Source: Myxococcota bacterium (GTDB lineage: Bacteria; Myxococcota_C; UBA6777). From it: DNA of 56,645 nt. Below, piece after piece: positions 1 through 56,645 of the stretch. The stretch covers positions 1-56,645 of the forward strand of contig JAKLKB010000029.1 of NCBI GenBank assembly GCA_023150835.1, read 5' to 3'. The position numbers and the translations under genes are program-made. The notes under the pieces were generated by a model that was given only the letters and a program-made list of their open reading frames with translations, had not been told where the DNA came from and made no database searches. The first letter of the stretch is position 1, and each line of letters begins with the position of its first letter.

Positions 1-78
1 GAACGGGCAGCGTCTGCGTCTCGTGCAAACAGCGTGCGTCATGAAAAAACAAAATCCCCGCTGCTTCCGACTTTCGCT

Positions 79-102
79 CCCTCCCCTGTTCACGGGGGAG
101 GG
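79..102. repeat. GC-rich hairpin in left-edge intergenic DNA
   Basis: An inverted repeat (CCCTCCCC, loop of about 8 nt, GGGGAGGG) sits in the first 195 bases. No gene is supported there. A short stretch at about 129-160 is the reverse complement of sequence at 4607-4628 (a fragment of dispersed repeat family A). No T-run follows the hairpin on either strand, so I do not call a terminator. Confidence 0.5.
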
Positions 103-195
103 CGGGGTGGGGGGCTTTCCTCCGCTTCACCTAACGCCTACGGGGCAAAGCCCCACAACATCACTGAAACGACCCAGCGGCTCTGTGACCGAGAC

Positions 196-2340
196 TCAGG
201 GGGAATACGTGATCTCGTCCTTGCCTTCTTCGATCAAGAGACGGTAGTTGGCGCGGACGTTGGTGAAGGTTTGAAGGGTCTGTTGTGCGTTGGGCCAGAG
301 GATCTCGATCTTGTCGATATCGCAGTTTGCGCCGAGGCCAAAGTGCGCGGTCAAGGTGTTTTGAAGACCGAAGTGACCGAAGCCACCTTGGATCTCTTGG
401 GTTTGTGTGATCCCGCCCGCTGTCACGCGGATGCGAGCGCCGATCCCAAAGGTATTCGCACCGCCCTTGCCCTTTCCACGCAAGCGGATTTGCACAAAGT
501 TACTGTCTTGCCCGACAAGGTTTTCGTACACATACACTTCATTCTTTTTCCAAGGACAACCTTCTGCGGCATTGCAACGTGCGGTGCTAGAGCCGATCAC
601 GACGTCAAGATCGCCATCTTGATCGAAGTCAGCGATGGCAAGCCCCACAGCACGGGGATGGCGGATGCCTGCGATCTGCGCGACGTCTTGAAACATCGGT
701 GTTTCTGGGGTTGAAGCATCTGTCTGGCGGAACAACGAACCAAATGTATCGGGATAATCGGAGTTGCAAAGATAGATATCGGGCTTGCCGTCGTTGTCAA
801 AGTCCAAAAACGAAGCCATGATATCGCCTTGGTTCCAAGAGCCGGCCTTGGGGCGTTCCATGCCTGCCTGTGCGGGAGGGATACGCTTGAGTTTGAATTG
901 ATCACCTTCGGAGATATTCAGCAAAAGCTGCGTTGGGTCGGACGAGTTGCCGATGTGCCAATGGCGGATCTCCGTGTTGTAAAGGTCCATCTTTCCGTCG
1001 TTGTTGATATCACCGCAAACGGTGGTAAAGGTGTTGCCGTTGAGGCGGAAAGGATGATCATCGATCCCGGGAGACCAAGAGGGCGGGTTGGAACATTGGA
1101 TCACAGGGCGCGGCGTACCGATGGGGCATTTGGTGGGGTTGGCAGCACAATAACACAAGTAGAACTGATTGTTGCTGAGATCGTGGTTGTCATCTCCCGC
1201 AAATCCCGAGGATTGGCCGACCTCTTCAAAGCGATCACCTCGGTTCAAGTAGAGCATATTATACTGACGACCGTACGCCGTGACGATCAAGTCGGTCTTT
1301 CCATCGCCGTTGACATCGCAGCTAGTCACGCCATACGTCGGTTTGTGGTTGGTTCCGTCCTTGTATCCGTCTTCAAACTTCTTTGTAGTCAAGCCCATCT
1401 GTGCGGTGACATCGACAAAGGTTCCATCGCCACGCCCTTTGTACAGGCGATCTTGGAGCGATTCATAAGACTTTCCGTAAGTGGTGTACCAAAAGCCAAC
1501 GAAGATATCGATCAAGCCGTCACGGTCGTAATCAAGGAAGGTCGCAGAGGTCGTGCTCCAAAGATTCGATGCTGCGGGAGTTAGCGCCGTTGTCTTGGGG
1601 GCAAAAGAAAACTTTCCGCTGCCATCACCGAGCATGATCTGGCTGCGATCGCCGGGATCAGTGCTTGGGTTGTTGGCATCAGTGTACGTTGCGCTGAAAA
1701 GGTCGAGGTGGCCGTCGTTGTTGACATCGGCAAAGATCGCAAAGTGGCTTGCGCGGCCTTTGGTATTCGGATCATCGGGGATATCGAGATAACCGCTGTT
1801 GAGGGTTTGGTCTACAAAGATCCGCTTTCCCGGGCGGTTGGGGTCAGGCCGATTCATGAGGATCCAACGGAAGCGTTTGGGAGGGGTGGCTTTGAGATCA
1901 TCGCGGTTATTGGAGCCGCCTTGGTGGACGATCAGATCGGGATAGCCATCGCCATCGATATCCACCGCAGCAAGGCGTGTTCCGTATGCTTCGATCTTTC
2001 CTTCACCGAGCCCCATCTCGCCCGCGATATTCCGAAAGTAAGGCCCTGTTGCGGTCAAGGCTTTGGGGGTCTTGCAGAGGCGAGGCGGGCGTTTGTCTTC
2101 GATCTCGGGGACGGGTTCTCCAGCGTCTTGTGCGGGTTCGTTTGTGCTATCGGTGCTTTGCTCTGCCACCGCTTCCGCGCTTTTTTCTTGCGTCGGTTCG
2201 GTCGATGCGTTTTCTTGCACTTGTTCGCTTGGCGGATTGGTGGTGCAATGGCTTGTGGAAAGCACCAGAAAACCGAGCAGAAAGCTCAGACCAAAAGGAG
2301 AAACCATTGAGAACACAGAAACCATGCGTTGTTTGATCAT
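196..2340 (-). CDS. FG-GAP/VCBS-repeat lipoprotein with C-terminal ASPIC/UnbV domain
   Basis: Predicted 714-aa secreted protein. I chose the ATG at 2340 because GAAGG lies 7 nt upstream; an upstream in-frame ATG at 2391 would place 17 residues before the signal sequence. The N-terminus is hydrophobic and reaches Cys32 (STSHC), a weak lipobox because His is at -1. An acidic Glu/Thr/Ala linker follows. Seven calcium-binding-like D-x-[DN]-x-DG motifs (for example DIDGDGYPD, DVNNDGHLD, DFDQDGDLD) mark FG-GAP/VCBS repeats of a beta-propeller. The last ~100 residues match the ASPIC/UnbV domain (FGIGARIRV, GGFGHFGLQ, IEILWPN). Such proteins are surface-exposed and often involved in adhesion or binding; the ligand cannot be read from the sequence. 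Lipid anchoring is inferred. The gene is on the minus strand, preceded by the gene at 2402-3031 with a 61-bp gap. Confidence 0.85.
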   Translation of the reverse strand: MIKQRMVSVFSMVSPFGLSFLLGFLVLSTSHCTTNPPSEQVQENASTEPTQEKSAEAVAEQSTDSTNEPAQDAGEPVPEIEDKRPPRLCKTPKALTATGPYFRNIAGEMGLGEGKIEAYGTRLAAVDIDGDGYPDLIVHQGGSNNRDDLKATPPKRFRWILMNRPDPNRPGKRIFVDQTLNSGYLDIPDDPNTKGRASHFAIFADVNNDGHLDLFSATYTDANNPSTDPGDRSQIMLGDGSGKFSFAPKTTALTPAASNLWSTTSATFLDYDRDGLIDIFVGFWYTTYGKSYESLQDRLYKGRGDGTFVDVTAQMGLTTKKFEDGYKDGTNHKPTYGVTSCDVNGDGKTDLIVTAYGRQYNMLYLNRGDRFEEVGQSSGFAGDDNHDLSNNQFYLCYCAANPTKCPIGTPRPVIQCSNPPSWSPGIDDHPFRLNGNTFTTVCGDINNDGKMDLYNTEIRHWHIGNSSDPTQLLLNISEGDQFKLKRIPPAQAGMERPKAGSWNQGDIMASFLDFDNDGKPDIYLCNSDYPDTFGSLFRQTDASTPETPMFQDVAQIAGIRHPRAVGLAIADFDQDGDLDVVIGSSTARCNAAEGCPWKKNEVYVYENLVGQDSNFVQIRLRGKGKGGANTFGIGARIRVTAGGITQTQEIQGGFGHFGLQNTLTAHFGLGANCDIDKIEILWPNAQQTLQTFTNVRANYRLLIEEGKDEITYSP

Positions 2341-2401
2341 GACGATGCCTTCGATTGCGTAGCGATCTAAGAACAACAAATCCCACCCCATTAAGGCATC
2401 A

Positions 2402-3031
2402 TCAACGCTTTTTTTGGAAGAGGGCCATCTGTGCAGGGGACGTATGGATGCGTTGTCGAGCGCGTCGAGGAACGGTGGGAAGCGGCGGCGAAAAGGTCGA
2501 TGGTTCGGTCGTCAGAGAGGATATGCTTGGAGGCTTGTTTGCCGTCCCCAAGCGTGCGGATTGTTCACGCAACATCCGCTCTTGTTGAAGGATCTGCTGT
2601 TCGAGCGCTTGGGCCAGTTCAAGCCAGAGCCGCATCTCGTGGTAGGTTGGATAACCATCAAGGCTATTGCGGATCTGGGTAGACAAGCGCTTGCGGCTCG
2701 GTGTATCCGCCTCATTCGCCCTGTTTGAATCCCCCCATGACTGCGAGTTTTCGCCGTATGCCTGTGTTGTTTGGGCGTATGCTTGCGTTGTTTGGGTATA
2801 CGGCTCTGTCGTTGGAGCGTATGGCTGTGTGGCTTCGGAAAAAAAGCCGACCTGCTTGGTTGTGGATGGGTGGCTCGATACACCGTGAGGCGAAAAAGAG
2901 GCATGTGTCGACTCAGGCGGGGTATCGGTCTGGGTAGACCGAACAACGTCCTCCCTCGAAAGCAGCAGACGAGCGCGGCCTTTGTGCTTGGTTCCATATT
3001 TTCTTCGTGGGCTTGGGGATTCCGAAGACAT
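2402..3031 (-). CDS. Hypothetical protein, Gln/Thr/Tyr-rich repeats and C-terminal helix
   Basis: Predicted 209 aa, family not recognised. Start at 3031 is supported by GGAG 6 nt upstream; the reading frame extends further upstream but without a ribosome site. The N-terminal third is basic (MSSESPSPRRKYGTKHKGR). A low-complexity centre with short repeats of the type QTTQAYA follows, then a probable amphipathic helix/coiled coil rich in Leu, Gln and Glu (about residues 128-160), and a Pro/Ser/Thr-rich tail. No signal peptide or membrane segment is visible, so it is probably cytoplasmic. It lies divergent from the pectinacetylesterase-like gene (194 bp apart) and upstream of the FG-GAP lipoprotein, with which it may be cotranscribed. 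Function unknown. Confidence 0.6.
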   Translation of the reverse strand: MSSESPSPRRKYGTKHKGRARLLLSREDVVRSTQTDTPPESTHASFSPHGVSSHPSTTKQVGFFSEATQPYAPTTEPYTQTTQAYAQTTQAYGENSQSWGDSNRANEADTPSRKRLSTQIRNSLDGYPTYHEMRLWLELAQALEQQILQQERMLREQSARLGTANKPPSISSLTTEPSTFSPPLPTVPRRARQRIHTSPAQMALFQKKR

Positions 3032-3225
3032 ACGCGTCTCCTTGTCTCGCGGTGTGCGGAAACGGTGTTGGACTTTTGTGCAGGATAGCGATCTACTGAA
3101 CATCACGCAAGGACAATTTGCGCTTCAAGAAAAAACGTTGCTTTCCCCAAACGGAAAAGGTATTGTTTGCGTTGGTTTTTTGGGATTTTTCTTTTCCAAA
3201 GCGCGGAACAAAGGAGGCTTTCTTG

Positions 3226-4515
3226 ATGAAGCGATCGTGGCTTGGATGGAGTATGTGTTTGTTGGTGTTTTTGTGGGGAGCGCATCTTTCGATGGTGGGC
3301 TGTGCAACGCCCGGACCTGTGGGCGAAGAAAGCGCGTCAGAATCAACTTCTGGAACGGAAAGCAGCACAGAGCAAGTAGCCGATGGTTCGGCAGAAACCG
3401 TTGCGGAACCTGTTGCAGAGACCGTTGCAGAGACCGTTGCGGAACCAGCAGCGGAGCAAACGAGCGATGCGGGTGAATCGATCCCCGAAGCCGTCGCCGA
3501 AGTGACGCCCGAAACACAGATCGGCCCCTTTGACGGCACGCCGATCCAAGCGGCAGAAAAAACATGGACATGGGTGGATTTTCCTGACACCAAGTGCGGC
3601 TATGGCTCGCCGACAGGCTTGGGTGTGAACCTTGTGCCGGGCGCAAAACGCCTGTTGATCTATATGCAAGGTGGTGGGGCGTGTTGGCTGGAGTCCGGGA
3701 TCATCGGCTCTTGCTTTCAAAACTCCAGCGCTTCCAACCTCAGCGGGTTCAACAAGACGCAGTTCGAGGGCTTGAGCGGTACAAAAACCCTGTTTTTCGA
3801 TCGCAACGCTTCGACAAACGTGTTTGCAGACGCGCACTTTGTGTTTATCCCCTATTGTACGGGGGATGTGTACACAGGCGACAAGGAAACGAAGTTTCCA
3901 AACGGCAAGACCATGTACTTCCACGGCCACAAAAATATGCTCGCCTACTTTAAGCGCCTCGTTCCCACGTTCAAAGACGTTGAACACGTGATCATATCGG
4001 GTTCAAGTGCCGGTGGATTCGGTTCTTCGATGAACTGGTGGCTGGCTCAACACGCTTTTGGCGACAAAGTCAAGGTCGATCTGCTCAATGACTCGGGCCC
4101 TCCGATGAATCCTGTGCCGGGTCGCTGGGAAGAATGGGTCAAAGCGTGGAATATGCAGCTTCCCCCCGACTGTACAGACTGCACGCAAAGCATCGACAAG
4201 ATCTTGACGTTCTTTGAAAAGAATATGCTCGCAAAAGGCCGAAAGATGGGATTTTTGGGCCACGATCGAGATCAAGTCATTCGCACGTTTTTTGGCTACC
4301 TCGACGGAAAGGGGGACGCCTACAAAGCCGAACACGACAAGCTGTTGACTCGCCTTGATACGCTCACAAACGTTGCTTATTTCGTGCTTGCAGGTACAAC
4401 ACACACCTTCTTTGGTAGCCCAGCCTCATTCACAGGAGCCGACGGGACGGTCCTCCCCTTGTGGGTCGAACGTATGGTCAAAGCGGATCCTGCTTGGAAA
4501 AGCACCAAACCCTAA
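3226..4515 (+). CDS. Pectinacetylesterase-family serine hydrolase, lipoprotein
   Basis: 429-aa predicted lipoprotein. Start at 3226 has AAGGAGG 8 nt upstream. The signal sequence ends in the lipobox MVGC (Cys26), followed by a linker of repeated Val/Ala-Glu-Pro/Thr units. The catalytic part resembles pectinacetylesterase/Notum-type alpha/beta hydrolases: an oxyanion segment QGGGACW, the nucleophile elbow GSSAGGFG, a later Asp segment (NDSGPPM) and a C-terminal His (GTTHTF). Family members deacetylate pectin or other acylated substrates; here the substrate is unknown and the cell-surface location is inferred from the lipobox. It is convergent with the MYXO-CTERM gene at 5039-6016. Confidence 0.82.
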   Translation: MKRSWLGWSMCLLVFLWGAHLSMVGCATPGPVGEESASESTSGTESSTEQVADGSAETVAEPVAETVAETVAEPAAEQTSDAGESIPEAVAEVTPETQIGPFDGTPIQAAEKTWTWVDFPDTKCGYGSPTGLGVNLVPGAKRLLIYMQGGGACWLESGIIGSCFQNSSASNLSGFNKTQFEGLSGTKTLFFDRNASTNVFADAHFVFIPYCTGDVYTGDKETKFPNGKTMYFHGHKNMLAYFKRLVPTFKDVEHVIISGSSAGGFGSSMNWWLAQHAFGDKVKVDLLNDSGPPMNPVPGRWEEWVKAWNMQLPPDCTDCTQSIDKILTFFEKNMLAKGRKMGFLGHDRDQVIRTFFGYLDGKGDAYKAEHDKLLTRLDTLTNVAYFVLAGTTHTFFGSPASFTGADGTVLPLWVERMVKADPAWKSTKP

Positions 4516-4532
4516 AGGTTCGCGATATCTCA

Positions 4533-4625
4533 TACGATATCCGAGCGATGTGTACACGAAGAGTCGTGCGTAGACGCCCTGTGGTTGAGCAGTCACGGGG
4601 GGCTGCCCCATAGGCGTTAGGTGAA
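4533..4625 (+). repeat. Dispersed repeat family A, copy with truncated right end
   Basis: Starts with the family terminal sequence TACGATATCCGAG and contains the core GTAGACGCCCT...GGGCTGCCCC. Its right end differs from other copies: a GGCGTTAGGTGAAG segment, also present as reverse complement near 131-150, replaces the usual GCGGATTTCGTA terminus. Confidence 0.7.
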
Positions 4626-4861
4626 GCCACATCTGGCCCCTCTTACATGAGTACAAAACGCGGGCATCACGCAGAGGATATCGAAAAGAAGAGTCCACGA
4701 AAAGTACGAAAAGCACGGAAAGTACGGCGACGGGGTTTCTCTGTGCGCTCAGACATTCTGCCTTCCTCCCCCTCGCGGCAGCAGCGAGGCTTTGCGAGCG
4801 TCGCAGGGAGAGGGGTGTCGCGAAGGGCAGGGGTGAGGGTCACGCGATTTGTCCCCCTGTA

Positions 4862-4974
4862 AGACGAGATCCGCAGGGCGTGTGATCGCAAAACGTAGGG
4901 GCAGACAGGTGTGGCTGCCCAACAATCGGGTGTCTACGCACTATCCTACGGGAACACTTCACTCGGATATCGTA
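4862..4974 (-). repeat. Dispersed repeat family A, full copy
   Basis: About 113 bp, inverse orientation. The outer ends, GACGAGATCCGCAGG and TCGGATATCGTA, are imperfect inverted repeats of each other. The inner core has GTAGGGGCAG and GTCTACGC, shared with copies at 10190, 25531, 32652 and 37792. Confidence 0.75.
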
Positions 4975-5038
4975 CCACCCCACACAGCCCCCCCTCCCAC
5001 GCCCCACACAAAACGGCCCCAGAGAAAAGCACCTAGCC

Positions 5039-6016
5039 CTAAGCGATCGATGCGGAACGTCGGCGCTTAAGGAAGATTAGGCCAAAGAGCAAGAAAAACA
5101 AACCTGTGGGGGCAGGAGACGTGGCCTCACAAGACCAACCGCCCGTTTTGTCGTTGTTTGCGTTATCCGAGGACGCATTGTCGTTGTTTGCGTTGTCGGA
5201 AGGCGCGTTGTCGTTGTTTGCGTTGTCGGAAGGTGCGTTGTCGGAAGGTGCCTTATCAACGGGCGGATTATCGGGGGGAGACGTAGGGCCACAGCCATCA
5301 CGCGGCGCATCATCGGACGAACCTCCATCAGGTGCCGCACCACACGCATCAGGAACGGCATCGGGACCACCATCCTCGGTGTTGCGATCGGTGGGAGGAG
5401 CATCGGTGGGAGGAGTGTCGGTGAGGTCGTTATCATGGACGGGGTCGTCGGGATTGCCAGCTTCGCGGTGTTCGGGAAAGCCCTCGGGATCGGGGATCAC
5501 TTCGCTGTGTTCGGGAAAGCCCTCTGGATCGGGGATCACTTCGCTTGAGTGTTCGGCAGGAGATTCTTGAGAGGAAGAAACCACATCGAACTGAAGCAAG
5601 ATCAGATTGCCTCCACCCGGGACGCTGCTGAGGAGGTCGTAGCCCTTGGCGGGTGTGAGGGTTTGGCTGTATTGGATCGAAAGTTTGTTGTTGCAGGTCT
5701 TGGCGAGTAACCCAAATTTCCCGGGCAGCGGCTTTCCTTGAGCGTCGCGCAAAACAAAGTCGGTGACGTTAAAGCTTGAACCCGAGCATTGAAGGGGTCC
5801 ACCGGGAGGCGAGCAACACGTCTCGCAGTCGACTTGAAACGTCGGCTGCAAGTTCGCAGGCCATGTGTTGGGAGAGACAGGCGCGCTGCAATCCTCAAAG
5901 ATCAGCTTTCCAGAACACCGCACCATGCACGTCGCCTGAGCCTCAGGCGCAAATGCAAACAGAGACACCACAAACAAAAGAGACACAAACGGCTTCAACG
6001 CAAACAAACGAAACAT
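5039..6016 (-). CDS. Secreted protein with MYXO-CTERM-like sorting tail
   Basis: 325 aa. The start at 6016 is chosen over an in-frame ATG at 6034 because AAAGGGG lies 6 nt upstream. Signal peptide of about 28 residues ending AEAQA-like (APEAQA/TCMVRC). The first ~150 residues form a small Cys-containing domain I do not recognise. A long disordered region follows, with two tandem EVIPDPEGFPEH units and several NDNAPSDNAN-type repeats (30-nt units in DNA). The C-terminus has Cys, Pro-rich spacer, a hydrophobic stretch (LFFLLFGLIFL) and KRRR, as in MYXO-CTERM/GlyGly-CTERM tails recognised by rhombosortases in myxobacteria. I infer surface anchoring after processing. Function of the N-terminal domain is unknown. 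Confidence 0.75.
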   Translation of the reverse strand: MFRLFALKPFVSLLFVVSLFAFAPEAQATCMVRCSGKLIFEDCSAPVSPNTWPANLQPTFQVDCETCCSPPGGPLQCSGSSFNVTDFVLRDAQGKPLPGKFGLLAKTCNNKLSIQYSQTLTPAKGYDLLSSVPGGGNLILLQFDVVSSSQESPAEHSSEVIPDPEGFPEHSEVIPDPEGFPEHREAGNPDDPVHDNDLTDTPPTDAPPTDRNTEDGGPDAVPDACGAAPDGGSSDDAPRDGCGPTSPPDNPPVDKAPSDNAPSDNANNDNAPSDNANNDNASSDNANNDKTGGWSCEATSPAPTGLFFLLFGLIFLKRRRSASIA

Positions 6017-6043
6017 CGCAAACCCCTTTCTCATCGTACTGAC

Positions 6044-6181
6044 TTGTTGGAAGATTTTGTGGGGTGTCACCCCACGCCCCACTTCCTTAGCGCGGCTCCC
6101 TTGATCCCGTATGGATGGGGCGATCAGAGTTTTTCACACAGACGACTCTGCCGCTTCAAGCGGCGCGAACACGGCTTTTTT
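6044..6181 (-). repeat. Dispersed repeat family B, copy B1 (decayed MITE-like)
   Basis: Inverse-orientation copy of family B. It shares TTGTTGGAAG...TTTTGTGGGG at one end, GCGAACACGGCTTTTTT at the other, and an internal CCGCTTCAAGCGG mini-hairpin also found at 26549-26561. Terminal inverted repeats like those of the copy at 25128-25294 are not preserved. Confidence 0.65.
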
Positions 6182-6286
6182 ATCCACAAGTCAGTCCTGT
6201 CTCACAAAGATGAACAAAAAAACTCTGAACAAGCCTACGCAGAAACCACAGCAGGAAGGCGCGAGAGGCTATCCATTTCCGTTCCC

Positions 6287-6320
6287 ACACAACAGCGATC
6301 CGCCGAGATCGCTGTTGTGT
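6287..6320. repeat. Perfect 14-bp inverted repeat (hairpin)
   Basis: ACACAACAGCGATC, a 6-nt loop CGCCGA, then GATCGCTGTTGTGT. It lies 118 bp downstream of the protease stop codon (minus strand). Neither side has a T-run, so it is not a typical intrinsic terminator. It could be an RNA hairpin at the 3' end of the protease transcript or a protein-binding palindrome. Confidence 0.7.
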
Positions 6321-6438
6321 CAAGGCACTATGCCCTGCGAGCAGGCTGTTCCCGCCTTCTCCACCAAGGCAGAGAAGCCAGAGCAGACTCAAAAATCTGA
6401 GGGTATACACAAACCGACGGCGACCACCGCAGGACGAT

Positions 6439-8916
6439 TTAACGGCGGCGAAGTTGGAGGGTGGCAAGGAAGAACAAAAGGAAGACGAAAGAGGCGGGTA
6501 TCTCGGAGGGAGTGGGTTGTTGGCAACCGCAGCTTTTGGGTGGGATGTTGGATTCGCTTGTGGTTTCGTCCGTTCCGCTGCCTTTGTCGGCGGTTCCGCC
6601 GTCTGGACTGGCCTCAGCGGAAGACTCGGAGGTGGTTTCGGCGGTAGGTTCAGCGGTAGGCTCGGCGGAGGGTTCGGCGACAGACTCGACGGGGGGTTCG
6701 GCGTCAGGTTCGGGCAGAGGCTCGGCATTTTCGGAGACGCACTGGGTTCCAACGCACTTGAATCCGCTTGGACAGCCTGTGGATTGGCAGCCTTTGGAGT
6801 CATCAGGCGCGCAAAAGCCGATGCCTTGGCCTACAACGCGACACAACTTACCGCTGGGGCAGTCGGCGGGTTGGCCGCATGTGCAGAACTTGTTCGGAAC
6901 GAACTGGATGCTTTGGCATTTCCCGCCTTGTGTGCAAGTGTTGGTTTGCGTGCAATCCTCGACACAGACGTTCAAACCGGGAAGGCAGAGCAAGCCTTTT
7001 TTGCAGCGTTTAACGGCATCACAAGCTTGCCCGACATCTTGGCTTCCTGCGCTGTTTTGGACACAGATGCTTTGTTGGCCGGGGTTGGAGATGCACTCTT
7101 CTCCTTGGGGGCAGGGCTTGGCCACCGCAGCGGTACAAGCACCGCCGAGTCCTTGGAGGATCAGGTTGCAGGATCGTCCCGCTCCACAGGCTGCGTCGTT
7201 TTGGCAAAAGCAGATGTTGATGAAAGGTGCGCAAGATCCGCCTGTGTTGCAGGTCGTTCCCGTCGAGCAAGGTTCTACGCAAAAGTTTCCGCCACCTGCG
7301 GGGTTTTGGAAGCATTGAAGACCTGCATCGCATGTCCCGTTGGGGCGACAAGGCGAGCCAGCCGATCCCGGGGCAAAACCGCAGGTCTGATAACAGCGAG
7401 CGCCTTCGGAGGCAGGGGTACATTGCAGGGTGGGCTTGCAGGGCAGATCTTGGGCGCAAGGTTCGCCCGGATCACCGCCGCCATCGCGTTTGCAAACACC
7501 GTCACGGGTATCGCACAACAGGCCGCCTTTGCAGTCTGCGTCCGTTTTACACACCGAACGGCACACCCCGTCGTTGGCGATACATTGCTTGAAGCCGGGG
7601 GCGATGTCTTTGCATCGGAAGTTCTCGGGGCAGCGGTCGCTTGCGTCGCAGGGTTGGAGACAACGACCCCCTCGCCCTTCGGGATTTTCGCAGTAATCAC
7701 CGCCACAATCTGCGTTGGTCGCACAAGGTTGGCAGAGTGTCGCCTTGCGTGTGGGAAGTTGGATCGCACAAGTGCCGCTTTTGCACGTTTCCCCCGCGCT
7801 ACATTGGGAGTTTTGGGTACAAGAAACAGGTGGGCATTCCATCTTGTTGGGGAGGCAATACTTTTTGCTGTTGAGGCCCGTTGTACAGACATGATCGGCA
7901 GGGCAACAATCGTCTCCGTCGCAGGCTTGGGCGCAACGCTTGCCTGAGCCGATCTGGACACAAGAGCCGTTGTTTGGGCAATCTGCGTCGCTGTTGCACA
8001 CCGCGCAATTTTTGGGATCCGCTGAGACGCTCTTGGGGACGCATTGTTTGTTTGCGTCGCAAGAAGCGCACTTTCCACAAGTAGGGTTCGCCCCTTCGCA
8101 CGTCGAAAACTGATCCACAAACCCCTGAATCCAAGCAACATAGGGATCTGTTCGATAAGAATAAGAAGTGCCGTTGCAGTTGAGAGAGGTTCCATGCGAA
8201 GTGACGGCCACAACGTACATCTTGCCGTTGTTCTCGTACATGGCGGGTCCGCCTGAATCCCCTTGGCAAACGGCAGTGTTGTTGCCGAGATAAGAGACCG
8301 TGTTGGTCTTGGGGCCTTGGGGGCTGGTCGGATCGACCCCTGTGATCGGCATCTTGGTGGAGTATTTGAAGGGTGCGGGATTGGTGTCCGAAGCACTCAA
8401 GCGACCGTAGCCCATAAAGAAGAGTTCACGCCCAACCCAAGAAGCATCCATCTTTTGCGTATTGAAGGGTACGGAAGGCACTTCAAACACACCACGCGTC
8501 AAGATCACCACCGCGATATCGTTGAGGACTTGTTGGCGATCATAGTTGGGATGGCGCTTGCTGTTGGTTTGATCGATCGGAACAAAGATGCTTTTGTAAT
8601 TTCGTTGATCGACAGGAACGTCCACCCGAAATTCCAACGCTGCACCGCCCGTTTGCGCGAAAGCGTCGATACAGTGCGCTGCCGTCAACACCACACGCGG
8701 AGCGATCAACGTCCCCGAACAAAAAGACCGCTGGGCCGCTGTCAATGAACCCGCCGCTGGATAGGCATTGTTGGGTTGGCCGTTGATGATCGCCTGCTGC
8801 GCTTTCGCGGTTTCTTCGGAAGGCCCCGAAGAGCGACCACAAGCAGGAACCCACAACAGCACCGAAAAGGCACTCAGATAACCGATACAATGAAAAAGAT
8901 ACTTTCTCCAAGCCAT
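6439..8916 (-). CDS. Trypsin-like serine protease with Cys-rich modules and MYXO-CTERM-like tail
   Basis: 825 aa. Start at 8916 has AAGGAG 6 nt upstream. The export signal ends at WVPAC, a possible lipobox. A trypsin-like (S1) domain follows: activation-site-like IINGQ, His in LTAAHC, Asp in NDIAVV and Ser in GDSGGP, so the catalytic triad looks complete. From about residue 280 the protein consists of many Cys-rich modules of the type C-x-x-x-x-D-C-x-x-G-x-x-C, then an acidic/Thr Ala-Glu-Pro linker and a tail with SCGC, hydrophobic FVFLLFFLATLQL and RRR, resembling MYXO-CTERM. A secreted, surface-tethered protease is inferred; its substrate is unknown. The Cys modules resemble those in the 34255-37584 lipoprotein. 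Having both a possible lipobox and a sorting tail is odd, and one of the two signals may not be used. Confidence 0.85.
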   Translation of the reverse strand: MAWRKYLFHCIGYLSAFSVLLWVPACGRSSGPSEETAKAQQAIINGQPNNAYPAAGSLTAAQRSFCSGTLIAPRVVLTAAHCIDAFAQTGGAALEFRVDVPVDQRNYKSIFVPIDQTNSKRHPNYDRQQVLNDIAVVILTRGVFEVPSVPFNTQKMDASWVGRELFFMGYGRLSASDTNPAPFKYSTKMPITGVDPTSPQGPKTNTVSYLGNNTAVCQGDSGGPAMYENNGKMYVVAVTSHGTSLNCNGTSYSYRTDPYVAWIQGFVDQFSTCEGANPTCGKCASCDANKQCVPKSVSADPKNCAVCNSDADCPNNGSCVQIGSGKRCAQACDGDDCCPADHVCTTGLNSKKYCLPNKMECPPVSCTQNSQCSAGETCKSGTCAIQLPTRKATLCQPCATNADCGGDYCENPEGRGGRCLQPCDASDRCPENFRCKDIAPGFKQCIANDGVCRSVCKTDADCKGGLLCDTRDGVCKRDGGGDPGEPCAQDLPCKPTLQCTPASEGARCYQTCGFAPGSAGSPCRPNGTCDAGLQCFQNPAGGGNFCVEPCSTGTTCNTGGSCAPFINICFCQNDAACGAGRSCNLILQGLGGACTAAVAKPCPQGEECISNPGQQSICVQNSAGSQDVGQACDAVKRCKKGLLCLPGLNVCVEDCTQTNTCTQGGKCQSIQFVPNKFCTCGQPADCPSGKLCRVVGQGIGFCAPDDSKGCQSTGCPSGFKCVGTQCVSENAEPLPEPDAEPPVESVAEPSAEPTAEPTAETTSESSAEASPDGGTADKGSGTDETTSESNIPPKSCGCQQPTPSEIPASFVFLLFFLATLQLRRR

Positions 8917-9177
8917 CGAAAACTCCTTAATTTCACAAAGGAAGTGAAGAAACCAACAGTCTCACAGGGCAAGTCCTTGGAACGGGACAGGATATCTCAA
9001 TCATGGACGCACGTTCAACAAAAAAAAGCCATGAAGAAAACAAGCGAAAGGGAAGTTAACTGATGGAGGGGTTTGGTGGCAAGGAGGGATGGGGGTTGCG
9101 TTTTGTTGGCGGGGTGGGCAAAGATCGGGTTTGGCAAGCAGCCGCACAAAGAAGACAAACCAAGAGGAGGCGGAGCG

Positions 9178-10170
9178 ATGTGGTTGATCGGTGATATCGG
9201 CGGGACAAGCGCCCGTATGGCGATGGTGGACAAAGGCGATGGCCCCCGCGTATGGAGAAACGATCAGCGATATGAGAGCGGAGATTACGAAGGAATCGAA
9301 TGGATCGTGGAGACTTATCGAGAGTCTTTTGGGGGAGAGATCGAAGGGATCTGTTTGGGAGTGGCGGGGCCGGTGCGCGAGGGGCGTGTGGAACTCACGA
9401 ACTTGGGCTGGGTGTTGGATATCCGACAGATGCGGGAGCGGCTGGGGGTGGAGCGGATCGTGTTGTTGAACGATCTGCAAGCGATGGCCTACGCGATCCC
9501 GGTCTTGTCGCCATTTGAGCGCGAAGTCTTACAAGAAGGAAAGCCCCAAGCAGAGGGAGTGATCGGGTTGGTGGCAGCGGGGACAGGCTTGGGGGAAAGC
9601 GTATTGTGGTGGGATGGTCGGCGTTATCATGCGATGGCCTCGGAAGGCGGGCATTGCGACTTTGCGCCGATCGACGAAGAACAGGTAGGGTTGTTGCGCT
9701 TTGTGATGCGAGAGCATGCCCATGTGAGCTATGAGCGCGTATGTTCGGGGGGGTTGGGGATGGCGTATTTGTACCGTTATTTGAAAGAAGTTCGAGGATT
9801 CGATGGGCACGAAGAGATCGACCAAGCGGTGATAAGAAATAGCCGACAAGCCTCGCGGCTAATCGCAGAAGAAGCGGGGCGTTCAGGACGTGTTGGAGAG
9901 TTTTGTAAGGAAGTCATGCGCTTGTTTTCGCGGATATTGGCGGCGGAACTTGGCAATCTTGCGCTCAAGGTGCTACCAACAGGCGGCTTGTACATCGGGG
10001 GAGGGTTGGCTGTAGGCGCACGTGAGATGTTCCGCGAACCCGCTTTTTTGGGGGCTTTTCGCTCAAAAGGACGCTACGCAAGAACGATGGAAGAATTTGC
10101 GATCTCCGTGATCACACATCCCGAACCCGGATTGTTGGGCGTTGCAAACTACGCGCTGAGTTTGGATTGA
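9178..10170 (+). CDS. glk: Glucokinase
   Basis: 330 aa, near the usual ~320 of bacterial Glk. The start at 9178 has AGAGGAGG 7 nt upstream; the frame continues upstream only as low-quality sequence. Family motifs in order: phosphate-binding IGDIGGTSARMA, LGVAGPV, NLGWVLD, the catalytic Asp in LLNDLQAMAYAIP, GTGLGES, EGGHCDFAP, ERVCSGGLG and C-terminal GGLYIGGGLA. The enzyme phosphorylates glucose with ATP to glucose 6-phosphate in the cytoplasm. It is transcribed divergently from the protease gene with 261 bp between them, and is followed by a family A repeat. Confidence 0.93.
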   Translation: MWLIGDIGGTSARMAMVDKGDGPRVWRNDQRYESGDYEGIEWIVETYRESFGGEIEGICLGVAGPVREGRVELTNLGWVLDIRQMRERLGVERIVLLNDLQAMAYAIPVLSPFEREVLQEGKPQAEGVIGLVAAGTGLGESVLWWDGRRYHAMASEGGHCDFAPIDEEQVGLLRFVMREHAHVSYERVCSGGLGMAYLYRYLKEVRGFDGHEEIDQAVIRNSRQASRLIAEEAGRSGRVGEFCKEVMRLFSRILAAELGNLALKVLPTGGLYIGGGLAVGAREMFREPAFLGAFRSKGRYARTMEEFAISVITHPEPGLLGVANYALSLD

Positions 10171-10189
10171 AGCGGAGCCAACCAGCGAA

Positions 10190-10290
10190 ACGAAATCCGC
10201 CCACGATGTGATCATAAAGAGGTTGGGGCAGCCCCCAACCCAAGAACGTCTACGCACGACATTTCGATCACACTTCTCTCGGATATCGTA
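10190..10290 (-). repeat. Dispersed repeat family A, copy
   Basis: About 101 bp between glk and the next gene. Ends ACGAAATCCGC and CGGATATCGTA are imperfect inverted repeats. It contains the hairpin GGTTGGGG/CCCCCAACC (about 10213-10231), which could act on glk mRNA 3' ends. Confidence 0.75.
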
Positions 10291-10322
10291 GGACACCTCC
10301 CAAAAAGCAAAGGGGATTTTTC

Positions 10323-12563
10323 GTGTATGATCGCGGCAGTTTGAGTTTATGGGTTTGGGCGGTTTTTCTTGGAGAATGGAGTCTGTTGGTCTGGTTTGGG
10401 GGCCTCACTCCCCCAAGAACCCACGCCGAGAACTGGCGACTCCGTCAAACCAACCAGCGCCGCCAACAAGAGGCTCTCAAGAGGCTACAACAACAACCTT
10501 TTTCAGGAACAGCATTTGAGGCGCTTTGGCGGGCCTCTCAAAAAAAAGCCGCCCAGATCCGCATAGAAAAAGCCCTACGTCAGGGTCTGAAGAAGCAACC
10601 CCAAGCGTGGTGGCGATGGGTGGTTTGGGGGCGATGGAAGATGGCGCAGAAACGTTGCGGAGAAGCGTTGGCAGCATGGGAGAAGGCCGAAAGCTACCGT
10701 GCAGATTGGCGGCTTTGTCAAGGCAAAGCCCGAGCGTGGACTTGTGCTGGAGAGAAACAACGGGGACTCGAACAAAGCCGCAAGTGCTTGTCCCAAGTTC
10801 CTGCGGGAGAGAGAGAAAAAGCCTACCAAGAAGTGATGCGGATGGCGATCCAATTACGAGAAAACAAAGCCTTGGCGGATCTGATGCGCGGCGTAGTGGT
10901 GGGGAGGTGGTCACGAAGCGTGTTGTTGTCGATGGCGAGGCACTTATTGAACAGCGGTTATGCCTCGTATGCTTTGCGGGTGTACGAGGTGATGTTGCAA
11001 CAAGGCAAGGCCCACAGCACCAAAGACTGGAAAGAAGCCAGTGAGGCCGCATTGCATACAGGAGCGCTCGGACAAGCCAAGACCTACCTCGCGCACGCTT
11101 ACAAAAGCCCCCAAGGTCCGTCTTGGTGGATGTGGGAATTGTACGGATTAGAGGAGCGGATCGCACGACGCGGTGGAGATCTGCGCACACTTTACGCACA
11201 ACGCAAAGCTGCATGGGGTCCATCACAAACAACAGATAAAACCCGAAGGTTGGACTGGTTGGCCCGAATCGCCGCAGAGATCGGACAAAAAGAAGATGCG
11301 GCGTTGTGGGATCGACAGATCTTGTCGGCGCATCCGCAAGATGTGCAAGCGCTGTTGCGACGCCTACGAGACGCACAACAACGCGGCGATCAAACCATCA
11401 CCCTACAACAGTACGATGCCCTCCTAAAAAGCCAACGCGCAGATCCCGCACACATCGTCTTTTACGTCGAAGCATTGTCCAAACGTTCGGGGCGACCGAA
11501 GTTAGGGCGTTGGAAAGAGTCGTGGGCGACCTTGTATCGGGGGTTATTGTGCTACCACCGCCAACCAAGCCTGTGGATGCACTACAGCACCGAAGAACAC
11601 TTTGGCGAAGCTTGTTACCGCTCAAGCCAAGACGACTGGGCCGAATATCGCCAACGCCGCTGGGACTTTTGGTGGCGCTATGAAGCCAAAGAGCCGCAAA
11701 AACAAGACATCCAACGTGCGCGACGTGTCTTGCTTGCCGCTGTGCGCCAATACAACGGAAGCTTGGAGGCCTTGCGCAATTTCGAGCCTTGGCTGGTTTG
11801 GCTGGGAGAAGACGCAACAGCCTCGAAAGTGCGCAACAGAATGATCGCCTTGAGCGCGGGAGACGCAGAAGCGTTTGTCTGGCTCGAAAAGATGTTTCGA
11901 GAGATGGGCGATCATGCCCGATGGGACACGCTCGTCGAACTTCATCTGGACGAGCCGCGCTGGAACCTTGGTCAGTTTGGAGCCTTGTTGTTCCATCTCG
12001 CCCAAGTCTGGGCCGAACAAGAAACCACAGCCCGACTGAATAAAGCAAAGCTCCGATGGTTCGAACGCTTTGAAGCAAGACGCTCCAAAAAGTCCTCCCC
12101 ATCGAGGAATACAAGTCAAACATGGTCTCGCGTCCCTTGTGATCGGCTGCTGCGCGCCATCCAACGCCATTCCGCCGCCATCGCCCAAACCAGCGCACAG
12201 ATGCAACGACGGTCGTCCCTACGGCCACTTCCACCAAACTCTCCTTCCCCCAACCCAACGCTTCTCGCCGCTCCTCCCCCCAACCACACAGCGCACCGCT
12301 TCAACGGATTCTCCGCAGCAGAAAAAGGCTTATGGCGCGTGTCGGTTCCCTACGCGGCTTGCAGCACAAAAACAGCGCCTTCGAACCTCCGAAATCGTTT
12401 GGAATCCCTCGGATGGGATGCCCAACAATGGGCATGGCTGCTCCATAACTACGCACAGATGGGCGAGATCGAAGGCGTTCGTCGCCTCTACAAAAAGGCC
12501 CCTGATCAGACGGGTTATTGGGAAAAGTGGCTGGCCGAACGCACCCCCTCCCCGATCCCCTAG
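10323..12563 (+). CDS. Hypothetical exported protein with TPR-like helical repeats
   Basis: 746 aa. The start codon appears to be GTG at 10323, with AAAGGGG 7 nt upstream. A hydrophobic N-terminal segment (about residues 8-28, then PRTHAEN) suggests export. Most of the protein is Ala/Trp/Arg/Gln-rich alpha-helical repeats with TPR-like spacing (for example ALAAWEKAESYRADW, SYALRVYEVMLQQGKA). A Ser/Thr/Pro-rich low-complexity stretch at about residues 590-660 separates a final helical segment. The specific family is not recognised. A scaffold or envelope-associated role is a guess from the architecture. It is convergent with the HEAT/DUF1460 gene. Confidence 0.65.
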   Translation: MYDRGSLSLWVWAVFLGEWSLLVWFGGLTPPRTHAENWRLRQTNQRRQQEALKRLQQQPFSGTAFEALWRASQKKAAQIRIEKALRQGLKKQPQAWWRWVVWGRWKMAQKRCGEALAAWEKAESYRADWRLCQGKARAWTCAGEKQRGLEQSRKCLSQVPAGEREKAYQEVMRMAIQLRENKALADLMRGVVVGRWSRSVLLSMARHLLNSGYASYALRVYEVMLQQGKAHSTKDWKEASEAALHTGALGQAKTYLAHAYKSPQGPSWWMWELYGLEERIARRGGDLRTLYAQRKAAWGPSQTTDKTRRLDWLARIAAEIGQKEDAALWDRQILSAHPQDVQALLRRLRDAQQRGDQTITLQQYDALLKSQRADPAHIVFYVEALSKRSGRPKLGRWKESWATLYRGLLCYHRQPSLWMHYSTEEHFGEACYRSSQDDWAEYRQRRWDFWWRYEAKEPQKQDIQRARRVLLAAVRQYNGSLEALRNFEPWLVWLGEDATASKVRNRMIALSAGDAEAFVWLEKMFREMGDHARWDTLVELHLDEPRWNLGQFGALLFHLAQVWAEQETTARLNKAKLRWFERFEARRSKKSSPSRNTSQTWSRVPCDRLLRAIQRHSAAIAQTSAQMQRRSSLRPLPPNSPSPNPTLLAAPPPNHTAHRFNGFSAAEKGLWRVSVPYAACSTKTAPSNLRNRLESLGWDAQQWAWLLHNYAQMGEIEGVRRLYKKAPDQTGYWEKWLAERTPSPIP

Positions 12564-12665
12564 CCTTACAGGGGTACAAAACACGAAATAAGCAGAGGAC
12601 TCGCGATGCTTTTACCCCTCCCCCCCCCAGCCCCCTAGCCGTCTGCTCTATCGCAAACCCAAGCG

Positions 12666-14366
12666 TCACGGGGATATCCGCGAGAGATGGGGTGGGAGGT
12701 TCAGGCGGATCTGCAAGAGATGAACACCCAAACGAGGTTTGCGATACCGACGAAGGCTCTGTAAGTATTCGACCAACGGCATATCCATAACACTATTCCA
12801 GACCTTCGTCGCATGGCGCATGTACGGTTTTCCGTCGATCCACACGACCACGCCTTGATGCACGATCTGAAACGGAGAATTCGATGGCATCGGCACCAAC
12901 ACACTGATGATCGTTCCTGTGCGCATCTTGTGTGCCTGTCGCACAGCAACCTCCAACGGCAGATACGGCAGGCTGTGCCGCCCCATCACAAGGTTCGCCA
13001 CCCCCAAGCGTTCGAGCATCATCCGCCCCTCACGCGAAGATTGATAACTCTGCAAGCTGAGCTGCTTGGTCACGGAGCGCGTCTGATCACCCCCGTGTTT
13101 GCGCGTGATATCTTCAACAAAGCCTTCGCGGATCATCATCGGGATCCATTGCAGCATCGGAAAGTGCTTGCGCTTTTCATAAGCGATCTGTCCGCCCACA
13201 TAACGCAGCCTTTGCGTAAACGCCACCGCATCGCGCAAACGCGAATGCTGCGTCATCGCCATCGCTTGTTCCAAAAAAGTCACACAGTCCATCTTTTCGA
13301 GCGAAAAGATCGGATCCTTGTCCACGCGCCCTGTCGGGCCTTCTCCAAGCGCATCAAATACGTACTTCGTCCCCAACATCCGCTGCGTGATCGCCACAAA
13401 ACGCTCCGAAGGTTCCGCATGGCGCTTGTGTAGATTCTCCAACCATGCCGCAACATCCGACGGTTTCATCGCAAACAACGAAGGCGGAACATCCGGCATC
13501 TTTGGCAAGATCTCCGCTTGGTAGCGCCGCAACGACCCTTCGCAAAAGTCCGAAGGCAACGTCTTCTTTTCGCACTCATCCTCCAAAAAGCGCGAATGCT
13601 TTCGATCTTTGTGTTGCAACAGGCCTTTGGCGATCGCCAACCGCATCGCGGGAGTATCTTGAAAGCGCGCAAACAAGAAGGCCGAAGCCCACCGACTGCG
13701 CCATCGCATCAGATGGGAAAGGGCTTTTTGAGGGCTGCGTTTCCAAAATCCTTCCCATCGGACTTGTCTGCCCGCATGACCAAGCGATGCCAGCGTGAGC
13801 GAATACGCCATCCCCACGCGGCTTTGCAACGCAGGTGTCCAGCCCTCCAAAGCCTGACGCGCTTGTTGTTCGCCGATCTCAGAGAGCGAAGCCAGAGCCA
13901 ACACCGCTTCGGCTCGGCTCCCTTGGGCTGAAACCTCCAAAAGATCCGATACCGCGCCCGAATCGCGCAACATCCCCAAAGAGCGGATCGCCGCCAAACG
14001 CACTTCGGCATCAGCATCTTTGACAAAGGGGCGCAGCAACACCGCCGTCCATCCGATCCCCATCTCACCAAACGCGATGGCCGCGCCCCGTCGCATCGAA
14101 GCCTCGGGCATATTCAACAGCCCCGCCAACACAGGCCACGCACGCACATCTCCTTGTCGTCGGATCTGTCGAGCCGTCGCACGCTGAAACCCCGCACTAC
14201 TCGACCGAATGCGATACACCAAACGCATCAACGACAGCGAGCGCGTGTTGGCTTCCGCCTCCGCCTCCCATCCCCACAGCACACACATCACACACATCAC
14301 CCCCAAACCACGCATCCCCGCGCTCAACCGACTTCTCTCAACACCTTCTCTCCACATCCTTCGCAT
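12666..14366 (-). CDS. Exported HEAT-repeat protein with DUF1460 amidase-like domain
   Basis: 566 aa from the ATG at 14366 (AGGAAG about 7 nt upstream; an ATG at 14357 is an alternative). An N-terminal hydrophobic segment (MCVMCVLWGW) followed by AEAEA suggests a signal peptide. Residues ~40-180 contain HEAT-like helical repeats (MRRGAAIAFGEMG, AEVRLAAIRSLGML). Residues ~320-550 match DUF1460 (N-acetylmuramoyl-L-alanine amidase-like, NlpC/P60-related): TKYVFDALGEG, then MDCVTFLEQ with the likely nucleophile Cys361, and HQGVVV for the His. The role is probably peptidoglycan or peptide cleavage in the periplasm, with the HEAT part as a binding module. HEAT fused to DUF1460 is not an arrangement I know. 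It lies 93 bp downstream of the VapC-like gene on the same strand. Confidence 0.75.
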   Translation of the reverse strand: MRRMWREGVERSRLSAGMRGLGVMCVMCVLWGWEAEAEANTRSLSLMRLVYRIRSSSAGFQRATARQIRRQGDVRAWPVLAGLLNMPEASMRRGAAIAFGEMGIGWTAVLLRPFVKDADAEVRLAAIRSLGMLRDSGAVSDLLEVSAQGSRAEAVLALASLSEIGEQQARQALEGWTPALQSRVGMAYSLTLASLGHAGRQVRWEGFWKRSPQKALSHLMRWRSRWASAFLFARFQDTPAMRLAIAKGLLQHKDRKHSRFLEDECEKKTLPSDFCEGSLRRYQAEILPKMPDVPPSLFAMKPSDVAAWLENLHKRHAEPSERFVAITQRMLGTKYVFDALGEGPTGRVDKDPIFSLEKMDCVTFLEQAMAMTQHSRLRDAVAFTQRLRYVGGQIAYEKRKHFPMLQWIPMMIREGFVEDITRKHGGDQTRSVTKQLSLQSYQSSREGRMMLERLGVANLVMGRHSLPYLPLEVAVRQAHKMRTGTIISVLVPMPSNSPFQIVHQGVVVWIDGKPYMRHATKVWNSVMDMPLVEYLQSLRRYRKPRLGVHLLQIRLNLPPHLSRISP

Positions 14367-14459
14367 CCTCTTTCTTCCTGTGAGGCTCCTCTCAAACAAG
14401 GCTCTCCTGCTCCCAAAACCAACGTCCAAGTCGTCCGCTTTTTTAGGCTTCCTGCGTTG

Positions 14460-14870
14460 TCAAAAATTGGTCAGCGTTGTCATCAAAATGAGTTCGTCGA
14501 TGCACTTGAAATCAGACGGGTTATGCGTGACAAGGGGAATTTGGAAGTGTATCGCTGTCGCGGCAATCCACGCATCTTGAACGGAAATCGGCTGCCCACT
14601 CGAACGAGCAACGGCCCTCACTCTCCCCCACTCTTTGCACACATTGGCATGGTACGGAAGCATCAAATAATCCAACCGCAAAGCTTCCTCTAATTCTATT
14701 TTTCGCCTTTCTCCCCACCGATTGATCTCAGCCCATTGAAACAGCTCAGCGACCGTCATAAAAGATATCGCCAAGACTTTTCCTTCAAGAAAAGGAGCGT
14801 ACGCTTCTGCTCGCGTATCGGCTTTTATCAAAAAGGAAACAATATTGGTATCCAAAAGTACAGTCCTCAC
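14460..14870 (-). CDS. PIN-domain ribonuclease toxin (VapC-like)
   Basis: 136 aa, the typical size of VapC toxins. PIN-domain acidic residues are present: LLDTNIVS, an internal Glu in TVAELFQW, DAWIAATA, and a final acidic position in THNPSDF. VapC proteins cleave specific RNAs (often tRNA or rRNA) using Mg2+. The start codon overlaps the antitoxin stop codon as ATGA, a standard arrangement for translational coupling. The pair sits directly downstream of coaBC on the same strand. Confidence 0.88.
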   Translation of the reverse strand: MRTVLLDTNIVSFLIKADTRAEAYAPFLEGKVLAISFMTVAELFQWAEINRWGERRKIELEEALRLDYLMLPYHANVCKEWGRVRAVARSSGQPISVQDAWIAATAIHFQIPLVTHNPSDFKCIDELILMTTLTNF

Positions 14871-15166
14871 GAATTTTCCCTTTGTTTGTCGGCCAACCTT
14901 TGTTCCTCCAAAAACGTTGTGAACTCGTCCGCTCCCTCCTGCTTCGGCCAGAGTTCTTTTCGGTACGCTTGGAGGCTTGGCTTAGCTTGGATTTGCTGTA
15001 CTTCGATGTATTCTTCCAAAGTTTTCCCTTTCCACACGCTCCGTTTTTCCTCGATATCCTGAAATCTGCTCTGCAGTTTTGATGAAAGCCTTGAAACAAG
15101 TTCCAGTTGCTCAGATAACGATAACGTAGTTACCGCGTCCATAATCTCTTCGACTCGTGTCCTCAT
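14867..15166 (-). CDS. Antitoxin of the VapC-like toxin
   Basis: 99 aa. Start at 15166 has AAGGAG 6 nt upstream; an upstream extension of the frame is not supported. The N-terminal half (MRTRVEEIMDAVTTLSLSEQ, then leucine-rich helices) resembles the small helical antitoxins that accompany PIN toxins. A clear AbrB or ribbon-helix-helix DNA-binding motif is not obvious. The C-terminal part, rich in Lys/Glu/Gln/Trp, is the likely toxin-binding segment. Identification rests mainly on the 4-nt overlap with the PIN gene. Its start is only 28 nt from the coaBC stop, suggesting shared transcription. Confidence 0.75.
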   Translation of the reverse strand: MRTRVEEIMDAVTTLSLSEQLELVSRLSSKLQSRFQDIEEKRSVWKGKTLEEYIEVQQIQAKPSLQAYRKELWPKQEGADEFTTFLEEQRLADKQRENS

Positions 15167-15194
15167 TTGCTTCTCCTTCACGTTCTTCACACCA

Positions 15195-16412
15195 CTAAAG
15201 CAGGTGTGCTTGTTGTTTCTGACGCAACGCGACCACACGATCCAAGATCGCGTGCGCCACCTCTTCTTTTCCCATCAAAGGCAGCGCGATCGCCTCCTGC
15301 CCCACTTCAAACAAGATCACTTGGTTGGTGTCTGTCCCAAAACCACTGCCTTGTTGTGTCACGTCGTTGCCAACGATCAGATCGAGATGTTTTCGCACCA
15401 ACTTATCTTGCGCGTTTTCCATCAGGTTCTCTGTCTCCGCCGCAAACCCAACTGTAATCCGCAAGGGCGACGGGGGCAATGAAGCCAAGATATCGATGTT
15501 GCGCGCAAGCTCAAGCCCCAACGGGCCTTCCTTTTTCTTGATCTTTTGCATGGAGACCTCTGCGGGCCGATAGTCCGCCACCGCAGCAGACATGATCAGC
15601 GTCGTTGCTTGCGCAAGATGTGCATGAACAGCTTCCGCCATCTGTGCGGCAGAACGGACATCAACACGCACACAACCCGCAGGCACAGGCCGCTCTTTCA
15701 TCGCCGTGATCAACGTGACCTTGGCCCCCCGCATCGCCGCCACCTTGGCGATCGCAAAGCCCATCTTCCCCGTCGAACGATTCGACAAAAAGCGCACAGG
15801 GTCCAGATCCTCAAACGTCGCACCTGCCGTCACCACCAGATGCTCTCCACGCAGATCCTGACGCCCCCCTCCAAGCACCCATCCACAAAAATCCATCAAC
15901 TCTTGCGGTTCCGCCAACCTCCCCAATCCCGTCTCACCACACGCCATCTCCCCTTCTCCCGGGGCCGCGATCCAATAATTCTTCCATCCACCGATCTCTC
16001 GAAGATTGTTTTGAACCCCGGGATGAGCATACATCTGCGGATTCATCGCAGGAGCCAACACCACAGGCGCGTGCGACGCGATCACCGCTGTCGACAACAA
16101 GTCCTCTGCGTTTCCATGTGCGATCCTTGCGATGGTTCTAGCCGATGCAGGTGCCACAACGACCAGATCCGCACGTCGCGCCAACTGGATGTGCGCTGTC
16201 GCCACCTCTGGCCCACCGCTGTACATCTCGCTATATGCTTCGCGCCCTGTCAGCGAAAAAAAGGTCAACGGCGTAATAAACTCTTTTGCCGAGCGCGTCA
16301 TCACCACCTGCACCCGCGCCCCCGCACGCACCAGATATCGCGCAAACTCCGCCGCTTTGTATGCTGCGATACTCCCTGTCACCCCCAAAAGTACTTCTTT
16401 TCCGACAAACAT
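15195..16412 (-). CDS. coaBC: Bifunctional phosphopantothenoylcysteine decarboxylase / phosphopantothenate-cysteine ligase
   Basis: 405 aa, matching the ~406 aa of typical CoaBC. The start at 16412 has GGAGG 6 nt upstream. The CoaC flavoprotein half has VTGSIAAYKA, the catalytic His in AHIQLAR, PAMNPQMY and the Cys loop GEMACGETGLGR. The CoaB half (from about residue 185) has VTAGATFEDLDPVRFLSNRS, STGKMG, SAAVADYRP, VGFAAET, VGNDV and GFGTDTNQV. It performs two steps of coenzyme A synthesis, joining cysteine to phosphopantothenate and decarboxylating the product. A VapBC-like pair follows 28 nt downstream in the same direction, an unusual position for a toxin-antitoxin module. Confidence 0.95.
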   Translation of the reverse strand: MFVGKEVLLGVTGSIAAYKAAEFARYLVRAGARVQVVMTRSAKEFITPLTFFSLTGREAYSEMYSGGPEVATAHIQLARRADLVVVAPASARTIARIAHGNAEDLLSTAVIASHAPVVLAPAMNPQMYAHPGVQNNLREIGGWKNYWIAAPGEGEMACGETGLGRLAEPQELMDFCGWVLGGGRQDLRGEHLVVTAGATFEDLDPVRFLSNRSTGKMGFAIAKVAAMRGAKVTLITAMKERPVPAGCVRVDVRSAAQMAEAVHAHLAQATTLIMSAAVADYRPAEVSMQKIKKKEGPLGLELARNIDILASLPPSPLRITVGFAAETENLMENAQDKLVRKHLDLIVGNDVTQQGSGFGTDTNQVILFEVGQEAIALPLMGKEEVAHAILDRVVALRQKQQAHLL

Positions 16413-16600
16413 CCGACACCTCCGCACTCACTCCAAAAATACACCAGCCCCATCCCCAACCATCATGGCTGAGATCTCTCCACAATTCAACATCGCTCGC
16501 CTTGACAGCGACCCGCCGATCCACCAGATCCTGTCTCCAGAACAGCCGTTTTTCCATCGCTCGAACATCACCGATGGGACCGACTCACAAGGCAGCCACC

Positions 16601-18265
16601 ATGCCAACACGCTTCTTTCTATGCCTCGGATTCTCCGCGTTCTTTGGATCTGCTCACGCATCCCCTCCCTACCCGAACAACCCAAACCACCCAAGTACCC
16701 GAAGCAAACAAAACCACCCAAGTATCCGAGACAACCCAAACCACCCAAGTACCCGAGATAACCCAAACCACCCAAGTATCCGAAGCAAACAAAACCACCC
16801 ATCTGTCCGAGACCATCGCCGCCTTTACGCTGACGCTCGCCTCCCGGACGGAACCATCCAAAGCGGCAAACTGATCATCGAAGACGCCCCCCTTCCCCGC
16901 TCTGCTTTTCCCACCCAAAACGCCGACTGTTGGCCCTACGTCCGACGCCATCAACTGCGGCCATCAAGACCCCATCGGCACTATCCCAAAACGGTTGAAC
17001 AGGCCGTCCAATGGCTGCTTGCGGCAAAAAAACGCGGGCGGTTATTTTTCCAACAAGGCGCGATCCTCGGCCACTTACAAAGCGTGATCGACCAACACAC
17101 GCAAGGCGATCTCTACCTATTCTTCGGCAACAACCACACCATCACAACACACTACCGCTTTTTCAATGAAGCCCTCCATCTCGGAAAAGACGGACTCCAA
17201 CTCACGGGCATCACCCATCTTGCCCTCGAAGCCTTTGTCACAGACTTTCACTCTCCGCCCTTGTCTCGTCAAACCACCCGATGGCTGCGCGATATCTGGG
17301 GAAAAAACCAACGCGATCTGCTGCGCGATCCATCCCGTCGCCAACACCTTGCGCGCCTCCTGCTCACCAGCCAACAACCGCTGATCGATCTCTATCTTCA
17401 CCGCAAACAAGATTGGGCCTTTCGTCTCCTGACCGTTGTCAATCGCTTTCTGCTTGGCCGCGCCTACTCACGCTCCTTTCTCAACGAGATCGAAGCGACG
17501 CTCCGCCATGCCCGCAACCATCCCAACGGTCCTCTCGATGTGATCGCTACCGATATGTCGCTTTCTCTTCGCCAACGCTTCTACCATGTCTATTGTTGGA
17601 TCTACCCTCTGCGCGAAGCCTTTGGCCTCCAAATCATCCAACGCCGCCTCCAACAAAAGCCCCAAAAACGCCGCGTGATCGCCTTGATGTGGGGCGCTGA
17701 CCACATCCGTAAACAACGCTTCCCACGCTTTTTGCCCACCACCACACCCACCTACTCCGTCCGCCTCGCAGGCGGCTCCAAACCCGATCTGTGGGATCTT
17801 GCCTTCGCACGCCTCGGTTGGCCCTTGCGCGCCTTTGCCCTCGACACACCCAACGCCGAAGAAGCCGACCTCTTGATCCACTTTCCCCCCAAAGGCTCCT
17901 TTGCCCTCGCAAGCACAGAGATCCGCAAGATCGCACTCGCACGCCTACTACGCCAAACCCAAGGCTCCCGATGGAACGACCTTTCCCCCGTCTCCTTGAC
18001 CTACCAAAACAACCTCCGCCAAGTCCTCCAATTTCTTCAACCCCGCCTCGATCGCTGCCACCAACACGGCTTTTCCCCCTTACAGATCGAACTCCATATC
18101 GGCTCAAGCGGGCGCATTGTCCGCACGATCATTCGGTCCAACCCTTTCCGCTCTTGGTCCGAACGATGTATCCGCCTCGCCCTCTGGCGCTATCCTCTCC
18201 CTCCCCCTCCACGCGGCGCACCCCTCCGCCTTGATTTTGTCCTCCAACGCACCAAACTCCGCTGA
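16601..18265 (+). CDS. Exported ChaN/Tiki-like protein with AgmX/PglI-like C-terminal domain
   Basis: 554 aa from the ATG at 16601, chosen because it opens a signal peptide (MPTRFFLCLGFSAFFGSAHA). Its ribosome site is weak (ACAAGG), and the frame is open upstream across coaBC antisense sequence, which I regard as spurious. Residues ~27-71 are five 9-residue repeats (NPNHPSTRS/KQNHPSIRD type). Residues ~110-420 resemble the ChaN/EreA/Tiki superfamily: LYLFFGNNHTI, ITHLALEAF and VIALMWGADHI. The last ~90 residues, with two spaced Cys (LDRCHQHG, SERCIRLALWRYPLP), resemble the C-terminal domain of AgmX/PglI proteins of myxobacteria. It is probably periplasmic or outer-membrane; the function is unknown. 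The domain calls are from pattern resemblance only. Confidence 0.6.
   Translation: MPTRFFLCLGFSAFFGSAHASPPYPNNPNHPSTRSKQNHPSIRDNPNHPSTRDNPNHPSIRSKQNHPSVRDHRRLYADARLPDGTIQSGKLIIEDAPLPRSAFPTQNADCWPYVRRHQLRPSRPHRHYPKTVEQAVQWLLAAKKRGRLFFQQGAILGHLQSVIDQHTQGDLYLFFGNNHTITTHYRFFNEALHLGKDGLQLTGITHLALEAFVTDFHSPPLSRQTTRWLRDIWGKNQRDLLRDPSRRQHLARLLLTSQQPLIDLYLHRKQDWAFRLLTVVNRFLLGRAYSRSFLNEIEATLRHARNHPNGPLDVIATDMSLSLRQRFYHVYCWIYPLREAFGLQIIQRRLQQKPQKRRVIALMWGADHIRKQRFPRFLPTTTPTYSVRLAGGSKPDLWDLAFARLGWPLRAFALDTPNAEEADLLIHFPPKGSFALASTEIRKIALARLLRQTQGSRWNDLSPVSLTYQNNLRQVLQFLQPRLDRCHQHGFSPLQIELHIGSSGRIVRTIIRSNPFRSWSERCIRLALWRYPLPPPPRGAPLRLDFVLQRTKLR
16679..16813 (+). repeat. In-frame 27-nt minisatellite, five units
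   Basis: Five tandem 27-nt units (AACCCAAACCACCCAAGTA and variants) encode 9-residue Asn/His/Pro/Ser/Arg units directly after the signal peptide of the ChaN-like protein. The units keep the reading frame. Confidence 0.8.
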
Positions 18266-18299
18266 GCGCTTGCCTCCCACACCCTTTGCGTTCTTCTGC

Positions 18300-18328
18300 T
18301 TGACGGGGGCGATGGAGGATGGTAGAAC
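18300..18328 (+). promoter_or_regulatory. Probable sigma70-type promoter of pgk-tpiA-secG
   Basis: TTGACG at 18300-18305, a 17-nt spacer, then TAGAAC at 18323-18328 (5/6 and 4/6 matches to -35 and -10). It is 75 bp upstream of the pgk start and just downstream of the preceding stop codon. Confidence 0.5.
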
Positions 18329-18402
18329 GCTAGGTCTTGCAAAAAGGAATCGGCACCCCCAACGGGGTCAAGCCCCTAGAAATAAAAGGAAAAGGGAAAA
18401 TC

Positions 18403-19617
18403 ATGACGATGGACTGGAGCCAGATCCCCGCGATCAATCAGATCGATTTGACCGGCAAACGGGTCTTCATGCGCCTTGATCTCAACGCCCCGATCAAAGA
18501 CGGAAAAGTCAAAGACGATACGCGACTTCGCGCTGTTCTTCCCACCATCAACTACGCTCTCGCCCGAAATGCCCGCTTGATCCTCGCCTCTCATCTTGGA
18601 CGACCCAAAGGCGTGGACCCCTCCCAAAGCCTCGAACCCGTCGCCGCAAAACTCGCCGAACTCCTCAACCACGAGATCAAACTCTCCGATTATCCCGTCG
18701 GCGACGCCACCCAAAAACTCGTCTCCGAACTCCGCAACAACGAGATCTTGTTGCTCGAAAACCTCCGCTTTGACAAAGGCGAAAGCAAAAACGACGAAGA
18801 ACTCTCCAAACAATTCGCCAGCTACGCCGACGTCTACATCAATGACGCCTTCGGCACCGCACACCGCGCCCACGCTTCGACCGCCGGCATGATCCCCTTT
18901 GTCCAAGGCCCCTCTGGCGTCGGCTTCCTCATGCACAAAGAGATCGCCGCTCTCACTCACCTACTCAACGATCCCGCCCGCCCCTTCGTGGCTGTACTCG
19001 GAGGTGCCAAAGTCTCCGACAAGATCGGACTGATCCAAAATCTGCTCGGACAATGCCAATCCATCCTGATCGGCGGAGCCATGGCCTACACCTTCCTCAA
19101 AGCCCTCGACCTCCCCGTCGGCGCCTCCCGCTTTGAAGAAGATCAACTCCCTCTCGCCGCGACTCTCCTCAAAAAGGCCGAAGCTCGCGGCGTCAAACTC
19201 CTCCTCCCCGAAGATCACGTCGTCGCCACCGAGATCAGCGCCGAAGCCAAAACCCGCATCGTCACCGACAAATTCCAACCCGAAGACATGGGCTTGGATA
19301 TCGGCCCCCGTACTCTCGCCACCTACAGCGAGATCATCCACAACGCAGGCAAAGTCTTTTGGAACGGTCCAATGGGCGTCTTTGAAGTCGCCCCCTTTGC
19401 AGCAGGCACACGCGCTGTCGCCGAAGCCATGGCCAAAACCAACGCTTACACTCTGATCGGTGGAGGCGACTCTGCCGCCGCCGTCGAACAGTTCGGTCTC
19501 GCCGACAAGATCAGCCACATCTCAACAGGTGGCGGCGCTTCTCTCACCTTCCTCGAAGGTGAAGTCCTCCCCGGACTTGAAGCCCTCCGCCTCGCCAATC
19601 CCCCGAAAAAAGACTGA
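18403..19617 (+). CDS. pgk: Phosphoglycerate kinase
   Basis: 404 aa, typical for bacterial Pgk. Start at 18403 has AAGGGA about 6 nt upstream; an in-frame ATG two codons later (18409) is possible. Motifs: MRLDLNAPI (3-phosphoglycerate binding), ASHLGRPKG, LLENLRFDKGE, an internal hinge region, VFWNGPMGVFE and the nucleotide-binding GGGDSAAAVEQFG...STGGGASLTFLEG. It transfers the acyl phosphate of 1,3-bisphosphoglycerate to ADP in glycolysis (reversible). It is first in a glycolytic cluster with tpiA and secG, a gene order common in bacteria, behind a recognisable promoter at 18300-18328. Confidence 0.97.
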   Translation: MTMDWSQIPAINQIDLTGKRVFMRLDLNAPIKDGKVKDDTRLRAVLPTINYALARNARLILASHLGRPKGVDPSQSLEPVAAKLAELLNHEIKLSDYPVGDATQKLVSELRNNEILLLENLRFDKGESKNDEELSKQFASYADVYINDAFGTAHRAHASTAGMIPFVQGPSGVGFLMHKEIAALTHLLNDPARPFVAVLGGAKVSDKIGLIQNLLGQCQSILIGGAMAYTFLKALDLPVGASRFEEDQLPLAATLLKKAEARGVKLLLPEDHVVATEISAEAKTRIVTDKFQPEDMGLDIGPRTLATYSEIIHNAGKVFWNGPMGVFEVAPFAAGTRAVAEAMAKTNAYTLIGGGDSAAAVEQFGLADKISHISTGGGASLTFLEGEVLPGLEALRLANPPKKD

Positions 19618-19755
19618 TCCGCTCGCTTTGTACGCCCTTCCCCCGTACGCCAAAACGCCTCCGCACCTCGTACGCACAGGGCTTTTCTGTTGCCTTCCAA
19701 CAAGACCGCCCTACGGGATTGTTTGGGCATACGTCAAACGAACAAAGGTACACCC

Positions 19756-20529
19756 ATGACCTCACGCAAAGCACTGATCGCTGGCAACTGGAAAATGTTT
19801 AAGACCATCCCCGAAGCTGTGGACTTTGCAACGGCTTTGCGCAAAGCCCTCACCTCTCTGCCTCCACACGTCGAGGTCGTGGTCGCCCCTCCCTCTGTCG
19901 CCCTCCTTCCAACAGCACAAGTCCTTGAAAGCGCACCCATCGCCGTCAGCGGCCAAAATGTCTACCCCGCCAACGAAGGCGCATTTACGGGTGAGATCTC
20001 GCCCACCATGCTCAAGGCCGCTGGCTGTAGCTATTGCATCGTTGGACACTCCGAACGACGCCAATACTTTCACGAAACCGATGCCTTCGTTCGAGAAAAA
20101 GTCGATGCTCTCCTCGCCGAAGGCATCACACCGATCTTTTGCATCGGCGAAAGCCTCGCCCAACGCCAAGCCAATGAGACTTTTTCTTTGCTTTCCACCC
20201 AACTCAACGCTACCTTCGCAAACCGTGATCGCGAACAAGCCGAGCAGATCGTGATCGCCTACGAACCCATCTGGGCTATCGGTACAGGCCACACCGCCAC
20301 CCCCGCACAAGCCCAAGAAGTCCACGCTTTCCTGCGTCAACAACTCGATCACTCCTTTGGCGCAGACACCGCACAGCGTATCCGCATCCTTTACGGTGGA
20401 AGCGTCAAACCCGACAATATCGACGACTTGATGAAACAGCCCGATATCGATGGTGCCCTCGTTGGGGGCGCATCACTCAAACTCGACTCCTTCGTGCGCA
20501 TCGTGAGCTTTCAATCTCCTGCGGCTTGA
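19756..20529 (+). CDS. tpiA: Triosephosphate isomerase
   Basis: 257 aa, the normal length. Start at 19756 has AAAGG 7 nt upstream; an upstream in-frame extension lacks a ribosome site. Motifs: AGNWKMFKT (substrate Asn and Lys), VGHSERR (electrophilic His), catalytic Glu in AYEPIWAIGTG, and YGGSVKPDN at the phosphate gripper. It interconverts dihydroxyacetone phosphate and glyceraldehyde 3-phosphate. It lies 138 bp after pgk and 35 bp before secG. Confidence 0.97.
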   Translation: MTSRKALIAGNWKMFKTIPEAVDFATALRKALTSLPPHVEVVVAPPSVALLPTAQVLESAPIAVSGQNVYPANEGAFTGEISPTMLKAAGCSYCIVGHSERRQYFHETDAFVREKVDALLAEGITPIFCIGESLAQRQANETFSLLSTQLNATFANRDREQAEQIVIAYEPIWAIGTGHTATPAQAQEVHAFLRQQLDHSFGADTAQRIRILYGGSVKPDNIDDLMKQPDIDGALVGGASLKLDSFVRIVSFQSPAA

Positions 20530-20564
20530 CTTCGCGCACCTCAACTCTGAGAGAGAATCCTAGC

Positions 20565-21662
20565 ATGATCGCTTTTTTGTCTTCCGTGATTAAGATCATC
20601 CACATCCTCACTTGCTTGCTCCTCACCGTTGTCGTTCTCTTGCAAGCTGGACGCGGTGGCATGGGCGCCGCATTCGGTGGCGGCGGCGGCTCAAGCGTCT
20701 TCGGTGGAAGTGGCGCAGCGCCTTTTCTTACCCGATTCACCGCCGTCTTGGCGGGCATCTTTATGACCACCAGTATGTCCCTTGCATGGCTTGCAACTCG
20801 CGGCCCCGAATCCGAACTCGCCGCACGACAAGCCCGCGAAATCGTTAAAAAATCCGCTGAAAAAACCACCAAACTGGAAACCGACAACAAGCAACTTCTC
20901 CAACAAGCCCAAGAAGCCCTCGACGCCGCAAAAGGCTTGAAAATCGACAAAAAACAACAAGAAAAACTCGACAAAGCCCGCCGTCAAGCCCAAGAGATCA
21001 TCCAACTCTCCCAAAATATCACCAAAAAGATCACCGCCGTTCGCGCCAAACTCAGCCTCGCCAACCGCAAAGGCTCCGGTGAAGAAGCCGTCAACGCTGA
21101 CAAAGATCTCAAAACCGCCAAAAAACAATTCGACGGTGCCGACAAAGACCTCAAAGCTGCCCGACAAACCCTCACCGAACTCGGCGCAAAATTCAAAGCC
21201 CCCGCCAAACCCGAACCACGCCCCACCAAGCCCGTTGTTCGGCCCACTCAACCGACTCAACCCGCTGTCCGACTTACACAACCCGCTGTCCGACCTTCAC
21301 AACCCGCTGTCCGACCCACACAACCCGCTGTCCGACTTACACAACCCGCTGTCCGACCTTCACAACCCGCTGTCCGACCCACACAACCCGCTGTCCGACC
21401 CACACAACCCGCTGTCCGACCCACACAACCCGCTGTCCGACCTGCACAGCCCGCTGTCCGACCCACACAACCCGCTGTCCGACCTGCACAACCTGCTGTT
21501 CGCCCTGTACAGCCCGCTGTTCGCCCTGCACAGCCCGCTGTCCGACCTGCACAACCTGCTGTTCGCCCTGTACAGCCGACCCAACCGAGTGTGCGTACCG
21601 TACAACCCGCTGCGCCCACCTCTCGTCCAATCGCTCCTGCTTCTCGCCCAGCAGCACGTTAA
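20565..21662 (+). CDS. secG: SecG translocase subunit with coiled-coil and heptapeptide-repeat tail
   Basis: 365 aa against ~75-130 for ordinary SecG. Start at 20565 (GAGAGA 8 nt upstream). Residues 1-85 are a standard SecG: two membrane segments flanking the hallmark VLLQAGRGGMGAAFGGGGG and SVFGGSGA. Residues ~95-215 are Lys/Ala/Glu/Gln-rich helix, probably coiled coil. From about residue 230 there are fifteen 7-residue units (QPAVRPT and close variants) and a Pro/Arg-rich end. SecG assists SecA-driven protein export through SecYEG. The tail would be cytoplasmic or periplasmic depending on topology; for usual N-out/C-out SecG it would be periplasmic. The function of the tail is unknown. Confidence 0.9.
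   Translation: MIAFLSSVIKIIHILTCLLLTVVVLLQAGRGGMGAAFGGGGGSSVFGGSGAAPFLTRFTAVLAGIFMTTSMSLAWLATRGPESELAARQAREIVKKSAEKTTKLETDNKQLLQQAQEALDAAKGLKIDKKQQEKLDKARRQAQEIIQLSQNITKKITAVRAKLSLANRKGSGEEAVNADKDLKTAKKQFDGADKDLKAARQTLTELGAKFKAPAKPEPRPTKPVVRPTQPTQPAVRLTQPAVRPSQPAVRPTQPAVRLTQPAVRPSQPAVRPTQPAVRPTQPAVRPTQPAVRPAQPAVRPTQPAVRPAQPAVRPVQPAVRPAQPAVRPAQPAVRPVQPTQPSVRTVQPAAPTSRPIAPASRPAAR
21258..21572 (+). repeat. In-frame 21-nt minisatellite in secG, 15 units
   Basis: Fifteen 21-nt units beginning CAACCCGCTGTCCGA encode the QPAVRPx heptapeptide tail of SecG. Unit divergence is low and mostly at the last codon, suggesting recent expansion. Other frames across it stay open, which is an artefact of the repeat. 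Confidence 0.9.
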
Positions 21663-21788
21663 TCCCCACCGCTGCGCACTCTTCCTGCATCCGCCCCCCC
21701 CCCTCACCCAACGACAAACAAACCAATCCACACACGAAACCGTACAGCCCACAGCCGTTTGGTTTCCCTCACCCCTTAGAGAGCCCTC

Positions 21789-22856
21789 ATGCAATCCCCT
21801 TTTGAAGCCCAACTCCAAGAAGCCGCAACACTTTTTATCGCAGCCCTCGCCCAAGCCGAGATCGACGCCAAGCTCGATCCCCGATCTTGGCAAGAATACT
21901 CCGTAAAACTATCCGCACGCACAAAAGACCAAGGAATCGGTCTAATCAATCTCTACTTTAGTCCCAAACGTGCGGGCTTTACGATGCGTACCCATCAGAT
22001 TAATCAACCTCATCACGCTCAGCACATCGAACGCATCTGGACCGCTCTCGAATCGTCAGGCGACCTCCGCGCCGCCGCTGCCCTTCAAACCCCGCCCCAC
22101 CGCCACCAAGGTAACCTCTTTACCCCTCCGTTGATCGCTCCCCCTTCTCTCGCAACACACGCTCGCTCCGCCACATCCGCAACCGCAGTCTCTTCGCCCC
22201 CATCGGCCTCTTCGCCCCCATCGGTCTCTTCGCCCCCATCGGCCTCTTCGCCCCCATCGGTCTCTTCGCCCCCATCGGTCTCTTCGCCCCCATCGGTCTC
22301 TTCGCCCCCATCGGTCTCTTCGCCCCCATCGGCCTCTTCGGCTGCGAAACCCATTCTCAAGAAGCGCGAAGACGTCGATACATCGGGGATATCGGTGGTT
22401 CACCTCTACGTTGACGGCTCCTACATCGCAGGAAAGATCGGTTATGGTTGGGTCGCTCTCGATCCACAAGGGAACCATCTTTTCGATGAATTCGGGGCGA
22501 TCACCGATCCCGATCTTCGCCAACAAAGACAAGTCAGCGGAGAGTTGATCGCGACGCAACGCGGCCTGTTGTGGTGCATCGAACGTGGCATCCAGCACGC
22601 CGAGGTCTATTATGATTACGAAGGCGTCGCCAAATGGGTGACGGGAGCGTGGCAAGCCAAACAAAGCCTCACCCAGACCTACCGCGACTTTGTTCGCGCC
22701 TGCCCGATCAAGCTGCGCTGGCACAAAGTCGAAAGCCACACAGGCGTCCGATGGAATGAGTACGTCGATCAGCTCGCCAAAAAAGGCGCATACAACGGAC
22801 GTCCCACTCCCCTCGCCACCCTCGCTGATCTCTCCGCTCTGCGTATGCGCTCTTAA
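21789..22856 (+). CDS. RNase HI-family protein with novel N-terminal domain and Ser/Pro linker
   Basis: 355 aa. Residues ~1-100 form an unrecognised domain (WQEYSVKLSARTKDQGIGLINLYFSP...FTMRTHQI). Residues ~133-185 are Ser/Pro linker encoded by an 18-nt minisatellite. Residues ~205-335 are RNase H-like: LYVDGSY with the first Asp, VSGELIATQRG (Glu), YYDYEGVAKW (Asp) and the C-terminal HKVESHTG...VDQLAKKGA (Asp). The D-E-D-D catalytic set therefore appears present. Family members hydrolyse RNA in RNA-DNA hybrids. The ribosome site is weak (AGAGAG). It is 126 bp after secG in the same direction and convergent with the acylase gene. The N-terminal domain may bind nucleic acid, but that is speculation. 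Confidence 0.8.
   Translation: MQSPFEAQLQEAATLFIAALAQAEIDAKLDPRSWQEYSVKLSARTKDQGIGLINLYFSPKRAGFTMRTHQINQPHHAQHIERIWTALESSGDLRAAAALQTPPHRHQGNLFTPPLIAPPSLATHARSATSATAVSSPPSASSPPSVSSPPSASSPPSVSSPPSVSSPPSVSSPPSVSSPPSASSAAKPILKKREDVDTSGISVVHLYVDGSYIAGKIGYGWVALDPQGNHLFDEFGAITDPDLRQQRQVSGELIATQRGLLWCIERGIQHAEVYYDYEGVAKWVTGAWQAKQSLTQTYRDFVRACPIKLRWHKVESHTGVRWNEYVDQLAKKGAYNGRPTPLATLADLSALRMRS
22188..22340 (+). repeat. In-frame 18-nt minisatellite
   Basis: About 8.5 tandem units of 18 nt (GTCTCTTCGCCCCCATCG) encoding a repeated SVSSPP hexapeptide linker between the N-terminal and RNase H domains. The only frequent variation is C/T at one position (Val/Ala). Confidence 0.9.
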
Positions 22857-22876
22857 CTCCCCTTGATGTGGCCCGC

Positions 22877-25048
22877 TCAGGGTTCTTGGCCCGGGTGATA
22901 AGCACGAGCCTGATGCTTTTCGAGCGTGGCGCGGTCGCGATAAACAGGCTTGAGGGTGCGTTGCGTAAAAGCCTTGGCTTGGTCGGCATAATGGGAGCTT
23001 TGGGGTCGGTTCACGTTTCCGTACTGGTGGCGTGAAAACGAACGGACACCTTGGGGGGTGAACTCTACGATCAAGATGTAAGAATCTCCCTTGTAGCCGA
23101 TGAATTTTCCGCGTGAAAGCCGCGTATACACCGAAGTGATCGTATCCGCCCCCCCATCGACCGGAAGATCGGTACTTCCGCGCCGTAGCCGTTGAAGTCG
23201 GCCCAGCGGGACATCGATCCGCCCGTAGCGCCGAGACAAAAAGGCCACAGCCGCACGATACGCCTCAGCAGGAGTACGAGGCTCACCCCTCCGACCTTTG
23301 CGTGAAGGTTCAACAAGCGGATGTTGTGTAAGCAAAGCAAGCGTAGCAGCGGGGCTTTGAAGTTCGGCTTTGCCATCCCATGCTTTGAGCAACGCCAAGC
23401 CTTTGCTTTCAGCGGGTGTTTGGGGCCGATAGCTCCGAAACAACGGATCGAGAACATCGCGATACAAAGGAGAGCGTTTGTCGTACACACGATCAAACTT
23501 CATCGCAAGAAAGTCTGCACGTGTGAGCTTTTTTGGGGGGGCAAGCAACGCCAACGAACGGAGGGAGCGGTTGTTTTGGTGCTGTTCGATGCCTGCTTCT
23601 TTGGGAAACCGCTTGGGATCGGGGTTGGCGGCCCCAAGGGTCGCCTGAAAAGGCGTGGCATTGCAGTTTTGAACAAACCCCGCAGGAGGGTTATGCACTT
23701 GTGGAAGCCGCTCCCACGGGAGATATGCTTTCCAGATCAGGTCGCTGCGATCTCCCGGCAAGATGGTTTTGTAGTCCCATCCGGGCTTTCGCTGAGGGAT
23801 CAGCGCATTGTAGACATAAAAGATGTTGTCTTTGTCGGCATATCCCGTGTTAAACATCGGGAGAGCGTGGATCCGCATCGCCTGTTTCCATTCGTTGAGA
23901 TCGCGGGCTTTGTTCATCCGAAACCATTGCTCCACCGCAAAGATCGCACGATCGATCCCCGCATAACGGATAGCGTAATCTCCGTGAGGCGTACGAAAGA
24001 CAGGGCCATGCTGGCTTTGATAAGTGGTCATCTTGTACGGAAGCACAAAAAATCCCGTATCAACGGGGATCGATATCTCTTTGCTTTGCAGCGTCTTCCA
24101 CGCACCGTCCAGTTTGTAGCGCTGTGGATCGGTCGGATGTTTGGCGAGTTTGTAGACATCGATCAGATCGGGGAAATTATTGGTATGCGCCCACCCGAGA
24201 TGATCATTGTGTCCGTGCAAGATCAACGGTGCGCCCGGAAACGTCCCTCCTAACATATTCCAGCCTTCTTTCGAGGAGATATGCGCTTCGTACCACGCCA
24301 CAGGGCCTTCCCACGGCTGATGGGAGTTGATATTCAGCCGCGTCGTTCCATCGACAAAACGGTCTTTGTGGACGGCATGGAGATTGGAGCCTGTGATCGC
24401 GAAATGGACGGGCCATCGGGCGGCAAGGCGCTGAGAAGGCAGACGTTGCGAAAACACGGGCTGCCCGACCTGTTTGGGGGTGGCTTGATTGAGCTCGCCG
24501 AGAACGCGAGGCAGATCGAACATCAGCGGGATCTTATGAACAAATCCCGCCGCGATATCTTCTCCGCGTACGGGAAACAGCCGACCATCGGCTTCGTGCG
24601 GATGCAAGGCGGCGTAGAAGTTGAAGCCTTGAGCATACCCTTCGAGAACAGCGCGGGTGGCAGGATGCAGCTTGGGATACAGGCGCTTGACTTGCTCGTG
24701 AACGCCGATCAATCCGACATAAAAATCATTCCCCACCGCCATCTTTGAAAGCCGCAACAAGCTCAATCGCCCCGTCGCTGCCGCAAGAACAAGCTGTGTT
24801 GTCGGAAAGTCGTCTTGCGCATGAGCGTAAGCAAGGCCAAACGCAGCGTCGGCATCGCTTTCACCAAAGATATGCGGAACCCCCGAATCATCGCGGAGGA
24901 TCGTGACACGTTTGGCTTGTTGAAGCATCGCTGCGGTGGGTGGGGGTGGTTTGGGAAGCGTCAGCTTTCGCAAACCATACCAAAGAGGGATCGACAAAAA
25001 CAAGGCAAGCAAAACAAGCGGCCAACGGCGGCGTTTTTGAGAGAGCAT
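22877..25048 (-). CDS. Penicillin acylase-family Ntn hydrolase
   Basis: 723 aa from the ATG at 25048 (CGAGGA about 5 nt upstream). The frame extends upstream into a mobile-element-like repeat and is not used there. An N-terminal basic-hydrophobic segment (residues ~8-28) is a signal anchor or signal peptide. The conserved N-terminal part TILRDDSGVPHIFGESDADAAFG marks the family. The beta-subunit nucleophile is probably Ser221 in AITGSNLHAV, followed by INSHQPWEG and GTFPGAPLILHGHNDHLGW. Family members are periplasmic, self-cleaving amidases acting on penicillins, acyl-homoserine lactones or other N-acyl compounds; substrate not predictable here. Convergent with the RNase H gene and divergent from the methyltransferase. 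Confidence 0.9.
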   Translation of the reverse strand: MLSQKRRRWPLVLLALFLSIPLWYGLRKLTLPKPPPPTAAMLQQAKRVTILRDDSGVPHIFGESDADAAFGLAYAHAQDDFPTTQLVLAAATGRLSLLRLSKMAVGNDFYVGLIGVHEQVKRLYPKLHPATRAVLEGYAQGFNFYAALHPHEADGRLFPVRGEDIAAGFVHKIPLMFDLPRVLGELNQATPKQVGQPVFSQRLPSQRLAARWPVHFAITGSNLHAVHKDRFVDGTTRLNINSHQPWEGPVAWYEAHISSKEGWNMLGGTFPGAPLILHGHNDHLGWAHTNNFPDLIDVYKLAKHPTDPQRYKLDGAWKTLQSKEISIPVDTGFFVLPYKMTTYQSQHGPVFRTPHGDYAIRYAGIDRAIFAVEQWFRMNKARDLNEWKQAMRIHALPMFNTGYADKDNIFYVYNALIPQRKPGWDYKTILPGDRSDLIWKAYLPWERLPQVHNPPAGFVQNCNATPFQATLGAANPDPKRFPKEAGIEQHQNNRSLRSLALLAPPKKLTRADFLAMKFDRVYDKRSPLYRDVLDPLFRSYRPQTPAESKGLALLKAWDGKAELQSPAATLALLTQHPLVEPSRKGRRGEPRTPAEAYRAAVAFLSRRYGRIDVPLGRLQRLRRGSTDLPVDGGADTITSVYTRLSRGKFIGYKGDSYILIVEFTPQGVRSFSRHQYGNVNRPQSSHYADQAKAFTQRTLKPVYRDRATLEKHQARAYHPGQEP

Positions 25049-25127
25049 ACCATCCTCGTTGTGGCGGGGGTTTTGAAAAACAACATCGCAGAAGCGTGTT
25101 GTGTACGCGCTTTTCGTGTATACAGGA

Positions 25128-25294
25128 TAGGACTTACGCAGTAGCCAAAAAAGCCGTGTTTGCGGACGTTCACGCGAGAGCGTCGCTGGTTTGAAAAACA
25201 GTGCTCGTTTCGCCAATACGGGGTCAAGGAGCGACAGTCTAGGGTGGGTTTTGGGGTGAACCCCCACGAAAACGACCCAACTGCGTAAGTCCTA
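25128..25294. mobile_element. MITE-like element, family B copy B2, intact ends
   Basis: 167-bp element with perfect 15-bp terminal inverted repeats (TAGGACTTACGCAGT at 25128-25142, ACTGCGTAAGTCCTA at 25280-25294). It is flanked by the 6-bp direct repeat ACAGGA on both sides (25122-25127 and 25295-25300), as expected for a target-site duplication. It encodes no protein. Its interior matches family B copies at 6044, 26444, 30528 and 37946. A transposase acting on it must be elsewhere. Confidence 0.85.
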
Positions 25295-25331
25295 ACAGGA
25301 TTTGCGCGGTTGACAAGAGCCACGTTCGCGA

Positions 25332-25467
25332 ACCGCCCGCGCCTGAACCCGTTGTCGGGGCGGTTCCCCAACCGCCCGCGCCTGAACCCGTTGTCGGGGC
25401 GGTTCCCCAACCGCCCGCGCCTGAACCCGTTGTCGGGGCGGTTCCCCAACCGCCCGCGCCTGAACAT
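25332..25467 (+). repeat. 39-bp tandem repeat array with hairpin at each junction
   Basis: Three near-identical 39-bp units and a half unit. Each junction forms the perfect hairpin GGGCGGTTCCCCAACCGCCC (8-bp stems, 4-nt loop). There are no spacers, so it is not CRISPR. It is REP/BOX-like in appearance and lies in noncoding DNA upstream of the methyltransferase. Confidence 0.85.
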
Positions 25468-25530
25468 GGGCCTTTTTCGTATCGGTATGACATCTCCGTT
25501 TCTTTTCTTCACCCGATGCCCGTGGGCTGA

Positions 25531-25669
25531 TACGAAATCTGCCCATGCCAGAGACCCCCCGACCGATGGGCTTTACAGACGAAGTGTCCGAGTATTCGCC
25601 ATGTGTGGCTGCCCAAAAACAGAGCGTCTACAGCGGATCGCACCTGCCTTTCTTCTCTCGGATATGGTA
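25531..25669 (-). repeat. Dispersed repeat family A, copy
   Basis: About 139 bp with end sequences TACGAAATCTGCCC and CTCTCGGATATGGTA. The core GTGTGGCTGCCCAA...GCGTCTAC matches the copy at 4862-4974. It ends 45 bp before the methyltransferase start, so it may contribute to that gene's leader. Confidence 0.7.
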
Positions 25670-25714
25670 CTCGTCGTGGAAGAAAGATCATCAGCGAAAC
25701 AGACGGAGGCAAGG

Positions 25715-26404
25715 ATGGGATGGAAAGATGGAATCGCACGAACGACCTATTTGACGTTGCGTGCGGAAGTGGTGGCGGCTCGATGGATTGGGATGTCGAT
25801 GTTGAGTACAAGCCGCAGCTTTGGGCTGTATCGGCGGATCTTTTTTGAAGGGCGCACTGCGCAAGAAGTCTTGAACACGGTGCGCAACGAAGTCGTGGTG
25901 GATATCGGATGCGGATTCACACCGTACTTTAGCGATTCGATGTTTCAGACCTGTGAGGCCGAAGGGATCGCCTTTTACGGCGTGGATCCTGTATTGGCGG
26001 AAGGGATGCGCTCGCCTTGGTATTCTCGAACGGTTGCGCACCTCGCGGGAAGTTTTGGGCGCTACCTCCAGCATCCCCCGGGCCAAGAGCGGATGTTGGG
26101 GGTGTATGCCGATGCGATCCCTTTGGAGACGGCGTGTGTGGATCGGATCTTGGCGAGTATGTCGCTGTTTATTTGGGTGGACGATGAAGAGGTGTTGGCG
26201 GGGATCTTTACGGAGTTTGCGCGGCTATTGCGCGTGGGGGGACAAGTACACATCTATCCCCACCCACCTTGGAAACATCTCTCTTGCAAAAATCCTCGGC
26301 TGCAACAGGCGCTTGACACCTTTGACATCGCGCAAACCTTCGTGATCACAGGCAACCCTGTCGCGGCTCCACCCGCCTACCGCACGATCTTCACCAAGCG
26401 ATAA
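25715..26404 (+). CDS. SAM-dependent methyltransferase (class I)
   Basis: 229 aa from the ATG at 25715 (CGGAGG with 5 nt spacing); the upstream open frame covers repeats. The class I SAM-binding glycine motif is VVVDIGCGFTPYF (about residues 68-80). An acidic position follows in FYGVDP (ribose binding), YADAIPLE lies at the adenine-binding motif, and a post-motif segment FARLLRVGGQVHIYPH matches the usual beta-strand 5 region. The substrate is unknown. Divergent from the acylase gene and followed by a family B repeat. Confidence 0.8.
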   Translation: MGWKDGIARTTYLTLRAEVVAARWIGMSMLSTSRSFGLYRRIFFEGRTAQEVLNTVRNEVVVDIGCGFTPYFSDSMFQTCEAEGIAFYGVDPVLAEGMRSPWYSRTVAHLAGSFGRYLQHPPGQERMLGVYADAIPLETACVDRILASMSLFIWVDDEEVLAGIFTEFARLLRVGGQVHIYPHPPWKHLSCKNPRLQQALDTFDIAQTFVITGNPVAAPPAYRTIFTKR

Positions 26405-26443
26405 CGCCAACAGGCTTCGGATGCGACAACATGGACCCGCGTT

Positions 26444-26583
26444 CGGATAGATATTGTGGGATGCCACCTCGTGCGCCCCACCACGAACTCGGCTCCTTTG
26501 CCCCACGCTTGGCGAAAAGAACTCTGCTTTTCATACCCACCACTCTGCCGCTTCAAGCGGCGCGAACACGAGGAGTTTTCGTC
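26444..26583 (-). repeat. Dispersed repeat family B, copy B3 (decayed)
   Basis: Inverse-orientation copy between the methyltransferase and the endonuclease genes. It contains CTCTGCCGCTTCAAGCGGCG, nearly identical to copy B1, and ends GCGAACACGAGGAGTTTTCG. Terminal inverted repeats are not recognisable. Confidence 0.65.
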
Positions 26584-26596
26584 CACTGCGTCGCTT

Positions 26597-27364
26597 CTAT
26601 CTTTCTTTCCACGCAACACTCCCACACGGTGCTTTCTTGAACAAAGAACGCCACAAGTGTTCTTTCTCTGGCGGAGCGCCGATCTTCACGATTTCGATAA
26701 AGCCTTTTGACGTGAGATCATCAGGATTATCGGTTATAGGACCCGCGTAAAAGGTAAAATCACTTAGCTCGATGATCGGTGATGTCGATTCTTTTTCCAA
26801 CTCACCGTACCCGAACGCAAGAATATTCACCTCATTAGAATGTTGGGCAGTGTATTTCGACAGGTCCAACGCAGTAGTCGACGAGATGTACTGAGCAAGG
26901 AGATCTTGAAGAAGCCAGATCGTTTTCCCATTCCAAGCAAGGCCCACTTGGGATTTGGCGATCAATTGGCTAACCATCCGCGCCCATACTTGGCGATAAT
27001 TGATTCCGGGTCCGTTATGAGTTTCGGGGGAAATCACAGCATCCTCACAAGCCATCGCGATCTGAGTCCGTTTCTTTTTGTCTCCTCCTGACGTACTCGA
27101 TGTCATGATTTCGACAATAACGATCGGATCCGAAGGAAAATCGTCAACCCAAAGCTCTCCCTCTCGGGATGCTAAAGTGTACTGATTCTTTTCCGCAATT
27201 TTTTGAGCAGCACGAAGTCCTTGCCCGATGATCTCGGCAACTTCAGAGAGTTTTTTCCGAACCAGCAATAACGTAATCAAATGTGTAGTCAAAGGACTTT
27301 GCCTCATCCTCGTCAGCGGAGGCTTCGGCACTCCAGCAATCAAGGCGATATCCGTACAACTCAA
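26597..27364 (-). CDS. Putative type II restriction endonuclease, NotI-like
   Basis: 255 aa, beginning at TTG (27364) that overlaps the methyltransferase stop as TTGA; an in-frame ATG at 27307 has its Shine-Dalgarno too close. The core PIVIVEIMTSS...AMACEDAV, GPGINYRQVWARMVSQLIAK and the following W-x-x-K-x-x-W-x-x-Q-D segment resemble the conserved region I associate with NotI-type endonucleases (VEIQT...A-x-x-DA, GPN-x-x-x-V-x-x-R-x-x-x-Q). The position expected to be Gln or Lys of the PD-(D/E)XK site is Met (EIM), so the active site is uncertain. The overlap with a cytosine methyltransferase is the strongest evidence. The region is visibly more A+T-rich than its neighbours. Confidence 0.6.
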   Translation of the reverse strand: MSCTDIALIAGVPKPPLTRMRQSPLTTHLITLLLVRKKLSEVAEIIGQGLRAAQKIAEKNQYTLASREGELWVDDFPSDPIVIVEIMTSSTSGGDKKKRTQIAMACEDAVISPETHNGPGINYRQVWARMVSQLIAKSQVGLAWNGKTIWLLQDLLAQYISSTTALDLSKYTAQHSNEVNILAFGYGELEKESTSPIIELSDFTFYAGPITDNPDDLTSKGFIEIVKIGAPPEKEHLWRSLFKKAPCGSVAWKER

Positions 27365-28482
27365 AGATTTTGCTCATCTAAAAACCCTTTAATCTGGAGC
27401 GCCAGAACGTTTGCTATGGGGGGGGGGACAGAATTAGCAATTTGCCTGTGCTGATCCAAATTCGGAACGGATCCTGTCCTTGATCGGATGGGTCCCTTCA
27501 AGATGTAGCTGTCAGGATAACCATGTATTCGCATATATTCTCTGGGTGTCAAGTATCGATCTTCGGTCGGATGATAAAATATTTCTCCACATCGCAATGT
27601 GTTTGATGGACGTTTTCGGTGAAGGCGCAGATATTTGGTTGTGTCTTTTGGAGACAAACCGCAGCGAAGATCCTCTCCGAGATGGCTTTGGGCTGCCAAA
27701 TAAGAGCCTTCAGGGACTTGAGCAATCCGCTCACGATCTCGTGGTGGAGTAACATCCACGTGACTATCCGCTCGATCATAAACAGTTTTTCCTTTTATTT
27801 TTGAATCTGGTTCTGATAGCCCGTTTAAGACTTCACCTATCCCAAGATACGGTTTGTACGAAAATAGCCCGTTGCATTCCTCGACAGGCGCGTGAGTTCT
27901 TTCTGGAAAAGAAAATCCATTGCCCCCCCTCGTAGCGATCACAAAAAGCCGCTCCCTTAGCTGAGGAACACCATAGTCGGCTGCCACAATTACGCGCCAT
28001 TTGGGTGTGTAATAGATTGCTTCCAGTTCTCTCAAGAATATTTCGAATGTCTCGCCTCGTCTATTGCCCTCGCCCTTTGAAGAAAGCAACCCTTTCACCT
28101 GCTCGATAAAAATTACTTTTGGCTGTAATTCTTTTGCAAACCGAACGATCTCGAAAAGAAGTCGCCCTCTATCATCTTCCAAACCACGCTGCTTACCTGC
28201 CAAAGAAAAAGACTGACAAGGCGGACCACCAAAAAGTAAATCTAGCTCGCCACTTTTTAATATAAACTCGTCTGATAGCTGTTCAGGAGCGATCGTTTGT
28301 ATATCGGCGTGGATGATTTTTGTGTTGTATTTGTGGATTTCTGCGTTGGCCGCTAATGTGGCACAACAATGTGGATCAAATTCAATCTCTGCAAGGATAT
28401 CGAAGCCTGCATCCCGCACACCGATATCCATACCGCCCGCCCCTGAAAAGAGGCTGATGGCTTTTCGCTTCTGGCTCTTCAA
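27361..28482 (-). CDS. DNA (cytosine-5-)-methyltransferase of a restriction-modification system
   Basis: 373 aa. The likely start is TTG at 28482, with TGGAG 7 nt upstream; a stop codon lies a few codons upstream in frame. m5C motifs in order: I LFSGAGGMDIG, IV with the catalytic Cys GGPPCQSFS, VI VIFIEQVKG, VIII QLRERLFVIA, then a target-recognition region and IX-X (REYMRIHGYPD, RQIANSVPPPIA). Motif VI normally reads ENV; here it is EQV, an unusual substitution. The enzyme methylates C5 of a cytosine in an unknown target. It probably protects against the overlapping endonuclease gene downstream. A+T-rich codon use relative to flanking genes suggests horizontal acquisition. Confidence 0.92.
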   Translation of the reverse strand: MKSQKRKAISLFSGAGGMDIGVRDAGFDILAEIEFDPHCCATLAANAEIHKYNTKIIHADIQTIAPEQLSDEFILKSGELDLLFGGPPCQSFSLAGKQRGLEDDRGRLLFEIVRFAKELQPKVIFIEQVKGLLSSKGEGNRRGETFEIFLRELEAIYYTPKWRVIVAADYGVPQLRERLFVIATRGGNGFSFPERTHAPVEECNGLFSYKPYLGIGEVLNGLSEPDSKIKGKTVYDRADSHVDVTPPRDRERIAQVPEGSYLAAQSHLGEDLRCGLSPKDTTKYLRLHRKRPSNTLRCGEIFYHPTEDRYLTPREYMRIHGYPDSYILKGPIRSRTGSVPNLDQHRQIANSVPPPIANVLALQIKGFLDEQNL

Positions 28483-28855
28483 AACTTGGCTCCATCAAGG
28501 CTTTTATTTCGCGCAGGGGACGATATCCTTGGTAGTCTCCATTTGAGAATGTGCCCTCCGATTGGATATCACTACACGGAGATCAGGAATAACCGAGGAG
28601 ATCGACAGCGTCAAGGATGCCCTCTGTGATTCGTCGTTAGGCCAATGGGGGGGAATCAACGATCAGAAAAGCAAGTAGCAGCTACTCGTCGCGTTGGATG
28701 GCAGGCCAAGGCCCGGGGCGGAGGGGTGGTTTACGAGGGCAGCGGCGATGGCGGGTGCGACAGGCTTTGGCTGCGATCTACAAAAGCGCCGACGCAACAA
28801 ACAAATACACGCAGCAGACGCCCATCGACTGTTTTGAGTAGGACAACAGACACCC
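28483..28855. other. Intergenic region (373 bp)
   Basis: Between hipA (ending at 28856) and the methyltransferase start, both minus strand. It contains direct repeat copy C1 (28666-28796). The remainder should hold the promoter for the restriction-modification operon, but no convincing -35/-10 pair is visible. Confidence 0.6.
28666..28796 (+). repeat. Direct repeat family C, copy C1
   Basis: 131 bp, about 90% identical to 30692-30823 in the same orientation (for example GTTGGATGGCAGGCCAAGGC). The copies lie on either side of hipBA. On the minus strand both encode a similar peptide frame, but I do not consider it a gene. Confidence 0.88.
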
Positions 28856-30091
28856 TCAATCCGAACGCAATGCCTTGATACTTTGATCGATTTTTTGGGC
28901 GATCTGTTTGATACGCTTTTTAGAAATCCCAATCAACGCAGCCGCTTTTTTCCATCCTTGTGTTGCGTCGCACACTTCTTCGATCATCTGTTCCGTTTCT
29001 ATTTGGGGGATCGACAAGCGCTTCGCCAAAGACAAAACATGCTGTTTGCGGGGCATTTTGCCTTCACCCTCAACAGACATACTATGTTCTCCACCCGGGC
29101 CTTCTGCAAACGTCAGATCAAACGCAGGAGCCAGTCGCCATTCTCCTTCCACGAGCCGAAAAACAAAGTTTTTCACATGATCATCGCGATTGTATGTCGC
29201 GATATTAAAAATCATCCGACGAAAACCTTGTACGACATCATGATAATTCTTCGTTAAAATCTGTACAACTTCAAGAAATTGTCCATAATCGCAAGAAGGC
29301 ACACGAAAATTCGAATGGATCAGGTTGCCAAAGCTGTGGACGTGGAATTTTGTATTGGCCTGTCGATCGAATCGCTCGATCCCAAAAAAACGCTCCCCTT
29401 CTTTGGTTTCAAATAACCGCGTATGTGGGATCGCTATGCCCGCAGATTCGGCCATTAGAGCGTATACCCGTTCGACGGCGCCACTTTCTTGATCGTCTGT
29501 TTTTCCGTGAAACTTAATCAACCAATGCCGATACCCCTCAGGTAGATCGTCTTCACCAGAAAGGATGGAGTCTTCTTTGATGCCGACGAGGATTTTGGGC
29601 CTTGCTCCCCCGGGGCTTCCGCCCAAACGAAAAAGTTCGGGCAAAAGTTCCGTTGTATTCCCCTGCCATATCTGCCTCGCCTCGTTGGAAAGGTGGTGAA
29701 GATCCAACACCGTCTGATTTGAAACGTTGTTTTCTGTGGGAGGAAAATAGGCCAATGCTCCCATCGTGCGGCACCCAAGGTACGCCAAACGCTCCAGAAC
29801 CGATACCGAAGAAGGTAAAATTCCTTTGCCTTTGAGATAGCGATCCATCAGCAACAACCCCCAACCGTCCGGCAAAGAATCGTCAAACAACCCAAACATC
29901 GGACCAAATCCGAAATCTTTGTGTTGGAAAACGCCTGCTCGTAGGGGAAGCTTGAACGGAGACAACCAAAGCCCGCTTTGGAGAAAAAGCGGATCGTACT
30001 CGAAAAAAATACCTCGCTTTTCTTCTACCAACACACCCACCGACTGAAACGTCTCAGGGCCGCGATGCAAGCGCACTTCCAGCTTTTTCAT
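28856..30091 (-). CDS. hipA: HipA-family serine/threonine kinase toxin
   Basis: 411 aa, near the usual ~440 of HipA. The N-terminal HipA_N part contains FGLFDDSLPDGWG. The regulatory P-loop is GGSPGGARPK with Ser159, which in E. coli HipA is the autophosphorylated serine. The catalytic loop is TYNRDDHVKNF (catalytic Asp304, Asn308), and the metal-binding Asp is in APAFDLTFAEG (Asp325). All key residues appear intact. HipA phosphorylates glutamyl-tRNA synthetase in E. coli and causes growth arrest; the target here is unverified. The start overlaps the HipB-like stop (ATGA). The pair is bracketed by direct repeats C1 and C2. Confidence 0.92.
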   Translation of the reverse strand: MKKLEVRLHRGPETFQSVGVLVEEKRGIFFEYDPLFLQSGLWLSPFKLPLRAGVFQHKDFGFGPMFGLFDDSLPDGWGLLLMDRYLKGKGILPSSVSVLERLAYLGCRTMGALAYFPPTENNVSNQTVLDLHHLSNEARQIWQGNTTELLPELFRLGGSPGGARPKILVGIKEDSILSGEDDLPEGYRHWLIKFHGKTDDQESGAVERVYALMAESAGIAIPHTRLFETKEGERFFGIERFDRQANTKFHVHSFGNLIHSNFRVPSCDYGQFLEVVQILTKNYHDVVQGFRRMIFNIATYNRDDHVKNFVFRLVEGEWRLAPAFDLTFAEGPGGEHSMSVEGEGKMPRKQHVLSLAKRLSIPQIETEQMIEEVCDATQGWKKAAALIGISKKRIKQIAQKIDQSIKALRSD

Positions 30092-30402
30092 GCCATGCCA
30101 CGCTTTCGATGGGGCTCTTTGCTCTGTTGCTCAAGCTCTCGAAGGCTTGTGATCTCTGGGGATTCAAACAACGCCATGAATTCTTCTAATCGGCCCAATG
30201 CCCAAGCCAATCGAAGCAGATTTTGTAATGATATCCGACCTGTTGCTTCAAACCTTCGCAAGGAACCAAGTGAAACGCCTGATCGCAGAGCGAGCGTTGT
30301 TTGTTTCCAGTTGGCTGCCAAGCGCAAAGCACGCATTCGAGATGCCAGACCTTCTTCCACTTGCTTCATCGTGATCAGTTCATAGGGAGAAGAGTTCATC
30401 AC
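30088..30402 (-). CDS. hipB: HipB-like XRE-family antitoxin
   Basis: 104 aa. Start at GTG 30402 or ATG 30399 (AAAGG 7 or 10 nt upstream). A helix-turn-helix of XRE type spans about residues 24-60 (LAANWKQTTLALRSGVSLGS, LRRFEATGRISLQNLLRLAW). The C-terminal ~30 residues are charged. Such proteins bind operator DNA and neutralise HipA. It overlaps hipA by 4 nt. A possible operator is the pair of direct GCTCA boxes at 30434-30438 and 30454-30458, about two helical turns apart. Confidence 0.85.
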   Translation of the reverse strand: MMNSSPYELITMKQVEEGLASRMRALRLAANWKQTTLALRSGVSLGSLRRFEATGRISLQNLLRLAWALGRLEEFMALFESPEITSLRELEQQSKEPHRKRGMA

Positions 30403-30448
30403 CCGCTTGCCTTTCGTGTCGTTTTCTTTAATCGCTCATATTTTGATT

Positions 30449-30479
30449 ATTATGCTCAAAAATGAACCCGAAGCGTCAA
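30449..30479 (-). promoter_or_regulatory. Possible hipBA promoter/operator
   Basis: On the minus strand TTGACG (30479-30474) and CATAAT (30454-30449) are separated by 19 nt, longer than ideal. Direct GCTCA boxes overlap it. The sequence is markedly A+T-rich. The call is tentative. Confidence 0.3.
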
Positions 30480-30527
30480 CATAATAGCGATTAGCGGAAT
30501 TGAGTTCAACAGAAGAGCGACGCGATA

Positions 30528-30660
30528 GACGAAAAACCCCGAGTTCGCGCTGTTTCAAGCGACAGGGTCGTTGATTTGAAAAACAGTGATCTCTTCGCCC
30601 TCACAGGGTTAAGGGGGCCGAGACCGATAGCGGAGTTTGGGGAAGCGCCCGACAAAACAA
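30528..30660 (+). repeat. Dispersed repeat family B, copy B4 (decayed)
   Basis: Forward copy: GACGAAAAACCCC at the left, TTGAAAAACAGTGAT in the core, and GAACGGTGCAAGG just beyond its right end, an eroded version of the inverted repeat seen intact at 25280-25294. It lies between hipB and repeat C2. Confidence 0.65.
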
Positions 30661-30691
30661 ACCGAACGGTGCAAGGCCCCATCTATCGGCG

Positions 30692-30823
30692 GAAAAGCAA
30701 GCCGCAGTTATTCGTCGCGTTGGATGGCAGGCCAAGGCCCGGGGCGGAGGGGTGGTTTGTGAGGGCAGCGGCGGTGGCGGGTGCGGCAGGCTTTGGCTGC
30801 GATCTGCCAAAAGCGTCGGCGCA
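30692..30823 (+). repeat. Direct repeat family C, copy C2, overlapping the M23 peptidase 3' end
   Basis: 132 bp, about 90% identical to C1 (28666-28796), same orientation. It covers the last ~38 codons and the stop codon of the M23 peptidase gene on the minus strand. Confidence 0.88.
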
Positions 30824-32615
30824 TCGGTCGATAACAGCGTTGGGGGAGAACCAAGCCACAGTCACGCAGAGAAAGCCCGAGCGAAGAGCAAGCCTGTATT
30901 TGAAACCCCCATAGAGAGGGCATCTTGGCGCATGGAATCGAATCATCGGGACGAAAGTGCAAGAAGCGTTGAGGATCGACGTGGCGCCCGCCGCGCATCA
31001 TCTCAAAGTGCAGATGGCATCCCGTCGCAAGGCCCGATGCACCGATATCTCCGATGCGTTGCCCGAGGCGTACACGTTGCCCACGCTGCACACGATAACG
31101 CGACAAGTGGAAGTAGCGCGTCACCCATCCTTGGGCGTGTCGAACAGACACCATACGCCCGGCCCCACCGCGCCAACCGCGTGTAATGACTTGGCCCGCT
31201 GCCACCGCAAACACAGGACGACCACATGGCAGACTGACATCGATTCCTCGGTGCATTCGGCGCTTTCGTAAAACAGGATGGTATCGCCAACCAAAACGAC
31301 TATTCACCCGATAAGGCCGCGTGGGTGGGCCAAAAAATCGGCGTTTGCGACGCCGCGTTCCATCGACGCGATACATCTGCTCGGGACCTCGCGGCCCCAA
31401 CAACACACCATGCAGCAACGTAAACACCCCGCTGCGCCGAGTTGCAAACCGCGCAAACAAGATCCGTCCGTACCCTGCGACACGTCCCGCCACTTGGATC
31501 TGTTCAAACCACACATCAAGGCGATCCTCGGGAAAGAGCTTGCCGACAGGGTGGTATTTTTGGAAGGTATGCGCCACACGCAAGGCCAGTTCTGCGCCCT
31601 CCCCTGCTTGTTGAACTCCTGCGCTGACGCTGGGTGTACGAGACGAGATGCGCAAACGCAGTTCTCGCCGCACCAGCCGCTCCTGTACTTCGAGCTTTTG
31701 TGTAAACAAGCTCCACTCGGCCTTCTCGTCGGCCTCTTTTTGTTTGTCCGCAAGATGCTCATCGCAGCGCTGCCCTTTCCAACACACCGTGATCCACCAC
31801 TCGTTGAGCAGGTCTTTGTGCCAGATCAAGCGCATCAGTCGGCCTTTTTTGTCAAACACAGCTTCGGCCTGATTTCCGGGGCGGATCGAGCGCAACTCGA
31901 CAAACTCCGCGAGTTCATCACGGATCTCGACACGCAAACGCGCAGGCTCGATCCGTAGCCGTTCTCGAAGCACCCGATCCAGCGTATCTCCCGACTTTAA
32001 CGTCACCCGAGTGCGCCGCCCTTGATGCTGCCGCAAAAAGGCTTCATCGCTATTATCGTCCTCCATAGCACGCTTGATCTTGCCCTTGGGACGGACCTCT
32101 GGTTCGGATCTGATAGCCCCAAAAGGCGTCGAAGGTACTGGCTTGTTTGGCGAAGCTTGAGGCCGCGTCGGATCTGTCGGTGGGGAGGCTTGAGGCCGCG
32201 TCGGATCTGTCGGTGGGGAGGCTTGAGGCCGCGTCGGATCTGTCGGTGGGGAGGCTTGAGGCCGCGTCGGCTCTGTCGGTGAAGACGGCGAGGGTTGGGG
32301 CGTTTTCGGATCATGAGCGTGGCGAGTACGGGGAGGCGGTGGTTGAAGAACGCGCTCAAACCAAGGCAGAAGGTTGCGGATCGGCGGAGGCCAACGGCGC
32401 GCAGATGGCCTAGCATCGGTCGATTCGGCGTGTTTCGGTGCGCTTGATGTGTTTGAGGGTGGGGGATGCTTTGAGGGAGGCGAGTTTTTTGCGAGAGGCG
32501 TCTGGCGAGCCTCAGCGGGATCTTGCGGTTGCATCGGTGTTTCTTGCAAGCACCCCCACAGCCAGACACAACATCCCAACCAAAAAAGAACCATCCTTTG
32601 TTCTTGTACAGGCAA
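30708..32615 (-). CDS. M23 (LytM) metallopeptidase lipoprotein
   Basis: 635 aa. I propose a TTG start at 32615 because GGAGGAG lies 5 nt upstream; an in-frame ATG at 32594 lacks a good site. The signal ends in LWGC (possible lipobox). A Pro/Thr/Asp linker encoded by 33-nt repeats follows. A central domain (LKSGDTLDRVL...) resembles OapA/LysM-like N-terminal parts of M23 proteins. The catalytic domain has SRFGWRYHPV, zinc ligands in HRGIDVS and HLHFE, and GASGLATG. It probably cleaves peptidoglycan cross-links at the envelope. The ~65 residues after VDPQRFL are atypical for the family; the last ~38 derive from repeat C2, so the original 3' end was probably replaced by a repeat insertion. Confidence 0.87.
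   Translation of the reverse strand: MPVQEQRMVLFWLGCCVWLWGCLQETPMQPQDPAEARQTPLAKNSPPSKHPPPSNTSSAPKHAESTDARPSARRWPPPIRNLLPWFERVLQPPPPRTRHAHDPKTPQPSPSSPTEPTRPQASPPTDPTRPQASPPTDPTRPQASPPTDPTRPQASPNKPVPSTPFGAIRSEPEVRPKGKIKRAMEDDNSDEAFLRQHQGRRTRVTLKSGDTLDRVLRERLRIEPARLRVEIRDELAEFVELRSIRPGNQAEAVFDKKGRLMRLIWHKDLLNEWWITVCWKGQRCDEHLADKQKEADEKAEWSLFTQKLEVQERLVRRELRLRISSRTPSVSAGVQQAGEGAELALRVAHTFQKYHPVGKLFPEDRLDVWFEQIQVAGRVAGYGRILFARFATRRSGVFTLLHGVLLGPRGPEQMYRVDGTRRRKRRFFGPPTRPYRVNSRFGWRYHPVLRKRRMHRGIDVSLPCGRPVFAVAAGQVITRGWRGGAGRMVSVRHAQGWVTRYFHLSRYRVQRGQRVRLGQRIGDIGASGLATGCHLHFEMMRGGRHVDPQRFLHFRPDDSIPCAKMPSLWGFQIQACSSLGLSLRDCGLVLPQRCYRPMRRRFWQIAAKACRTRHRRCPHKPPLRPGPWPAIQRDE
32157..32283 (-). repeat. 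In-frame 33-nt minisatellite, about 3.8 units
   Basis: Tandem 33-nt units encode an 11-residue QASPPTDPTRP repeat in the linker of the M23 lipoprotein. Three units are nearly identical. Confidence 0.88.
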
Positions 32616-32651
32616 CGTCGCTCCTCCACAGGACAGGAATTCAACTCTTTG

Positions 32652-32774
32652 TACGATAATCCGAGCAAAGTGTGGTTGTAAGGGTCGATGCGATCCGCTG
32701 TAGACGCCCTGTTGTTGGGCAGTCACGGGGGGCTGTCCCTACGTTTTGCGATCACACACCCTGCGGATTTCGTA
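32652..32774 (+). repeat. Dispersed repeat family A, full copy
   Basis: 123 bp with end sequences TACGATAATCCGAG and CTGCGGATTTCGTA as imperfect inverted repeats. The core GTAGACGCCCTGTTGTTGGG and GCGATCACACACCCTGCGG are almost identical to 37792-37900. It lies exactly between the M23 gene and the 3' end of the Xer gene. Confidence 0.8.
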
Positions 32775-33887
32775 TCAGGGACCGGGCTTGACGTGTGCGC
32801 GAGGGTGCGCGGCATTGTACACCTTCATCAGCGCGGCGACATCGAGATGTGTGTAACGCTGCGTGGTAGAGAGGCTTTCATGGCCGAGCAGATCTTGGAT
32901 CTCTCGGATATCGGCCCCTGCCTCCAACAGATGCGTCGCAAAGCTGTGCCGTAATCCATGCGGACTGATTCGACACCGCGTTGCCGCTGACAACACGCAT
33001 TGATCGACGATCCGACGCACGCTGCGATCCGTCAAGCGCCCACCTTTGTAATTCAAAAACAGCGCAGATGGCATCACTTCCGCAGGATCTCCTGCCTCCA
33101 AAAGCTCCCCGCGCCGATCCAGATAATCCCGCAACGCCTCCCGAGCAAACCTCCCCACAGGGATCAGCCGCTCTTTACGGCGCTTTCCAAAAAGCCTTAC
33201 CATACCATCCGAAGAAAAGGCATCCAGATCCAATCCCACCAACTCGCTCACCCGCGCCCCTGTCGCATACAACAACTCCAAGATCGCCCGATCACGTAGC
33301 CCCAAAACATTCGTACGATCAGGAACCTCCAACAGCCGCTCGACGTCTCCGCGTTCCAAATAGCGCGGCAAAAGCTTAGGCGCACGCGGGTTGTCGATCA
33401 CATCCATCGGATTAACCTCCAGCGCTTCGCTTCGCATCAAGTAGCGAAAAAAGCTACGAAAACAGCTTAGTTTGCGCTTCGTCGTGGTGGCGGCCATCTG
33501 TTGTTCATGTAGCAGAGAGAGAAATCCTCGGATATGAAAGCGCGTAATCCCTGTCACTTCGGGTACTTCAAAGGAATCAAGGTACGCAAGAAAGTCTTGG
33601 AGATCGCGCCCATAAGCGCGCAGCGTATGTTCCGAAGCTTGGCGTCCTGCGCGTTCGTAGTCCAAAAACCGACCCAACCAACCATCCCAAACAGGAGACA
33701 AAGCCGCCTCCCGAAAGGTCTCTAAAGCGCTTTGCGCAGCCAAGCCACGCTCCGATAATTTTTTGCGGAGACGTTTGGGCGGAAGCCCCCCCCCAGCGGT
33801 CGGCACATTCGGAGCTTGCAGCGCACGGATCGCAGCCCGTTGGCGCAACTTTTCTTCTGCAGAAAGGGTCGTGTTGTCATCTCTCAT
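32775..33887 (-). CDS. xerC: Xer-family tyrosine recombinase with N-terminal extension
   Basis: 370 aa from ATG 33887 (GGGAG 8 nt upstream); typical XerC/D are ~300 aa, so ~60-70 N-terminal residues are extra. The SAM-like core-binding domain is at about residues 80-165. Catalytic residues are visible: Arg in YATGARVSEL, Lys in GKRRKERLIPV, HGLRHSFATHLL (His, Arg), His in LGHESLSTTQRY and nucleophile Tyr in QRYTHL. It probably resolves chromosome dimers at dif; alternatively it is an element-borne integrase, given the repeat-rich neighbourhood, although no attachment site is visible. It is divergent from the giant Cys-repeat lipoprotein. Confidence 0.85.
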   Translation of the reverse strand: MRDDNTTLSAEEKLRQRAAIRALQAPNVPTAGGGLPPKRLRKKLSERGLAAQSALETFREAALSPVWDGWLGRFLDYERAGRQASEHTLRAYGRDLQDFLAYLDSFEVPEVTGITRFHIRGFLSLLHEQQMAATTTKRKLSCFRSFFRYLMRSEALEVNPMDVIDNPRAPKLLPRYLERGDVERLLEVPDRTNVLGLRDRAILELLYATGARVSELVGLDLDAFSSDGMVRLFGKRRKERLIPVGRFAREALRDYLDRRGELLEAGDPAEVMPSALFLNYKGGRLTDRSVRRIVDQCVLSAATRCRISPHGLRHSFATHLLEAGADIREIQDLLGHESLSTTQRYTHLDVAALMKVYNAAHPRAHVKPGP

Positions 33888-34254
33888 GCACATCGCTCCC
33901 ACAGCAAAACAAAAAAGATGGAAAAGATCGCTCACTTGGCGCATCAAGGAGTGCGCAGGCGCAACGGCATCTTACGAAACCCCGTTCTGGCGCACAAAAT
34001 TTCCACATTTCTCTCAACACCTCACCACGCCGATTGATGGGCGAAAGCCCAACCAAAAAAGATCTCAAACGGCATCGGTCGCTGCTTGGTTTTGGCCTCT
34101 TTGTTGCCAAAGCGGTTTTGGCAGCAGAGAGGTCAAAGCCTCACGAAAAGAAATCTCGAAGGGAGCTCCCTTCTTGTGATACGCTTCGGAAAAGATTCCC
34201 CCAACGCGGCGTCCCCATGACCCGCAAGGTTGCTTGCAACGGAAGGATAAAGCA
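33888..34254. other. Divergent intergenic region (367 bp)
   Basis: Separates xerC (minus) from the Cys-repeat lipoprotein (plus). It contains a perfect 16-bp palindrome (34158-34173). No gene is supported. Confidence 0.6.
34158..34173. promoter_or_regulatory. Perfect 16-bp palindrome, candidate operator
   Basis: GAAGGGAGCTCCCTTC is fully self-complementary and sits 81 bp before the Cys-repeat lipoprotein start, in a divergent promoter region. It could bind a dimeric regulator; no matching family is recognised. Confidence 0.4.
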
Positions 34255-37200
34255 ATGCGTAGGCAAAGAACGCGAGACTTTTTGAAATGGCTTCCTCTCT
34301 TGTTTGGTTTGTTATTGATGGCCGCTTCTGCGGGTGGATGTGGGTGCGACGACAAGTCCACGGGCGAAAACACCGAAAGCACCGAGATATCGACCGATGG
34401 CGGAACCGAAAAGATCATCAAGGAGAACGAACCCGAATTCGACGGCACTTGCTCCAAACGCTGCGATTGTCCGCAAGGTCAAGAATGTAGCGAAGGGAAG
34501 TGCGTTTCCACCACGACTCCTGTGTATTGCTGCGATCGAGACGGCTGCCCTGTCGGCCAAGCCTGCAACGATCACGAAGACAAGCCAAGCGTCTGTGCCG
34601 CCCGCCAAACCTGCAAACATTCATGTGATTGCAAGCAAGGTCTCGGATGCGTCGATGGTTTCTGTACAGCGACACGCAATCCAACGTATTGTTGCGAGCG
34701 CATCGGCTGCCCGCCGGGACAAGCTTGCGAGTCCGCACGCGGCGGACAAAAAACCTGTGGCGATGAAGGTGCGGCTTGCAACACAGCGTGCGATTGCATC
34801 GCAGGGATCGCCTGCACCAACGGCCAATGTACACGAACAGGCCAGCTTGTGTACTGTTGCGAAGACACCAACTGCCCAACGGGCCAACGCTGCCAAAACC
34901 GAAAAGGCGGCTACGATCTTTGCCAACAACAACAAGCCTGCAAAACCGCTTGTGATTGCAACGCCGGCCAAGCCTGCAACAGCGGCAAGTGCGAGTCCCA
35001 ACCGATCCCTGTCTATTGTTGCGACAAGCCCGATGCTTGCCCCGCAGGTCAAGTGTGCGATCGCTCCGATGGGCAACGCGACAAATGCCCCTCGCAAGTC
35101 CAATGCAAAAGCCCTTGTGACTGCGCCCAAGGCCAAGACTGCCAAAATGGCCGTTGCGTGGTCAACCCTTTCCCTGTCTATTGTTGCCGACTGGCGGGAT
35201 GCCCGCCCAACGCCGAATGCGCCAACCCCGATGGATCGAAAGGAACGTGCAGCACACCTTCTTGCCAAGGCGATGCCGACTGTGGAAGACCGACTTGCGC
35301 CCAAGCGGGCGATCGCTGTAGCCAAGTCAGGCCCACTTGCCAACGCGGGATCTGCACCAACAGCGTCAACGAAGGCCCGGGCGTTTGCGACCCCAACAAC
35401 GGAACTTGCCGCCTTGAAAGCCAATGCAAAGTCGACTGCGATTGCCCTCAAAGCCAAGCCTGTGTCGACGGCAAGTGCGAGATCACCCCGCCCGGCGGGC
35501 GCCCCACATATTGCTGCATCAAGCCGGGATGCCCCACAGGCCAATCTTGCGTCCAACCCAACGGAACACGCGGCCTCTGCCCCAGCGCCAAGTGCCAGAT
35601 CCCCGAAGACTGCGGCCCACCCACCTGCCAATCTCTCGGAACAGACTGTGTCCAATTTAAGCCCTTTTGCGATGATTCCGGTCAATGCGGCACTTCACGC
35701 GGTGCTGTTTCGGTCAATTCGCTTTGTGGACCCGACGGGATCTGTGGCCCCGCTCCGATCCAATGCAAGACGCCTTGCGATTGCGCCCAAGGCCAAAACT
35801 GTCTGAACAATCGCTGCATCACCGATCCTTCGGCTCCAATGTACTGCTGTGAAAACCCGGGATGTCCCCCCGGGGCCAAGTGCATCGATCGCGCCGGTCA
35901 AGGCTCCAGTTGCAAACAGGTCTCTTGCCGCAGCGATGCCGACTGTGGCGGCACGATCTGCCGAAACGCCGGAAACGACTGTATCCAAGAAAGTTTCCGA
36001 TGCGACATCGCCCAAGGCCAGTGCTTCGGAAGCGGAAGCGTCCAAGGCAACGCGATCTGCGATGCCGCCACCAACACTTGCAAACCGCGTACAGCCCAAT
36101 GTCGCGCCGATAGCGATTGTGGCGCTCCATCCTGCCGACAAAATGGACAACTTTGTCAACAAACGATCCCTGCTTGCAGCAACGGAACTTGCATCGGCAC
36201 AGGAAGCTCGACAGTCGGCACTTGTGCGCCCGATGGCAAGTGCCAAACCGCGACATTCTGCCGGATCTCTTGCGACTGCCCACAAGGCCAGTCTTGCCAA
36301 GCCTCTCCCGTCGGAACGGGCGTTTGCGTCCAAAGCAACCCACCCACTTACTGCTGCGACAAAGCAGGCTGCCCTGCGGGTGAAAAGTGCATCAATACCC
36401 AAAACCAAGGCGGTTTGTGCAAAGGCTCCTGCCTCAGCGCTTGCGATTGCCCCGCAGGACAGGACTGCATCAACGGCGCTTGTAGCAGCACCACCCCTGC
36501 CGTGTACTGCTGTGACAACCCCTCGCAATGTCCCGCAGGTGCGGCCTGTCGAGACAAAGCAGGCACACTCAAGACTTGCCCCCAAGTCCAACGCAAGTGC
36601 AACTCACCCTGCGATTGCGTCCAAGGCGAAGCCTGCGCGGGCGGATTCTGTGCCACGACCACCAAGCCTGTGTACTGCTGTACCGCCGCTGGATGCCCCG
36701 CTGGTTCCGAGTGTTTCGACAAAAACAACTTGCGCGGCACTTGCCCCCGACCCTGCACCACAAACTGCGACTGTAACCAAGGCGAACGCTGCGTCCAAGG
36801 CGCTTGTACCGCCCAATTTGGCGTAGGTTATTGCTGCTCCAAACCCGGATGCCCCGCCAACCAAGTCTGCTACAACACCAACGGCTCTTCGGGCCGATGC
36901 CCTGTTGCTTCCTGTACTTCGGCTTGCAACTGCACCCAAGGCGACGATTGCCGCAACGGCACTTGTACCCGCGTCTTCCCGCCTGTGTACTGTTGCTCGA
37001 ACACCAACTGCCCCACAGGATCGGCCTGTATCAACACCAGCGGCCAGTGGTCCACTTGCGGCGGACAACCCGCTTGCACCTCCGCATGCGATTGTAACCA
37101 AGGCGAAGACTGCTATCGAGGCCAGTGCATCCGCACCTCCCCCGCCACGTACTGTTGCGAAAAAACAGGATGCCCCTCTGGAACCGCATGCTTCGATAGC

Positions 37201-37584
37201 AAGGGACAATCTGGCGTTTGCCCGGGTGTCCAATGCACCACCGCCTGCGACTGCAACGTCGGCCAAGCCTGCTTGCGTGGGCGATGTGTCTCGACCTCCC
37301 CAGCCACGTACTGTTGCGACAAAACCCCCTGTCCATCGGGCAATACCTGTGAAGACAAACTCGGCAACTTCAAAACTTGCCCCGGCAAAACGTGCAAAAA
37401 TGCTTGCGACTGCAACCAAGGCGAAGACTGCCGTGGTAGCGTCTGTTTGCGCGTCTCTCCTGCCGTCTTCTGTTGCTCCAAGCCCGGATGCGCCCCCAAC
37501 CAAACTTGCATCAACGTGGACGGCACTTCGGGCCGCTGCTCTTCCACCCCCCCTCCTCCCCCACCACCCGTCCCCTTCCCCTAA
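34255..37584 (+). CDS. Giant Cys-rich repeat lipoprotein
   Basis: 1109 aa from ATG 34255 (GGAAGGA 7 nt upstream). The signal ends in the lipobox AGGC. An acidic Thr/Glu linker follows, then fifteen modules of ~45-50 residues with the pattern C-x3-C-D-C-x2-G-x2-C-x3-x-C...YCC...CP-x-G-x2-C...C. After modules 5, 6 and 7 (twice) a second module type is inserted (DCG-x-P-x-C...C...C). The end is a Pro-rich tail. Spacing resembles Dickkopf/EGF-like disulfide knots, but the exact family is not recognised. It is a disulfide-rich surface rod by inference. The modules resemble those in the protease at 6439-8916. Confidence 0.85.
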   Translation: MRRQRTRDFLKWLPLLFGLLLMAASAGGCGCDDKSTGENTESTEISTDGGTEKIIKENEPEFDGTCSKRCDCPQGQECSEGKCVSTTTPVYCCDRDGCPVGQACNDHEDKPSVCAARQTCKHSCDCKQGLGCVDGFCTATRNPTYCCERIGCPPGQACESARGGQKTCGDEGAACNTACDCIAGIACTNGQCTRTGQLVYCCEDTNCPTGQRCQNRKGGYDLCQQQQACKTACDCNAGQACNSGKCESQPIPVYCCDKPDACPAGQVCDRSDGQRDKCPSQVQCKSPCDCAQGQDCQNGRCVVNPFPVYCCRLAGCPPNAECANPDGSKGTCSTPSCQGDADCGRPTCAQAGDRCSQVRPTCQRGICTNSVNEGPGVCDPNNGTCRLESQCKVDCDCPQSQACVDGKCEITPPGGRPTYCCIKPGCPTGQSCVQPNGTRGLCPSAKCQIPEDCGPPTCQSLGTDCVQFKPFCDDSGQCGTSRGAVSVNSLCGPDGICGPAPIQCKTPCDCAQGQNCLNNRCITDPSAPMYCCENPGCPPGAKCIDRAGQGSSCKQVSCRSDADCGGTICRNAGNDCIQESFRCDIAQGQCFGSGSVQGNAICDAATNTCKPRTAQCRADSDCGAPSCRQNGQLCQQTIPACSNGTCIGTGSSTVGTCAPDGKCQTATFCRISCDCPQGQSCQASPVGTGVCVQSNPPTYCCDKAGCPAGEKCINTQNQGGLCKGSCLSACDCPAGQDCINGACSSTTPAVYCCDNPSQCPAGAACRDKAGTLKTCPQVQRKCNSPCDCVQGEACAGGFCATTTKPVYCCTAAGCPAGSECFDKNNLRGTCPRPCTTNCDCNQGERCVQGACTAQFGVGYCCSKPGCPANQVCYNTNGSSGRCPVASCTSACNCTQGDDCRNGTCTRVFPPVYCCSNTNCPTGSACINTSGQWSTCGGQPACTSACDCNQGEDCYRGQCIRTSPATYCCEKTGCPSGTACFDSKGQSGVCPGVQCTTACDCNVGQACLRGRCVSTSPATYCCDKTPCPSGNTCEDKLGNFKTCPGKTCKNACDCNQGEDCRGSVCLRVSPAVFCCSKPGCAPNQTCINVDGTSGRCSSTPPPPPPPVPFP

Positions 37585-37791
37585 TCCGCTTCTGTCACCA
37601 GACCTCCCAAGCCGAAGGGCGAACTTCCTCCCCCACCCTTCCCCTCATCCGCCCTTTCCTCTCTGCGATGTTCGCCCGTCTTTCAGGGCGGATGAGCATC
37701 AAAACGAAACATCGATCTCCCCTTCAATCCTCCCCCCGATATCCCCATTCACCCCGATTGGCTTGCCTCTTCCTTCTTTTTCGTGCTTATA

Positions 37792-37900
37792 CGATCTACG
37801 AGTGACGTGTACACAAAAAACAGCGCGTAGACGCCCTATTCTTGGGCAGCCACAGGGGGCTGCCCCTACATTTTGCGATCACACACCCTGCGGATTTCGT
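37792..37900 (+). repeat. Dispersed repeat family A, copy
   Basis: About 109 bp, with right end GCGGATTTCGT and core GCGATCACACACCCTGCGG matching the 32652-32774 copy. The left terminus (TACGATCTACGAG) is degenerate. Confidence 0.75.
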
Positions 37901-37945
37901 GCTTAGTGAACAGCGATTTTCTTTTTTCTTGGTACAACGCGTTGA

Positions 37946-38083
37946 CAAAAAGCCGTGTTCGAGGCAATTCAAACGAAGCTGCCGTTGTTTTGAAAAACGT
38001 CGATTCACCCCACCAACACGGGGTTAAGGGAGCCGCGACCTCTTGCGGGGTATCGGGGAGCACCCCACAAATCTACCCAACAA
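37946..38083 (+). repeat. Dispersed repeat family B, copy B5 (decayed)
   Basis: Forward copy from AAAAAGCCGTGTTCG to CACAAATCTACCCAACAA, with the core TTGAAAAAC and ACGGGGTTAAGGGAGCCG. It matches the interior of the intact element at 25128-25294 but lacks its terminal inverted repeats. Confidence 0.7.
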
Positions 38084-38084
38084 T

Positions 38085-38153
38085 TTCGCTTCTCTTTGGG
38101 TGAAAGGTTCGCTTTTCTTTGGGTGAAAGGTTCGCTTCTCTTTGGGTGAAAGG
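38085..38153 (+). repeat. Three 23-nt tandem repeats, each ending in a Shine-Dalgarno-like GAAAGG
   Basis: Units 38085-38107, 38108-38130 and 38131-38153 are identical except for one base (TTCGCTTCTCTTTGGGTGAA plus AGG). Only the last one is at a usable distance (9 nt) from the ATG at 38163. The repeats may be duplicated leader sequence. Confidence 0.9.
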
Positions 38154-38162
38154 TTCGGATTT

Positions 38163-41100
38163 ATGCGAGACTGGTTTGTGCGTATGTCGTTGTGGTTGGG
38201 AGTTTTGGGACTCGGTGGTGGGGTGTCTTGTGTGGGCGAAGTGGGGCGAGCCTGTCAGGAGGAAGCCGATTGCAAAAATAGCGCTCCTGCCGTGTATTGC
38301 CGTCTTCGTACAGGAGACACCCACAAGACATGCCAGACAACGCTCTGTCAGCCGGGGGCATCAGAAACCTGCTCAGCATCAGGTCGTTCAAATTACCCAT
38401 GCCAACAAGGTTTCCGCTTTTGCAATGACTTTGGGGTTTGGTCATCGTGCCTTGGCGAGATCGGCCCACAAGTGGAGATCTGTGATCTGCAAGACAACGA
38501 TTGCGATGGCCTCGTCGACAACGTACAAGGCGGAACTTGCACATGCAGCACCCCCGGCACCAAGCGGCCTTGTTATAGTGGGCGGATCGCTGCGGGCCAA
38601 CAACAACCCACCCCGCCCTGTCAAGCAGGCGTACAATACTGCGAAGTGGTCGGAGAGGGCGTGTTTGTGTGGGGAAGCTGCCTTGGTCAAGTCCTCCCAC
38701 AGCCCGAAGGATGCGATGGAATCGATAACGATTGCGATGGAAAGATCGACGATCACGCCTCTTGCAAAGCCTGCAAACCCGATTGCAGCGGCGCTCAACG
38801 ATGCGTAGATGGAACCTGCCGCGCCGATTGCCCTTCCCCGTTCATTCGGTGCGGTGAGATCTGCGTCCAGCCAAATGATGACACCAAACATTGCGGTAAA
38901 TGCGACAAAGCCTGTTCACTAGGGAGCCTCTGCCAAGGGGGAGCCTGCGTCTGCCCGATGGGTCGCAAAACCTGCGATGGAGAATGTGTCGATACAACAC
39001 AAGACAACAAACATTGCGGAAAGTGCGGGAAAGCCTGCGCGCAAAACCAGATCTGCGAAAGCGGCCTCTGTCGATGCCCAGCCAACCTCACTCCATGCGG
39101 CGAAGAATGTGTCGATATCACCCAATCTTCGGCTCATTGTGGAGCCTGTGGCGCGTCATGCCCCCAAGGCCAGCCCTGCCAACAAGGGAAATGTGTCACA
39201 GAGGCCTGCTCCGCACTTCGAATGCTGTGCAATGGAACCTGCATCGACCCACAAACAAGCAACCAACATTGCGGTGGTTGTGGAAAAACCTGCGCAACAG
39301 GCCAGAACTGCACCAACGGGCGATGCGGTGGGTGTTCTGCGGGTCTTAGTGATTGTGCGGGGGATTGCGTCGATACAAAAAGCAGCCCACAACATTGTGG
39401 CTCCTGCAAAACTGTTTGTGCGCCTTCTTCGCTGTGCAAGGATGGTGTCTGTGTTGCAGCGGCGGTCACGACCCTTGCAGGAATCCCTCCCTATCTCGAT
39501 GGATCGGGCATCTCAGCGCGTTTCCACCAACCCCGACGGCTGCTCTTTTCTCCCAAAGGGGATTTGATCGTTAGCGATCACGAAAACCACCGCATCCGCA
39601 AAGTAGACAGCGTCGGCAAAGTGACAACGCTCGCAGGTTCGGGGATCGCAGGAGCAAAAGATGGCTCTGCTTTGTCTGCGCAGTTCAAATTCCCCGATGG
39701 TATGGCATACGACGACCAAGGCAACCTCTACATCGCAGACTCAGGAAACCATGTCGTCCGAAAAATCGACGCGCTCGGGAACGTAAGCCGATTTGCGGGA
39801 ACGGGAACATCGGGGCGAAACAACGGATCACCAAGCCAAGCACAATTTTCTCAACCGTCAGGGATCGTCTTTGATGGCGCAACGAAAACATTTTATGTCG
39901 CAGAACGCGGCAACCACACCATCCGCAAGATCGACTTAGCAGGGGCGGTCTCCACGCTCACAGGCACAGGAAGCGCTGGAAACACCGACGGTGGGCCAAC
40001 TGTCGCTCAATTCAACCAACCCACGGGCCTTGTTGTGGTGGGTAGCTCGTTGTACGTCGTCGATAGCGAAAACCACCGCATCCGCCACGTCACTCTTTCA
40101 AACGGCTCCACCAGCACACTCGTGGGTACTGCCGGTAAGGGGGCGTCGGATGGGGCGGTTACATCGGCCCAATTCAACAAACCTTTCGAGATCGTCGCAG
40201 CGGGTCCGCTGTTTTACATCACCGATCAAGGCAACCATGTATTCCGCATCTTTCAGGGATCTTTGGTGACTACGCATTCCACGAAGATCTTTGATCCACA
40301 AGGCATCGCCTCCAACGACAAGGGACTCTACATCGCCTCCCAAAGCAAAAACCTGATCCACCACATCTCCCCGTCAGGTGGAGCCGACCAACCCTTCGTA
40401 GGTTCCGAGCTTCACGGATACACCGATGGTTCGGCACTTTCGGCGCGATTCAATCAGCCCTACGCCATCGCGCTCGCACGCAACGGCGATATCCACATCG
40501 CGGATCGTGGCAACCACGTGATCCGCCGCATCAACGCAAGCAACATCGTCAGCACCATCGCAGGCACCCCCAAACAAGCAGGCTCCAATGATGGCCTCGC
40601 GTCTTCAGCCAAGTTCTCGGCACCTTCGGGGCTTGCGTTTGATGTCTCGGGAAACCTCTACATCGCCGACACCGACAACCACTGCATCCGAAAGCTCGAT
40701 AGCACAAACAATATCTCCACACAGGCAGGAAAATGTGGCTCGATGGGCTTTGGCAATGGATCTGGAGCACAAGTGCTCTTTAACCGTCCACACGGTATCG
40801 CCACCGACAGCAAAGGAAACATCTTTGTGGCCGACAGCGACAACTACCGCATCCGAAAGATCGAGCCCAGCGGGGTGGTCTCTACTGTCGCGGGTGACGG
40901 GTACAGCGGATACCAAGATGGACCGCCCGATCAAGCCCGATTCTACGAACCTTTGGGGATCGCGGTCGACAAAAGCGGCGTGATCTTTGTCGCGGATACA
41001 AGAAACCACCGCATCCGAAAGCTCGACCCCCAAACCGGTGTCACGACATACGCAGGAAGCGGAGACAAAGGCCATCAAGACGGAACCCCCTTACAAGCCC

Positions 41101-41354
41101 GCTTTTCTCGGCCTCACAGCCTTGTGATCGATCCACAAGGCAACCTCTGGGTGGTCGACACCGACAACCATTGCATCCGAAAGATCGCTCCAACGGGCCA
41201 AGTCTCTACGATAGCCGGGCGCCCCACCCTCGGCTTTTATGACGGTCGCCCCGAAGATGCCCACTTTCATCACCCAAGCGGCATCGCCATCAACGCACAA
41301 GGCGGACTGGTGATCGCAGACACGGAAAACCACATCCTTCGCTTGTTGCAATAG
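38163..41354 (+). CDS. MopE-like Cys-rich lipoprotein with NHL beta-propeller
   Basis: 1063 aa from ATG 38163 (AAAGG 9 nt upstream). The signal ends at GGVSC, a plausible lipobox. Near residues 110-210 two MopE-like putative metal-binding motifs appear (QDNDCDGLVDN, DNDCDGKIDD). About six Cys modules of the type C-x3-C-V-D...HCG-x-C-x3-C follow to about residue 440. From about residue 445 there are roughly a dozen NHL repeats, each carrying a signature such as IADSGNHVVRKID or VADTRNHRIRKLD, forming one or two propellers. NHL propellers bind proteins or RNA; surface exposure is inferred here. The partner is unknown. It is followed 85 bp later by the nuclease lipoprotein gene on the same strand. 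Confidence 0.88.
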   Translation: MRDWFVRMSLWLGVLGLGGGVSCVGEVGRACQEEADCKNSAPAVYCRLRTGDTHKTCQTTLCQPGASETCSASGRSNYPCQQGFRFCNDFGVWSSCLGEIGPQVEICDLQDNDCDGLVDNVQGGTCTCSTPGTKRPCYSGRIAAGQQQPTPPCQAGVQYCEVVGEGVFVWGSCLGQVLPQPEGCDGIDNDCDGKIDDHASCKACKPDCSGAQRCVDGTCRADCPSPFIRCGEICVQPNDDTKHCGKCDKACSLGSLCQGGACVCPMGRKTCDGECVDTTQDNKHCGKCGKACAQNQICESGLCRCPANLTPCGEECVDITQSSAHCGACGASCPQGQPCQQGKCVTEACSALRMLCNGTCIDPQTSNQHCGGCGKTCATGQNCTNGRCGGCSAGLSDCAGDCVDTKSSPQHCGSCKTVCAPSSLCKDGVCVAAAVTTLAGIPPYLDGSGISARFHQPRRLLFSPKGDLIVSDHENHRIRKVDSVGKVTTLAGSGIAGAKDGSALSAQFKFPDGMAYDDQGNLYIADSGNHVVRKIDALGNVSRFAGTGTSGRNNGSPSQAQFSQPSGIVFDGATKTFYVAERGNHTIRKIDLAGAVSTLTGTGSAGNTDGGPTVAQFNQPTGLVVVGSSLYVVDSENHRIRHVTLSNGSTSTLVGTAGKGASDGAVTSAQFNKPFEIVAAGPLFYITDQGNHVFRIFQGSLVTTHSTKIFDPQGIASNDKGLYIASQSKNLIHHISPSGGADQPFVGSELHGYTDGSALSARFNQPYAIALARNGDIHIADRGNHVIRRINASNIVSTIAGTPKQAGSNDGLASSAKFSAPSGLAFDVSGNLYIADTDNHCIRKLDSTNNISTQAGKCGSMGFGNGSGAQVLFNRPHGIATDSKGNIFVADSDNYRIRKIEPSGVVSTVAGDGYSGYQDGPPDQARFYEPLGIAVDKSGVIFVADTRNHRIRKLDPQTGVTTYAGSGDKGHQDGTPLQARFSRPHSLVIDPQGNLWVVDTDNHCIRKIAPTGQVSTIAGRPTLGFYDGRPEDAHFHHPSGIAINAQGGLVIADTENHILRLLQ

Positions 41355-41439
41355 GCCCGACTTGACGATGCACACAGACTGCGCCACAATGGGCGTTTTG
41401 CTGCGAGTCGGTTTCGAGAGCATGGAGGAGGATCGTCGC

Positions 41440-42246
41440 ATGGAGCGCTGGCGTGAATGGATCGTTTGTGGGTTGTGTGGGCTGTTGTTGTTGTGGGGGG
41501 TGCCTTTTGTGGGTTGTGTGGTGCCGCTTGCGGAGTCCCCTCCCCAAGAGACCGCAACGGACGGCCTCTCCGAACCGACCGCAGAAGTCGACGCCAGCGA
41601 TCCAGAAGAGTATACCTCCCCTGAACCCCAACTGATCGAAAAGATCCCTCCGCCTCCCCCTGTCAGCGACGGCATCAAGGCAACCATCGTACACGTCACC
41701 GACGGCGATACGATCTACGTCCGCACAGGGATCGGCGGCCGATACGAACGCATCCGACTCAAGGGCATCAACGCCCCCGAATGCCACAAAGCCTTCAACG
41801 GCACCTTCCAATACTGCGACAAAGACGACGAAGCCTACGGACTCGAAGCCTACAAGTTTGTCAAAGATTACGTCGAAAAACACGGTGACAAGGTAACGAT
41901 CACTTGTGTAATGAGCGGCGACACCTGCGAGCAAGACGGTTTCGACCGTTACTTGGCGACTTTGCGCTTTGAGGATGGAAAAGATCTCGCCGAAGAAACC
42001 TTGCGCGGTGGGGCTGGATGGACCTATACGAGTTTTTCTTTTGCGCGAACCGCCGAATATTGCCGCGCCGAAGCCGATGCGATCAAGGCCAAACGCGGGA
42101 TGTGGCTCAACGGTCGGGCTGCGGTCCGCACCGGCATGAGTACTTCAACGCAAAGCTGGTATTACAACCAAACGAAGAGCCGTTCGCACGATGGGATCTG
42201 CTCACAAGCCCTTGGAGAATCATTCGCAACACTTGCAGGAGAGTGA
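41440..42246 (+). CDS. Thermonuclease (SNase)-family lipoprotein
   Basis: 268 aa. The start at 41440 has GGAGGAGGA 7 nt upstream. The signal ends in FVGC (lipobox), followed by a Glu/Pro/Thr linker to about residue 70. The SNase-like OB-fold domain contains the catalytic set: VTDGDTIYV (Asp), RIRLKGINAPE (Arg and acidic residue), a Glu/Asp-rich KDDEAYG segment and DRYLATLRF (second Arg). It probably degrades extracellular nucleic acid from the cell surface. Extra Cys in ECHKAF, YCDK and TCVMSGDTCE may form disulfides. It lies 40 bp upstream of birA on the same strand. Confidence 0.88.
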   Translation: MERWREWIVCGLCGLLLLWGVPFVGCVVPLAESPPQETATDGLSEPTAEVDASDPEEYTSPEPQLIEKIPPPPPVSDGIKATIVHVTDGDTIYVRTGIGGRYERIRLKGINAPECHKAFNGTFQYCDKDDEAYGLEAYKFVKDYVEKHGDKVTITCVMSGDTCEQDGFDRYLATLRFEDGKDLAEETLRGGAGWTYTSFSFARTAEYCRAEADAIKAKRGMWLNGRAAVRTGMSTSTQSWYYNQTKSRSHDGICSQALGESFATLAGE

Positions 42247-42286
42247 TCTTCCCGTAGGGATCGGACTCAGCGCAAAGGAGATCAAG

Positions 42287-43105
42287 ATGCGAGGGGATAT
42301 CTTGTGGTTGGCGCTCGAAGAAACCACGTCGACCAACGCGATCGTGCGAGAAGAAGTGATGGCAGGCCGCGCCAAAGAAGCGGTCTGTTGGGCCAAGCGG
42401 CAAACGCAAGGACGAGGCCGATTGGGGCGGATCTGGCAATCTCCCGAAGGAGGGCTGTATTTCTCTTGGGCTGTTCCTGTGGGTGGATGGCCGCCTGTGT
42501 GGTTGCAGCCGTTGGCAGGTTTGGCGGTGTTGGATGTTTGGCGCGAACACAGCGGCCCTGCGCAGGCATGGGCGCAACCAGCCGCCGAAGTCGGCCTCAA
42601 ATGGCCCAACGATATCATCGTGCGTGTGCGCGGAGCGGAGCGCTCTCAGGAGCGAAAGCTCGGTGGGATCTTATCAGAGTACCTCACGCAGAGCATCGGA
42701 GGCCCCCATGCCATCGTGGGAATCGGCCTAAACCTCAACACCGAGATCCATCTTCCCGAAGAAGACACCGCGAAACGCGCTTTGCCTCCGATATCATGGA
42801 AACAGATCACAGGAAAAGACCACTCTCCCGAAGAGATCGCGCAAGCCCTTTATGAAGCCTTGCGTCGCCGCCTCGATGCGATGGGGGCTTCAGGAGAACA
42901 CGCAAGCGCGACCTTGCGAGAGGCATGGGCAGCGGCTTGTTGGACATTGGGCTCCGAAGTACGTGTCTTGCGCCCAGATGGCGGGCAGATCGAGGGCTGC
43001 GCCGTCGATCTCGCAGAGGATTTGTCTCTCGTGATCGAAGACACACACGGCCAACGACACACCCTCACTGCGGGCGATTGCCTTCACCTACGCCCCACCT
43101 CCTAA
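42287..43105 (+). CDS. birA: Biotin-[acetyl-CoA-carboxylase] ligase
   Basis: 272 aa from ATG 42287 (AAAGGAG 6 nt upstream). Motifs: ETTSTN, the biotin/AMP-binding GRGRLGRIWQSPEGGLYFS, LKWPNDI, the catalytic-loop Lys in KLGGILSE, VGIGLNLN, and a C-terminal SH3-like domain (VRVLRPDGG...GDCLHLRP). There is no N-terminal helix-turn-helix, so it is a monofunctional (class I) ligase that does not repress biotin genes. It attaches biotin to carboxylase carrier proteins in the cytoplasm. Confidence 0.95.
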   Translation: MRGDILWLALEETTSTNAIVREEVMAGRAKEAVCWAKRQTQGRGRLGRIWQSPEGGLYFSWAVPVGGWPPVWLQPLAGLAVLDVWREHSGPAQAWAQPAAEVGLKWPNDIIVRVRGAERSQERKLGGILSEYLTQSIGGPHAIVGIGLNLNTEIHLPEEDTAKRALPPISWKQITGKDHSPEEIAQALYEALRRRLDAMGASGEHASATLREAWAAACWTLGSEVRVLRPDGGQIEGCAVDLAEDLSLVIEDTHGQRHTLTAGDCLHLRPTS

Positions 43106-43173
43106 AACCTCGCCTACGGATGGGTCTAATCGTCCCATCACTTCGGGCGATGGCCTTCACCTACGCACCCACC
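43071..43173 (+). repeat. Two ~29-bp direct repeats at the birA 3' end
   Basis: CGGGCGATTGCCTTCACCTA-type sequence at about 43071-43099 (last codons of birA) recurs at about 43144-43173 with a few changes, spaced 73 bp. This suggests a local duplication of the gene end. The convergent intergenic space is otherwise featureless. Confidence 0.7.
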
Positions 43174-43224
43174 GCGAAACGCCGCCCCACCACGATATCC
43201 GCCCACCCAACCGCACCCATCCTG

Positions 43225-44202
43225 CTAAAACAGACCACCAAAGACGACGGCAACAAGGGGGACACCATCCAACGACGCTGCGCGAAAGCGGTGTTTGACG
43301 TACCAGTTGAGGACAAAGAACAGGTTGGGTTTTTTGAAGGCCCCCCAGTTGGGCGCGAGCGTCCAGCGAACCGCAGGCCCCACCCGCCAGATCTCTTCGC
43401 CGCTTTGAAAGGCTTTCATATAGTTGGTGTACGCCACAAACAAAAACATATTCCACTGATAACCGAGCAAAGCGTTGACGGTCAAAACATCGTCGTCTTT
43501 GTTCATAATCAAGTCGAGACCGCCTTCATAGAAGGTTTTGTACAGGCTGTCTTTGTTGTATTGGGAGATCCACTTTTCATAGCGAGCGTTCACAAGGGCC
43601 GTCACACCTTTGAGTTGAAATTGGAAAGTCGCGTCGGCACTGATGATGTGGCTGTGAGGAAGCACGCGACCGCCCTCTTTGTCGGCGATTTCTTTGATCC
43701 GATCACGCATCTTCTGTTCGCCGCTCAAGTGGCCGGTTGTACCACCAAACACCTCGTCCACTTTTTTGACATCCTCGAACACAACGCCACTAAAGAAGGT
43801 TGGCAATTGGAAGCGGTAGCGATACATCCCGCGCACGCTAAAGATGCTCAAGGGTTGGAGATGGACAAATGCGCCAAAGTCCATCCACGCAGGAGTCATC
43901 GCCGAAGTCGCCCCAAGAAGGATGTAATTGTCTTGAAGGATGGCGCTTTGGCTCTCAAAAAGACGCCAACGATAGCCCACATCGCCAAGGGCCCGAACCC
44001 CCAAAAGGTTGTATGAAACAGTCAAGCCCAAGTTCGCGTAAAAGCCCGTAATCTGGTCTTTTTGGAGGATACGTTGGGGGTTGACTTGGGCGTGGGACAA
44101 CGAAGGAAGCACACAGCAACAGACCGCAAGGAGGCAAGCGAGAAGCAAAGCATGGCGTTGAGAGCGATGTTGTCGAGCAGGCAGGTTCGCACGCGTGGGC
44201 AT
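43225..44202 (-). CDS. Putative outer-membrane/exported protein
   Basis: 325 aa. Start at 44202 has AGGAGG 4 nt upstream. The signal peptide spans about residues 1-38 (basic, then LLLACLLAVCCCVLPSLSHA). The mature part consists of alternating hydrophobic/polar strands with many aromatic residues (FYANLGLTVSYNLLGV, VNARYEKWISQY, LGYQWNMFLFVAYTNYM), and the last residue is Phe, as in outer-membrane beta-barrels. I do not recognise the family. A hairpin in its leader (44242-44267) may affect expression. Convergent with birA. Confidence 0.7.
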   Translation of the reverse strand: MPTRANLPARQHRSQRHALLLACLLAVCCCVLPSLSHAQVNPQRILQKDQITGFYANLGLTVSYNLLGVRALGDVGYRWRLFESQSAILQDNYILLGATSAMTPAWMDFGAFVHLQPLSIFSVRGMYRYRFQLPTFFSGVVFEDVKKVDEVFGGTTGHLSGEQKMRDRIKEIADKEGGRVLPHSHIISADATFQFQLKGVTALVNARYEKWISQYNKDSLYKTFYEGGLDLIMNKDDDVLTVNALLGYQWNMFLFVAYTNYMKAFQSGEEIWRVGPAVRWTLAPNWGAFKKPNLFFVLNWYVKHRFRAASLDGVPLVAVVFGGLF

Positions 44203-44531
44203 AGAGCCTCCTTGGTGAAAGGTTCTTGGTTGTAGCGAGACATCCGAGGATCGCGAAAGCCTCGGATTCTTGTTCTGTTCAGCGTACGGGTACGGCCCCC
44301 GCACCGAAACTCGCGAAAGCATCGGATACAACAGGGATATGTTGACATCCTCGCACAGAGGCGTGCCAAAAAGGCCGATGTATTGGCTTTAAAATGTGAG
44401 CATGATCCGAAAGAAACAGATACAACAAACGCTAACATAAGCGCCAATCGCTTGTCAACAAAGTCGAGTCACCAAGCAGGAAATGTGAGCGAGGAGAGGA
44501 GTGCAAGGAGAGGTGGGCAAGAAACACAAGG
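44203..44531. other. Intergenic region (329 bp) with leader hairpin
   Basis: Upstream of the putative outer-membrane protein (minus strand). It contains ATCCGAGG (44242-44249) pairing with CCTCGGAT (44260-44267), and CGCGAAAGCCTCGGAT repeated at 44312-44327 with one mismatch, 60 bp away. A TTGACA lies at 44458-44453 on the minus strand, without a good -10. Confidence 0.5.
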
Positions 44532-46796
44532 CTAAAGGAAATACAAAAACAAGAGCGTCGCACCACCACCGATCAAGACGAGAAGCAACGCGCCAAGCAA
44601 CAAAGCGAGAAAGGAAGGGCCGCTTTTTTCATCGCTGCTTTTGAGGGCCATCGGTCCGACATTTTTGCGCCGAAGCATCGAACTCGTTGGGGCGGGTTGG
44701 GGAGGTGTTTGTTTTCCAGCGAAATGCTGTTCAGGGGCGCGTTGAATGCCCGACGAAGGGCTTTGTTCTGCATGGAAGTGCGCAGGGGGGGGGGGCGTGC
44801 GCGGGGCCGAAGAAGCAGGCTTGGGTGTACGGCGCAAACCGCTCGTGGCTTGGGCATCAAGGAAGCCATACGAAGGGGTGAGCGGAGTCGAAGAATGCGC
44901 GTAAGAGCCGGGCGTATCGTTGAGATCGAGGATCGGGAGAGGAGATTCGGGGGCTTGGAAAGCGAGCAGATCGTTGCTGGAATCGGTGGAACTCAGGAGA
45001 GGACTTTGGACGGGGGGAGATTCATAAAGCGAGACGAGCAGATTGGAAGTACTGGGTGTATGCCCAAGCCCGACATCATCGGTCTCTGCGGCAAGCAGGG
45101 GGTTTGCTTTGACGGGAGCGCTTTTGTCGTGGTGGATCATCCGCCCGACGATCACGGGAGCGTCTTCGTCGTCTTCGTCGTCTTTGTTGTCTTTGTTGTT
45201 GCGTGCGTGGGGTGAAGACACCAAGAGCGGACGATGGGGGTCTTCGGCGCGCTTAAAGAGATCGAGGCAGTTCGAGAGTTCGTGCCAAAACATATCCATC
45301 GAAGGGGGGCGCTTTTGGGGATCTTTTGCTAACGCACGCGCCACGAGACTTTCGAGCTCTTGGGGATAAGCGAGATCCGAGCGCACTTGAGCCAGCTTCG
45401 GCGGCTCGGCGTACACATGGCGCAACATAATCTGATAAGCGCTGCTGCCCTCAAACGGAGGCTGGCCTGTCAAGCACTCAAAAAGGATGACGCCCAACGA
45501 ATAGATATCGGAACGATGGTCGGTGTTGCCTTCGCCGGCTTGTTCGGGCGACATATAGCGCGGCGTCCCGATGGTCATGCCTGTTCGTGTCAGGCGTTGA
45601 TCTTCGTCGCTTGCGACCATCTTGGCCACCCCAAAGTCAAGGATCTTGAGGCGTTGTTGGAGGACATCCCCCGAGGGGTTTTCCATCAAGAAAAGGTTAT
45701 CGGGCTTGAGGTCGCGGTGAAAAATACCCCGAGAGTGCGCAAAGCCCATCCCATCGCAAACTTGGCGAAAGATCGTTTGGAGAAAATGGATATTGAGGCG
45801 TTCGGGTTCAAACTCGAAGACGTCTTCAAGGCTCTGTCCGCGCAAGAACTCCATCGCAATAAAAAAGCCCACCCCGTCCTCAAACCCAAAGTCATGCACA
45901 TACACAATGTTGGGGTGGCGAAGTTGATTTTGGGCTTGGGCTTCGCGATGGAAACGCCGTACCACACGCTCGTTCGAGTTGAGATGCGAGCGCAGGATCT
46001 TGACGGCGGCTTCGCGCTGCGTGTCGATGTCGACCGCTTGGTATACCAAACCCATCCCGCCCTCTCCGAGCTTTCGATCAAGGCGAAAGTGGCTGACGTT
46101 CTTGTGCAACAGAGGATCGGCTTGGGCCAGATCCATCGGCGAGCCGCAATAAGAGCACGCTTCTTTTTCAACGGGTTCTTGGTGCCCGCAAGCCGGGCAG
46201 GGGCGAAGTTGTAGCTTGGGCGGAGCGATATTGTACGCAGACTCCGAATGAAATTTGTTGGGAGGATGATCGTTTTCATCCTCCAGTTCGGTAAATTCGA
46301 GACTACCTGTCTTCTCGGCAGATGCGTTGTTTTGCTCGTTACGAAAATGGATCTGGAGGGTATTGACGATCGAAGAAGGTGTCGCAACCCCAATCGAAAG
46401 GTTGTCGATCTGCGCGTACAGCTTGATGGCTTCGATGGTTTGGTGATCGAGGGGGTTGGGCAAAAGGATGTGAAGGACTTCGTGGTCTTGGTCGAATCTC
46501 CACGGAAGAAACGAGTGTTCGAGCAACAAAAAGGGCGGAAATTGTTGGAGCAGCCCGGTGTCTAGCTGGAGATGGAGGATATCTTCTTCGGTCCAAAACC
46601 GCAAGCCGAGCTGCCGAGCAATTGCGCGGTAGAGGTCTTGTTCGGAAACAGGACATAGGCCCATCAAGATCTCTAAGAGGTGTCCTCCCTGTCTTTCACG
46701 GGTACGGAGCGCAGCTTGCCAGTCGTGGCGTTGGATCAAGCCGTCTGCGATCAGGAGTTGCCCAAATTGAAGAGAGTCACTCATGTAAAGAGCCAT
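44532..46796 (-). CDS. Ser/Thr protein kinase with N-terminal GspE/MshEN-like domain, membrane-anchored
   Basis: 754 aa (or 750 from the ATG at 46784; neither has a clear ribosome site). Residues ~5-150 match the N-terminal domain of type II secretion/pilus ATPases (T2SSE_N/MshEN): FGQLLIADGLIQRHDWQAAL, LLEILMGLCPVSEQDLYRAI. Residues ~200-222 are a zinc ribbon (CPACGH...CSYCGS). A Hanks-type kinase follows from about 236: LGEGGMGLVY, AAVKIL (Lys), HRDLKPDNLF (catalytic Asp), LDFGVAK and GTPRYMSPEQ. A long disordered segment leads to a C-terminal membrane segment, so the kinase faces the cytoplasm. MshEN domains of some pilus ATPases bind cyclic di-GMP; whether this one does is inference. It is divergent from ribF and pilB. 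Confidence 0.9.
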   Translation of the reverse strand: MALYMSDSLQFGQLLIADGLIQRHDWQAALRTRERQGGHLLEILMGLCPVSEQDLYRAIARQLGLRFWTEEDILHLQLDTGLLQQFPPFLLLEHSFLPWRFDQDHEVLHILLPNPLDHQTIEAIKLYAQIDNLSIGVATPSSIVNTLQIHFRNEQNNASAEKTGSLEFTELEDENDHPPNKFHSESAYNIAPPKLQLRPCPACGHQEPVEKEACSYCGSPMDLAQADPLLHKNVSHFRLDRKLGEGGMGLVYQAVDIDTQREAAVKILRSHLNSNERVVRRFHREAQAQNQLRHPNIVYVHDFGFEDGVGFFIAMEFLRGQSLEDVFEFEPERLNIHFLQTIFRQVCDGMGFAHSRGIFHRDLKPDNLFLMENPSGDVLQQRLKILDFGVAKMVASDEDQRLTRTGMTIGTPRYMSPEQAGEGNTDHRSDIYSLGVILFECLTGQPPFEGSSAYQIMLRHVYAEPPKLAQVRSDLAYPQELESLVARALAKDPQKRPPSMDMFWHELSNCLDLFKRAEDPHRPLLVSSPHARNNKDNKDDEDDEDAPVIVGRMIHHDKSAPVKANPLLAAETDDVGLGHTPSTSNLLVSLYESPPVQSPLLSSTDSSNDLLAFQAPESPLPILDLNDTPGSYAHSSTPLTPSYGFLDAQATSGLRRTPKPASSAPRTPPPPAHFHAEQSPSSGIQRAPEQHFAGKQTPPQPAPTSSMLRRKNVGPMALKSSDEKSGPSFLALLLGALLLVLIGGGATLLFLYFL

Positions 46797-47103
46797 CCGT
46801 TAGAGGAAACTGGAAGAACCACGCAGAGTGTGGCTGTTGACGGGTTTCAAACCAAGCAACACCAAGACTTGGATGCTTTATACATCCAACGGCGTTTTGC
46901 CCCAACACAAAATTGTTGCAAGCATAACGGAGGTCCGTAGTGCGGTCAAGCCCACATCAAGCAAGCGTCGTGGATTGACACAGCGGGTTGTCGGGTATAG
47001 AAGAGCCAGAACAAACGCCGTGGAACGATCGACCACCACAGTCGCACACCAAAACAACAGCCTCCACGGCAGACAAAAACCAACACACAAGGAGACAACG
47101 GGT
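46797..47103. other. Divergent intergenic/leader region (307 bp)
   Basis: Lies between the kinase start and the ribF start. It contains a candidate ribF promoter (46975-47001). I looked for an FMN riboswitch and saw no recognisable conserved core; the leader from the promoter to ribF is only ~100 nt. Confidence 0.5.
46975..47001 (+). promoter_or_regulatory. Possible ribF promoter
   Basis: Perfect -35 TTGACA (46975-46980) and TATAGA (46996-47001) with a 15-nt spacer, shorter than ideal. It lies ~100 bp upstream of the ribF start. Confidence 0.35.
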
Positions 47104-48063
47104 TTGTGGGTGCTTTCGGGATATCGAGAAGCAGCGAAACAGCGAGCGCCATCGGTGGTCGCCATCGGAAATTTTGACGGTGTTCATCGCGGGCATCAGG
47201 CGATAATCGGGCGTTTGGTCGAGCGCGCACGCACCTTGGACTGTCGGGCGCTGGTTTACACATTTCGCCCACACCCAATGCACGTGTTGTTTCCGCAACG
47301 AGCCCCCCTCTTGTTGACCACCTACCCACAAAAAGCCTCACTCCTTCGACAACTCGGCGTAGACGGTGTCGTCGAAGAACCCTTCACCTCTACCTATGCC
47401 TCTTACAGCCCAGAACAATTCGTCCAACAAGTACTCATCGATGCTTTGCAGACCCGCGAGGTCTGGATCGGCCCCGACTTCACCTTTGGACGTGGTGGTT
47501 CCGCCACCCCCGAAGAGATGCGACGACTGGGCGAACCTTTTTTCATGGATGTCTGTGTCGTCGAAGCCCAATACATCGAGGGCATCCGAGCCTCCAGCAC
47601 CCGAGTCCGCGAAGCCTGCACACAAGGAGATATGCCCCGTTCCGCTTCCTTGTTGGGCCGATTGTTCGAGTTGAGTGGCTTGGTTGTACACGGCGACGCA
47701 CGCGGTCGCACCCTTGGGTTTCCAACCGCCAACCTCGAACCTTGGCAAGGAATACGCCTCGCAAGTGGCGTCTACGCTTGTTGGGCGTCTTGGGGACTCG
47801 GATGGCACAAAGCCGCTGTCCATGTCGGACTACGCCCCACCTTTTCAGACGACGCATGGCGCGTCGAAGCCCATCTCCTTGATGTCGAAGCCGATCTATA
47901 CGCAAAACCCTTGGCCTTGGCCTTTGTCGAAAGGCTACGCGCACAGCAAGATTTCGCAGGCGTGGACGCTTTGATCGCCCAAATCAAACAAGATATCCAA
48001 AACACCCGCACATTGCTCTCCCCAATGACGGCCCCTTCGCAGGCCCCTTGGTTGGGGGGATGA
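47104..48063 (+). CDS. ribF: Bifunctional riboflavin kinase/FAD synthetase
   Basis: 319 aa (E. coli RibF is 313). The start is inferred to be TTG at 47104, with AAGGAG 9 nt upstream; no ATG lies near the conserved N-terminus. FAD-synthetase half: AIGNFDGVHRGH (nucleotidyltransferase HxGH-like), FRPHP, GPDFTFGRGG, and the ASSTRVREA motif. Riboflavin kinase half: ARGRTLGFPTANL, SGVYACW and a C-terminal FVERLRAQQDF. It phosphorylates riboflavin to FMN and adenylates FMN to FAD in the cytoplasm. It is followed 105 bp later by pilB. Confidence 0.93.
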   Translation: MWVLSGYREAAKQRAPSVVAIGNFDGVHRGHQAIIGRLVERARTLDCRALVYTFRPHPMHVLFPQRAPLLLTTYPQKASLLRQLGVDGVVEEPFTSTYASYSPEQFVQQVLIDALQTREVWIGPDFTFGRGGSATPEEMRRLGEPFFMDVCVVEAQYIEGIRASSTRVREACTQGDMPRSASLLGRLFELSGLVVHGDARGRTLGFPTANLEPWQGIRLASGVYACWASWGLGWHKAAVHVGLRPTFSDDAWRVEAHLLDVEADLYAKPLALAFVERLRAQQDFAGVDALIAQIKQDIQNTRTLLSPMTAPSQAPWLGG

Positions 48064-48168
48064 GATCCTTCTTGCGTCTACAGCACAGAATCGTCTAGCA
48101 TAAACCACCCAACGCGACGCACCATACGACGAACCCTCTGGTACGTCCCCAAAAAGGAGACCCCCCGC

Positions 48169-49968
48169 ATGAGTCAAGGAAAACCCGGAGATCCCAACGC
48201 ACGGCGTTCTGGAGCGCTACTGGTTCGCTCAGAAAAAGGCCTATCCACACAGGTCCGACAAGCGCAAGACCTCAAGCAAAAAAGCGGCGGGGTGGGACGC
48301 GACGGCAAGTACCTCATGAAAACAGGGGCGCTTGACGAAGAACAAATGAAAGATTGGCTCAGCAAGCAGTATGGCGTGCCTGCCGTCAATCTCGATGACT
48401 TTGAACTCGAATCCGAAGTCTTGTCTCTGCTCTCCCGCGAACTTGTTCAAAAGCACATGGCCGTCCCCATGAGCCGCGTCGGAAACTCCCTCATCGTCGC
48501 CATGGTCGACCCCTCGAACATCTACGCCATCGACGACTTGAAATTCATCACAGGCTACGGTGTCGATGTCGTCGTCACCTCCGAGTCCTCCTTCCAACGC
48601 GCCTTTGAAAAATATTACGCCCACCTCCCCGAAACCATCAAAGAAAAGAAACGCCCCGGACAACAACCCCAAGGCGAAGCCAAATTACCCGAGTACGATT
48701 ACGACACCCTCATGGCCGAACTCGACGCCGACCGCGTCGATGTCGTCGACACCGACGGCGACAACGAATCCGCTCTCGATCTCGAACGCTCCGCCGACGA
48801 AGCCCCCATCGTCCGCTTGGTCAACATGATCTTGCTCGATGCCATCAAACGCAGCGCCTCCGACATCCACGTCGAAGTCTATGAAAAAGAAATGCGCGTC
48901 CGATACCGCATCGACGGCCTTCTCTACGAAATGATGAAACCACCCTTCCATCACCGAAACGCCATCACCTCCCGCCTCAAAATCATGAGCAACTTGGATA
49001 TCGCCGAACGCCGCTTGCCACAAGACGGTCGGATCAAGCTCAAACTCGGGAAAGGCCGTGAGATGGACTTTCGCGTCTCCGTCTTGCCCACCCTCTTTGG
49101 CGAAAAGACCGTTATGCGTCTTCTCGACAAATCCAACCTCCAATTGGATATGACCAAACTCGGCTTCTTTGACGCCCAACTCAAAGACTTCCAAGAAGCC
49201 ATCAACCGACCCTACGGCATGGTCCTTGTCACGGGCCCTACCGGTTCGGGAAAAACCACCACCCTCTATTCCGCTCTCTCCGAACTCAATAAACCCGATA
49301 CCAACATCTCCACCGCCGAAGATCCCGTCGAATTCAACCTCTACGGCATCAACCAAGTCCAACAACACGAAGACATCGGCCTCAACTTTGCCGCCACCCT
49401 CCGCTCCTTCCTCCGCCAAGACCCCGACATCATCATGGTCGGTGAGATCCGCGACTTTGAAACCGCCGAGATCGCCGTCAAAGCCGCTCTCACAGGACAC
49501 TTGGTTCTCTCCACCCTCCACACCAACGACGCACCCGCCACCGTCAACCGCCTCCTCAACATGGGCATCGAACCCTTCCTCGTCACTTCCGCCACCAACT
49601 TGATCGTCGCTCAGCGCCTTGGCCGCAAGATCTGCTTCAAATGCAAAGAAGAGATCGAAGTCCCCAAACAAAGCCTCCTTGACCTTGGCCTCAAAGAAGA
49701 AGAACTCGGCTTTAAAGTTTACCAAGGACGCGGCTGTGAAACCTGCAACAACACCGGCTACAAAGGACGGATCGCCTTCTACGAAGTCATGCCCATGTAC
49801 GACTCCCTCAAAGAAATGATCCTCAATGGTGCCACCAACATCGAATTGAAGGCCACCGCCATGCGCGCTGGCATGATGACCCTTCGGATGTCCGCGCTCG
49901 CCCACTTTAAGGCCGGAACCACCTCGATCCAAGAGATCCTCCGCAACACAGCACCCGACTCTTTCTAG
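48169..49968 (+). CDS. pilB: Type IV pilus assembly ATPase (PilB/GspE family)
   Basis: 599 aa. Start at 48169 (AAGGAG 9 nt upstream). An N-terminal T2SSE_N-like domain (residues ~45-150; YLMKTGALDEEQMKDWLSKQ) precedes the ATPase: SDIHVE, Walker A GPTGSGKTTT, Asp box TAEDPVEF, Walker B IIMVGEIRD, and a His box in STLHTND. A tetracysteine zinc motif (CFKC...CETC) follows, as in PilB/GspE. It powers pilus extension or type II secretion. No pilT or pilC is next to it in this window, unlike many bacteria. The kinase gene divergent to ribF carries a related N-terminal domain. Confidence 0.92.
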   Translation: MSQGKPGDPNARRSGALLVRSEKGLSTQVRQAQDLKQKSGGVGRDGKYLMKTGALDEEQMKDWLSKQYGVPAVNLDDFELESEVLSLLSRELVQKHMAVPMSRVGNSLIVAMVDPSNIYAIDDLKFITGYGVDVVVTSESSFQRAFEKYYAHLPETIKEKKRPGQQPQGEAKLPEYDYDTLMAELDADRVDVVDTDGDNESALDLERSADEAPIVRLVNMILLDAIKRSASDIHVEVYEKEMRVRYRIDGLLYEMMKPPFHHRNAITSRLKIMSNLDIAERRLPQDGRIKLKLGKGREMDFRVSVLPTLFGEKTVMRLLDKSNLQLDMTKLGFFDAQLKDFQEAINRPYGMVLVTGPTGSGKTTTLYSALSELNKPDTNISTAEDPVEFNLYGINQVQQHEDIGLNFAATLRSFLRQDPDIIMVGEIRDFETAEIAVKAALTGHLVLSTLHTNDAPATVNRLLNMGIEPFLVTSATNLIVAQRLGRKICFKCKEEIEVPKQSLLDLGLKEEELGFKVYQGRGCETCNNTGYKGRIAFYEVMPMYDSLKEMILNGATNIELKATAMRAGMMTLRMSALAHFKAGTTSIQEILRNTAPDSF

Positions 49969-50159
49969 TTTGCGGCTTCTGCCTTTCGCTCTCCTTTCGA
50001 TCGATGCCGCTTCGTCGGGCGCTTTGCCGACCTCTGCGTCGCCACAAAACACCCCGCTGCGTCTCTCGCAGGGAGTCTATTTGGAGGTTCTTCTCGCCTT
50101 CTCCATATCGCTCCGTACCCTCTCGCGAAACCTTCGGCCCTACCCATAGGGAGTCACGC

Positions 50160-53066
50160 ATGCACCCTGCCATCCACACCACCGATCTCGCTCTTTTGCT
50201 GCGCTTACAAAACGAGATGTCTCCCGATCTCGACTCGCTGGCCTCCGATCTTGGAATCTCCCTCCCTCAACTCCAACAACGCCTGCGCTTCTTTCAAGAA
50301 CAAGGCTGGCTGCGTGGCTTCTTTGGCCAACTCCTTGGACGTCCTCTCGGACTCGATGTCACCGCCTTTGTCCTCTTGACCTGCCAACATTCCACCCTCT
50401 GGGACGAGATCTCCGCTCTCACCCTCACCGAAGACGAGATCCAAGAATGCCACACCCTTGGCGGCGAATGGACACACCTCCTCAAGATCCAAACCCCTTC
50501 CACCTCCTCCCTTGACGCCTTGATCCACCGCATCCAAGAGTGGCCCTCCATCCTACGCACACAAAACCTCGTCGTCATGGCCACACCCAAACAAACCACC
50601 TCCCTGCCTTTGGCCCTCTTGCCTACCGCACCCTCCTCCAACACAAATGCCCTCCCACACAACCCTCCCTCCACACAACATCCCACCCCTTCACAATCTC
50701 AGCTTCCCTCCACACAACATCCCACCCCTTCACAATCTCAGCTTCCCTCCACACAACATCCCACCCCTTCACAATCTCAGCCTCCCTCAACGCAAAAGCC
50801 CGTACCTTCACAATCTCAACCTCCCTCAACGCAAAAGCCCGCACCTTCACAATCTCAACCTCCCTCAACGCAAAAGCCCGCACCTTCACAATCTCAACCT
50901 CCCTCAACGCAAAAGCCCGCACCTTCACAATCTCAGCCTACATCCGCACAAAAGCCTGCACCTTCACAAACACAGATCCCTGCGGCTCCCCCTCTTTCCC
51001 AAACAGCCTCCCCGACCTCGAAGCCCACCGCCGCTTCTATCACGACAAGTAAAGCAACCTCCTATTACCCAGCAACCACCGCTCGTATCGCTGTCCAAGA
51101 AGCCGCCACAAACCCCGTGACGACTCCACCAGTCCCCGCCACCACACCTCCAACGGCTCCGCCCACCACAAACCCTTCATCCAGCGCTCTCCCCGCGCTT
51201 CCAGCACTCTCCTCCCCCTCCACAGCACTCCCCGCAATCCCCCCCTTCCCTTCCCTCTCCTCCCCCGCAGGAGTACTCTCCTCGACTCCCCATACACACC
51301 ACACTGCCCAACCACCCGCCGTATCCATCCGACCACCCTCCAGCACCTCGCTCCCTCAATCCACCGATGCCGCAGCCTCCGTACACCCCCCCCTCCGTGA
51401 TCCCCTTTCTTCTATCAGCGCCGCTGTCGATATCTTACTCCCCTCCATCGAGATCGATATGATCGGCGAATTGGATATCGCCACCCGCGCTGCCTCCAAT
51501 CCTCAACTCTACAACGCCGCCAAATCCAAAGATCGCGCTGCCTTCGCCTCTTCCGACTCCTTAAACGCCATCCACTCCCACACCAAAGACGACCTCGCCC
51601 TCGTCGACGCAACCCTCACCACCGACCTCACAAACCAAGACCTCGACGAAAACCACCACAGCGAACCCACTCCCCAACAAACCCACCACACAGCCCCTTC
51701 TCCCACACTTCACGCCAACACGACCGCCCCAACATCCACCACACCCTCCCCATCAACCACCACCACACCCTCCCCATCAACCACCACCACACCCTCCCCA
51801 TCAACCACCACCACACCCTCTCCATCGACTTCTGCCAGTCCCCCCGACTCGACCTCCGATCCCAAGATCCTCAACGAACGTCTGGCCTTCTTAAAGCGCA
51901 AACGCGACGCACAACACGACTCACGAGACGACTTGCCCTCAAAAGAATCCATCTCCTCGGTCTCTTCCGCCTCTCGTTCTTCGGATGCCGTTTCTATCGT
52001 CTCGCAATCTTCCTTGCCTTCGGCCTCTCCGTCCACGCAAAGCGCCGAGATCGGCGGTGTCTCGATATCTGCACATTCCCAAGGCTCCGTCTCCATAGAC
52101 GATCAGATCGCTTCGCTCCCTTCGGCTTTTGCAAACGATGCCCACGATCTCGAACCCTCCACCTTGGTCGCTCCTGCACCCGCCCTTCCGCCCCACGATT
52201 CGCCAAGCGAAACCCGACAAGACCTCTCCAGCATCGAACCCCCTCCCCTTCCAAGCGTCGATAGCACCAACCCCGGTGTCTTGCTCGCCTCCGTCGAGGC
52301 TTCCGCATGGCTGACACAAGGCCCCACAGAACCCGACGCTTGGGCTGACGAAGATCCCACCTTCGAAGTCATGATCGAATCCCTTGAAGTCGATGAACTC
52401 CGCATGGTCGAAGTCTTGAGCGCTGTCAAACGTATGTTTTGGTCCAAGCTCCGCGATCTCAGCTCCCAATGCTCCAACGAAAATGTGATCGCCTTCCTTC
52501 ACTCCTTGGATCTCTCCCCCATCCGCATGACCCTTCGCGAAACGGCCCAACAAGTCGTCGAAGAGATCGCCGAAGTCTACGCCCAAAAACTCGACGAGAT
52601 CGCCGATGCCCGCCAACTCGATGTCGCCTCCCGCGTACCCTATATCCTCGACCCAGAACGCCGCGATCGCATCGCCAGCGATATCCGAACCCCTTTCCGA
52701 GAATTTGTTGAGCGACTCGAACGCTTGGATCAAGCCCGTGATAGCATGCTGCTCTTGCTCAACGATCAGATCTCCGCTCAACTTTCTCGTCAAAAGCCCC
52801 TTCTCTCCGCCTCTTTGCTACACAAGCTCCAACGCGCCGAAGAACCCCGCAGCATCGAAACCGCTTGGGCCTTGTGGTTAGAAGCCTTGAAACGCGCCAT
52901 GACCCTCTACCAAGCCGAAGCTCCCGAGGAAACTGCACAGATGGTTCTTGCCCTCGAACAATTCATCTCCCAGTTTGAACCCACCTATAGCGCGATCTTA
53001 AACCGTATCTTGGAGATCTGGACCGACAAGTTGTTGCCCCCTCTTGAAGCACTGATCGATGCCTAA
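50160..53066 (+). CDS. Lrp/AsnC-like fusion protein with long low-complexity region
   Basis: 968 aa. The start at 50160 has GGGAG 6 nt upstream; the open frame upstream is not supported. Residues ~6-60 resemble an AsnC/Lrp helix-turn-helix (LLLRLQNEMSPDLDSLASDL, then RLRFFQEQGWLRGFFG). Residues ~65-145 resemble the ligand-sensing RAM domain (EDEIQECHTLGGEWTHLLKI...DALIHRIQEWPSI). A disordered region of ~550 residues follows, with eight 13-residue repeats (PPSTQKPAPSQSQ type) and SPSTTTTP repeats. The last ~230 residues are an all-helical domain I do not recognise (EVDELRMVEVLSAVKRMFWS...). Lrp proteins usually bind DNA and are ~150 aa, so this size is highly unusual. It lies between pilB and the rpoH-type gene on the same strand. 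Confidence 0.8.
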   Translation: MHPAIHTTDLALLLRLQNEMSPDLDSLASDLGISLPQLQQRLRFFQEQGWLRGFFGQLLGRPLGLDVTAFVLLTCQHSTLWDEISALTLTEDEIQECHTLGGEWTHLLKIQTPSTSSLDALIHRIQEWPSILRTQNLVVMATPKQTTSLPLALLPTAPSSNTNALPHNPPSTQHPTPSQSQLPSTQHPTPSQSQLPSTQHPTPSQSQPPSTQKPVPSQSQPPSTQKPAPSQSQPPSTQKPAPSQSQPPSTQKPAPSQSQPTSAQKPAPSQTQIPAAPPLSQTASPTSKPTAASITTSKATSYYPATTARIAVQEAATNPVTTPPVPATTPPTAPPTTNPSSSALPALPALSSPSTALPAIPPFPSLSSPAGVLSSTPHTHHTAQPPAVSIRPPSSTSLPQSTDAAASVHPPLRDPLSSISAAVDILLPSIEIDMIGELDIATRAASNPQLYNAAKSKDRAAFASSDSLNAIHSHTKDDLALVDATLTTDLTNQDLDENHHSEPTPQQTHHTAPSPTLHANTTAPTSTTPSPSTTTTPSPSTTTTPSPSTTTTPSPSTSASPPDSTSDPKILNERLAFLKRKRDAQHDSRDDLPSKESISSVSSASRSSDAVSIVSQSSLPSASPSTQSAEIGGVSISAHSQGSVSIDDQIASLPSAFANDAHDLEPSTLVAPAPALPPHDSPSETRQDLSSIEPPPLPSVDSTNPGVLLASVEASAWLTQGPTEPDAWADEDPTFEVMIESLEVDELRMVEVLSAVKRMFWSKLRDLSSQCSNENVIAFLHSLDLSPIRMTLRETAQQVVEEIAEVYAQKLDEIADARQLDVASRVPYILDPERRDRIASDIRTPFREFVERLERLDQARDSMLLLLNDQISAQLSRQKPLLSASLLHKLQRAEEPRSIETAWALWLEALKRAMTLYQAEAPEETAQMVLALEQFISQFEPTYSAILNRILEIWTDKLLPPLEALIDA
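50664..50975 (+). repeat. In-frame 39-nt minisatellite, eight units
   Basis: Eight 39-nt units encode a 13-residue Pro/Ser/Gln repeat in the Lrp-like protein. The first three (HPT variant) and the last ones (KPA variant) form two subfamilies, indicating stepwise expansion. Confidence 0.88.
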
Positions 53067-53158
53067 ACAAAGCCCTCGTCTCTTGCGCGTCTTTGAGGAT
53101 TTCTCTCTACAAAGTGCTTTTTCCTTGGCGTGTCGGGGTTTGAGCAAGGAGCGTTGGA

Positions 53159-54259
53159 ATGGATAAGCGAGCCAAAGCCCGCGAACAAAAACACAAACAT
53201 ACCACCGCATCTCCCAAAGAGATCGCGGAACATACCGAAGAACAACACACCGAAGAAGAACATCCCATCGAGATGTCGGATCAAGGCGACCACGCCTTGC
53301 TCGAAAGCCAAGACCTCAGCGCATTGATCGACCCCGATGACCACGACGATCTCTCTTCGATGCGACCTTCCCTGCCCGTCAAAGTCCACGAAGAAAAAGA
53401 CCTCTCCAATCAACTCGATCTCCTTCAAAAATACTTCCGTGAGATCCGCAAATATCCGCTCCTCACCAAAGAAGACGAGTACGACCTCGCCGTCCAATTC
53501 AGCGAAACAGGCGACCCCACCTTGGCTTTCCGCCTTACCACCTCCAACCTCCGCCTCGTCGTCAAGATCGCCATGGAATACCAAAGCGCCGTCGCCAACC
53601 TGCTCGACCTGATCCAAGAAGGAAACATCGGCCTGATGCAGGCCGTCAAAAAGTTCGACCCCTTCAAAGGCATCCGCCTTTCCTCCTACGCCCAATGGTG
53701 GATCCGCGCCTACATCCTTAAATACCTCGTCAACAACGCCCGCATGGTCAAAGTCGGGACCACCCAAGCCCAACGCAAACTCTTCTTCAATCTCCGCAAA
53801 GAAAAAGACCGACTCGAATCCATGGGCTTTAAGCCCGAACCTGCCCTGCTCGCCGAACGCTTGGATGTCCGTGTCGAAGAAGTCAACGAGATGGAACAAC
53901 GCCTCGCTCGCTCCGATGTCTCTCTCGATGCTCCCCTCGGTGATGACCAAAAAAGCCGTGTCTCCGACATGATGGCATCCGATGAAAAAAGCGTCGACGA
54001 ACGCGTCATCGAACACGAACTCCATCAACGCATTCGCGGCTTTATGAACGACTTCGCCAAAGGTCTCAAAGACCGCGAACGCATCATCTGGATCAAACGA
54101 CTCACCTCCGATGAACCCCTCACCCTCCAAGAGATCGGCGACCTCTTTGGCGTCACCCGCGAACGCGCCCGCCAAATCGAAAAAGATCTCACCCTCCGCT
54201 TCCGCGAGTATCTCCAAAAACATATGCCCGATCTGGATGCCTCCGACCTCCTGCCCTAG
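53159..54259 (+). CDS. rpoH: RpoH-type sigma factor with acidic N-terminal extension
   Basis: 366 aa (E. coli RpoH is 284). Start at 53159 has AAGGAG 7 nt upstream. An ~80-residue charged extension (Glu/His/Asp-rich) precedes sigma region 1.2. Region 2 has NLRLVVKIA, LLDLIQEGNIGLMQAVKKFDP and RLSSYAQWWIRAYILKYL. The RpoH-specific box QRKLFFNLRKEK is present, and region 4 has LTLQEIGDLFGVTRERARQIE. It directs RNA polymerase to heat-shock-type promoters in model organisms. Myxococcota carry several such paralogues (SigB/SigC-like), so this may serve development or stress instead; symbol assigned by family only. Confidence 0.85.
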   Translation: MDKRAKAREQKHKHTTASPKEIAEHTEEQHTEEEHPIEMSDQGDHALLESQDLSALIDPDDHDDLSSMRPSLPVKVHEEKDLSNQLDLLQKYFREIRKYPLLTKEDEYDLAVQFSETGDPTLAFRLTTSNLRLVVKIAMEYQSAVANLLDLIQEGNIGLMQAVKKFDPFKGIRLSSYAQWWIRAYILKYLVNNARMVKVGTTQAQRKLFFNLRKEKDRLESMGFKPEPALLAERLDVRVEEVNEMEQRLARSDVSLDAPLGDDQKSRVSDMMASDEKSVDERVIEHELHQRIRGFMNDFAKGLKDRERIIWIKRLTSDEPLTLQEIGDLFGVTRERARQIEKDLTLRFREYLQKHMPDLDASDLLP

Positions 54260-54469
54260 TACCCACCCCACTCCTATTCTCAAACAATCGTCCCAAGATG
54301 AGACGGACCTTCCCCCAAACACCTTCTCTCCTCGCTGTGGCGAATCCGCCTTGGCGAGGCTGTCGGAACAACGCCGCTTGTTCTTGGCGGGGCGGGTTGG
54401 CATGCTCTTTGGAGTGTTGTGGTGTCGAGAACACAAACACCTTGATACGGCAACAAAAAGGAGCGCGTC

Positions 54470-55414
54470 ATGGGAAAGATTATTCGGTGGGTTGGGCTGT
54501 CGGTGTGGGGATGGGCGGCGTGGACTTCGTGGGCTTTTGCGCAACCCCGCTTCCAAACGGGCGAATGGATGCGCTTCCAAGCCAAAGCAGGCGGCATCGA
54601 AGGCGGCGATCTGGTCGTGACGTTGAAACAAGCCCGTCAAACATGGCGCTCACAACGCCTCCAAGCCCACATCCAAGCCCGTACCAACAACTTCTTTGAC
54701 AAAGTCTATCGGATCAACAATACCTTCGAGAGCGACTTTGTGTTGGGTGCCACAGGGGCCTTCCGCGCCAAGGTCCACATCGATCAAGCCACATGGCAAC
54801 AAAAACAAGATGTCCTGTTTTCTGCTCGCGTGCATGGCACACACGAAACCTTGCTGCATCGCCAACGCATCCACTCAGCCCGCTCAAACGCTCGAATGGT
54901 CTTTGTCCAAGTTCCACCCCGCTCTCTCGGCGCAGAGCTTGTCTTTACCCGCACCAACTGGCATACCCAAAAAGGCCAGTGGCTTGCGCCCTACGAACAT
55001 CTGCACTATGTCCCACTCGATACGCACGATCTGGGCGGCTTGCTGTATTACACCCGAACGCTGCCCATGAAACAGGGACGCACCTTCCAAACGCACCTGT
55101 TTTCCGTGGGCTACGTCTGGAAAGTCCAAGGCGTTGTGGCTGGACACACCAAGATGACCTCGATCTTTGGTATTCGTGGTGCGTATCAGCTTCAAGCGCG
55201 GGCCTGTCACCTCAACAACCCCCAATACTGCCAGTCCATCACCGTCTGGCTCAGCGACGACCCCTTGCGTATCCCCCTCAAGATCGAAAGCCAAGTCCGT
55301 TTTCTTGGGGCTGTCACCGCAGAACTTGTGGGGTATCGCCGAAGTTATCGCAGCCCCAAACAGCTTTTGGCCCCACAACGGCGCTTTCCGCTACTGTTTG
55401 GCCGCAGTTTTTAA
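54470..55414 (+). CDS. DUF3108-family exported protein
   Basis: 314 aa. Start at 54470 with AAGGAG 6 nt upstream. Signal peptide of ~24 residues (WAAWTSWAFA/QPRF). The body has the DUF3108 pattern: GEWMRFQAKAGGIEGGDLVV at the start, VYRINNTFESDF, LYYTRTLPMKQG in the centre, and a final VWLSDDPLRIPLKIES followed by a terminal strand. Members are periplasmic or lipid-associated beta-rich proteins of unknown function. It follows the sigma gene and precedes the DUF4203-like gene in one direction. Confidence 0.85.
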   Translation: MGKIIRWVGLSVWGWAAWTSWAFAQPRFQTGEWMRFQAKAGGIEGGDLVVTLKQARQTWRSQRLQAHIQARTNNFFDKVYRINNTFESDFVLGATGAFRAKVHIDQATWQQKQDVLFSARVHGTHETLLHRQRIHSARSNARMVFVQVPPRSLGAELVFTRTNWHTQKGQWLAPYEHLHYVPLDTHDLGGLLYYTRTLPMKQGRTFQTHLFSVGYVWKVQGVVAGHTKMTSIFGIRGAYQLQARACHLNNPQYCQSITVWLSDDPLRIPLKIESQVRFLGAVTAELVGYRRSYRSPKQLLAPQRRFPLLFGRSF

Positions 55415-55500
55415 CAGGGTGCATCGCGGCACGCCGCAAACCTTCCGAACGCTACGAGACGCCAAAGATGCCCCCCCGCTCACCGACAAAAGGATCGACG

Positions 55501-56151
55501 ATGGAATCCGTTCATCCGCGTGCGCTTTTTTCCGTCCTCACCAACCTCATCCAAAACGCCTCCCAAGGCAACGAAGCCGCCTTTTTCCCACTTATGGGAG
55601 CTGTGCTGATCTGCGGCGTGGTCTATGCCTTCTTCGGGTACAAGGTCTACCGTTGGGTTCTCGCCCTCGCTGGCCTTGCCGCAGGTGGCGCGCTTGGCTA
55701 CTTCTTGGTCGACGCCGTCCCCGTCCAAGCCGCACAACCCGAACGCTTGCAACTCGCCGTCAGCGCTATCTTTGCCTTCGTCGGCCTCTTGATCGCCCCC
55801 AAACTCCTCCGCTTCTTTTCTTTTCTCCTTGGTGGCTTTGCCATCGGCCTCGCTGTCCACCCCGTCATCCCCCTGATCCCCAAACCCTACGGTTGGCTCG
55901 TCTTGCTCCTCACCTTCGCCGCTGGCGGCTTTATGGCCCTCCTCCTGATCCGACCCACCATGATCCTCGCCACCTCCATCGCTGGAAGTTATCTCCTCGC
56001 CTTCTGCCTCTTTCGCATGGCCATCCATTACCACGCCCTCCCCGAACGCTTTAACTTCCTCCTCTTCCACGTCTTTTGGGCCATCCTCGGCGTCTTCGCC
56101 CTCTCCTCTCAACTCCAACAACGCAGCCCCGCCCTCCTCGAAGACCGCTAA
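55501..56151 (+). CDS. DUF4203/TMEM198-like integral membrane protein
   Basis: 216 aa from ATG 55501 (AAAGGA 6 nt upstream); the frame is open far upstream inside the previous gene but without support. About seven membrane segments: VLICGVVYAFFGYKVYRWVL, LAGLAAGGALGYFLV, a pair around residues 88-125, LLLTFAAGGFMALLLI, and two at the C-terminus. The Gly-rich repeated hairpins fit DUF4203. It is inner-membrane by prediction; the function is unknown. It lies 86 bp after the DUF3108 gene on the same strand. Confidence 0.8.
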   Translation: MESVHPRALFSVLTNLIQNASQGNEAAFFPLMGAVLICGVVYAFFGYKVYRWVLALAGLAAGGALGYFLVDAVPVQAAQPERLQLAVSAIFAFVGLLIAPKLLRFFSFLLGGFAIGLAVHPVIPLIPKPYGWLVLLLTFAAGGFMALLLIRPTMILATSIAGSYLLAFCLFRMAIHYHALPERFNFLLFHVFWAILGVFALSSQLQQRSPALLEDR

Positions 56152-56192
56152 GTTTTTGTAGAGTTCCACCTCACGCGACACACTACCTACGA

Positions 56193-56645
56193 GTTGGAAA
56201 TCACACGGTGTTTCGTAGGGGCAGACAGGTGTGCCTGCCCGATCTCTGTTGCGTCGGTGACCTCTTCATCGCCATCTGTTTTGAACTAACCCCAACAACA
56301 GGGCAACCACAGGGGGTTGCCCCTACGTGTTGGAAATCACACGGTGTTTCGTAGGGGCAGACAGGTGTGCCTGCCCTCGCTCTGTTGCGTCGGTGACCTC
56401 TTCATCGCCATCTGTTTTGAACTAACCCCAACAACAGGGCAACCACAGGGGGTTGCCCCTACGTGTTGGAAATCACACGGTGTTTTGTAGGGGCAGGCCC
56501 CCGTGCCTGCCCGATCTCTGTTGCGTCGGTGACCTCTTCATCGCCATCTGTTTTGAACTAACCCCAACAACAGGGCAACCACAGGGGGTTGCCCCTACGT
56601 GTTGGAAATCACACGGTGTTTCGTAGGGGCAGGCCCCCGTGCCTG
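56193..56645 (+). repeat. 136-bp tandem repeat array running off the window
   Basis: Three full units start at 56193, 56329 and 56465, and a partial unit starts at 56601 and is cut by the window end. Each unit carries two hairpins: GGGCAG...CTGCCC, and GGGCAACC...GGTTGCCC. Units differ mainly near the first hairpin (AGACAGGTGTG or AGGCCCCCGTG). The GC-rich core resembles family A. No gene is visible in 56152-56645. Confidence 0.9.

Follow-up and report, generated by a model that had tools for sequence, protein, structure and literature searches.

A pilB-linked Hanks-type kinase of Myxococcota carries an MshEN domain predicted to be blind to c-di-GMP

Gene content of the locus

The window, that is, the whole stretch of DNA analysed here, comprises 56,645 nucleotides from a Myxococcota bacterium (contig JAKLKB010000029.1) and encodes a multidomain Ser/Thr kinase divergently from ribF and pilB (Table 1). 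The sequence-only reading of this DNA had described the kinase as beginning with a GspE/PilB-type N-terminal domain, followed by a zinc ribbon, a complete Hanks kinase and a membrane anchor, and all four elements were recovered. The N-terminal domain belongs to the MshEN family by both its Pfam profile score (PF05157, 37.4 bits at aa 66-154, with a curated cut-off of 23.1) and its full fold. The ribbon, C200-x2-C203...C214-x2-C217 (CPAC...CSYC), scores below the Pfam cut-off (16.3 versus 27.3 bits), yet none of its four cysteines varies among the orthologues. The Pkinase match is accompanied by an intact K266, HRDLKPDN, DFG and GTPRYMSPE, and its catalytic columns are invariant across orthologues, identifying a member of the Hanks-type kinases. 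Since the final ~27 residues form a hydrophobic segment, and such a C-terminal segment occurs in all orthologues, the protein is probably tail-anchored, with every domain in the cytoplasm.

The same reading had placed PilB nearby, across ribF, with an N-terminal domain related to that of the kinase. This also stands: the gene product exceeds the TIGR02538 equivalog threshold (777.6 versus 675.65 bits) and has an MshEN domain of its own (84.4 bits, Pfam). The start of ribF was placed at about 47104, while the listed open reading frame opens upstream at 46828. Two further proteins of the window are conserved in relatives in whole or in part. One, of 1020 residues (50004-53066), combines an Lrp/AsnC ligand-binding domain at aa 132-193 with a linker of Pro/Ser/Thr repeats, and its C-terminal region is shared with relatives; the other, of 1116 residues with internal repeats (34234-37584), is conserved in relatives and has no Pfam match.

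Table 1 Features of the kinase-ribF-pilB locus, in window coordinates.
Feature	Position	Strand	Evidence
MshEN-zinc ribbon-Hanks kinase, probably tail-anchored, 754 aa	44532..46796	-	ORF and Pfam/NCBIfam matches
MshEN_N four-helix bundle, aa 10-62, with degenerate 53-residue c-di-GMP motif QFG...R / HLL...C...Q	46611..46769	-	Motif score, contact positions
MshEN_C alpha/beta subdomain, aa 63-155, corresponding to the GspE/PilB ND1 region	46332..46610	-	PF05157, 37.4 bits
Four-cysteine zinc ribbon, aa 200-217	46146..46199	-	CxxC...CxxC, invariant in 5 orthologues
Hanks-type Ser/Thr kinase domain, aa 238-505	45282..46085	-	PF00069, 179.9 bits
Pro/Ser-rich variable linker, aa 511-720	44637..45266	-	22-28% identity among orthologues, dN/dS 0.16
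C-terminal hydrophobic anchor, aa 728-754	44535..44615	-	Sequence
ribF, FAD synthetase/riboflavin kinase	47104..48063	+	PF06574 and PF01687; start from DNA
pilB, type IVa pilus extension ATPase	48169..49968	+	TIGR02538, 777.6 bits

The N-terminal domain models as a complete MshEN fold

We modelled the first 160 residues with AlphaFold, using 14 related sequences as input (mean pLDDT 87.7), and compared the model with PDB structures using Foldseek and VIA-align. By sequence alone, the best PDB matches were Thermus thermophilus PilF and its GSPII-A domain. The closest structural counterpart highlighted by the comparison was Vibrio cholerae MshE (5HTL; Z 17.0 over 139 residues, 21% identity), followed by XpsE (2D28, Z 15.4), PilF GSPII-B (Z 15.0) and Xanthomonas citri PilB (7LKO, Z 14.7), while structures without kinship to MshEN drop to Z about 5. 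Taken separately, the MshEN_C subdomain matches the ND1 of PilB in 3JC8 (Z 10.3) and GspE in 4PHT (Z 7.4). According to the model, then, the kinase carries a complete MshEN fold, alike to MshE throughout its four-helix bundle and alpha/beta subdomain. Where MshE has an ATPase, however, this protein has a Hanks kinase, and R9, L25, Q32, R38, G40 and G47 are not kept.

Gene order around pilB is conserved as part of a long block

Our comparison set for the phylum comprised five genomes, four of which are metagenome-assembled genomes named Myxococcota, Deltaproteobacteria or Myxococcales bacterium. In all five, an orthologue of the kinase lies beside ribF and pilB with unchanged relative orientation. 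Given the fold match to MshE and the presence of the fusion in every one of these genomes, the architecture is not a chance event. As a pointer to function, gene order fares less well: the kinase-ribF-pilB arrangement does recur in relatives, but within a conserved block of nine or more genes, most of them unrelated (SNase-birA-kinase-ribF-pilB-AsnC-like-sigma-DUF3108-TM7S3). Synteny was thus weakened as proof of a pilus function once the length of the block emerged, and it is a weak argument that kinase and pilus are functionally linked; the kinase may have persisted beside pilB passively. It is the sole opposite-strand gene of the block common to all five genomes, and therefore is not part of the pilB operon. 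In one relative (G003, L045:14336-15505), a PilT-like gene directly follows pilB; the window has no such gene at this point.

The c-di-GMP site of the kinase is degenerate

In MshE, a pair of 24-residue motifs binds c-di-GMP, as described by Wang et al. 2016 (PMC5013675). We therefore took as the receptor signature two copies of RLGxx[LVI][LVI]xxG[LVI][LVI]xxxxLxxxLxxQ, and scored sequences with the NCBIfam model of the 53-residue motif (NF053729, cut-off 38 bits). The corresponding region of the kinase reads QFGQLLIADGLIQRHDWQAALRTR-ERQGG-HLLEILMGLCPVSEQDLYRAIARQ. Compared with the consensus, motif I has R9Q, L10F, L25W and Q32R, and motif II has R38H, G40L and G47C, so that 7/11 and 5/11 strict positions remain, short of the receptor signature. 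Seven of the 12 ligand-contact positions are kept; R9, L25, Q32, R38 and G40 are lost. The orthologues keep 6-8 of 12, sharing L10F, L25W and G40L/I in every case and R9Q/H, G11V/I and Q32R/H in most.

The motif model aligns nearly end to end with the kinase (aa 11-62), with scores of 33.6 bits at full length and 36.9 for the domain alone, both below the cut-off, as are those of all orthologues (32.2-35.6 bits). As controls, the binder PilF GSPII-B reached 60.9 bits, Geobacter PilB 67.3, and PilF GSPII-A, a proven non-binder, 52.5; passing 38 bits is accordingly no proof of binding, and a score below it is more telling. The kinase therefore departs more from the consensus than does a protein known not to bind. 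For GSPII-A of T. thermophilus, regained binding required, among other changes, an arginine at the R38 equivalent, and a glycine at the G40 equivalent was needed for tight c-di-GMP binding (PMC12002112). The kinase has His and Leu at these positions.

These data bear on the earlier suggestion that the kinase shares a ligand, possibly c-di-GMP, with the pilus motor. If the kinase were a receptor, the messenger would bind its MshEN domain, gate the kinase and be common to PilB. Membership of the MshEN family, the 17 GGDEF matches that indicate c-di-GMP synthesis in the host genome, the score of the isolated domain just under the cut-off and the tolerance of PilF GSPII-B for some substitutions (PMC11731258) would speak for such a receptor, which we nevertheless regard as very improbable in view of the lost contacts, the bulky residue (Leu or Ile) that each orthologue has in place of G40, and orthologue scores that all fall under a cut-off passed even by GSPII-A. 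The adjoining PilB has a degenerate motif as well, reaching only 12.5 bits and with a spacer two residues longer; PilBs of the relatives score 21.7, 30.9 and 36.8 bits, also below the cut-off. With residue loss and low scores on the kinase side and a weak motif in PilB, a shared c-di-GMP ligand appears unlikely, and the idea was dropped as the leading reading on the strength of the residues and of profile scores read against binding and non-binding controls. Of the two observations named beforehand as refuting the earlier reading, missing ligand residues and a gene order not kept in relatives, the analysis made the first but not the second.

A predicted ligand-blind variant of a known architecture

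Wang et al. 2016 (PMC5013675) had already reported MshEN-Ser/Thr kinase fusions, which they took as a sign of c-di-GMP control. Their domain combination is the same as here, and the architecture as such is already known. What sets the present orthologues apart is the absence of the ligand residues and the synteny with pilB, and judging by its residues the pilB-linked group is a ligand-blind variant. Our literature search found no paper on this group.

Across the five phylum genomes we counted 15 MshEN-kinase fusions. Ten lie away from the pilB locus, and only the pilB-linked orthologue is represented in every genome. Two paralogues not linked to pilB, both without a zinc ribbon, retain 12/12 contact positions: G002:C780 (L054:3092-4579; 60.1 bits) and G004:C22 (L053:8448-9938, minus strand; 66.1 bits). 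Their sequences make them candidates for directly c-di-GMP-gated Hanks kinases. The window's own genome also encodes a protein combining MshEN with HD_5, receiver and DUF4388 domains (G000:C47, L056:9820-12474; 70.5 bits, 11/12 contacts).

Outside the phylum, we ran a profile search of ~860 genomes (381 across bacteria, 195 of a large-genome phylum with many zinc-ribbon kinases, probably Myxococcota, and 282 of another), in which none of the matches listed covered both MshEN and kinase; as 3-7 candidates per genome were scored, rare fusions such as those of Wang et al. are compatible with this result. A pattern scan of genome contigs returned the same four relatives only. Zinc-ribbon Hanks kinases, probably of Myxococcota and of other phyla, align well with the ribbon and kinase part, while the MshEN part is present in none of the matches listed from outside the phylum.

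The N-terminal subdomain is conserved despite its lost contact residues

Between two congeneric genomes, MshEN_N (aa 8-62) shows 0 nonsynonymous versus 11 synonymous changes. Identity between genera amounts to 64% for MshEN_N, 42-53% for MshEN_C, 22-28% for the linker and 71-73% for the kinase. The substitution pattern indicates that MshEN_N is under purifying selection and not decaying, and is thus probably kept for something other than c-di-GMP. One candidate function is a re-specialised pocket, in which the invariant L10F, L25W and G47C would form a new aromatic site for another nucleotide or metabolite. The substituted residues F11, W26 and C48 (protein numbering) are indeed invariant in 5/5 orthologues, unlike the outcome of free decay; however, aromatic side chains may merely fill the pocket, and the first Arg position varies among the five orthologues (Q, Q, Q, H, R), as would not be expected where a defined ligand binds. 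We consider a new pocket quite unlikely, and the function under selection is most likely protein binding.

Docking at the pilus platform or a general-purpose kinase

MshEN folds in which the c-di-GMP residues are incomplete are known from PilF GSPII-A (9G1W), XpsE (2D28) and the ND0/ND1 of X. citri PilB (7LKO), with Xanthomonas campestris XpsE showing the same G40L substitution as the kinase. Those domains sit on secretion or pilus ATPases; here the domain sits on a kinase. In X. citri PilB, the fold without c-di-GMP residues binds PilZ (PMC8389850), and type II secretion (T2SS) ATPases bind GspL, the PilM homologue, through their N-terminal region, as in XpsE/EpsE with XpsL/EpsL (PMC6325625). 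PilM is present in 5/5 phylum genomes, as are PilZ-domain proteins.

Because PilB and GspE N-domains bind PilM or GspL (via ND1) or PilZ, that of the kinase would, by analogy, dock at the platform. We tentatively propose that the MshEN of the kinase is ligand-blind and serves for docking, with a protein of the pilus or T2SS platform as a plausible partner. The protein would be a cytoplasm-facing, tail-anchored Hanks Ser/Thr kinase equipped with a copy of the PilB/GspE regulatory domain, which, no longer binding c-di-GMP and with its fold strongly constrained, would work as a protein-docking module and bring the kinase to the inner-membrane platform of the pilus (or T2SS). There, PilB, PilM or neighbours would be possible phosphorylation targets; alternatively, the kinase could compete with PilB for its dock. 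Both the docking partner and the substrate are inferred, as is any influence on pili, and the kinase may regulate the pilus through phosphorylation, as the sequence-only reading had proposed. Pilus linkage is weak, given a synteny block of unrelated genes and the kinase's position outside the ribF-pilB operon. Furthermore, the phylum has many MshEN-kinase paralogues that do not lie near pilB, which argues that the module is not dedicated to pili.

The same facts suit a general-purpose MshEN-kinase unrelated to pili, in which MshEN would be a dimerisation or autoinhibitory domain, the targets would lie elsewhere, and proximity to pilB would reflect inherited block synteny. Most fusions in the five genomes lie outside the pilB locus, the block includes birA, ribF and a sigma factor, and the kinase is transcribed divergently. 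Against this stand the singular presence of the pilB-linked orthologue in all five genomes and its distinct, conserved and apparently ligand-blind MshEN_N. We hold the general-purpose kinase and the docking module to be equally likely, each being tentative.

The most specific form of the docking proposal is unlikely as a whole: that the kinase borrowed the motor's docking domain, lost the messenger site and acts from the pilus platform, either as a switch that phosphorylates locally or as a decoy for PilB's dock, while sister kinases keep the site and are directly gated by c-di-GMP. If a ligand-free MshEN does dock the kinase on the pilus machine, this would give Ser/Thr phosphorylation a direct route to pilus motors. 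The occurrence of apparently ligand-blind and ligand-competent MshEN-kinases in one phylum would also provide a ready comparison for the question of direct gating of Hanks kinases by c-di-GMP.
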